Of a stretch of DNA of 31,335 bases, positions 1-31,335 are shown piece after piece (the stretch's first letter is position 1; the number at the start of each line of letters is the position of its first letter). The stretch is taken from positions 1-31,335 of IMG/VR virus record IMGVR_UViG_3300035487_000467. One strand, given 5' to 3'. This DNA comes from a virus. Below the pieces are notes generated by a model. It saw only the letters and a program-made list of their open reading frames with translations, had not been told where the DNA came from and searched no databases. The position numbers and the translations under genes were made by a program.

Positions 1-612
1 AAGTTCAGCAAATGCCCAACTACAAGCAAATGATACATAGAACCTAATACCTTCTAAGGCATTGGCACTATTCATGCACATCCATAATGAACGCTTATGA
101 TCCATCTTATTAGTAGGTCCATTATTGCATGTAATTAGATCATCATAGTATTGTGCTATATCGTTTCCACATTCTAATATCTCTTTTATATCGAGCATGC
201 CGTCAAAAACGACGGAAGGATCAGGATAGATATTACGAATAATGTGTGTATAAGATCGACTATGGATAGTTTCACTGAACGACCATGTTTCGATCCAATT
301 CTCAACCTCGGGTAGAGAAGCGATTGGTAAAAACGCAAGATTTGGTGCCCTCCCTTGGACGCTGTCTAATAGTATTTGTCTCTTTAAATTAGACGTAAAA
401 ATATGTCGTTCATGTTCAGTAAGTAAGTCAAAATCTTTTTTGTCTTTACTAACATCAACTTCTTCTGGTCTCCAAAAGAAACCTAATTGTTTATCTGTGA
501 TTTTATCGATTGCTGGATACTTAAGTATGTCAAATCTTTGTACATCAACTGCTTCATCTAAGAACATCATTTTATCTAGATGAGATTTTTTATTCTTCTT
601 CAATATTGCCAT
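1..612 (-). CDS. nrdB: Ribonucleotide reductase class Ia, small (beta) subunit, partial
   Basis: The radical-generating di-iron subunit pairs with NrdA to reduce NDPs to dNDPs for phage DNA synthesis. The 204 residues present (start ATG at 612, preceded by an AAGGT ribosome site) are the N-terminal half; the gene runs off the left edge, so the C-terminus is not visible. Diagnostic residues are present: LLDSVQGRAP gives the iron ligand Asp83, and SETIHSRSYTH gives Glu114, His117 and the radical Tyr121, matching the E. coli NrdB D84/E115/H118/Y122 set. The start overlaps the upstream 59-residue gene by 23 nt, so it is co-transcribed with nrdA from promoter P1. Identification is firm. Confidence 0.96.
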   Translation of the reverse strand, partial: MAILKKNKKSHLDKMMFLDEAVDVQRFDILKYPAIDKITDKQLGFFWRPEEVDVSKDKKDFDLLTEHERHIFTSNLKRQILLDSVQGRAPNLAFLPIASLPEVENWIETWSFSETIHSRSYTHIIRNIYPDPSVVFDGMLDIKEILECGNDIAQYYDDLITCNNGPTNKMDHKRSLWMCMNSANALEGIRFYVSFACSWAFAEL

Positions 613-769
613 TATCTATTTTACCTTGGTATCGAAACCGTTTATTATAACCTTTTTTAATGCTTTTCGTAACACCTGGCTTTGTTAAATAACAATACCA
701 TTTACGAGCCTTAGTTAAAGCATCCCATTCAGCTCCACCTTTCAGTGGTATTCTTTCTTTTTTACTCAT
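590..769 (-). CDS. Small conserved phage protein between nrdA and nrdB (59 aa)
   Basis: A 59-residue basic protein beginning MSKKERIPLKGGAEWDAL and ending in NGNIEEE. It fills the gap between nrdA (12 nt upstream) and nrdB (23-nt overlap). It contains RKWYCYL in the middle and a run of Lys/Arg after it; no signal peptide, membrane segment or catalytic motif is visible. The position inside the nrd unit suggests a role linked to nucleotide reduction or a simple hitch-hiker, but I do not recognise a function. A weak GAGAAA purine stretch precedes the ATG. Gene status is supported by its fit into the operon and the biased, gene-like protein sequence. Confidence 0.75.
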   Translation of the reverse strand: MSKKERIPLKGGAEWDALTKARKWYCYLTKPGVTKSIKKGYNKRFRYQGKIDNGNIEEE

Positions 770-780
770 TTAATTTCTCA

Positions 781-3063
781 TTAAATTTTGCAGCTATCAC
801 AATCCTCTTCGTCTATAACGGATTGTTCTAACTCTGGTAGATCATCCTTGACATTTACATCAACGGATCCGTCGTAAGTATTAAAGTAGTACAATTGCTT
901 TAATCCAAATTGATAAGCCATTACCAGATCTTTAATCATTAAAGACATTGGCACTTTATTATCTTCGAAGTGCTCAGGGTTATAAGATGTATTAACACTT
1001 ATACCTTGATCTATATATTTCTGCAGAATAGCACAGATCTTAAGATAGCCTTCAGGAGATGTTTGGTCCCATAATAGGTCGTACTTATTCTTAAGATGAT
1101 GATAGCCAGGAACTACCTGAGCCATCACTCCATCCTTACTCTGTTTATAACTAACTAATGCACGAGGTGGTTCAATACCATTCGTACTATTAGAAATTTG
1201 TGCAGACGTTTCCGCAGGCATTAATGCCATTAGCGTAGAATTTCTAATACCATGTTCTACTAGAGAATCTCTTAATGAATCCCATGGTAATGTAGATTTG
1301 CGCTTTGTTAAATTATCTACTGCACCTTTATATGTATCATTTGGAAGTTTTCCACCAGCATATTTTGTCTCATCTGAGAGCCAACATGCACCTTTTTCTG
1401 CAGCTAAATCAGCAGAAGCTTTAATTAAGTAGTAAGACCATGCCTCTGCATACTCATCGATAATATCATGAGCTTCTTCATTATACTTAAGTCCTCTTTT
1501 GGCGAGGAAATACGCTAGGTTAATAATACCTATGCCTAACGGTCTACGATTCATAGTAGAGTTTTTAGCAGCTTTAATTGGATATTCTTGATAGTCCAAT
1601 AGGTTATCCAAGGCTCTTACTGCAAGTGTACAGTACTTCTCAAAATCTTTAGTATCATCTATTAGACCCCAATTGATTGCTGATAGAGTACACAGACTAA
1701 TTTCACCATTCTCGTCATCATATGATTCTAATGGTTTAGTCGGTAGATCTATTTCACAACATAGATTACTCATACGAATAGGAGCTTTCTTAACATCGAA
1801 TGCACCATGCTCATTTGCATGATCGACATTCATTATGTATATCCTACCAGTATCTTTTCTTTCTGTTAAAATCTTTTGAAATACTTCTAAAGCAGACATT
1901 GATTTCTTTCTAATAGAACGGACCTTTTCATACTTTTCGTATAAAGTCTTAAACTTATCTTGATCAGCAAAGAATGCTTCGTATAAACCAGGAACATCAT
2001 GTGGATCAAAGAAGGTTATATCACCTCCACTAATCAAACGCTCATACATTAGTTTATTAAACTGGAATGCATAATCCATGTGACGAACTCTATTCTCTTC
2101 TGTACCTTTATTATTCTTAAGTACTACTAAGTCTTCGAATTCGTAATGCCATACTGGTAAATATACAGTGGCTGCACCACCTCTTACTCCACCTTGAGAA
2201 CATGACTTTACAGCCGATTGAAAATATTTAAGGAATGGTATTAAGCCAGTATGAACTACTGAACCATCTCCTACTTTTGCACCAGCAGCTCGGATTGAAC
2301 CAGCACCGATTCCAATACCTGCTTTCTTACTAATGTATTTTACTATAGAGGTGGAAGTAGCGTTAATAGAATCAAGACTGTCACCAGATTCGATAAGCAC
2401 ACAGCTTGAAAACTGACGGGTCGGCGTCCGTACACCAGCCATAATCGGCGTAGGTAACGATATGTAAAATTGAGATATTGCGTCATAATAGTTTTTAACC
2501 AATGTGGTCCTATTGATTGTTTCATTTGCAAACAACGTAGCGGCTACCATCATGTATAATACTTGTGGTGTTTCGAAACATTGTTTAGTTCTTCGATCTT
2601 GTACTAAATACTTTCCTCTGAATTGTTCCATACCTGCGTATGTGAACGTATCATCTCTATCGTATTTAATATAGTTACCTAGCTCTTCAAGCTCATCTCT
2701 TGTATAATGAGTCATAATAGCGCTATCGTATACACCACGATCTACGTTATTAATTACAACTTCAACTAATGGTGTAGGTGTAAAATCACCATAGACTTCT
2801 TTACGAAGCTTATAGGATATTAACCTCGAGGCCACAAACTGGTAATTAGGTGTATGTTCTGATATAAGTTCTGCTGCGCTCTTAATTAAAAGCTCGTGTA
2901 TATCGTACGCAGGGATTTTATCGTATAATTGTATATTGGCTTTAATTTCAATTTCTGATTGAGAGACAGAAGTGATTCCATCTGTAGCCCATTCAAGGAC
3001 TTTATGTACTTTTTCTAAATCAAAATCTTGTAGTGAGCCATCTCTTTTAGTGACATGTATCAT
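781..3063 (-). CDS. nrdA: Ribonucleotide reductase class Ia, large (alpha) subunit
   Basis: Catalytic subunit that reduces ribonucleoside diphosphates together with NrdB. About 760 residues, the normal length for the family. It starts with a short ATP-cone-like segment (VTKRDGSLQDFDLEKVHKV) and holds the expected active-site elements: SSCVLIES (first redox Cys, near residue 221), NLCCEIDLP (Asn, thiyl Cys and Glu of the N-x-C-x-E set), LCTLSAINWG (second redox Cys) and a C-terminal CDSCKI redox tail. An in-frame ATG at 3084 would add seven residues, but promoter P1 places the predicted transcript start near 3091, leaving almost no leader; the ATG at 3063 gives about 28 nt and the usual family N-terminus MIHVTKRDG. 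Identification firm; start uncertain. Confidence 0.95.
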   Translation of the reverse strand: MIHVTKRDGSLQDFDLEKVHKVLEWATDGITSVSQSEIEIKANIQLYDKIPAYDIHELLIKSAAELISEHTPNYQFVASRLISYKLRKEVYGDFTPTPLVEVVINNVDRGVYDSAIMTHYTRDELEELGNYIKYDRDDTFTYAGMEQFRGKYLVQDRRTKQCFETPQVLYMMVAATLFANETINRTTLVKNYYDAISQFYISLPTPIMAGVRTPTRQFSSCVLIESGDSLDSINATSTSIVKYISKKAGIGIGAGSIRAAGAKVGDGSVVHTGLIPFLKYFQSAVKSCSQGGVRGGAATVYLPVWHYEFEDLVVLKNNKGTEENRVRHMDYAFQFNKLMYERLISGGDITFFDPHDVPGLYEAFFADQDKFKTLYEKYEKVRSIRKKSMSALEVFQKILTERKDTGRIYIMNVDHANEHGAFDVKKAPIRMSNLCCEIDLPTKPLESYDDENGEISLCTLSAINWGLIDDTKDFEKYCTLAVRALDNLLDYQEYPIKAAKNSTMNRRPLGIGIINLAYFLAKRGLKYNEEAHDIIDEYAEAWSYYLIKASADLAAEKGACWLSDETKYAGGKLPNDTYKGAVDNLTKRKSTLPWDSLRDSLVEHGIRNSTLMALMPAETSAQISNSTNGIEPPRALVSYKQSKDGVMAQVVPGYHHLKNKYDLLWDQTSPEGYLKICAILQKYIDQGISVNTSYNPEHFEDNKVPMSLMIKDLVMAYQFGLKQLYYFNTYDGSVDVNVKDDLPELEQSVIDEEDCDSCKI

Positions 3064-3097
3064 TGATATTTGTATTCCATTCATAATATTAAGTTAT

Positions 3098-3126
3098 ATT
3101 ATAACACAGTTATGTGCTATTGTAAA
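3098..3126 (-). promoter_or_regulatory. Promoter P1 of the nrdA-nrdB unit
   Basis: On the minus strand TTTACA (3126-3121) is followed after exactly 17 bp by TATAAT (3103-3098), with TGT immediately before the -10 as an extended element. It sits 4 nt beyond the stop codon of the upstream gene and just ahead of nrdA. It shares its layout with four other promoters in this window and resembles T4 early promoters recognised by the host housekeeping sigma factor. Confidence 0.75.
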
Positions 3127-3129
3127 GGT

Positions 3130-3504
3130 TTATTTAGGCTTTCGTGCTAAATGTTTTGATACTGCTTTGAGATTAACTTCCCACAAGGTATTAACATCTT
3201 CTTCAATGCCGTCTATCCTATCTACCAATGGAGCATAATCATCAAATCCGTCTAAGCCACACTTGTGATGTGCCATAGATTCTAGTACATCTAGACGCTC
3301 AGCGACTAGAGGGAATTGGCTTCTAAACTTAGCATCTTTCTTTGCTACTTCTAAATCATATTTTTCAGCAAAATGCTGCATGAATTTATCTAGCTGCTTT
3401 TGAAACCATATACCAAAGTTAGTATCTTCGAACCACTTATAAAAGGATGAACCAATTACAGAACTTAATATAGACTTAAGTGAAAGTATAAGCAGAAAAT
3501 ACAT
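3130..3504 (-). CDS. Hypothetical protein, N-terminal hydrophobic segment
   Basis: A 124-residue protein. The first ~20 residues (MYFLLILSLKSILSSVIGSS) are hydrophobic and could be a membrane anchor or signal sequence; the rest is soluble and helical, with several Cys/His (AHHKCGLDG) and a final basic tail. The ATG overlaps the stop of the lipase gene by one base (TAATG), so translation is coupled to the lysis-like block of lipase and spanins upstream. It is the last gene before promoter P1 and may end the late unit. I do not recognise a family; a membrane-associated accessory of lysis or of the lipase is only a guess from position. Confidence 0.8.
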   Translation of the reverse strand: MYFLLILSLKSILSSVIGSSFYKWFEDTNFGIWFQKQLDKFMQHFAEKYDLEVAKKDAKFRSQFPLVAERLDVLESMAHHKCGLDGFDDYAPLVDRIDGIEEDVNTLWEVNLKAVSKHLARKPK

Positions 3505-4250
3505 TATTTTTCCTTTTTAAGTTTGTTTAAAGCTTTTACATAATTAGGCATACCATGATCTACAACGCCATCAAAGAATTTCCATCTTTTCCAAGATTGT
3601 AGAACACCAGCAAAGAAGTCATTCCAAGTTGGTTTGTCTTGTTTAATACCATCTTTATTAAAGTATATCATCTCACCATGATGTCTAAATCCTAACCATG
3701 CTGGTGGGATTCTACATACGATATCGTTATTGTTCATGAATCTTTTATGAGGACACGTAATGTTCTTTATAAATCTTGGTCCTCCGACTCTTGGCGAACC
3801 AAAGGTGAAGAGTTCTTTAGGCGGATAACGTGTGGCACTAATGGTAGCCATAGCAGCACCCAAACTATGCCCAGTAAAATATACATTTTTTCTTACCTTT
3901 AGTTGGTCATTATGTTCTAGTTCTTCTAATAGGTCCATCCATACATCGTCGACTTCTTGTTTAAAACCACCGTGAACTTTACCACCTGCTACTGCTGTGT
4001 TCTTAACAACTTTAAGATCAGCCATCACATCGTTTAATTTAGATGGTTCAGTACCTCTAAAAGCAAACCACATATCAGTACGATCTTTAACTACTAGTAC
4101 TTCTGCTCCGTCTTTTGAAATTAACTTAGCTGATGGAAACCCAAGCTTCTTACAATCTGCTTGTGCAGCCTTTTCACTCTTATACGCAATGGCTGATAAC
4201 TTAGCAGCTATTGTAGACTTTTCCCACATACTTTCTTCTTTTTTAATCAT
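3504..4250 (-). CDS. Class-3 lipase-like alpha/beta hydrolase
   Basis: A 248-residue serine hydrolase. Motifs in order: FAFRGTEP (62-69, oxyanion side), GHSLGAA (127-133, nucleophile Ser129), FGSPRVGG (150-157), NNNDIV (Asp176) and DHGMPNY (His232), the full Ser-Asp-His triad of lipase class 3 (PF01764). The expected substrate is an acylglycerol or phospholipid ester. A longer reading starts at 4295, but the ATG at 4250 follows the preceding stop by one base and has a clear GGAGAA site upstream, so I use it. There is no signal peptide. It sits directly after a spanin pair, which suggests a role in membrane disruption at lysis, though a virion or metabolic role is possible. Confidence 0.88.
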   Translation of the reverse strand: MIKKEESMWEKSTIAAKLSAIAYKSEKAAQADCKKLGFPSAKLISKDGAEVLVVKDRTDMWFAFRGTEPSKLNDVMADLKVVKNTAVAGGKVHGGFKQEVDDVWMDLLEELEHNDQLKVRKNVYFTGHSLGAAMATISATRYPPKELFTFGSPRVGGPRFIKNITCPHKRFMNNNDIVCRIPPAWLGFRHHGEMIYFNKDGIKQDKPTWNDFFAGVLQSWKRWKFFDGVVDHGMPNYVKALNKLKKEK

Positions 4251-4251
4251 T

Positions 4252-4791
4252 CTATTTCTCCAATTTAATTTCAACTGCTGCAGCATCTTTATCATTTATC
4301 GTCACATTCCTATAATATACTATTACTTCACCTAGTTGGTTGATATATCTTTTTAATTCTTGCATATCTTCTGCCATTACTTTATAGTCACCTATAGTAG
4401 TAGCGACAAAAACTATCTCTCCGTTATTTTGTTCTTTCATCTCATCCATGAAACGATCTAGGTATGTATACCCTTCTGGCCATGTAGGATTTTCTGTATC
4501 TTCTTTAGCACATGCTTTAGGTCTAAATGTCTCATGAGTGCCATCGTCTTTTACAATGTGTTCACCCTTCTCATTTAGTTTCATCTGCTTTGCGCAAGGG
4601 TTAGCAATCTTTGCTTCAGATACTACATACCAATTTGGAGCAGTTAGGTCTACAGGTCTTGGTAGATCTGGCTGCATAATTTCTATTTCGATCGGCTTAG
4701 AGATAATCTCTATATTCTTAGTTCCTAATAGAGAACATCCACTAGTCGTTAGTAGTAGTATTGCTAATATTGTATAATTTCTTAGTATCAT
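4252..4791 (-). CDS. Outer-membrane lipoprotein, candidate o-spanin
   Basis: A 179-residue predicted lipoprotein: a hydrophobic signal (ILAILLLTTSGC) ends in a lipobox-like TSGC with Cys19 as the modification site; position -3 is Thr rather than the usual Leu. A proline-rich stretch follows (QPDLPRPVDLTAPNW), then a mixed domain with YKVMAEDMQELKRYINQLGE near the C-terminus, a pattern I associate with marine-phage spanin partners. The gene begins inside the 3' end of the candidate i-spanin (50-nt overlap in another frame), the classic Rz/Rz1 layout. In the family, i- and o-spanin bridge the periplasm and fuse the two membranes in the last step of lysis. Longer than typical Rz1, so the exact assignment is moderate. 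Confidence 0.68.
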   Translation of the reverse strand: MILRNYTILAILLLTTSGCSLLGTKNIEIISKPIEIEIMQPDLPRPVDLTAPNWYVVSEAKIANPCAKQMKLNEKGEHIVKDDGTHETFRPKACAKEDTENPTWPEGYTYLDRFMDEMKEQNNGEIVFVATTIGDYKVMAEDMQELKRYINQLGEVIVYYRNVTINDKDAAAVEIKLEK

Positions 4792-5125
4792 TTTCTAATC
4801 CCTCCATCACGTCTCGACTGCCTTTGTTAAATCTATTTTCCATCAGTCCTGGCTTTTTAATTGCCAGCATATCTAAATTATGTCTTGAGAATATCGATAA
4901 ATATTCAGCCTTTTCAGCTTCAATAGCTGCATTTACTCTACCCATATTAAGTAAAGCTTTTCCTTGTTTTTCGAAGGATTCTTTCATCGCTTCGAAAGCA
5001 GCTTGTTGTTCAGCTACAGCACCTACTAGTGCTAGATTATTAGATGCTAGTGTTTGATTTTCTTGGTATAACCAGTAACCACCCAACCCTAGTACTAATA
5101 TGATTCCAATTAGTAATTGATTCAT
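4742..5125 (-). CDS. Inner-membrane protein, candidate i-spanin
   Basis: A 127-residue protein with one N-terminal membrane segment (LLIGIILVLGLGGYWLY, residues 4-20) followed by a long helical region rich in Ala, Glu and Gln (roughly 30-75) that looks like a coiled coil, and a basic C-terminal part containing KKPGLMENRFNKG. This topology (short cytoplasmic N-terminus, one transmembrane helix, periplasmic coiled coil) is that of Rz-type i-spanins. It overlaps the lipoprotein gene by 50 nt, which strongly supports the pairing. The start overlaps the upstream stop as TAATG. Confidence 0.7.
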   Translation of the reverse strand: MNQLLIGIILVLGLGGYWLYQENQTLASNNLALVGAVAEQQAAFEAMKESFEKQGKALLNMGRVNAAIEAEKAEYLSIFSRHNLDMLAIKKPGLMENRFNKGSRDVMEGLENDTKKLYNISNTTTND

Positions 5126-5394
5126 TAGTCTTGTTCCTCTATCTTATAGTTTAATCCTTCTGCTCCAGCGAACTTAACTCGTCGGCCATGTTCGTCTATG
5201 AAGACTAGAATTTTTTCTTTTTCAGTTATTATTTTTGGGACGTTTCGAAAGACTTGATCGTCGGCATCGCCGTAGATAGCGTTGTAAGATACTGTTACTG
5301 TATGGAAGGTTTGAAACCATGATTTAATCCATATCCAAAGATTTTTTATGGCAATTCGTATTCTACTTAGCATCATCCTTTTTGGCCGCTCCAT
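5125..5394 (-). CDS. Hypothetical small protein with amphipathic/hydrophobic N-terminus
   Basis: Up to 89 residues. The N-terminal third (RIRIAIKNLWIWIKSWFQ) is a Trp-rich amphipathic helix that could lie on or in a membrane; the rest (about 30-89) is a soluble beta-rich segment with KILVFIDEHGRRVKF. The longest reading starts at 5394, 32 nt inside the 59-residue gene upstream; starts at 5376 or 5373 follow an AAAAAGG purine run and are equally plausible. It immediately precedes the candidate i-spanin with a TAATG junction, so a role in lysis (for example a small membrane-active partner) is possible from context only. No family recognised. Confidence 0.7.
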   Translation of the reverse strand: MERPKRMMLSRIRIAIKNLWIWIKSWFQTFHTVTVSYNAIYGDADDQVFRNVPKIITEKEKILVFIDEHGRRVKFAGAEGLNYKIEEQD

Positions 5395-5542
5395 CAGTTC
5401 TTTTCATTATCTTCGGTTTCTTTTTCTTTAGACCGTATTGTAGAGGAGTCGGATCGTATTTTGCACTTGCAGGCATACTCACGCCTCCACCTCCAACTGA
5501 GTTGGCCGCCATTTCCCACATTTTAAATGTTTTTAAATTCAT
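5363..5542 (-). CDS. Small basic late protein with capsid-targeting-like N-terminus (59 aa)
   Basis: A 59-residue protein beginning MNLKTFKMWEMAANSVGGGG, with a glycine hinge, a PTPLQYGLKKKKPK stretch and a Lys/Asp-rich tail ending KKDDAK. The LKTFKMWE start resembles the short Phe-Lys plus Glu leader shared by many neighbours and by T4 internal head proteins (where a Glu marks the prohead-protease cut), though here the residue three before the cut is Met rather than Ile/Leu. It overlaps the next gene. The AT-rich leader before the ATG has no clear Shine-Dalgarno. Likely a virion or core component; function unknown. Confidence 0.65.
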   Translation of the reverse strand: MNLKTFKMWEMAANSVGGGGVSMPASAKYDPTPLQYGLKKKKPKIMKRTDGAAKKDDAK

Positions 5543-5554
5543 ATAATTATATAT

Positions 5555-5577
5555 AGTATAACATTATCGGATAATGT
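5555..5577 (-). promoter_or_regulatory. Possible extended -10 element with palindromic spacer
   Basis: On the minus strand TATACT (5560-5555) is preceded by TGT, as in the other extended -10 promoters here, and the 17 bp upstream (5577-5561) form a perfect inverted repeat, ACATTATC-G-GATAATGT. The -35 position reads ACCACG, which does not match the TGTACA seen elsewhere. It lies at the stop codon of the upstream gene and just before the 59-residue gene. It could be a weak promoter with an operator, or chance in AT-rich DNA. Confidence 0.3.
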
Positions 5578-6184
5578 CGTGGTTGGTGATAAATAGTTGT
5601 TGTTGTGTTAAAGCGTGTTTTACCTTATAGACATTACAACCTAGAAAATTATCATAGGGATCAGTTACGTCTTCTACCACGACTTTTGATTTGGTGAGTC
5701 CTATTGTCTCGCCAGTAATAGGAGATGCAATGTCTCTTACCAACATATAGGTACCAGGATTTAACTGGCCCTTGTCATTTTGGAACCATTTGGATTCCTC
5801 TAACTGTAACTGGTCCCAATCTTCTCCTTCCATTTTAGCCATAATCTTTTTGATTTGGCTTTCACTCATGCCTGTATTTTCTTTAATAAGAAATAAAGCA
5901 GTAGCGTACGAAGCTAGCTTGTTTGCAACTCCGCCAGGAACTAGGTTGATTAATCTTTTAACATTAAATACTAGTCTATGAAATATAGTATACGCTGATT
6001 TTTCTGCAGGAAGTTCAGGCTTACGAACCTTTTTACCTTTTTTATCTATGATACCATAGTCAAAAGCTTTCATCTTCTCCCATGGAGTAACTAATAACTT
6101 TAAGAAACGAAACGCATAGAACATATCACCGGCTCTCGACAGCAATCCTTCATTGATTTGTTTCTTGCTAGGAATCTTTATCAT
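5564..6184 (-). CDS. Conserved phage protein, probable virion component
   Basis: A 206-residue protein starting MIKIPSKKQINEGLLSRAGD. INE-G at residues 10-13 fits the [I/L]xE-G/A site cut by T4-type prohead protease. The middle has a helical, partly hydrophobic region (FHRLVFNVKRLINLVPGG, then LASYATALFLIKE) and the end looks like an SH3- or beta-rich segment (NPGTYMLVRDIASP and YDNFLGCNVYKVKH). I do not recognise a named family, although this pattern seems familiar from other marine T4-like phages. The ATG overlaps the preceding stop as ATGA. Its late-unit location between internal-head-type genes and lysis genes suggests a structural or packaged role. Confidence 0.82.
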   Translation of the reverse strand: MIKIPSKKQINEGLLSRAGDMFYAFRFLKLLVTPWEKMKAFDYGIIDKKGKKVRKPELPAEKSAYTIFHRLVFNVKRLINLVPGGVANKLASYATALFLIKENTGMSESQIKKIMAKMEGEDWDQLQLEESKWFQNDKGQLNPGTYMLVRDIASPITGETIGLTKSKVVVEDVTDPYDNFLGCNVYKVKHALTQQQLFITNHDIIR

Positions 6185-6552
6185 AGCTTTCTCAGTACCT
6201 CTACTATTCTTTCGTCCATTCCGATCTCAACCTTATCACTCAATGGTAAAAAGTGCAAGAATACTAAGAATGGTTTAATGAAATGATAGTGTTCAGGTTC
6301 AACCTTAAACCATATCATCTTATTTGCTGCTTTTATACCAAAGACATTATAGATAACTATTAAGTGATTTAATATTAAGCGCTCTTGGAGATCTTCATGA
6401 TCTGCATATCTCCTTAACAAGCGCTTTATATATTTAAATCTACTTAGATCATCTTTAAATTCTTCGATGTCCATGCATTCCGGGTTATTATAAGCTTGAG
6501 CCGCGAACAGCTCAAAGTTCTTATTTGTCAGTGTGTCAAATTTATTATCCAT
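6181..6552 (-). CDS. Conserved phage hypothetical protein
   Basis: A 123-residue, Phe/Tyr/Leu-rich helical protein starting MDNKFDTLTNKNFELFAAQ, with a central block (RFKYIKRLLRRYADHEDLQERLILNHLIVIYNVFG split over ~45-85) and KPFLVFLHFLPL near the end. An upstream TTG at 6573 would add seven residues but has no support; the ATG at 6552 gives the natural N-terminus. There is no clear ribosome site, only an AT-rich TATATATAATATT leader. No catalytic motif or membrane segment stands out. Such small helical proteins are common in late regions of marine T4-like phages; function unknown. Confidence 0.8.
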   Translation of the reverse strand: MDNKFDTLTNKNFELFAAQAYNNPECMDIEEFKDDLSRFKYIKRLLRRYADHEDLQERLILNHLIVIYNVFGIKAANKMIWFKVEPEHYHFIKPFLVFLHFLPLSDKVEIGMDERIVEVLRKL

Positions 6553-6583
6553 AATATTATATATAACCCGCAAAGGCTAATGC

Positions 6584-6946
6584 TTATTTGTTTAAATAAG
6601 GACCATTAACTTTAGCTTTGTACTTCTTAAGAATTTTTTGTACACCTGAATCTTTTGCAAATTTATCAAGTGAAGATTTATCACCATAAAATTCTAAAGA
6701 AGCTGGAGCACTATCACCACCATCAAAGCTAGATATATGCATACCCTTAATTTTGCTAATGGTTTTATCCATAGCACTCATTTCGCCCTGATTAAATCCA
6801 AAGTCATCATCGAATTTATTAGATGTATTGCCCTTAACAACTTCAATATTCATTGAAGCTTCAGCTTTACGGTTTCTATCTTTATAGTTCTTAAGGTCTT
6901 TAACACCTTCAGCTAGTTTTGATCTTAATTGTTTAAATGTATTCAT
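6584..6946 (-). CDS. Predicted internal head protein with cleavable leader
   Basis: A 120-residue basic protein beginning MNTFKQLRSKLAEG. The leader matches the T4 capsid-targeting pattern (aromatic-Lys start, amphipathic helix, then LAE-G), predicting a prohead-protease cut after Glu14. The mature part has an Asp/Ser-rich linker and a compact C-terminal domain (residues ~60-118, from MDKTISKIKGMHI to YKAKVNGPYLNK) that I do not recognise. A strong GGAGG site precedes the ATG, suggesting high expression. It follows the 394-residue gene with almost no gap. Likely packaged in the capsid; what it does after that is unknown. Confidence 0.8.
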   Translation of the reverse strand: MNTFKQLRSKLAEGVKDLKNYKDRNRKAEASMNIEVVKGNTSNKFDDDFGFNQGEMSAMDKTISKIKGMHISSFDGGDSAPASLEFYGDKSSLDKFAKDSGVQKILKKYKAKVNGPYLNK

Positions 6947-6947
6947 C

Positions 6948-8132
6948 TTACGCTCCTCCTGAAAAGCCGAAGGTATCGGATTTAGTTACACCGCTACCCC
7001 ATTTATCTTTTAATTTTTGCATGTATTTTTTTTCGCTTTCAATATTCTTTTTCCAGCCATCAATTCGGTCTTGGCCACCAGATTTCATTTTAAATTTACT
7101 ACTTTGAGTATCAGAGATGTTTTTTCGTAAAGTTTCGAGTTTAGCTACTGAATTTGCATATTCTTTTGCCGCTCTCTTAACATCTTCATTTACATCTTCT
7201 TTAACACCATCTTTCCCAGGTTCTTCTTCTGAGTTATAATTAGCATCTACGTAATCAAAGAATTCCTTCTTTCTATCACCTAGTTCTGATGGGTCTTTAA
7301 CCTTAAACTTTTTCAAAGCTTTTTGGAAGAATGCTTTATAAGCAGCTTGCTTATCATTCATTTCATCTACAGTACCTTCGTATAACTCAGGGAATAGATC
7401 TTCCATATCGTCTGAATCCATACCATACATGTCTCCACTTAGGAATGCAGCAATATCTTTCTTTTCACCACTAACATCAGCAGTGCCTCTGCCAGTAAAT
7501 TTGATTTTAAGCTTATGCTTTTTCTCAGCATTCTTAGCATCAGTCTTATCGCCAATGTAATCTATATCGATTGTAACTTTACCTTTACCTGTTTTCTTAA
7601 CAGCTTCGTTAACGTCATCATCTTCTTCGTCATCTTCCTTTTGGTCCTTAACGAGATATTTCTTACCAGCTACAACAAAGTCTTTATCGCCATTCTTACG
7701 AGCAGCATTAAGTTTACCTAGGAATAGGTTACCCTTTTCATCGACTTCTTCTTCATCATTTTTTTTACCATTCTTTTTATCGATGGCTTTTTGAAGAGCG
7801 GGTGGTAAAGTACCTTCAGCACTAACTTCACCTTTGTCGTTAGCTCCAGTTTTCTTAACAGCATGTTTAGCTTTGAATTCCTTTTCGCCTTTGGCTTCAG
7901 GTTCTCCAGCTTCTTTCATTAGATCAGTATGATTCTTTTCAGCATAAGCTTCAGCTTCATCTTTTGAATCAAATGACTTTACTACTGTGCCGTCCATTTT
8001 TTTGACTACGTATGAGTCTCCGTCTTTAGAAACGTGGTCTGTCGACTTCATCTCCGCAACCGGCTTTTTTCCCTCTAATACATCTTTGACAGCGTCAGCA
8101 ATATTTAGAGTTTCTTTATCATGCAATTTCAT
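6948..8132 (-). CDS. Large charged internal/core head protein, multi-domain
   Basis: A 394-residue, very Lys/Glu/Asp-rich protein of the type found in phage prohead cores or inside capsids. The start MKLHDKETLNIADAVKDVLEG holds VLE-G (Glu20); further prohead-protease-like sites occur at VNE-A (Glu176), LYE-G (Glu252) and VNE-D (Glu316), which would divide it into pieces. Between them lie a small domain with DGTVVKSFDSKDEAEAYAEKN-like sequence (about 32-75), acidic linkers, a LNAARKNGDKDFVVAGKKY segment (141-159) and a helical C-terminus. A near-perfect AAGGAGG precedes the start. A scaffold or core protein, or a polyprotein of injected peptides, both fit; no enzyme motif is seen. Confidence 0.78.
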   Translation of the reverse strand: MKLHDKETLNIADAVKDVLEGKKPVAEMKSTDHVSKDGDSYVVKKMDGTVVKSFDSKDEAEAYAEKNHTDLMKEAGEPEAKGEKEFKAKHAVKKTGANDKGEVSAEGTLPPALQKAIDKKNGKKNDEEEVDEKGNLFLGKLNAARKNGDKDFVVAGKKYLVKDQKEDDEEDDDVNEAVKKTGKGKVTIDIDYIGDKTDAKNAEKKHKLKIKFTGRGTADVSGEKKDIAAFLSGDMYGMDSDDMEDLFPELYEGTVDEMNDKQAAYKAFFQKALKKFKVKDPSELGDRKKEFFDYVDANYNSEEEPGKDGVKEDVNEDVKRAAKEYANSVAKLETLRKNISDTQSSKFKMKSGGQDRIDGWKKNIESEKKYMQKLKDKWGSGVTKSDTFGFSGGA

Positions 8133-8143
8133 AGGTTCCTCCT

Positions 8144-8428
8144 TTATTGCAGTATTAGCATTCCAGTAACGGTGGTTGCGGCTGCAGCCATTACGATCCA
8201 GAATATTTTGTTAATTATATTTATAGTAGTAGCATTACCTTGTACTTGCTTTTCTACCAGTTCTAATCTTCGTTGTCCATCAACTAACATGTCCATTTGT
8301 TGATGCATAAATTTTTCAAGGCCCATAAGCTTTTCTTCGGCCCTTGCTAGTGATATAATAGCATCAGATAATTTATCTAGTTTATCTTCTATTCTATTTA
8401 ATCTAGTCGCTTGAGTATCATTTACCAT
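8144..8428 (-). CDS. XhlA-like coiled-coil membrane protein, candidate holin component
   Basis: A 94-residue protein: residues 1-65 form heptad-like coiled coil (RLNRIEDKLDKLSDAI and later RRLELVEKQV), followed by a single C-terminal hydrophobic helix (IFWIVMAAAATTVTGMLIL, 74-92). This arrangement is like the haemolysin XhlA/holin-associated family (PF10779), where the membrane helix follows the coiled coil. The ATG overlaps the stop upstream as TAATG. The late-unit position, with spanins and a lipase downstream, makes a holin or anti-holin role reasonable, but the same fold could anchor a virion or host-membrane protein. Confidence 0.72.
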   Translation of the reverse strand: MVNDTQATRLNRIEDKLDKLSDAIISLARAEEKLMGLEKFMHQQMDMLVDGQRRLELVEKQVQGNATTINIINKIFWIVMAAAATTVTGMLILQ

Positions 8429-9192
8429 TATTTAACCAACCTTTGGGCTTCTTTCTTATCTAATCCATATACATCTACCAACCACTTCTGAAGGCCAGTT
8501 TTATCTTTGCTTTGGACTACTAGTTCGTTTTCTCTCTTATCCCAGGAATCAATATAAACTCCATCATCTTCCCAATCTACTTCGTGGTCTCTTGGATCGC
8601 CCATATCAAAATCTAAGGTTGCTTTAAATAATCTTGCTTCTTTAATTTCAAAATGCTCTGCGAATTTTTTCATTCCAGCATATCTCTTTGTTTCTTTTGT
8701 TGAGCCAGCCATAGACCCAGTGTATTTACCCATGACTGTGCCAGATGAAATATACTTTTGTAAGATGGTTTTTTGTTTTGAATTAATCTTCATAGCATTG
8801 TACAAAGCTTCTTTCTTATCAGACAATTGACCTTTGTAAGGTTTCTTAGCTGCATAGATTCTGCTAGATTTAACATCCCCTGCTGCTCTTCCTACATATT
8901 GGGCATTTACTTGACCATGGTCCATATAGTCCTTTAGGATATCTTTCTGAATCTTATTCAGTTTCATTGATGCACATAGTTCATCAAGGTTTTTACCCCA
9001 AGCTTCTTTCACAATAGCTTGCATATATTTTACTGATTCATTGTTTACTTTGTATAAAACATCAGCTACTGTTTTTTCTTTTGAAAGACCTTTTTTCATT
9101 GACTCAATCTTTCTGACTGCGCCTGAATAGTTGCCTTCCATCTTCTTAGCAATTTTTACTGCCTGATCTATTTCTTTCTTTGAAAATGCCAT
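8428..9192 (-). CDS. Hypothetical late protein with an internal duplication
   Basis: A 254-residue protein with a helical N-terminus (GGN-like 'KKMEGNYSGAVRKIESMKKG') and two similar ~42-residue blocks at about 76-117 and 134-176: each has a QK..IL..Y....G.V...Y.G..AG..K....YA..KK pattern, so it arose by an internal duplication. After the second block, IKE-A (Glu185) is a possible prohead-protease site ahead of a distinct acidic C-terminal domain (FDMGDPRDHEVDWEDDG onward). It lacks the Phe-Lys leader of its neighbours. TAATG junctions link it to both adjacent genes. Likely a virion or assembly protein; no family named. Confidence 0.8.
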   Translation of the reverse strand: MAFSKKEIDQAVKIAKKMEGNYSGAVRKIESMKKGLSKEKTVADVLYKVNNESVKYMQAIVKEAWGKNLDELCASMKLNKIQKDILKDYMDHGQVNAQYVGRAAGDVKSSRIYAAKKPYKGQLSDKKEALYNAMKINSKQKTILQKYISSGTVMGKYTGSMAGSTKETKRYAGMKKFAEHFEIKEARLFKATLDFDMGDPRDHEVDWEDDGVYIDSWDKRENELVVQSKDKTGLQKWLVDVYGLDKKEAQRLVK

Positions 9193-10307
9193 TATCTTAT
9201 CCTTTTTAAATCGATGCCTGTCGCTTTCTTAAATGCTACTATCGCTTCGGGTTCTTTTAACTTATACGTACTAAATTCTAGTTTATCACCATTAATATCA
9301 AACCAGTTGTCATATGATTTCCAGTTCATTTTCTTTTCTAAGGCCGAAGCTGCATCATTGGCATACGAACTAGAATTGAATTTAATCTCAGGCCAGCGGT
9401 AATCATTAATGTCATACTTTGAAACTTCATTAATCTCCACAGACTCTTTAACACCTTTAATTGCGAAGTCTACTTGTTTGAGTAAGTCTTGAAGTTTAAC
9501 TACTTCTGGAGATTTGGTTGTCTTCTTCTTAAACTTAATAAGATCATCAATCTGAGTCAAGAAAGAGTTGCGAGTCTTCCGTAAAGATGCTTTGTCTTTA
9601 CCGATATACTTATTCTTGTACGATGGAGACAGTGCTTCGTCAACTGATTCACCAATTCCTAGTTTTTTCTTAACCATATCTCTAGCTTTATCATTCTTAT
9701 CAGGACCTTTACCGTGTTTTGTCTCTAAGTCTTTTTTAGCATCAGCATATTTTTTAGACCTTGCATCTTTAAGTTTTCTATTAGCAACTTTAATACGATC
9801 TTTGTCGTCGTCTTTCTTATTAACCTTTGCTAATTTAGCATCTGCTCTATCAGCTTTAGCCGCTGTCGTAAATGGATTTGTTGCTTCAAGAACATCTCTA
9901 TCCATCCAAGCTTCAAACTCATCAGTATCGTCAGTCTTAACCTCGCCGTTATCTAGTGCATAGTCCATAAAGGCTTGATTAGCTTTACTGTTCTTAAAGT
10001 AGCCATCATTCTCGTATTTCTTAAGGTCTGCTTTAAACTTTTTCTTTAAGTTATTAAGTTCACGGTTTTCATAAACTGTTTCTTCCTTAGTTATCTTAAA
10101 GGAATCTGCTGAAGCAGCTTTAAGAGCAGGATCTTTCCACAGCTTCATAGCTTTATTAATTGCTTCAAATCCAGACCGAGCTTTTACTGTTTGCTTATCA
10201 CCCTTCTTAAGCTTATTAACCGGCTTTTGAACTGTGACTGTCCAAGTATTCATTACTGCTTCTGCAATTGTGCTTACTTCTAATTTTAATTGGTGAAATG
10301 TTTTCAT
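9192..10307 (-). CDS. Predicted internal head protein with several protease-like sites
   Basis: A 371-residue Lys/Asp-rich protein. It begins MKTFHQLKLEVSTIAEAV, very close in style to the T4 internal-protein leader, with IAE-A at Glu16 as the predicted cut. Three further sites of the same kind are spaced through it: VLE-A (Glu141), VDE-A (Glu224) and INE-V (Glu294). Between them are a small domain with GFEAINKAMKLW (about 46-57), a highly basic linker, a helical LRKTRNSFLTQIDDLIKF segment (242-259) and a compact C-terminus (YRWPEIKFNSSSYAND to DLKRIR). This fits a capsid-packaged precursor processed into several products. No enzymatic motif seen. Confidence 0.78.
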   Translation of the reverse strand: MKTFHQLKLEVSTIAEAVMNTWTVTVQKPVNKLKKGDKQTVKARSGFEAINKAMKLWKDPALKAASADSFKITKEETVYENRELNNLKKKFKADLKKYENDGYFKNSKANQAFMDYALDNGEVKTDDTDEFEAWMDRDVLEATNPFTTAAKADRADAKLAKVNKKDDDKDRIKVANRKLKDARSKKYADAKKDLETKHGKGPDKNDKARDMVKKKLGIGESVDEALSPSYKNKYIGKDKASLRKTRNSFLTQIDDLIKFKKKTTKSPEVVKLQDLLKQVDFAIKGVKESVEINEVSKYDINDYRWPEIKFNSSSYANDAASALEKKMNWKSYDNWFDINGDKLEFSTYKLKEPEAIVAFKKATGIDLKRIR

Positions 10308-10317
10308 ATTTTTCTCT

Positions 10318-11529
10318 TTATACTTTAGCGGCTAGATCTTTATCAGCTCCGCCCCATGTTCCTTTGCTTTTAGTAGCAAAAGAATTGACTCTTGCTAACC
10401 CCCATTGTGTTGGATTAGTGCCTGGTCGATGGCTTGTTTTCCAAGCGGCATATCCTCTATCGAATACTTTCTTTAATATAGGATAAGGCATTCCAGTCTT
10501 ATCAGCCTTTTTTTGTAACGAAGCTTTAGCACCATCTTCTTCCAAAGAATCTCTAAAGCTTTTAAAACTATTTTCTCCAAACTTCTTCTTAAAGTTCTTT
10601 GTATGTTTACTTTCAGGTGCATTATCTCTTGGCTTGTCATGCTTCTTCTTTTCGCCAGGAGTCATTTCTTTATATGAAGAAGTAAGTTTGTCTGTACCAA
10701 TCTCTTGAACTGCTTCAATTAATTCAACACCTTCTAACCATACTCTTTTCTTTTCTTCACCTAATTGTACTATGACATAATTAGTTGCACATACTTTAAT
10801 AGTACCAACTTCATTAGTGGCTTTAATGATTACTTCATTGCCTTCTTTGAATAATGTACCATTAACATATTCTTCTCTGCGATCAGATACTTTTTCTAAT
10901 TGAACATGTTTTCTAAAATTCTTTGATTCAGATAAACCCATTCCAGCTCTTACTGCATTAAATAGATCTTCTATTTCCTTATAACCCTTAGGCATTCCTG
11001 TAGAAAACAATGCTAGATCATTTTCTGATGCTGCAGCTCTTAACTTAGAAGCTGACATACCTTCTGCACCTTCAGCATCTGGATCTCTTTCACCAGCACT
11101 CTTGACTGTAACACCACTTTCAAATTGATAGAAACCATGTCGGCCTTTAACACCATTATATTTATTAAGTAGCTTTTCAAATTCTATAACTCTATCGCTA
11201 CCAGCAACCATAGTTACTGATGTATAACCTTGATCATATAAAGCAACGACGATATCCATTGGTTGCTTAATTCCTTTATCTGCCATAATATTTCTAGCAT
11301 GCTTAGGAAACATCTTTCTTAAAAACTTAACTTTGTCTTTAAAATTAAGTGGATTCTTCTTAGCGTCTTGGCTTTGTGATGGATATATTCTATACGCTCC
11401 ACCTCTGGATACTTTCTTAATAGCATCCATTAATTTTTCATGGCCAATCGTAGGAGGATTAAACCTTCCAAATGCAACAGTGATATCACTTTTATCTTCT
11501 TTTAAATATGTTTTAAATGTACTAATCAT
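10318..11529 (-). CDS. HxGH nucleotidyltransferase fused to SH3-like and DUF5824-like domains, likely packaged
   Basis: A 403-residue multi-domain protein. MISTFKTYLKE-D is a capsid-targeting-type leader (cut after Glu11). Residues ~15-190 are a cytidylyl/adenylyltransferase-like Rossmann domain: GRFNPPTIGHEKL has the (T/H)xGH nucleotide motif (27-30), and MSASKLR (158-164) corresponds to the ISSTxxR-type motif. Residues ~221-271 form a KOW/SH3-like beta domain, and ~333-400 a DUF5824-like C-terminus (FDRGYAAWKTSHRPGT, QWGLARVNSF). LIE-A (Glu272) and LEE-D (Glu331) are possible internal cuts. Such enzymes transfer an NMP to a phosphorylated or carboxylated substrate; the substrate here is unknown. 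Confidence 0.82.
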   Translation of the reverse strand: MISTFKTYLKEDKSDITVAFGRFNPPTIGHEKLMDAIKKVSRGGAYRIYPSQSQDAKKNPLNFKDKVKFLRKMFPKHARNIMADKGIKQPMDIVVALYDQGYTSVTMVAGSDRVIEFEKLLNKYNGVKGRHGFYQFESGVTVKSAGERDPDAEGAEGMSASKLRAAASENDLALFSTGMPKGYKEIEDLFNAVRAGMGLSESKNFRKHVQLEKVSDRREEYVNGTLFKEGNEVIIKATNEVGTIKVCATNYVIVQLGEEKKRVWLEGVELIEAVQEIGTDKLTSSYKEMTPGEKKKHDKPRDNAPESKHTKNFKKKFGENSFKSFRDSLEEDGAKASLQKKADKTGMPYPILKKVFDRGYAAWKTSHRPGTNPTQWGLARVNSFATKSKGTWGGADKDLAAKV

Positions 11530-11535
11530 AATATA

Positions 11536-11898
11536 CTATGCATTCCCTTTAGGATCTTTGATTTTCTTCAATTTTAGTTTGTCTGCTTTCTTAACGGAAG
11601 GCAATAGCTTTTTGGCTATTCTTTTAATAGCTCCTTTCTTTTTGTCTAATTTTTTTTCTAGGTCAGCACGTGCCGAATAACCAAGGTCTGCTTTATTCTT
11701 ATCTTTAAGAATTTTCTTTATAAGAATATTGCGTGCTTGCTTTTCAGCTCTAGCTTTGAGTTTTTCTGGGGATGCTAATTTTTTTGCGGCTTTCTTTCTG
11801 CCTAGCATGATCTTGGCTTTATTTTTCTTGAACGCAGCTTTCATCTTCAACCTTTGAGAGGTTGTCATCGCTTCGTTAAATTCTTTAAATGAATCCAT
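11536..11898 (-). CDS. Very basic DNA-binding-like internal protein
   Basis: A 120-residue protein in which roughly a third of residues are Lys or Arg (for example FKKNKAKIMLGRKKAAKK and KKGAIKRIAKKLLP). It starts MDSFKEFNE-A, a short Phe-Lys leader with FNE-A at Glu9 as the likely protease site. After cleavage the product would be an almost purely basic helical protein, as expected of a histone-like factor condensed with DNA inside the capsid. An AGGA site precedes the ATG. I recall similar basic proteins in other marine T4-like phages but know of no functional study. Confidence 0.8.
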   Translation of the reverse strand: MDSFKEFNEAMTTSQRLKMKAAFKKNKAKIMLGRKKAAKKLASPEKLKARAEKQARNILIKKILKDKNKADLGYSARADLEKKLDKKKGAIKRIAKKLLPSVKKADKLKLKKIKDPKGNA

Positions 11899-11916
11899 TA
11901 TCCTGGCTTACCCATA

Positions 11917-13161
11917 TTAGTTAGGACTTTCCCAACCTTTTATTATATCCTTGCTAAAGTTGTTTGCAGAAAATTCTAATCTGTCAACAAGTTTAACCGC
12001 TCCACCTTCCATACGATCTATGGCAACAAAACCCTCTGGGTTGGTTACCTTAAATCCGGACTTAGTCTTAACAAACGTACCTATTTTGTTTAGACCATTA
12101 AGTTTATTTATAATAATTAATTTGCTATCTACCACAGAATTTTGCAAATCGAACACATTTATTAACTTTTTTTGATTAGATTTACTAAAAAAGGATAATA
12201 TGGCCTCTCTTTGCTTGTTTTTATTCGCTTTACCTTTTTCAGATGATAGCTTATCAATCTGTTTCATGTATCTATCGTTAACCCAATCGATCAATCCTTT
12301 CACATGAGCGGTTGTATTAGTGATTCTTTCACCTTTACGAACCTTGGTATTATTATATGTGTTAATCAATAAGTTTAATTCTTTATTAGATTCAATCTCT
12401 TTAAGCGTTGTGCCTGAGACTGTTTTAAATATTTTACCAGCATTTGATAAGTACTTAGTTACTTCTTCTGTTTCTTTTGCTGTCATAGTAGCGCTACCTG
12501 ATATATCTGGTAATGTTGCATCTACTTGCCAAACTTTAGAAGACTGTTTAATTCCTGGAGTAATTAATTTTCCAAACTCAGCTTTCATTGTTTCGAATGT
12601 TCCACCGCTGTATGTTGTATGCCACACAATACCAATCTCAGCTTTTAATATCTCCTTTGCTAGACTCGTACCGGTAGGAACAGCGTACACAATAGTATTA
12701 GGGTGAAAAGTGACATGACTAACGCCGTTTATGTTCTCTGATTTAACATCGGCTTTATCAAACATAAAATCACCTTGTATAACATTAGTTATACCTAAGT
12801 CTTTTAGATTATCAAACGCCATTTTTAATTTCTTAGATAGATCACCTGACGTATCAGCATCGATCTCTGCATGGTTCTTATACACCTTTGGATTGGCATT
12901 AAAGATACCTTTTTTCGCCACAAAGAATTGACCATCTCTTGGATCCATTCCTGCGAAAAGGGCGGGAGCACCGTCCCATTTAACCGTAACGTCGACTGGC
13001 GCCTTCGCGTTACCTGATAGCATATCTCTTAAAGCTCGTAATGCTAGGATTGCCTGGCGTGCTCCCTTAACTCCACCGTCTAGAACTAAATCCTCAATAT
13101 GTGTCATATGAGTATTTTTCTGAGCGGCCTCGCTAATAAGTTGTCGTTTAAAACTCAACAT
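11917..13161 (-). CDS. DUF6267-like protein with DNA/RNA ligase-type KxDG motif
   Basis: A 414-residue protein with a packaged-protein leader (MLSFKRQLISE-A, cut after Glu11). The body carries what look like motifs of the covalent nucleotidyltransferase (polynucleotide ligase/capping) superfamily: KWDG (61-64, motif I, Lys61 as the AMP/GMP-accepting residue), VIQGDFMF (128-134, in place of motif III), PEGFVAID (375-382, motif IV) and VKLVDR (389-394, motif V). I believe this corresponds to the phage family DUF6267. A role in joining or capping nucleic-acid ends is an inference; catalytic competence is unproven, and motif III has Asp where Glu is common. The leader suggests delivery with the phage DNA. 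Confidence 0.75.
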   Translation of the reverse strand: MLSFKRQLISEAAQKNTHMTHIEDLVLDGGVKGARQAILALRALRDMLSGNAKAPVDVTVKWDGAPALFAGMDPRDGQFFVAKKGIFNANPKVYKNHAEIDADTSGDLSKKLKMAFDNLKDLGITNVIQGDFMFDKADVKSENINGVSHVTFHPNTIVYAVPTGTSLAKEILKAEIGIVWHTTYSGGTFETMKAEFGKLITPGIKQSSKVWQVDATLPDISGSATMTAKETEEVTKYLSNAGKIFKTVSGTTLKEIESNKELNLLINTYNNTKVRKGERITNTTAHVKGLIDWVNDRYMKQIDKLSSEKGKANKNKQREAILSFFSKSNQKKLINVFDLQNSVVDSKLIIINKLNGLNKIGTFVKTKSGFKVTNPEGFVAIDRMEGGAVKLVDRLEFSANNFSKDIIKGWESPN

Positions 13162-13488
13162 TTAATTATCCACCGGAGCGTTTGCTCTCCATTGATAACA
13201 TGACCAATACTTCGCTTTCCATTTAGGTCCGGGAGTATCGCATCCATGTCTTGCTCTAAAACTCTTTCTTGCTTTCGGATCGTCGCGATTGATAGACATC
13301 TTAGGGTCACCAAATCTAACTACGACAACTTTACCCGATTCGTTCTTAACGTACACTTTAAATTTTTTGTTCTTATTTTCAGACGTACGAATAGGATCGT
13401 TAAGTTTAACCTTACGACCTTCATGCTCTGACTCTTCAATCACGACATCGTGACAGGATTCACAGCAATAATCCTTTAGTGTTTTCAT
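13162..13488 (-). CDS. Small conserved phage protein with FGDP/RARHGCD domain
   Basis: A 108-residue Cys- and Arg-rich protein. The core (about 28-102) reads as KLNDPIRTS, KKFKVYVKN, VRFGDPKM, RKSFRARHGCD and KAKYWSCYQW, a compact domain I have seen in marine phages, both alone and attached to capsid-related proteins. Four Cys in the N-terminal CCESC and the core Cys pair could bind metal. The start MKTLKDYCCE vaguely resembles the cleavable leaders of its neighbours but lacks a proper [I/L]xE site. It is adjacent (no gap) to the ligase-like gene downstream. Function unknown. Confidence 0.8.
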   Translation of the reverse strand: MKTLKDYCCESCHDVVIEESEHEGRKVKLNDPIRTSENKNKKFKVYVKNESGKVVVVRFGDPKMSINRDDPKARKSFRARHGCDTPGPKWKAKYWSCYQWRANAPVDN

Positions 13489-13931
13489 TAGGTTCCTTTA
13501 ATAGTTCTAACTACTTTACTAATGATCATTTTTAAAGCAGCTTGATAAGCCCAACCATAACCAAAGAATACGTGGAATGTGTGGTTCTTTTCGATTTCAG
13601 ATTTAGGACCAAATTTCTTAGTCCAGTTATCCACCCATTCACCTTTGTATCTTAACACTGCATGAGATACTTTCCACTTACTTGGTCCTACACTACAAAT
13701 TCCAGCTTGGTGAGTGATTAACATCCACCACATTTTTAAATGACTTTCGCCACATAATCTATAAAGGATTGTAAGACTATAGTCTTCGCAATCTCCTACA
13801 TATTTACCCTCAGCGTCTGGCGAGTAAATGATCTTCCAAGCATCAGCCATGCCATATTGGTCTTTATCTTTACGATATTTCCACTTACTATTAAATGATG
13901 ATACTATTTTATTACGTTCTTTAATTTCCAT
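13488..13931 (-). CDS. Transglutaminase-like cysteine protease (BTLCP-type)
   Basis: A 147-residue protein with the papain/transglutaminase triad in order: GDCEDYSL (Cys48), SHAVLRY (His90) and WVDNW (Asp101). GDCEDY followed by SHAVL and WVDN is the signature of bacterial transglutaminase-like cysteine proteinases (PF06035). The expected activity is hydrolysis or transfer at a Gln/amide bond, possibly on a cell-envelope or capsid substrate. It has no signal peptide and, unlike neighbours, no packaging leader. TAATG links it to the next gene. It could process a virion protein or act on the host envelope; the sequence does not decide. Confidence 0.8.
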   Translation of the reverse strand: MEIKERNKIVSSFNSKWKYRKDKDQYGMADAWKIIYSPDAEGKYVGDCEDYSLTILYRLCGESHLKMWWMLITHQAGICSVGPSKWKVSHAVLRYKGEWVDNWTKKFGPKSEIEKNHTFHVFFGYGWAYQAALKMIISKVVRTIKGT

Positions 13932-13932
13932 T

Positions 13933-14259
13933 CTATCCTCCGAATTCGTGGCCAGCCACTCTTTTCATTTGCTTTTTGAATTCAGCAAAGTCTGGTTTAG
14001 TTTTATACAATTTGATAGTAACTTCTGCTCTATCCTTTCCTTTAATTCTATACTTATATCCATTATTTATGTGATCTGTATCAGTGGTCTTTACGACTCT
14101 ACGTTTAAACCCATCTTCCCACGGTTCACTCTTATCAGTGCCTTCATCAACAGGAACACAATTAGGAACGTTTTTACCGTTCTTCTTTTTCATTCCTACC
14201 TGCTTATATCCAGGCCAACATGGTCCTTTAGCTTCAAAAAAATCTTTAAACGGCTTCAT
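13933..14259 (-). CDS. Predicted packaged protein with CWPGYKQVGMKKKNGK motif
   Basis: A 108-residue basic protein. It starts MKPFKDFFE-A, a short Phe-Lys leader with FFE-A at Glu9. Directly after it comes GPCWPGYKQVGMKKKNGK and VPNCVP (residues 12-36), a two-Cys element found at the ends of several phage head proteins in my recollection. The remainder (about 48-108) is a basic beta-rich domain (GYKYRIKGKDRAEVTIKLYK). It overlaps the upstream gene by four bases (ATGA). The function of the motif is not known; the leader suggests it sits inside the capsid. Confidence 0.78.
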   Translation of the reverse strand: MKPFKDFFEAKGPCWPGYKQVGMKKKNGKNVPNCVPVDEGTDKSEPWEDGFKRRVVKTTDTDHINNGYKYRIKGKDRAEVTIKLYKTKPDFAEFKKQMKRVAGHEFGG

Positions 14260-14522
14260 TTCTTTTTAAGCTCGTATCTAAATGTTTTGCCTTTAGCTTG
14301 GTTTGTTTTAGTAACACCCCAACCAACTATTGTACCCAGTTGTTTCATTAACACTAAAGCTTTTTCTGGATTTTTGTCTGCCATCTTAGAGAATACTTTT
14401 TCTAACTCAGTGGTAATAGTTTTAAAGATCTCTCTATCTCCCATTACTAACGGAGCTTCATCTAAGGGTATATTAGTAGCTGTCTCTATGATTTTTGTTT
14501 CTAGTGTTGTATAGTCTTTCAT
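14256..14522 (-). CDS. Small hypothetical late protein
   Basis: An 88-residue helical protein. The first 22 residues (MKDYTTLETKIIETATNIPL then DE-A) contain two possible prohead-protease sites, IIE-T (Glu13) and LDE-A (Glu22). The remaining 66 residues form an amphipathic helical segment (FKTITTELEKVFSKMADKN) and a basic end (TKTNQAKGKTFRYELKKK). It sits between two genes with capsid-targeting-type leaders and overlaps both by one to four bases, so it is translated with them. No family is recognised; a packaged or head-assembly role is inferred from position and the leader. Confidence 0.75.
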   Translation of the reverse strand: MKDYTTLETKIIETATNIPLDEAPLVMGDREIFKTITTELEKVFSKMADKNPEKALVLMKQLGTIVGWGVTKTNQAKGKTFRYELKKK

Positions 14523-15895
14523 TATTGATATACCTTTACGTATGCGCTAGAGTCTTCTGATTTTGATCCAGCATAATTAACAATTTTTGTAATCCATCTA
14601 TTTGCTTTAGGTCCTGTATTTTTATCTACATTATATAATACAAACAAACATGCTAATTTAGATCCAATCCAATAAACATCCTTTGCTGCAATCTCTTTTT
14701 CAAACGATTCATATGATTCATTCTTATAGAAATGATTATACATACCATAGAAGTCTTTAAGAGCTTTCTTATTCTTCTGTGTAATCGCCTTAGCTATCTT
14801 ATTTATAGCTTTATTATCAGGTATTTTTTTCCTAAAAACTTGTTGTGCTGCATCAACCATGATACCAAAACCAGCTCCACCGCCTCTGGCTGTCTTAAGT
14901 CTGATCTCTGCTTTAATAGCACCACCGGCAGAACCTGCTCTTAGATCTAATTTACCTTCATCAAAAATAACAGTAGCACTCTTATTAGTCCAAAAGGTTC
15001 CTCTCTTTTCGCCTTGAAAGAGAATAGATTTTATTTTATGATCGTCAGTATCTGGTGGTAGTTTAATATTATATTCTTTAGCTTTGGCTGTCTTCTTAAC
15101 AAGTTTAAGAGATATAGCAACTAGCTTTCTATCAACAAAGTTTTGTAATAGTCCTTTATTATAACTTGTAATACTTTCAACATTAAGTTCTTTGCTAATA
15201 TTAAGATTTTTATCGATAGCCCAGATATCTCCAGGATTCCACTTATCATCTTTGACTGGACTTTGATCTGAATTTTTGTATGCTACGTTTTTAAGAGCGT
15301 ATATAGCATTCATCTCTGTACTGTTTCTGTGCAATTTATGAGACTTATTAATATATCCCTGCTTAATTAGAAGTACTGCTGACTCGTATGAAGAATGAAA
15401 CCATCCATCTTCTACCGATAATACTTCATCAAATGTAGCATCAACAGAGACAGATTTAAATGCAGCTTTAAGAATAACGGGGTCTGTAAAGAATTCTTCT
15501 GATTGTATTCCATGATCTAACATGGCTTGGCATAAAACGCATTGGTGTGATTCTGTTACTTTAGTATTGAGTGTGCCACCTCCGGCTCCACCTCCACCAC
15601 CAAATACTGCACTCTTACCAAGATCTGAAGAACTAATAGTCTTACCATCGCCGTGCAAGTTGAATGGCTTTCCTAGCTTTTTAAATATTTCTATTTGAGA
15701 TAAAGCATCATCAATTTCAGTAACAGTAAACGTACCGCCCTTAGCTAATTCTAAAGCTTTATTATCTTGTATAAGTCTTTTTAAAGTGTCTAAGCGATCT
15801 TCACCCGTAACTGAGTTAGGTTTTTTTAATTCCGAAGGAATTAGTTTTACTGCTTCTAATACTGAACCCAGTTTATATTTTTTAAACGATAACAT
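14522..15895 (-). CDS. Large predicted packaged protein, possible PD-(D/E)XK-like core
   Basis: A 457-residue protein, first gene of the late unit, with late promoter TATAAATA 23 nt upstream and a TTAGG ribosome site. MLSFKKYKLGSVLE-A is a packaging-type leader (cut after Glu14). A Gly-rich hinge (98-107) separates an N-terminal helical region from the main domain, which has HQCVLCQAM (possible metal site, 117-125). WNPGDIWAID (219-228, Asp223), an ELNVESI stretch (Glu236) and LVAISLKLVKK (258-268, Lys264) together look like the Asp...[E/S]xK core of restriction-endonuclease-like folds, though the second acid is replaced by Ser. A nuclease is therefore a tentative reading; otherwise it is an uncharacterised virion protein. 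Confidence 0.8.
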   Translation of the reverse strand: MLSFKKYKLGSVLEAVKLIPSELKKPNSVTGEDRLDTLKRLIQDNKALELAKGGTFTVTEIDDALSQIEIFKKLGKPFNLHGDGKTISSSDLGKSAVFGGGGGAGGGTLNTKVTESHQCVLCQAMLDHGIQSEEFFTDPVILKAAFKSVSVDATFDEVLSVEDGWFHSSYESAVLLIKQGYINKSHKLHRNSTEMNAIYALKNVAYKNSDQSPVKDDKWNPGDIWAIDKNLNISKELNVESITSYNKGLLQNFVDRKLVAISLKLVKKTAKAKEYNIKLPPDTDDHKIKSILFQGEKRGTFWTNKSATVIFDEGKLDLRAGSAGGAIKAEIRLKTARGGGAGFGIMVDAAQQVFRKKIPDNKAINKIAKAITQKNKKALKDFYGMYNHFYKNESYESFEKEIAAKDVYWIGSKLACLFVLYNVDKNTGPKANRWITKIVNYAGSKSEDSSAYVKVYQ

Positions 15896-15917
15896 AGATA
15901 TACCTAATTTATTATAC

Positions 15918-15925
15918 TATTTATA
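15918..15925 (-). promoter_or_regulatory. T4-type late promoter TATAAATA
   Basis: On the minus strand the sequence TATAAATA (15925-15918) exactly matches the T4 late-promoter -10 element recognised by gp55-type sigma with gp33/gp45. It lies in the short space between a 59-residue gene and the 457-residue late gene, 23 nt before its ATG, and precedes the long run of virion-type genes. A TATAAT also follows at 15916-15911 but has no matching -35. The same octamer occurs by chance inside several coding regions, so location is the main support. Confidence 0.65.
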
Positions 15926-15930
15926 CATTC

Positions 15931-16110
15931 TTAATCTTCTTCTGAGATATAAAACGGGTTAGGTCTAAGTTCTCCAGTTTTAGAAGTGCATATTATGTTT
16001 TGTTTATGCAGTACTTCTAAACAAGCTTCAGCTCCACTTTTCATTCCAAGTTTAAATGAAGACCACGCTAAACCAAAAGCACATCCAAAAATTATAGTAT
16101 ACTCAATCAT
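15931..16110 (-). CDS. Small membrane-anchored protein (59 aa)
   Basis: A 59-residue protein starting MIEYTIIFGCAFGLAWSSF: residues 4-18 are hydrophobic and probably a membrane anchor, followed by a soluble part with KSGAEACLEVLHKQNII (24-40) and a tail PNPFYISEED. Its ATG lies within the stop region of the upstream 49-residue gene (8-nt overlap). Similar single-pass small proteins are scattered through marine T4-like phages in my recollection. It closes the P2 unit; the late promoter lies just beyond its stop. Function unknown. Confidence 0.68.
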   Translation of the reverse strand: MIEYTIIFGCAFGLAWSSFKLGMKSGAEACLEVLHKQNIICTSKTGELRPNPFYISEED

Positions 16111-16252
16111 GGCTTAAGCCTAGCTTTTCTACTATAACTTGGTAACCCTTTTCTTTCATTCGATGCGCAAATACCGCAGCAGTTTCTTCTAGTTCATAGA
16201 CATATTCTGCTACGGTAAATCCGTTCTTTTTTGCTGTGACTTTAAAAATCAC
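16103..16252 (-). CDS. Very small protein, GTG start (49 aa)
   Basis: A 49-residue protein read from a GTG at 16252: it begins (M)IFKVTAKKNGFTVAEYVYEL and ends EKGYQVIVEKLGLSHD. It forms a plausible beta-beta-alpha-beta mini-domain and closely fills the gap, overlapping the HAD gene by 11 nt and the downstream 59-residue gene by 8 nt. There is no ATG and no strong ribosome site, so translation would depend on coupling to the HAD gene. The protein-like composition and exact packing argue that it is real. Confidence 0.55.
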   Translation of the reverse strand: MIFKVTAKKNGFTVAEYVYELEETAAVFAHRMKEKGYQVIVEKLGLSHD

Positions 16253-16703
16253 CAGAAGCAACCTGCAAACATTTCAATCCTTTAGCTCTCCACATGTCGA
16301 CGACTCTTTGTCTGTCATCTAAGACAAACTTAGTAGACCAAAATGGCTGAACATTTTCTTGAAACATTTCCCATTTAACAATCGAGTCTTCTCTTAAGTC
16401 ATCATCTTTACGAGTAAAGATATGATCGAAATCTACTTTATGATCTTTCAACCATTGTTTACAAATAGATGTAGAAGAGGCAGGCCTTGCAGTAAAGATA
16501 ATAATAGTATGATCTGCAGAAAATCTTCGAACGATATCTGCAACAACAAGGTCTAATCCATCTTCACCAGCACGCTTCCAATCGTAAGGATCTCTATCAG
16601 TGAAACCCTCTCTATGGCATAAAGTACCATCCATATCAACTAAGATAGCTGATTGAGATGGCATGCTATGTGCTTCTGCTTTAAATAATTCTGCTTGTGT
16701 CAT
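16242..16703 (-). CDS. HAD-superfamily phosphatase, PNKP 3'-phosphatase-like
   Basis: A 153-residue HAD hydrolase. VDMDGTLCH (22-30) gives nucleophile Asp23 and acid Asp25; IIIFTARP (68-75) supplies the motif-II Thr; the conserved lysine and FVLDDRQRVVDMW (near 127-139) supply motifs III/IV. The arrangement, with DRDPYDW after motif I, resembles the phosphatase domain of T4 polynucleotide kinase/phosphatase, so removal of 3'-phosphates from nucleic-acid ends or from nucleotides is the best guess. No kinase domain is attached. The ATG overlaps the upstream stop as TAATG, in the P2 unit. Confidence 0.85.
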   Translation of the reverse strand: MTQAELFKAEAHSMPSQSAILVDMDGTLCHREGFTDRDPYDWKRAGEDGLDLVVADIVRRFSADHTIIIFTARPASSTSICKQWLKDHKVDFDHIFTRKDDDLREDSIVKWEMFQENVQPFWSTKFVLDDRQRVVDMWRAKGLKCLQVASGDF

Positions 16704-17017
16704 TAGTGACTCCTTAAATTTCCGTTCTTATACACACCTTCAAGAAAATGATTCTCTTGAAAGTCTGCAATGTCTTCGAAAGCTCTACCATACGTGTGTG
16801 TAATTTGCTCTCTAATCCAAAGGGATAATAGTGCTTGATCAAAATAATAATCCATATCACCCTTTTTGGTTGTCATGAGTTTAAACTCATTTTCGTTGAG
16901 ATCAATTTCTACTGGATACGTTGTTGCGATGTGCTCAAAGCATACAGTAAATTTATCGTTAGTTAATTCGATGGGATCTCCTCCACCGAATAAATCGTGT
17001 TGAAACATCTTAGTCAT
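16703..17017 (-). CDS. Hypothetical protein
   Basis: A 104-residue acidic protein starting MTKMFQHDLFGGGDPIEL. It has a beta-rich first half (KFTVCFEHI, YPVEIDLNENEFKLM) and a helical second half (DQALLSLWIREQITHTYG). A longer reading from 17080 would overlap the upstream gene; the ATG at 17017 comes one base after that gene's stop and has GGAG upstream, so I use it. No membrane segment, signal or catalytic motif is visible and I do not recognise a family. It is the second gene of the P2 unit, between a hypothetical protein and the HAD phosphatase. Confidence 0.8.
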   Translation of the reverse strand: MTKMFQHDLFGGGDPIELTNDKFTVCFEHIATTYPVEIDLNENEFKLMTTKKGDMDYYFDQALLSLWIREQITHTYGRAFEDIADFQENHFLEGVYKNGNLRSH

Positions 17018-17018
17018 C

Positions 17019-17411
17019 TTAAACTCCCGTCCATCTGACTCTAGCTTCGTTATAACCTTCAAGGATGTTACCTCTTGCAAAGTTAGTAGCTGGAGCGTTA
17101 TACCCAGCAGCCATTAACATATCACCAATTTTAAATTTCTCATTAGTCTTATTATCGATGGCTTTAGGTGATTTTTTAACGATGAATCCGACAACAGAAG
17201 ATCTAAGACTTCCGTCGAAATCGCTCTCTTCTGTCTTAAGAAGCTTGATGTAATTACGACCTTCTTCGAAGATGTAGTGAATACCATCCATTCTTTCGTC
17301 TGCATAAGCTTCAGGATTGTCTCCAGCATATTCGCTTTTAACATACCAGCTATGCAGGTTGCCACGCATAAGAGCGAGGAGGTTGTTTGTTTCAGTTATT
17401 AGTTCTTTCAT
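17019..17411 (-). CDS. Conserved phage hypothetical protein, first gene of P2 unit
   Basis: A 130-residue protein starting MKELITETNNLLALMRGNLH. It contains ADERMDGIHYIFEEGRNYIKLL (about residues 38-59, split here by description), a beta segment RSSVVGFIVKK (~71-81) and KIGDMLMAAGYNAPATNFARG toward the end, the last looking like a DNA- or nucleotide-associated turn but without a known signature. The ATG at 17411 has an AAGGAAC site seven to eight bases upstream; an earlier start at 17429 is less likely. It is the first gene after promoter P2, which suggests early or middle expression. Function unknown. Confidence 0.8.
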   Translation of the reverse strand: MKELITETNNLLALMRGNLHSWYVKSEYAGDNPEAYADERMDGIHYIFEEGRNYIKLLKTEESDFDGSLRSSVVGFIVKKSPKAIDNKTNEKFKIGDMLMAAGYNAPATNFARGNILEGYNEARVRWTGV

Positions 17412-17442
17412 AATGTAGTTCCTTATCATTTAATATAGGTAT

Positions 17443-17471
17443 ATTATACCATAGTTTTCATAGTATGTACA
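17443..17471 (-). promoter_or_regulatory. Promoter P2 (extended -10, 17-bp spacer)
   Basis: Minus-strand TGTACA (17471-17466), 17 bp, TATAAT (17448-17443), with TATGG directly before the -10 giving the TGn extension. It lies in the ~100-nt gap between the end of thyX and the start of the 130-residue gene and is one of four near-identical copies in the window. The predicted transcript starts around 17436 and gives a leader of about 25 nt. Confidence 0.8.
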
Positions 17472-17512
17472 CCCTTTTATGCATTTATTTTCACTTTTTT
17501 TAGATCATTTGG

Positions 17513-18163
17513 TTATAAAGGAGTAAAAAGTGTGTCTATTACTTGTCCACAGGCTTTGGCTATATCAATGTGCTCTTGCTGAGTACCATGAGATCCTCTT
17601 AATTCTATATAATGAATCCAGCTTCTTAGAGTACCATTAACATACATACGAGACATAGTTAAACCTTCTGGTAATACAGCTCTTGCTTGTTCTTTCGCAA
17701 TGCCTGCTTCTATAGCCCAATCGTATGCTGTCTTGCATCTTTCAATAATAGTCTCTTGGTATGATTCCCACAAATAATTAATAGGATCATCACTAGGAAC
17801 CTCTATAGAGTTTTGTCTATTCTTTGGGTCTTGTAACCTAGCTTCTCGAGTAACAAATTTTAAGTCGTTTGTAGGATCAGCGTATCGTTGACTAAACTCT
17901 TGGAAGGAGAAAGAACGATGTCTGAGTATCTGCCGGGCAATATCCCTAGGACAATTGATTTCCATGCACACAGAGACCATTTCTAATGGTGACCAATGCT
18001 TATGTTTCATGAGATATTTAACTAGCTTCTCAGCTGAATCTTCATTGTGCTGATTATCTGGATTAGATACCCTAGCACAATAGGCAACCAACTGTAGAAC
18101 ATCGTTTGGTATATCGAAGTCTACAGCTGGTTGTGAGTATGATATAAGTTTCGCGCTCATCAT
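17513..18163 (-). CDS. thyX: Flavin-dependent thymidylate synthase
   Basis: A 216-residue ThyX that makes dTMP from dUMP using methylene-tetrahydrofolate and FAD/NADPH. The signature RHRxxSxxxxSxR is intact as RHRSFSFQEFSQR (81-93). SARVSN-type sequence (CARVSNPD, 29-36), HWSPLEMV (56-63) and the C-terminal LRGSHGTQQEH (substrate-binding Arg region) are also as expected. The length is normal. T4 itself uses ThyA; ThyX is common in marine phages. It is the last gene of the P3 unit and works with gp42, dCMP deaminase and NrdAB in the nucleotide supply. Start M1 or M2 cannot be separated. Confidence 0.95.
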   Translation of the reverse strand: MMSAKLISYSQPAVDFDIPNDVLQLVAYCARVSNPDNQHNEDSAEKLVKYLMKHKHWSPLEMVSVCMEINCPRDIARQILRHRSFSFQEFSQRYADPTNDLKFVTREARLQDPKNRQNSIEVPSDDPINYLWESYQETIIERCKTAYDWAIEAGIAKEQARAVLPEGLTMSRMYVNGTLRSWIHYIELRGSHGTQQEHIDIAKACGQVIDTLFTPL

Positions 18164-18190
18164 AATGTGTTCAATTCCTTAATTATATTT

Positions 18191-18367
18191 TTAAACTTCA
18201 GATTTAACTAAAGTGTATATTCCCCAAGCAAGACCAACCCAAGCTGCTAGCTTAGCTAATCCACCAAATAAAATAACTGATCCACATACTGCTATGAGAC
18301 CCATTCCATCTAGAGATGTTCTCTCTGCTACTCTATCCATTATCCAATCTTTTGCTGTTGTTAACAT
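18191..18367 (-). CDS. Small membrane protein (58 aa)
   Basis: A 58-residue protein starting MLTTAKDWIMDRVAERTSLD, then a hydrophobic stretch GLIAVCGSVILFGGLAKLAAWVGLAWGIY read as one long or two short membrane helices (about 23-51), ending LVKSEV. It lies in the 200-nt space between thyX and gp41. I recall the TAKDWI..R.AERTS.DG start from other marine phages, where it is annotated only as a membrane protein. Charge pattern (polar start, short basic end) would suit a small holin-like protein, but there is no other evidence. Expressed with the replication genes, which argues against a lysis role. Confidence 0.75.
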   Translation of the reverse strand: MLTTAKDWIMDRVAERTSLDGMGLIAVCGSVILFGGLAKLAAWVGLAWGIYTLVKSEV

Positions 18368-18379
18368 ATATTATTCCTC

Positions 18380-19771
18380 TTATGTTTTAAATTCTGCGAA
18401 CGTGTTATCTTTATTTTCTCTATCGCCCCACGTCGCAATGGGTTTGTCTGGAGCCATATCTGACATTATATCAGTTTGAGCAGACTCTTCAACATCGTAA
18501 AGTTTCATTCTAGCACGATCAATACCAACTACAAATCTTTTATATTTGGTTGGATCGTTATAACGATTCTTCAATTGCTTAACCATCATTTGCCCGAGAT
18601 CTTCTAGTTCCTCTGTAGATATAAGAGCAAACATTAGATCGGCTGTTGCTGGTAAGCCAAACGATTCCGAAGTATCTTCCAATCCGACATCAGTATTACT
18701 AAAGCCGCCACGAGTTGTTTGTGTTGCACTCATAATAGGAAGATTAAACTCTACAGCTAAACCTCTTAGCTCTTCGGCTATAGATTTAATGTAGGTATAA
18801 CTATTTATACTACCACCTGCTTTCATACGAGACGATGAACATATATTTAAATAATCTAAATATATGATGTCAGGCTTAAAGTTCTTCTTAAGTTTTAATT
18901 CGTTAAGTAATGCTCTAAAGTGACCAGTATGTGCTGCACCTGTAGGATATTCTTTTACGATTAGTTTGCCTATAGAACCTTTACCAATCTTTTCAATCTT
19001 AGAATCAAATACCTTTTTCGGTAATGTTTCTAATTGTTGAATTGGTAAATCCATAAGGTTAGCATCGATTCTTTCTGCTATTCTTTCTTCAGCCATTTCC
19101 ATAGTAATATATAGAACATTCTTTCCTAGCTCCAGATTTGCTGCTGCACAATGACACATAAAGAGTGACTTACCTACGCCTGTGCCGGCCATTGCAATGT
19201 TCAAGGTCTTATTCGGTAAGCCACCCTTTGTAATCTTATTCATATATTCTAAATCAAACGGTATACGATTTTCTACTGTATTATAGAATTCAAACCTTTC
19301 ATCAGAGTTTTCTATATAGTCATGACCAATATTAGGGTCAAACGATACTCCTAGAGCATCTGACAATATTTGTGGGATAGCACCATCACCTTGTTCAGGA
19401 TCTTTGCCATCTATGATTTTAATAGATTCCATTATAGCATTGTATACTGCTCTATCTTTACACCATTTTTCTGATTCTGCTATTAGATAATCTATATCTA
19501 TATCAGATCGATCTTTCATTTCAGTAATAAGTTCTTGAGTTCTTGTTAGAACATCATCAGGAGCTTGAACTTTTTTAAGCTCTAGCTCTAGGATCTTACC
19601 TGATGGTATTTTGTTATGTGTAGTTACGAACTGTACAACCATGTCAAAAGCGACACGGTGTTCATGTTCAAAGTATTCTTTTTTTAGAAAGGGTATTACC
19701 CTTCGACAGTACTCTTCATCATTAATCAGATGACTCAGAATGTGTGTCTGTATTTGATTCGTTATTTCCAA
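18380..19771 (-). CDS. gp41: Replicative DNA helicase, DnaB/gp41 family
   Basis: A 463-residue T4 gp41-type replicative helicase that unwinds DNA 5' to 3' at the fork together with primase and a loader. HILSHLINDEEY (10-21) aligns with the T4 gp41 start. The RecA-like motor has Walker A AGTGVGKS (195-202), YITMEMAEE (H1a region), Walker B PDIIYLDYLNI (near 303-313) and SATQTTRGG (H3 region). The length is close to T4 gp41 (about 475). The first 50 nt overlap the end of the 121-residue gene. The primase partner is not in this unit. Confidence 0.94.
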   Translation of the reverse strand: MEITNQIQTHILSHLINDEEYCRRVIPFLKKEYFEHEHRVAFDMVVQFVTTHNKIPSGKILELELKKVQAPDDVLTRTQELITEMKDRSDIDIDYLIAESEKWCKDRAVYNAIMESIKIIDGKDPEQGDGAIPQILSDALGVSFDPNIGHDYIENSDERFEFYNTVENRIPFDLEYMNKITKGGLPNKTLNIAMAGTGVGKSLFMCHCAAANLELGKNVLYITMEMAEERIAERIDANLMDLPIQQLETLPKKVFDSKIEKIGKGSIGKLIVKEYPTGAAHTGHFRALLNELKLKKNFKPDIIYLDYLNICSSSRMKAGGSINSYTYIKSIAEELRGLAVEFNLPIMSATQTTRGGFSNTDVGLEDTSESFGLPATADLMFALISTEELEDLGQMMVKQLKNRYNDPTKYKRFVVGIDRARMKLYDVEESAQTDIMSDMAPDKPIATWGDRENKDNTFAEFKT

Positions 19772-20087
19772 TTCTTATCACCGGTTTGTTTGTTTTTTCA
19801 CGTTGCTCAAGGCTATCTGTAATGACATGTTGTAACACACCACCCAGATAATTCTTAAACGTTATATCATTAATTAGATCATCTTCTTCGAAAGCTTTAG
19901 AATCTACAACTTGATATGTAAATCCTAAAGTAGCTGTTCCAAGTTCAGGTTCTTCATTAATCTTAACCTGTCCATATATGTATGATACTCCCTTCCACTT
20001 TCCAGTGAGAAGTTCTACACCATACCAACCTGCTTCTTCAGATTCAATAAATTTAAAGTCTTTATCACTGACTGTTTTAGTCTTCAC
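19722..20087 (-). CDS. Conserved hypothetical protein between uvsX and gp41, GTG start
   Basis: A 121-residue acidic protein starting at a GTG directly after the uvsX stop (TAAGTG). It looks beta-rich: GWYGVELLTGKWKGVSYIYG (21-40) and LGTATLGFTYQVVDS (49-63), then a helical stretch and a disordered Ser/Asp/Thr tail (NESNTDTHSESSD). The tail-coding part overlaps gp41 by 50 nt. Its position between a recombinase and a helicase suggests a replication accessory, for example a partner of gp41, but no motif supports a specific role. Confidence 0.8.
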   Translation of the reverse strand: MKTKTVSDKDFKFIESEEAGWYGVELLTGKWKGVSYIYGQVKINEEPELGTATLGFTYQVVDSKAFEEDDLINDITFKNYLGGVLQHVITDSLEQREKTNKPVIRIGNNESNTDTHSESSD

Positions 20088-21140
20088 TTAAACACTCTCA
20101 ATAGCTTCAGGATCAAAATCGATTAAAGATTTATGACCAATCTGATATTGTTTAATTAGAAAATCTCTAAACTTATCTGTACCGAGAATTGGTGCCCAGA
20201 ATGCATCTTCTTTAGTATCCTTTTCTCTTACTTTAGGATCAATTACTTCACCAGTTTCTTGATCGACAATTTGATACCAACCATTAGATGGCTTAACAAC
20301 AAAACCGCCAGCGATAGCAATATCAAGGAGACCAGAATTACGTTCCACACCACCGTCCCAAGATACAGAGACAGGGATCTTAGACTTCTCTTTAACCATT
20401 CTAGACTTTTCGACATTAATAATAAAATCATAACCTTCAACTACCATTCCTTTCTTGTTCTGTCTACGACCCAAAATCCAGATATTATCTGCTGAGTAAT
20501 AGATACCAGTTCCACCTGAAACTACGGCTTTAGGGAATAGACCCATTTCTTGATATGTATGATTAACTGCCAATAAAGACACATCTTTCATAGTCAAGTA
20601 AGGTGTTACCATACGGAATAATCCTTTAATTGCTTTAGCTCTTGACATATCAGCAACAGATTTTTCATTTAAAGCATCTTCTAATTCTTTCTTAGATGCA
20701 AGGTTACCAATAGAATCAATGATAATAATGACTTTGTCTTTACGTTCAATTAAATCTAATTGGTTAACTAAATCAAACTTAAGTTGTTCAACATCAGTAA
20801 TAGGTGTATGTAGTACACGTGTAGTATCGATACCAAATGCTTCGAAGTAAGATTGTGGTGAACCAAACTCTGAATCATAAAATAATAATACTGCATCTTT
20901 ATGTTCTTTAAGATATGCACCTGCCATTAATAAAGCAAATGATGTCTTAAAGTGTTTTGAAGGACCAGCCAGAACTGTAAGTCCTGATGTAAGTCCACCT
21001 TGTGGGTCACCTGATAGTGCAACGTTAATCATTGGCACCTCAGTTTTTACCATACTCTTTTGGCCAAAGAAAATACTATCAGATAATATATCCGTAGTTT
21101 TAATCTTTGAGTTTTTATGTAGTTTATCCATTATAGACAT
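20088..21140 (-). CDS. uvsX: UvsX RecA-like recombinase
   Basis: A 350-residue RecA-family strand-exchange protein. Walker A is GPSKHFKTS (59-67), nearly the T4 UvsX GPSKSFKS; the Walker B strand is KVIIIIDSIGNL (136-147); NHTYQEMG (~193-200) and the mobile loop GGTGIYYSADNIW follow. It catalyses homologous pairing in recombination-dependent replication and repair, with helicase and loading factors encoded elsewhere. Slightly shorter than T4 UvsX (about 390) at the C-terminus. The ATG overlaps the bS21 stop (TAATG), so it is translated after the ribosomal protein. Confidence 0.95.
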   Translation of the reverse strand: MSIMDKLHKNSKIKTTDILSDSIFFGQKSMVKTEVPMINVALSGDPQGGLTSGLTVLAGPSKHFKTSFALLMAGAYLKEHKDAVLLFYDSEFGSPQSYFEAFGIDTTRVLHTPITDVEQLKFDLVNQLDLIERKDKVIIIIDSIGNLASKKELEDALNEKSVADMSRAKAIKGLFRMVTPYLTMKDVSLLAVNHTYQEMGLFPKAVVSGGTGIYYSADNIWILGRRQNKKGMVVEGYDFIINVEKSRMVKEKSKIPVSVSWDGGVERNSGLLDIAIAGGFVVKPSNGWYQIVDQETGEVIDPKVREKDTKEDAFWAPILGTDKFRDFLIKQYQIGHKSLIDFDPEAIESV

Positions 21141-21394
21141 TAGCGTGTCCTCCTATTAGGTCTTAATTGACTGTCTCTAGCTTGCTTGCGAGTGCGAGCA
21201 ACTGCTTCAGCCTTTTTTCTTTTCTTCTTAGCAGTAGGTTTCTCATAGAATTCTCTCTTACGAATCTCCTGCACTATTCCAGCTCTTTCACAAGCTTTCT
21301 TAAATTTGCGAAGCGCAACATCAAATGGCATTTCCTTTGCCGGTCTTTTGTCCTTCGGGTTTTGCTTTCGCGGTCTTAAATCTATACTAGGCAA
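21140..21394 (-). CDS. rpsU: Viral ribosomal protein bS21 homologue
   Basis: An 84-residue homologue of the small-subunit protein bS21. The core [17 protein letters not shown] (23-39), then [19 protein letters not shown], is the bS21 signature. bS21 sits near the anti-Shine-Dalgarno end of 16S rRNA and affects initiation, so the phage copy could bias host ribosomes to phage mRNA. The start is a TTG (21394) with AGGAG nine bases before it; an ATG at 21331 would drop the N-terminal strand, so TTG is preferred. The Lys/Arg-rich extension ([13 protein letters not shown]) before the core is longer than in typical bS21. It overlaps ahpC by 8 nt. Confidence 0.92.
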
Positions 21395-21896
21395 CGAACT
21401 GATCTCCTGCTTCCCAAGAACAACCGGTTAAACCGCCTGCTTTGAGTGCCTGAATAGTTCTAAGAATTTCATCAGCATTCCTGCCAGTATCTAATGCATT
21501 CATTGATGCGTATTGAATAATACCTTCGGCATCGACAATAAATGTAGCTCTGTTACTTACCAAATCTGTGTGATTAATAATACCACAATTTGCTGATAAG
21601 ACTAGACCTGCATCACATGCAAGAGTATGTTTAATGTTTCCAATGAGCTCATTTGATTGTTTCCAATTAAGCTTACAGAATTCATTATCTGATGATATCC
21701 CCATCACAATAGCTTCTTCATTTAATTTATCCATTGCGGCAATTTCCGTTGGACAAATAAAAGTAAAATCTTTTGGATAGAAATAGATTACAGCCCAAGA
21801 ACCAGCCAGATCATCTGACTTTACTTGAACCAATTGGTTCGCAGAATTCACGCCGTTGAGGCAGAACCCTGGAAATTTTTCATTTACGTTTAACAT
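21387..21896 (-). CDS. ahpC: 2-Cys peroxiredoxin (AhpC/TSA-like)
   Basis: A 169-residue peroxiredoxin that reduces hydrogen peroxide and organic peroxides. [11 protein letters not shown] (41-51) carries the PxxxTxxC active site with peroxidatic Cys48; NRATFIVD (115-122) contributes the conserved Arg116; the resolving Cys159 lies in [13 protein letters not shown]. The domain is about 20 residues shorter than E. coli AhpC. No reductase (AhpF) is nearby, so it would borrow host thioredoxin. It is first in the P3 unit, ahead of bS21, UvsX and gp41, so it should be made early in infection. A GAGGA site is about 11 nt before the ATG. Confidence 0.94.
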
Positions 21897-21924
21897 TTGT
21901 TTTTATTTCCTCGTTATAATGTAT

Positions 21925-21953
21925 ATTATACCATAAAACTATCTAATTGTACA
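21925..21953 (-). promoter_or_regulatory. Promoter P3, overlapping the dcm-like gene end
   Basis: Minus-strand TGTACA (21953-21948), 17 bp, TATAAT (21930-21925) with TTATGG before the -10 (extended TGn). The -35 and spacer lie within the last codons of the methyltransferase gene, and that gene's TAA stop is inside the -10 hexamer. The predicted start of transcription is near 21918, about 22 nt upstream of ahpC. Confidence 0.8.
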
Positions 21954-23110
21954 CTGTTTTTTTGATATTTTATAGCTTTTTTTCGATTGTCTTGAATAAG
22001 AAAATCAGTATCCACTAGATCAATAGAGCCACTTAGATACTTACTAATTTGCTTACAAACAAATTCTGCGGTAGTCACCGGTACATTTTGGCATATATGG
22101 TTTAGTGTTCTTTTTGGGTCAAGCAATTCAAAGTCACTTGGCATTCTCATAATGTATAAAGCTTCTCTTACTGTTAAGAATCTGTCTTCATCAGGATGAG
22201 TAAGCATGGTTGGTAAGTGTCCAACAAATGCTCCAATCTTGTCGCTAGGTATTTCAATATTCTTTCTCATAATATTGCCACCAGCTTTTAATTTTTGATA
22301 CATGGTTAAGCATCTCTTTGCTTCTCTTTCAAATCCGTTTGCTTCCATCCATTCTGAAACTACTCTGTAATTAGTATGTTCTTCTATATAGTCCATTACA
22401 TTACATGATTTAGTAATCTTGTCACTAAATTGTTTATGAGTTATACCACCTTCAATAGCTTCTAATACGTATCGATAAAATGGATTGTCTGAAGGAGTCT
22501 TTGTATTTGTTAAAGCAGACATCGGATCTTCAGTATTATATTCTACTGATCTAATATCTTCTGCTATATTTCCAGGAGCTTCATGAATGTAATCAAATAA
22601 TGGAACCTTAGAATCTTTCCAAAAGAAATAGAATGAACGATCTCTAGTTTGGCTTAATCCATGGAGTAATGATTTAGTTTGTAATAATGAAAATGTGTAT
22701 CCATTCTTATAAGCAACTTTTCGTAGTTTTTCAACCACAGGTTCACCCATCTTAGAAGCTAGCCTTGGAGCGTTCTCTCCCCAAAATACTTTTGGTTTAA
22801 CTGTGCCTAAAACATATTCTGCAGATGTAAGCATCCAATCATTAGCTTCGTTGGTAGAACTTGCTGATACTGATAAAGAACTTAGGCCTGCGCAAGGACA
22901 TACTGTATTAACTACATCTACGTTATGAGTAGGTTGCTTTCCTTCTGATAGATTATAATATGGTACTTCATTATTATAATAATTAATCAAGTGCTTTTCA
23001 TTATCTTGAAACCCGTCATATGTCATCATATAATCTGGTCTTTGATTAAACACGTTTTGCATGGCTATTGTTGACCCGCCAATAAGTGGTACTATACTTG
23101 CATAATTCAT
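21926..23110 (-). CDS. DNA cytosine-C5 methyltransferase-like protein
   Basis: A 394-residue protein with the motifs of the C5 family: motif I-like VPLIGGSTIA (7-16), motif IV VCPCAGLSS (70-78; catalytic Cys73 after Pro72), motif VI GENAPRL (111-117, Glu112), motif VIII SQTRDRSFYF (153-162) and a C-terminal REALYIMRMPSDFEL (motif IX-like). The family transfers a methyl group from AdoMet to C5 of cytosine. It is the last gene of the modification operon and overlaps glf as ATGA. Because this phage seems to make hydroxymethyl-dCMP, where C5 is already occupied, its true substrate is unclear. The PCQ of typical enzymes is PCA here. Confidence 0.85.
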   Translation of the reverse strand: MNYASIVPLIGGSTIAMQNVFNQRPDYMMTYDGFQDNEKHLINYYNNEVPYYNLSEGKQPTHNVDVVNTVCPCAGLSSLSVSASSTNEANDWMLTSAEYVLGTVKPKVFWGENAPRLASKMGEPVVEKLRKVAYKNGYTFSLLQTKSLLHGLSQTRDRSFYFFWKDSKVPLFDYIHEAPGNIAEDIRSVEYNTEDPMSALTNTKTPSDNPFYRYVLEAIEGGITHKQFSDKITKSCNVMDYIEEHTNYRVVSEWMEANGFEREAKRCLTMYQKLKAGGNIMRKNIEIPSDKIGAFVGHLPTMLTHPDEDRFLTVREALYIMRMPSDFELLDPKRTLNHICQNVPVTTAEFVCKQISKYLSGSIDLVDTDFLIQDNRKKAIKYQKNSVQLDSFMV

Positions 23111-24111
23111 TTTAAAAATTTCCTTGCGGTTGCTAATGCTCCGCTAACTGCCATGTGCATATCGATATAAACGTATTGTCCACACCTTCCTATAAATTGC
23201 ATTTTAGATTCATCGACCATATCTTTGTATTTCTTATACGTATCTCTATTAGTGCCTTCAACATCTTGAACAGGATAGTATCTTTCCATATTATTATCTT
23301 TGTAATCACATGGTTCTTCATATGTAAGAACAGTTTTATAATCGTTTGTGCCATGATTTGCTATATTCTTCCACTCAGTTACTCGTGTAAATGGCCCATC
23401 GTGTGTGAAATTAACAGTTCCTGTGGGTAATACCCTTGTCTGATTTAATGTAACGTTATGAAACTTAATAGATCTATATGGTAATTCGCCATGTCGATTG
23501 CCAAAGTACTGATCTATTGGCATTGAATTAAAGACATAATCGTAATCACCTTCCATCCAATAATCAAACGATGTTTCCAGTTGGACTTCTATATTTTCAT
23601 GGTCATATATCTTTTCAAACATTTTAGTATAACCGTCCTTTGGCATCTGTTGATATTCATCGTTAGGAAAGTATAACTCATTGTCATCATCACGTATTGG
23701 CACACGATTTATAATTGCAGGATTTAATTCATCTAATGTTTTACCCCACATCTTATATGTGTATGGTCTAAAGAAAATATCTAATACATTCTCTTCACCT
23801 ACAATTTCTTTTGTTTCTTTATTAACTGGTAGAGTAACATATCGTCCATCATCTAATTGAGCTTTGACTTTATGCTGATACTCTGTCCATTCAGTAAACT
23901 TTGACATCCAATCAATAACTGCTTTGTTATTTGTATGAAATAGATGTGGACCATATTTATGAATTCGTATTCCATTCTCATCTATATAATCATATGCATT
24001 ACCAGCAATATGATCTCTTTGATCGATTACAGTAATGACATGGCCAGCTTCTGCACATTCACGTGCTATAACTGCTCCAGCAAATCCAGCGCCTACTACT
24101 AATATTTTCAT
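23107..24111 (-). CDS. glf: UDP-galactopyranose mutase
   Basis: A 334-residue flavoenzyme that converts UDP-galactopyranose to UDP-galactofuranose. GAGFAGAVIARECAEAG (7-23) is the FAD-binding Rossmann start and IAGNAYD follows at ~35-41; KYGPHLFHTNNKAVIDW (52-68), FTRVTEWK (about 239-246) and FIGRCGQYVYIDMHMAV near the end are typical UGM signatures. It sits between a glycosyltransferase and a methyltransferase, with four-base ATGA overlaps on both sides. It would take UDP-Gal supplied by the GalE-like enzyme and hand a furanose donor to the glycosyltransferase. A related sugar nucleotide could also be the substrate. Confidence 0.92.
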   Translation of the reverse strand: MKILVVGAGFAGAVIARECAEAGHVITVIDQRDHIAGNAYDYIDENGIRIHKYGPHLFHTNNKAVIDWMSKFTEWTEYQHKVKAQLDDGRYVTLPVNKETKEIVGEENVLDIFFRPYTYKMWGKTLDELNPAIINRVPIRDDDNELYFPNDEYQQMPKDGYTKMFEKIYDHENIEVQLETSFDYWMEGDYDYVFNSMPIDQYFGNRHGELPYRSIKFHNVTLNQTRVLPTGTVNFTHDGPFTRVTEWKNIANHGTNDYKTVLTYEEPCDYKDNNMERYYPVQDVEGTNRDTYKKYKDMVDESKMQFIGRCGQYVYIDMHMAVSGALATARKFLK

Positions 24112-25217
24112 AGTACTGCTTTTAACTCAGTTTGTTGTTTTTGTTTATCGAGCGGATGTCTAGCATATAATGCTTCTCTTTGTCTTTGAGCTAATTCAAT
24201 TAACCTTACCAACGTAGCTTCTTCTAAATCTCTTGCAGTTAATTTCGCTAGATCTTCATCACCGTATAGTAACATCATTTCTTCGTATGCGCCAATTAAA
24301 ATAGAACCAGCATCTGCTACTTGATATGGACGTGCTCTCCACCAACCAGATCCTGCATGAACATATCCAGGCATTAAACTACCCCACTGTTCTGCATATA
24401 CTTTACACATATCACCTTCGACTAATCTTCGTTGTTTCTCTTTCCTTGAGCCAAAAAATTCAATGTCCCAATCAGTAACATTTTGTTGCTTTAACCATTT
24501 CTTAGTCTTACCTTGTACTAATGAAGCAAAGTTAAATACTTTTACTTTATCTTTAGGAGCAACTGTATCTTCTTCTGCAGATAACATCGTAGCTTGTTCC
24601 ATGAATTCCATATCTTCAATTTCGATATCTCCTCTATTTCCTGGAGTACGATTCCTGTGATATGGATTAGGATCGTATCCTGCTAATAGATCTACAGGGT
24701 AATCAATAAGCTTACTCATATCACCACCCATAAAGACTGACAATAACATTGGAGATCTTTTCTCACCAATAAATTTAACAGCAGCTAATAAAGCTTCGGT
24801 ATGTGGTTCAAGTAATTCAAATGACATATCAGGGTCACACATTTTATTTTGACCAATCGTAAACTCTTTTAGTAAAGATTCTTTATCGATGCATGATCTA
24901 ATACCATTAAAGATATCTTGAGTTTGCCAATCATCCATTGCTAGAACAAGCTTATGACTTGGTGTAGCATGAACTGCCCATAGTCCATTATAGAATGCTA
25001 GTTGTAAAGCTTGTCTTGGAGATGCTAGAAAGCAAATCACTTTATCGTATTGATCTAAGTTTTCACCGATCTTAACTAATCTTTGTTCTACGTCGTGTCC
25101 CATATCTTCTAGACATCTAATCAATGAATAGTGAGATGGTACTACTTTAAGTTGTTGTCTTAAATAAAAATCTTTTGTTGTTTGATTCTTATTCATTCCT
25201 GTTATTAATATTTTCAT
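24108..25217 (-). CDS. GT-B glycosyltransferase resembling T4 DNA beta-glucosyltransferase
   Basis: A 369-residue protein. The start MKILITGMNKN, then LKVVPSHYSLIRCLEDMGHDV (23-43 when counted in two parts) parallels T4 BGT (M-K-I..., TVPSSETIYLFKVISEMG). In the C-terminal domain DWDIEFFGSRKEKQ (249-262) parallels BGT GLNIEFFGNAREKQ, and RARPYQVADAGSILIG (294-309) occupies the place of BGT LRVWETMASDAVMLID. This points to transfer of a sugar from a UDP-sugar to hydroxymethylcytosine in DNA. The region corresponding to the BGT Glu is Gln299, which may reflect a different sugar donor. Match is from memory of the T4 protein, so the assignment is moderate. Confidence 0.65.
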   Translation of the reverse strand: MKILITGMNKNQTTKDFYLRQQLKVVPSHYSLIRCLEDMGHDVEQRLVKIGENLDQYDKVICFLASPRQALQLAFYNGLWAVHATPSHKLVLAMDDWQTQDIFNGIRSCIDKESLLKEFTIGQNKMCDPDMSFELLEPHTEALLAAVKFIGEKRSPMLLSVFMGGDMSKLIDYPVDLLAGYDPNPYHRNRTPGNRGDIEIEDMEFMEQATMLSAEEDTVAPKDKVKVFNFASLVQGKTKKWLKQQNVTDWDIEFFGSRKEKQRRLVEGDMCKVYAEQWGSLMPGYVHAGSGWWRARPYQVADAGSILIGAYEEMMLLYGDEDLAKLTARDLEEATLVRLIELAQRQREALYARHPLDKQKQQTELKAVL

Positions 25218-26005
25218 AATTTAACTATATCCTTTAATGTTTTTTGTGGGTTCATGAATTTACTCATAAAGGGTACTTCACTTGATTCGTTATCACCTTC
25301 TCTACGAGGACCAGAGTTTATTGCAAATACATTTCCATTTTCTTCTAAGAAAGCCTTTGCGTATTCTAATACCGTATATGATTGACCAGATCCTATTGGT
25401 TCATAATCTGTATTGGCTCCTGGTTCTTCCATTGCTTGTATTAATGCATCACATAAATCTTCAACATGAACATAATCTCTTACACACGTTCCGTCTTTTG
25501 TATTATAATCATCACCAAAAATTGTAAACACACCTTTTTCCATAGCATTAACTGTTGCTGCATATAGACCCTCAGGGTTGTTTGGTTTACCACCACCTAC
25601 GTTAAAGAATCTAAAAATAGTATACTCTTCGCATTCAGCTTTAATAATATCTTCTGCTGCTACTTTAGATTTAGCGTATGGCGATGTTGGATCGAATGCT
25701 GCTCCTGTAGAAGCAAAGATCATCTTAGCTCCAGGGAAATGCTTAATCACATTCCTAGTTCCATTGATATTTGTATCGTAATATTCTGATGGTTTTAAAA
25801 CGCTTTCACCGACTTTAACAAGTGCGGCTAAATGAATTACACAATCATAAAACATCCAATGATGTGGTAATCCACCTTTTTTTGGAACAGTTCTTATGTC
25901 CCATTCTTCAATATTAAATAGATGAATATCGTGCTTTGAATCTTGTAGTTTTTCAACTAGCTTTGATCCAATGTATCCATCACTTCCTGTTATTGCTACT
26001 CTCAT
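25214..26005 (-). CDS. galE: GalE-like NAD-dependent sugar-nucleotide epimerase
   Basis: A 263-residue short-chain dehydrogenase/epimerase. GSDGYIG (7-13) is the NAD-binding glycine motif; FASTGAAFD (97-105) gives the Ser/Thr and SPYAKSK (108-114) the catalytic Tyr110 and Lys114; DGTCVRDYVHVEDLCDA is the GalE-type signature. The expected reaction is UDP-glucose to UDP-galactose. At 263 residues it is clearly shorter than GalE (about 338), so the C-terminal substrate lobe is reduced and specificity may differ. It overlaps the next gene as ATGA and would feed UDP-Gal to the mutase. Confidence 0.85.
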   Translation of the reverse strand: MRVAITGSDGYIGSKLVEKLQDSKHDIHLFNIEEWDIRTVPKKGGLPHHWMFYDCVIHLAALVKVGESVLKPSEYYDTNINGTRNVIKHFPGAKMIFASTGAAFDPTSPYAKSKVAAEDIIKAECEEYTIFRFFNVGGGKPNNPEGLYAATVNAMEKGVFTIFGDDYNTKDGTCVRDYVHVEDLCDALIQAMEEPGANTDYEPIGSGQSYTVLEYAKAFLEENGNVFAINSGPRREGDNESSEVPFMSKFMNPQKTLKDIVKL

Positions 26006-26426
26006 GTAATCTTTCCCTCAAACTTGTAGTGCTAAAACTATGCTTCCTACTATTATATATGATTTTAATTTTCTGTTGTATACAGAGCTCTTTTCCAGTA
26101 AAGTCATTGTTCTTATAATCTTCACCAACAATTCTCATATCGATTGGTAGAGTTAATAACAAATCAATTAGATCTGCTTCAGTGGTATATGTTATAATCT
26201 CATCGACGTATTTAATACCAGCCAATTGGATTTGTCTTTCGACAATAGATTGAAGTGGAGCATTCTTTTCTGGACGATCAATAGTAGGATCTGTTTGTAG
26301 TCCTACAATTAAATAATCACAATGCCTCTTAGCTTCTTCTAACATCACTACATGACCAGCATGTAATAGATCAAAGCAAGAAAATGTTATTCCTATCTTG
26401 CCTTTTTCTTTATAATCCAATCTCAA
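25980..26426 (-). CDS. Cytidylyltransferase-like protein (TagD/RfaE type), TTG start
   Basis: A 148-residue nucleotidyltransferase. GITFSCFDLLHAGH (12-25) includes the HAGH nucleotide motif and HSFSTTSLRERL (129-140) the ISTTxxI/R motif; KYVDEIITY is also as in TagD. Family members make CDP-glycerol, CDP-ethanolamine or ADP-heptose. The start is a TTG at 26426 with GAGG five bases upstream; no ATG is available. Its place between a membrane protein and the epimerase suggests it prepares an activated sugar or polyol used in modification of phage DNA, though an envelope role is possible. It overlaps the epimerase gene by 26 nt. Confidence 0.85.
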   Translation of the reverse strand: MRLDYKEKGKIGITFSCFDLLHAGHVVMLEEAKRHCDYLIVGLQTDPTIDRPEKNAPLQSIVERQIQLAGIKYVDEIITYTTEADLIDLLLTLPIDMRIVGEDYKNNDFTGKELCIQQKIKIIYNSRKHSFSTTSLRERLHESSNNRK

Positions 26427-26445
26427 TCGAACCTCACTATACTAG

Positions 26446-26739
26446 TTATAACTGCTGGACAATGTTTCTTACGAGTAACATTAAACCAGCTCCGTTTAAT
26501 AAAATTAAAGCTCTATCTTTCCAAAGAATCGCTACTATCAGCCATAGGAATATACCTATAACAGACAAATATAGATCGACTATTACCCAACCGTTAATTC
26601 CTCTAATAGACATTGCTGTTAACACAAATCCAGATGCAACCCATTTAATATACCAATCTAAAGTATATTTTGGAGTTGCAGATTTAAAAATTCGCTTACT
26701 ATTTTTCAGCTCTTTTTCATTAAATTTTTCTCTAGTCAT
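26446..26739 (-). CDS. Small membrane protein, DUF6552-like
   Basis: A 97-residue protein with three probable membrane segments (WVASGFVLTAMSI, about 33-45; GWVIVDLYLSVIGIFLWLIVAI, about 50-71; ALILLNGAGLMLLVRNIV, about 77-94) after a basic start. The RGINGW and WKDRALILLNG stretches match what I recall of DUF6552, a family found in marine phages and bacteria with no known function. It overlaps the dCMP deaminase gene by 8 nt and belongs to the P4 operon. It may have nothing to do with the sugar or base chemistry of its neighbours. Confidence 0.75.
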   Translation of the reverse strand: MTREKFNEKELKNSKRIFKSATPKYTLDWYIKWVASGFVLTAMSIRGINGWVIVDLYLSVIGIFLWLIVAILWKDRALILLNGAGLMLLVRNIVQQL

Positions 26740-27178
26740 ATCGAACCAACTCAGCTTTTACACCAGCTTCTTTAAAAAATTGTTTAGTTAGTTTGAAGGA
26801 ATCTTTCCATTTATCTGGAGCTCCTTCTTTGAATGGACATATAACTCTCTTTATTCCGACTTGAATAATTGCTTTAGCACATTCGTGACATACAGGTAAC
26901 CCATACACAAACATATCAGAACCATCTAGTGATACTCCATTCCAGGATGCATTATATATTGCATTCATTTCAGCATGAACTATTCGCTCATACTTACGTT
27001 CTCTATCGTCGTAATTAGAATCATCTAATCCTCGAGGATAGCCATTATAGCCTTGAGCTAATATTTGTCCCTTAGTACCTACAGCAATAGCACCAACTTG
27101 AGTGCTTGGATCTTTGCTCCACGTAGAAACTTCTTTTGCTATGCCTAGATACCTAGGCCACCAGGTAGATTCTCTCAT
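26732..27178 (-). CDS. cd: dCMP deaminase
   Basis: A 148-residue zinc deaminase converting dCMP to dUMP, which feeds ThyX. HAEMNAI (68-74) gives His68 and the catalytic Glu70; PVCHECAKAI (96-105) gives Cys97 and Cys100. A longer reading from 27292 exists, but ATG 27178 overlaps the gp42 stop as ATGA and yields the normal family N-terminus MRESTWWPRYLGIAK. DPSTQVGAI (23-31) is also typical. Its neighbour gp42 competes for the same dCMP pool: one makes hm-dCMP, the other dUMP for thymidylate. No allosteric features can be assigned from the sequence. Confidence 0.94.
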   Translation of the reverse strand: MRESTWWPRYLGIAKEVSTWSKDPSTQVGAIAVGTKGQILAQGYNGYPRGLDDSNYDDRERKYERIVHAEMNAIYNASWNGVSLDGSDMFVYGLPVCHECAKAIIQVGIKRVICPFKEGAPDKWKDSFKLTKQFFKEAGVKAELVRYD

Positions 27179-27831
27179 AGTACTAAATCGAAATGCCTCT
27201 CGTATACATGTAAGTTTTGTACTTGCCAATGAATATTGCCAGGTTCTACATGGAGATCCCATGATAATAGATCTAGTATATATTTTTGCCATGCATAATC
27301 ATTACGGTAACCAAAGATGACATCATTAGATCTCATTTGGACTACTGCATGAAGCTGTCTATCACGAATGTAATACGTAACTGAATTAGTACATATAAAG
27401 TCGTTTTTAAACTGATCATTGTATTCATCCCATATAGATGGACGAGTATAAATCATTGAAGCTCTACGAGAATCTGGATTAGAATCTAACTCATCTAACG
27501 CACGTTCGTACTGGCATTGATATTTTTCAGACCAGATTAAATGACCATAGTTTGAATTGATTTCACCATGTTCGTTTGCTGTCATCTTCCACGCTTGTGG
27601 TGGTTCTTTTTCACCTAGGTAGATATCATTAATATTAGTTGATTGTAATTCATACCATGCAATTTCAGCATCGATATATTCTTTATTAGGTTTACCAAAT
27701 ATTGCTGATTCATCTGCTAGAAATGAAGCACCGAGTAGTTCAATGGTTTTACCACCAGATCTATCTTCAGTAAAATTCTTACTAGCTAATTCAGCAATAA
27801 AGTGTTGACGTATGTCATTAATCGTTGTCAT
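27175..27831 (-). CDS. gp42: dCMP hydroxymethylase (T4 gp42 family)
   Basis: A 218-residue thymidylate-synthase-fold enzyme that makes 5-hydroxymethyl-dCMP from dCMP with methylene-tetrahydrofolate. It aligns closely with T4 gp42: TIELLGASFLADES, EINSNYGHLIWSE, NPDSRRASMIYTRPS, DFICTNSVTYYIRD, MRSNDVIFGYRNDYAWQKY, NLHVYERHF. Catalytic Cys147 corresponds to T4 Cys148. Asp178, which marks dCMP (rather than dUMP) specificity, corresponds to T4 Asp179, and Glu56 to T4 Glu60. It is about 28 residues shorter at the C-terminus than T4 gp42. This is the key evidence that the phage DNA contains hydroxymethylcytosine. Confidence 0.93.
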   Translation of the reverse strand: MTTINDIRQHFIAELASKNFTEDRSGGKTIELLGASFLADESAIFGKPNKEYIDAEIAWYELQSTNINDIYLGEKEPPQAWKMTANEHGEINSNYGHLIWSEKYQCQYERALDELDSNPDSRRASMIYTRPSIWDEYNDQFKNDFICTNSVTYYIRDRQLHAVVQMRSNDVIFGYRNDYAWQKYILDLLSWDLHVEPGNIHWQVQNLHVYERHFDLVL

Positions 27832-28156
27832 TGTTTACCTTCTTTTTATTGAATAAATCACGATCAGGAGCCTGACCTTCCATAGAACCACGTAACCAAG
27901 AAACAGCGAACGATGCATAGTTAATCATATCTTTATATGTATCTTCTAGCGATTCGAAGTTAGGGTCACTGTGATGTCCTGCTTCGAGCAGCGATTGTGC
28001 ACGTAGCATTTTACCATTAATTATATCATGAATACTATCAACGCCTCTACGATAGTGCATCGCTTGAGTAACGTTGGATTCTTGATTTTGGTAATCATTA
28101 GATTTTTTGGCTTGTAATTCAGCGCATTCTTGTAAAACTTTTAAACTTTCTTTCAT
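27818..28156 (-). CDS. Nmad1/DUF1599-type nucleotide-modification-associated protein
   Basis: A 112-residue helical protein starting MKESLKVLQECAELQAKKS. ELQAKKSNDYQ (13-23), GVDSIHDIINGKMLRAQSLL (38-57) and SLEDTYKDMINYASF (69-83) match the pattern of DUF1599, renamed Nmad1 because it recurs with DNA base-modification genes in phages. The family has no defined reaction but resembles all-alpha NTP pyrophosphatases. Here it is the first gene after promoter P4, ahead of gp42 (14-nt overlap), which agrees well with that association. AAGGAA precedes the ATG by seven bases. Confidence 0.82.
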   Translation of the reverse strand: MKESLKVLQECAELQAKKSNDYQNQESNVTQAMHYRRGVDSIHDIINGKMLRAQSLLEAGHHSDPNFESLEDTYKDMINYASFAVSWLRGSMEGQAPDRDLFNKKKVNNDND

Positions 28157-28180
28157 ATCAATTCCTTAAATAATATATCT

Positions 28181-28209
28181 ATTATAACATAGTATACAGC
28201 AAATGTACA
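28181..28209 (-). promoter_or_regulatory. Promoter P4 of the DNA-modification operon
   Basis: Minus-strand TGTACA (28209-28204), 17 bp, TATAAT (28186-28181) with ACTATGT before the -10 (extended TGn). It lies between the stop of the PD-(D/E)XK-like gene and the Nmad1 gene. The predicted start of transcription is near 28174, leaving an 18-nt leader. Same design as P1, P2, P3 and P5. Confidence 0.82.
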
Positions 28210-28217
28210 CCTTTTTT

Positions 28218-28685
28218 TTAATTTTGTTTGACCCATTCTGTGTTATTCCAATGGTAACGTCCAATGTATTTATAATCAGGATTATAGACACCCTTTGTCT
28301 TTGATGGACTATGCCATACTTCTAGAATTGTTGGCCAGCCGGTCCAAGTTAGCTTTACAAGTTCTCCCCATTTAATAAGGCTACTTTCTAGATAATTCAT
28401 ATCACCTATAACTTTGACTTCAACAGGCTCTCCAAGAGGATTACATACATCTCTGTATTTTCTGTCGTCGTCTGAATAACCGCAGTGAGTCATTAAGAAT
28501 TGCTCTGCAGCTTGGCCTCTTTTAGTTTGCCATACTAGATGGTCATATGTTCGTTTAACCCATTCACCAGCAATATATTCCTTTTGCTCTCTGAAGCTTT
28601 TATTGGTTCTAGTTAAATTGGCTTCTTCTATAGAACGATTATGCCAATCGTCGTAGTCGATTTCTGTTAAAGTAAAATCTCTCAT
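28218..28685 (-). CDS. PD-(D/E)XK-like nuclease candidate
   Basis: A 155-residue Trp-rich protein. Residues RGQAAEQFL (57-64, Glu61), DDDRKYRDV (72-80, Asp79) and PVEVKVIG (87-94, Glu89-x-Lys91) fit the alpha-beta core of PD-(D/E)XK nucleases: a helix Glu, then Asp and E-x-K on adjacent strands. The C-terminus (YKYIGRYHWNNTEWV) has several Trp and Tyr. It is the last gene of the P5 unit, overlapping the SleB-like gene as ATGA, next to the modification operon. Cleavage of DNA, perhaps unmodified host DNA, is an inference; the family is not recognised by name. Confidence 0.72.
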   Translation of the reverse strand: MRDFTLTEIDYDDWHNRSIEEANLTRTNKSFREQKEYIAGEWVKRTYDHLVWQTKRGQAAEQFLMTHCGYSDDDRKYRDVCNPLGEPVEVKVIGDMNYLESSLIKWGELVKLTWTGWPTILEVWHSPSKTKGVYNPDYKYIGRYHWNNTEWVKQN

Positions 28686-29215
28686 TTGTAAAATATATGG
28701 TTATCAATCGTGACTGTACGATTCAAACTATCTGCCCAATAAGGATAGACTGAATCAGCGTGGTAATGTGTAGCACCTTCGGTAAGATCTATTATATTAT
28801 TATAGTAAAGTAAGTCTTTTGCAATTGACAATGATTTATTCCATGTCTCACTGTCTTCTGGAATATCAGATTTGCCATCACAGAACCAACTGAACTGACA
28901 CATATTTCTTACAGGAACTGAGGTTCCTTTCCAGTTAGTAAACCACTTAGCTTGATATACTACACCACAAATATCGTTTGGATATTCATCGCTATGAACT
29001 CTATTGAGTACAACTTGTGATACTGCAATCTTACCAGCGAGTGGTTGATTACCAGATTCAAAGTAAATATTCTTGGCTAAACAAAAAGCATCTCCATTCT
29101 CATCTGATGCTTGTGCATGCGGAGCTAAGATTATGACTAGTAGTAATACTGGCCAAGCTAAAATCGAAACCCATATTAAAACTTTTATAGTTATTTCTTC
29201 AAATTTTTCTAACAT
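28682..29215 (-). CDS. SleB-like cell-wall hydrolase with N-terminal membrane/signal segment
   Basis: A 177-residue hydrolase_2 (PF07486) enzyme, a peptidoglycan hydrolase. KNIYFESGNQPLAGKIAV (48-65) carries the catalytic Glu53; CQFSWFCDG (106-114) and GATHYHADSV (147-156) are family-specific. Residues 12-31 form a hydrophobic helix followed by APHAQA-S, so it may be a signal peptide (cut near Ala36) or a signal-anchor endolysin that reaches the periplasm by itself. It is in the early/middle P5 unit rather than beside the spanins. It may act as the endolysin or as an entry-related enzyme. Confidence 0.88.
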   Translation of the reverse strand: MLEKFEEITIKVLIWVSILAWPVLLLVIILAPHAQASDENGDAFCLAKNIYFESGNQPLAGKIAVSQVVLNRVHSDEYPNDICGVVYQAKWFTNWKGTSVPVRNMCQFSWFCDGKSDIPEDSETWNKSLSIAKDLLYYNNIIDLTEGATHYHADSVYPYWADSLNRTVTIDNHIFYK

Positions 29216-29224
29216 AATATAATC

Positions 29225-30118
29225 CTATATATTTTTACTGAATACGAACTCGATTGCTCTTTCAGCTTCTTTACTAATTGGTCTCTTGTGATACCAATTT
29301 CCTGTTTCGCTATCCAAATCTCTTATGAGATACTCTACTTCTTTTGAAGTGATAGGATAACCTTTACTTATTGCATTACCTGCAATAGATACCATTAGCT
29401 GATACATTGAATAGTACCAACCTTCGCTTTGAGCTTTATACTCTTCCACTTTTCTTTTATTAACGAAAGGACAATCTTTATAGCCTGTCCATGTATAACT
29501 TGTATTGTTTAGATTCTTTTTAGTGTGTTCTATAATGCCTTTACGAATAGCTTCTGGCCATCTTGACATTGGATCGTTCGATACGAATTTATGTTTTGAC
29601 ATAATAGTATCTGGATTCATTAACGTACCATCATGTTTATGTATAAAGTTATATGCATCTTTATACTTTGCAGGGATATAATACATACGTGAAAGATCTT
29701 TAGTTTGAATATCTCCGATCTCACCCATTTCTTTATTAAGTGCATACCAGAAATGTTTGATTTCATCTGGAGCTACGTCACGAGTGATTGGAAATATTAA
29801 TCTGAATTTTGGTAATTCAGGTGTCGAGGATGCTGTGCTATATTGAATATGTTTATATTCTTTCCATGGCTCAGCTTCTACTGCTGTATCGACATCAACA
29901 GCACACCAACCAGCCCACGAAAGAACCGACGCATTTGAGCGAGTCGAATCCTTTACGTATATAGCAGGACTGATTAGTGGTGCATCTTTTTTGGTAGGAT
30001 ACTTAGTTGATTCAGATAACTTAAACAGCACGGCTTCAAACTCATCAAAGGAATCATAATCCATTCTCTTTAATGTTTTGTTATCGTATATGTTATCAAA
30101 TATCGTTAAACTTACCAT
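29225..30118 (-). CDS. Archaeo-eukaryotic primase (AEP)-like protein
   Basis: A 297-residue protein. WAGWCAVDVDT (68-78) has the hhhDhD metal-binding motif (Asp75, Asp77); YSTASSTPELPKFRLIFPI (93-111) and DLSRMYYIPAKY (141-152) are the remaining AEP-type signature segments, followed by a helical C-terminus with WPEAIRKG and YPITSKEVEYLI reminiscent of a PriCT-like module. Such proteins make primers or act as primase-polymerases in phages and plasmids. It overlaps the MazG-like gene by 23 nt and lies near gp43. T4 gp61 primase is of a different (TOPRIM) type, so this would be an alternative or additional primer-maker. Confidence 0.75.
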   Translation of the reverse strand: MVSLTIFDNIYDNKTLKRMDYDSFDEFEAVLFKLSESTKYPTKKDAPLISPAIYVKDSTRSNASVLSWAGWCAVDVDTAVEAEPWKEYKHIQYSTASSTPELPKFRLIFPITRDVAPDEIKHFWYALNKEMGEIGDIQTKDLSRMYYIPAKYKDAYNFIHKHDGTLMNPDTIMSKHKFVSNDPMSRWPEAIRKGIIEHTKKNLNNTSYTWTGYKDCPFVNKRKVEEYKAQSEGWYYSMYQLMVSIAGNAISKGYPITSKEVEYLIRDLDSETGNWYHKRPISKEAERAIEFVFSKNI

Positions 30119-30497
30119 GATTTCCCGTGTGATCTGGAGCAGTCCAGCCTTCTGGTTTGACTAAATCTGGAACGCCAAGGGGATTAGGCCTTGATTCTTT
30201 TTTACCAACCTCTTTGTTCATATTAGCTTCTAGTACTGCGTCCCATGCTTTATAAGGATCTACTCCAAAAGCATCAAGCGTTCCTATTGCTACTACACAT
30301 AGATCGATTAAACCATCAACAATTTCTTCTGCATCACTTTCTAGTACTGCAGTTTTTGTCTCGAGATATTCTTCTTGTAAGAACGCTACTCTAAATTCAA
30401 GGAACTCTCTTAGTTTATCTGGGTTAGCGTTAACCCATTGCCTTGTAAGATATTTAGCTTGCATTAAGTGAATATCTTTTACCCAATCTTTACTCAT
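30096..30497 (-). CDS. MazG-like nucleotide pyrophosphohydrolase
   Basis: A 133-residue all-alpha NTP pyrophosphatase. EEYLE (42-46) and EEIVDGLID (57-65) give the ExxE...ExxD magnesium site (Glu43, Glu46, Glu58, Asp61), and AWDAVLEANMNK (84-95) the conserved Asn element of the fold. In an hmC-type phage such an enzyme could hydrolyse dCTP so that unmodified cytosine does not enter DNA (T4 uses gp56 for this); clearing ppGpp or oxidised dNTPs is the alternative. The start ATG at 30497 overlaps the upstream stop as TAATG. Confidence 0.88.
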   Translation of the reverse strand: MSKDWVKDIHLMQAKYLTRQWVNANPDKLREFLEFRVAFLQEEYLETKTAVLESDAEEIVDGLIDLCVVAIGTLDAFGVDPYKAWDAVLEANMNKEVGKKESRPNPLGVPDLVKPEGWTAPDHTGNHGKFNDI

Positions 30498-30799
30498 TAT
30501 ACAATAATCCCTGAGGGTGCTGCAGCTGATAGATCAATCGAACTTGTTGCTGCTGCATGTTGTTTAACTAAATCCGCTACTGGGTCAACCATAAACATTA
30601 CAAATTTTTGATCGATTTCAAATCCTTCGTCAGCTTTTGTATAAGGCATAAAAGGCATAAACCCTAGCTTGCCTTCACCGGCTGGAATGAGAACGATCGC
30701 ATCTTTAAGAATGATTGTATCAGTATCGATACCATTTAGATCTACATCAGCGATGAGTTCTTCACCGGACGTTAATCTTACTAATTTAATATATTTCAT
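30497..30799 (-). CDS. Conserved phage Sm-like small protein
   Basis: A 100-residue beta-rich protein. KLVRLTSGEELIADVDL (4-20) and a later LGFMPFMPYTKADE stretch (45-58) are the kind of small-barrel (Sm/LSm-like) sequence common in marine T4-like phages; VMFMVDPVADLVKQHAA and an SxxDLS end follow. Many such proteins occur beside gp43 or gp45, but no activity is known. It is the first gene of the P5 unit, with GGAG six bases before the ATG. RNA binding is only suggested by the fold resemblance. Confidence 0.8.
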   Translation of the reverse strand: MKYIKLVRLTSGEELIADVDLNGIDTDTIILKDAIVLIPAGEGKLGFMPFMPYTKADEGFEIDQKFVMFMVDPVADLVKQHAAATSSIDLSAAAPSGIIV

Positions 30800-30820
30800 A
30801 TTTTCTCCATATTAGTATCT

Positions 30821-30849
30821 ATTATACCATAGATACAGGTTAATGTACA
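30821..30849 (-). promoter_or_regulatory. Promoter P5 (extended -10, 17-bp spacer)
   Basis: Minus-strand TGTACA (30849-30844), 17 bp, TATAAT (30826-30821) with CTATGG before the -10. It occupies the whole 55-nt gap between the gp43 stop and the Sm-like gene. A predicted leader of about 15 nt leaves room for the GGAG ribosome site. Closely matches P2, P3 and P4. Confidence 0.82.
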
Positions 30850-30854
30850 CTACT

Positions 30855-31335
30855 TTATGAAAAGAATTCATTTAAAGTAGCAATCTCCTTGGATGTCCAA
30901 CCAATCGCATTTAAGATTGGATCGATAGCATCAAGGAAAGTTTTTTGGAATTGTAAATCGTAATCGATATACTTGTGTAATCCAAATTCTTCTGGCAAAT
31001 ACTGAGGGAAACTAATTACGTTTTCCTTGATAGCATTTGGTGTTCGTAAGTAAATAAACTTAATCTTTTCTCCGTTATTAATCATTTCATGCTTCTTCTG
31101 AAGCGAGAGATCAAGTAGTAGTTTGTTGTATAGTAACCCACCACGAGCATGAATCGGTGTGCCTTTTTTATAGATTAGTAGGTTATCTTTAAAAGCAGCA
31201 ATGTTTGTTATGCCTCGTGGGAATGCAATCTGATCTGGTGGTAGAGATTTAAAATACGTTTTGAATTGTTCAATCGATTTCTGTACTTGAGTTTCACTGC
31301 CTGTAACGATCTCTTTAAAGATAGCTTTAAGAGCA
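30855..31335 (-). CDS. gp43: DNA polymerase gp43 family B, C-terminal part (partial)
   Basis: The last ~160 residues of a T4-type replicative DNA polymerase; the reading frame is open to the right edge of the window, so the start is outside. An ATG at 31085 is internal, not a start. PIHARGGLLYNKL (the thumb/palm-side GALLYN-like element), then NGEKIKFIYL, ENVISFP, PEEFGLHKYIDYDLQF and a C-terminal GWTSKEIATLNEFFS are typical of marine T4-like gp43; the last residues form the hydrophobic tail that binds the gp45 sliding clamp. It ends 6 nt before promoter P5. Confidence 0.93.
   Translation of the reverse strand, partial: ALKAIFKEIVTGSETQVQKSIEQFKTYFKSLPPDQIAFPRGITNIAAFKDNLLIYKKGTPIHARGGLLYNKLLLDLSLQKKHEMINNGEKIKFIYLRTPNAIKENVISFPQYLPEEFGLHKYIDYDLQFQKTFLDAIDPILNAIGWTSKEIATLNEFFS

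Follow-up and report, generated by a model that had tools for sequence, protein, structure and literature searches.

DUF6267 proteins of T4-like phages as predicted ligase-fold nucleotidyltransferases, some with a capsid-targeting-like leader

Results

A DUF6267 gene within a block of genes for basic proteins

The window, i.e. the whole 31,335-nucleotide stretch of viral DNA that was analysed (IMG/VR record IMGVR_UViG_3300035487_000467), carries at 11917..13161 a gene on the minus strand, which runs from 13161 down to 11917 and encodes 414 amino acids plus a stop codon; on the plus strand the same interval has stops throughout. The basic product (pI 9.5) is a full-length member of the Pfam family DUF6267 (PF19782; residues 16-403, 337 bits at a Pfam cut-off of 27 bits, E=2e-100) and matches phrog_455. 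DUF6267, PF19782, phrog_455 and T4-GC 71 are synonyms for one family, to which neither Pfam nor PHROGs gives a function. On the basis of an AlphaFold2 (AF2) model and structural matches, we describe the protein as a predicted covalent nucleotidyltransferase of ligase-like type.

According to tblastn searches, DUF6267 occurs in 458 sequenced T4-like phage records, the majority from marine cyanophages, and is annotated as hypothetical in nearly every case. Carriers other than cyanophages include pelagiphage HTVC008M, Methylophilales phage Melnitz and Stenotrophomonas phage DLP6. IMG/VR holds further hundreds of relatives, and none of 14 control genomes has the gene. Natural short forms of about 300 amino acids lack much of a helical insert. 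Matches in the GTDB collection lie nearly all on contigs of marine MAGs, which is consistent with viral contigs binned into these genomes. The gene is also found in the 188 kb contig NZ_RMVE01000006.1 of the isolate genome of Nonlabens xiamenensis, possibly a T4-like phage or a carrier-state phage of a flavobacterium. A search of the literature for the text "DUF6267" returned nothing, NCBIfam and PADLOC scans of the window protein gave no useful match, and PDB sequence searches with the single protein and with a 21-member profile produced chance-level matches alone.

The downstream gene (10318..11529, minus strand) encodes an HxGH-family nucleotidyltransferase (phrog_3041/395), annotated as a cytidyltransferase, with NMNAT-like motifs and the leader MISTFKTYLKE. 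A first interpretation made from the DNA alone, hereafter the sequence-only reading, had noted this enzyme and a polynucleotide-phosphatase-like HAD protein in the neighbourhood. The HxGH enzyme turned out to be the true conserved partner, as its gene lies downstream of DUF6267 in 23 of 23 window-like, 13 of 13 HTVC008M-like and 25 of 33 DLP6-like loci. In S-PM2d both proteins are fused (591 aa), and such fusions probably also exist in some uncultured phages. An older S-PM2 record shows the DUF6267-cytidyltransferase gene in two frames; since the later S-PM2d record has a single unsplit fusion, the two frames result from a frameshift, which is either a genuine mutation or an error of sequencing. 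Conserved residues of the HxGH partner are G21, R22, N24, P25, T27, G29 and H30 as well as S159, K162 and R164; they resemble those of NMNAT-type enzymes, for which the scores stay sub-threshold. The HAD protein (16242-16703) is real and nearby, with a PNKP-type match to PF25109 (E=1e-39), but it is not a conserved neighbour: it stands beside DUF6267 in 4 of the 23 eligible window-like loci and in no HTVC008M- or DLP6-like locus, and as a functional partner it was set aside for want of a conserved association.

Between the two genes, at 11536..11898 (minus strand), lies a gene for a small, very basic protein (pI 10.5) with the leader-like start MDSFKEFNEA, which follows DUF6267 in 15 of 23 window-like and 17 of 33 DLP6-like loci. 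All three belong to a block of consecutive minus-strand genes (5564-15895) for mostly basic proteins, most with a pI above 9; the genes outside encode mostly acidic proteins. Leader-like starts in this block comprise MNTFKQL, MKTFHQL, MISTFK, MDSFKEF, MLSFK, MKTLKDY, MKPFKDF and MLSFKKY, and many proteins of the block start with M-x-x-F/L-K/H; its products are candidates for packaging into the head. The octamer TATAAATA (15918..15925, minus strand), which precedes the first ATG of the block by about 20 bases, resembles a T4 late promoter, although the count of this octamer over the whole window is at or below chance. The gene at 14522-15895 encodes a 457-aa phrog_1462 protein (function unassigned in PHROGs) with the leader-like start MLSFKKYKLGSVLEA and no Pfam match above cut-off. 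The product of 13488-13931 weakly matches a BTLCP/LapG-type transglutaminase-like cysteine protease (PF06035, E=8e-5, below cut-off).

Nucleotidyltransferase motifs and their conservation

The sequence-only reading had recognised motifs I, III, IV and V of covalent nucleotidyltransferases, and all four are found exactly at the residues it gave. On the minus strand, motif I is KWDG (residues 61-64, 12970..12981), which is invariant in the alignments and contains the predicted nucleotidyl-acceptor Lys61. Motif III is QGDF (129-132, 12766..12777) with Q129 and D131 invariant in alignment A1, and motif IV is PEGFVAID (375-382, 12016..12039) with E376, G377 and V379 invariant in the same alignment. 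Motif V is VKLVDR (389-394, 11980..11997), in which K390 and R394 are invariant and Val392 takes the place of a second lysine (alignments A1 and A4). The protein thus has the Lys, Asp and Gly of motif I, an acidic motif III and the Glu of motif IV. Taken alone, this order of motifs is only weakly improbable, since a loose regular expression also fits 0.29% of composition-preserving shuffles and, among 1005 further phage ORFs of at least 250 amino acids, one; it stands above chance because of its conservation in relatives.

When 21 diverse relatives with identities down to about 25% were aligned (A1), K61, D63, G64, D131, E376, G377, V379 and K390 all fell within the 35 invariant columns. KxDG is present in all 323 DUF6267 members that are complete at that point, and the three exceptions among the 326 relatives fetched are fragments without that region; it is likewise invariant in a second alignment, A2. 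The acidic residue of motif III is Asp131, where T4 Rnl2 has Glu. As regards motif V, the earlier identification of VKLVDR stands, but the motif has one lysine rather than the K-x-K of T4 Rnl2 (K225-x-K227 in A4): the second basic residue of K-x-K/R is absent at position 392, and the invariant R394 follows two residues on. Near the N-terminus, an H-M-T-H-I-E-D element (residues 18-24, 13090..13110, minus strand) is nearly or fully invariant as H-x-x-H-x-E-D, with H18, H21, E23 and D24 invariant in A1. We know of no counterpart in ATP ligases. Between motifs III and IV, the AF2 secondary structure and A1 delimit a helical insert (residues 228-355, 12097..12480, minus strand), part of which is missing from the short forms.

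Predicted fold

AF2 modelling yielded confident models for both the window protein (pLDDT 91.1, pTM 0.87) and a natural 299-aa short form (pLDDT 89.5). Structures were compared by VIA-align re-ranking. For the window model, set against 1000 PDB chains, rows 1-43 are covalent nucleotidyltransferases throughout, and the first unrelated row has a Z of 6.1. The Naegleria RNA ligase leads with Z 8.6 (184 residues, 3.7 A), and further rows include T. brucei REL1 (Z 8.3), T4 Rnl2 (7.9), an archaeal RNA ligase (7.3) and DNA ligases (6-7). With the short form, ligases fill 50 of 50 rows and RNA ligases take ranks 1-29; the Naegleria ligase scores Z 8.9, T4 Rnl1 7.8, Rnl2 7.1, and DNA ligases 6.0 and lower. 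Hence the structure prediction that the sequence-only reading had suggested as a check, run here on two proteins, places members of the nucleotidyltransferase superfamily at the head of both lists. It is important to note that top Z scores of 8.6-8.9 barely exceed the stated background of VIA-align, and that the structural link to ligases depends on this re-ranking and not on Foldseek, which found no significant match in the PDB for either model.

Methods based on sequence gave no such link. The RNA_ligase HMM (PF09414) had no match above cut-off in the window protein, the ATP-dependent DNA ligase HMM (PF01068) did not match it, a profile-profile comparison with 14 T4 Rnl2 orthologues was negative, and no ligase family was among those listed in a Pfam scan of 78 DUF6267 members. 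The window protein ends 20 residues past VKLVDR, so that there is no OB-fold domain after motif V, and it lacks an Rnl-type C-terminal domain. By the definitions of the two HMMs it belongs neither to Rnl2 (PF09414) nor to DNA ligase (PF01068). DUF6267 is predicted to have the nucleotidyltransferase fold that forms the core of RNA and DNA ligases, and from the uniform structural lists together with the invariant residues at catalytic positions, the window protein probably belongs to the covalent nucleotidyltransferase superfamily, with the second motif-V lysine as the one usual feature that it does not show.

A capsid-targeting-like leader

The window protein starts with MLSFKRQLISE (residues 1-11, 13129..13161, minus strand) followed by AA, and residues 1-14 are disordered in the AF2 model (pLDDT<50). 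The T4 internal proteins ipII and ipIII start with MKTYQEFIAEA. In T4, ten N-terminal residues are enough for a protein to be loaded, positions 4 and 7 are important for targeting and positions 8 and 10 for cleavage, and the prohead protease gp21 cuts after L/I-x-E (PMC9026906). Judged by the definition given there, an N-terminal leader of 10-19 amino acids with an L/I-x-E site, the window protein has such a leader, with a predicted cut after Glu11 according to the family comparison, the ipII/ipIII start and the gp21 rule. The T4 spacing, which has hydrophobic residues at 4, 7 and 8 and Glu10, is shifted by one in the window protein (F4, L8, I9 and E11, with Gln at 7).

The packaging-type leader proposed in the sequence-only reading holds as a sequence pattern across the family. 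A hydrophobic-x-E site is found in the N-terminal extension of all 229 members from window-like, HTVC008M-like (pelagiphage-like) and DLP6-like loci, and it is L/I-x-E in 227 of them. The 78 short cyanophage forms have no leader and no L/I-x-E at that place. The pattern is kept over 69 distinct decapeptides, and two changes suffice to explain its distribution on the family tree. The exact T4 spacing is shared by 67 of 75 DLP6-like, 20 of 76 window-like and 5 of 78 HTVC008M-like members, the last of which have a short extension of mostly 7-12 amino acids.

Published virion proteomes allowed a comparison of leaders with virion presence. In S-SZBM1, the HxGH enzyme neighbouring DUF6267, which starts with MRFRQFIIEA, was detected, and the list of detected virion proteins does not include the leaderless DUF6267 protein (397 aa, inferred locus S-SZBM1_141; PMC9146016). 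In S-SM1 virions, too, the orthologous HxGH enzyme, which starts with MKKFSAFLNEA, was detected (PMC3037559). The S-CREM2 virion proteome includes gp6, gp13, gp14, gp136 and gp154, which all start like MKxFxxFLxE, and does not list the leaderless DUF6267 protein gp87 (PMC10665884). These five S-CREM2 proteins are a SAM hydrolase, an APH-like kinase, a cytidyltransferase and two hypothetical proteins. Of the six S-CREM2 proteins with exact T4 spacing, five are in the virion proteome (Fisher p=0.003), a value that counts as supporting evidence only, because the exact spacing was tightened after the first result had been seen; other leader expressions gave p=0.06 (loose spacing) and p=0.25 (relaxed). 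In the Cas9-like gp12 of S-CREM2, residues 17-26 (LRFASFMAEA) look similar; a misplaced start codon could be the reason. The leader thus agrees with virion presence for the proteins compared in the three phages, with the caution of the proteome authors that abundant proteins may co-purify. In the literature we found no virion mass spectrometry for DUF6267 proteins with a leader; from the leader we infer that these forms are probably packaged into the head.

Ligases in phages with DUF6267

A recognisable ATP ligase (PF01068) is encoded in 5 of 28 DUF6267-carrying records, in each case elsewhere in the genome than DUF6267, and an NAD ligase in none of 24 DUF6267-bearing records tested. T4 and 10 relatives show the reverse, with PF01068 (gp30-type) in 11/11 and DUF6267 in 0/11. 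This inverse distribution (Fisher p=2.6e-6) is not independent evidence, because it follows two clades. T4-type RNA ligases were not found in most of the DUF6267 phages tested. In several genomes the DUF6267 gene comes after the gp41 helicase gene in the replication cluster, and the replication group to which gp30 belongs has many quasi-core genes that are missing from one or more cyanophages (PMC2993671). S-CREM2 gp190 (44929-45432) is labelled as a DNA ligase, probably a mis-annotation, as its match is to DUF6433 (E=1e-30) and to none of the ligase families.

Discussion

Like the RNA ligases of Naegleria gruberi, T4 (Rnl1 and Rnl2), T. brucei (REL1), archaea and fungi (Trl1), DUF6267 has a predicted nucleotidyltransferase fold with KxDG, an acidic motif III, an EGxV motif IV and a motif-V lysine in the same order, and like Rnl1 and Rnl2 it is compact, without an OB-fold past motif V. 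Unlike these enzymes, it shares 9-15% identity with them over aligned residues and no HMM or profile link, it has K-x-V instead of K-x-K in motif V and a helical insert between motifs III and IV, and it combines the lack of a known accessory domain with a capsid-targeting-like leader. T4 gp30 and other ATP-dependent DNA ligases have the same superfamily fold, at a lower Z of about 5-7, but DUF6267 lacks their OB-fold domain and motif VI, is not matched by PF01068 and is distributed inversely to gp30 in the phages tested. With T4 IPI-IPIII and Alt it has in common an N-terminal hydrophobic leader of 10-15 residues ending in a gp21-type L/I-x-E site; its putative passenger is a predicted ligase-fold enzyme and not a restriction inhibitor or an ADP-ribosyltransferase. 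Superfamily, leader and mechanism are proposed here for a family to which Pfam and PHROGs assign no function.

In enzymes of this superfamily, a lysine attacks the alpha phosphate of ATP or another donor, AMP is transferred to a 5'-phosphate end, and the 3'-OH of the second end closes the bond. We consider it fairly probable, if far from assured, that DUF6267 proteins are divergent covalent lysine nucleotidyltransferases of RNA/DNA-ligase fold, and that the window form is packaged into the head, injected, seals ends and is paired with the HxGH enzyme. The T4-type leader would tag the protein for prohead loading, the prohead protease would clip it after Glu11, and the enzyme would enter the cell with the phage DNA. 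For the steps that follow, we infer adenylylation, sealing and a choice of substrate: Lys61, surrounded by Asp131, Glu376 and Lys390, would take up an NMP (most likely AMP), which would be transferred to a 5'-phosphate end before the break is sealed. As the substrate we slightly prefer RNA, such as a tRNA cleaved in host defence, to DNA, since RNA ligases are the nearest structures and the OB domain is missing. The protein may act together with the adjacent HxGH nucleotidyltransferase. Leaderless cyanophage forms would act as newly made enzymes, and leader-bearing forms on entry.

Several other explanations have to be weighed. DUF6267 might be the phage's own DNA ligase in place of gp30, which is missing from many marine T4-like phages, so that unpackaged cyanophage forms seal replication nicks and packaged forms also nicks in incoming DNA. 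The inverse distribution with PF01068 and the absence of NAD ligases in the records tested, the position after the gp41 helicase gene and the cyanophage losses from the replication group speak for this; yet the contrast is confounded by clade, five records carry both genes, a host ligase could do the job, and RNA ligases outrank DNA ligases among the structural neighbours of a protein that has no OB-fold domain. We regard this explanation as possible but on balance unlikely. Alternatively, the protein could be a covalent nucleotidyltransferase other than an ordinary ATP ligase, which transfers an NMP to another acceptor (an RNA 5' end, a protein or a small molecule), perhaps with a nucleotide cofactor made by the fused or adjacent HxGH enzyme, or it could be an NAD+-dependent ligase whose NMN is recycled by that enzyme. 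The natural fusions in S-PM2d and other fused entries, the near-universal adjacency, the NMNAT-like signature of the partner, the unusual motif V and the invariant H-x-x-H-x-E-D element fit such a role. We nevertheless find it unlikely, as end-joining ligases overwhelmingly dominate the structural neighbours and the NMNAT scores of the partner are no more than sub-threshold.

A further question is whether the leader is a packaging signal at all. The enzyme might instead work solely after fresh synthesis in the host cell; the literature search found direct virion mass spectrometry for no leader-bearing DUF6267, and the short HTVC008M-like extension rarely has the exact spacing. This explanation is quite improbable in the face of a pattern that is kept over 69 decapeptides and missing in cyanophage forms, and of leader-bearing HxGH neighbours in the virions of S-SM1, S-SZBM1 and S-CREM2. 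A packaged but catalytically inactive internal protein, in which the fold is recycled for a nucleic-acid-binding or structural core role, would match a basic, leader-bearing product from a block of basic proteins, one motif-V lysine of which is lost; but residues at catalytic positions are among the most conserved of the family, the unpackaged cyanophage forms included, which makes such a protein very improbable.

A more far-reaching version of the preferred explanation, a packaged and injected end-sealing nucleotidyltransferase, is that DUF6267 forms a new polynucleotide ligase branch of its own, which is present across an entire half of the T4-like phages and there takes the place of both gp30 and the RNA ligases of T4, and that in phages of heterotrophic bacteria it is a packaged, injected repair enzyme paired with an NMNAT-like HxGH enzyme that supplies or recycles the nucleotide cofactor. 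As a whole, we consider this version doubtful.

With a predicted superfamily, catalytic lysine and cleavage site, a hypothetical protein family becomes directly assayable. Since phages with DUF6267 so rarely have a recognisable DNA ligase, one may ask how their DNA is sealed. For several proteins the leader rule M-x-x-F-x-x-F/Y-L/I-x-E is in agreement with virion proteomes from the literature, and it can serve to predict injected proteins of T4-like marine phages. If leader-bearing DUF6267 forms are packaged, ligase-type enzymes would be delivered alongside the genome, and the phage could mend RNA cuts made by host defence, or DNA nicks, ahead of any phage gene expression.
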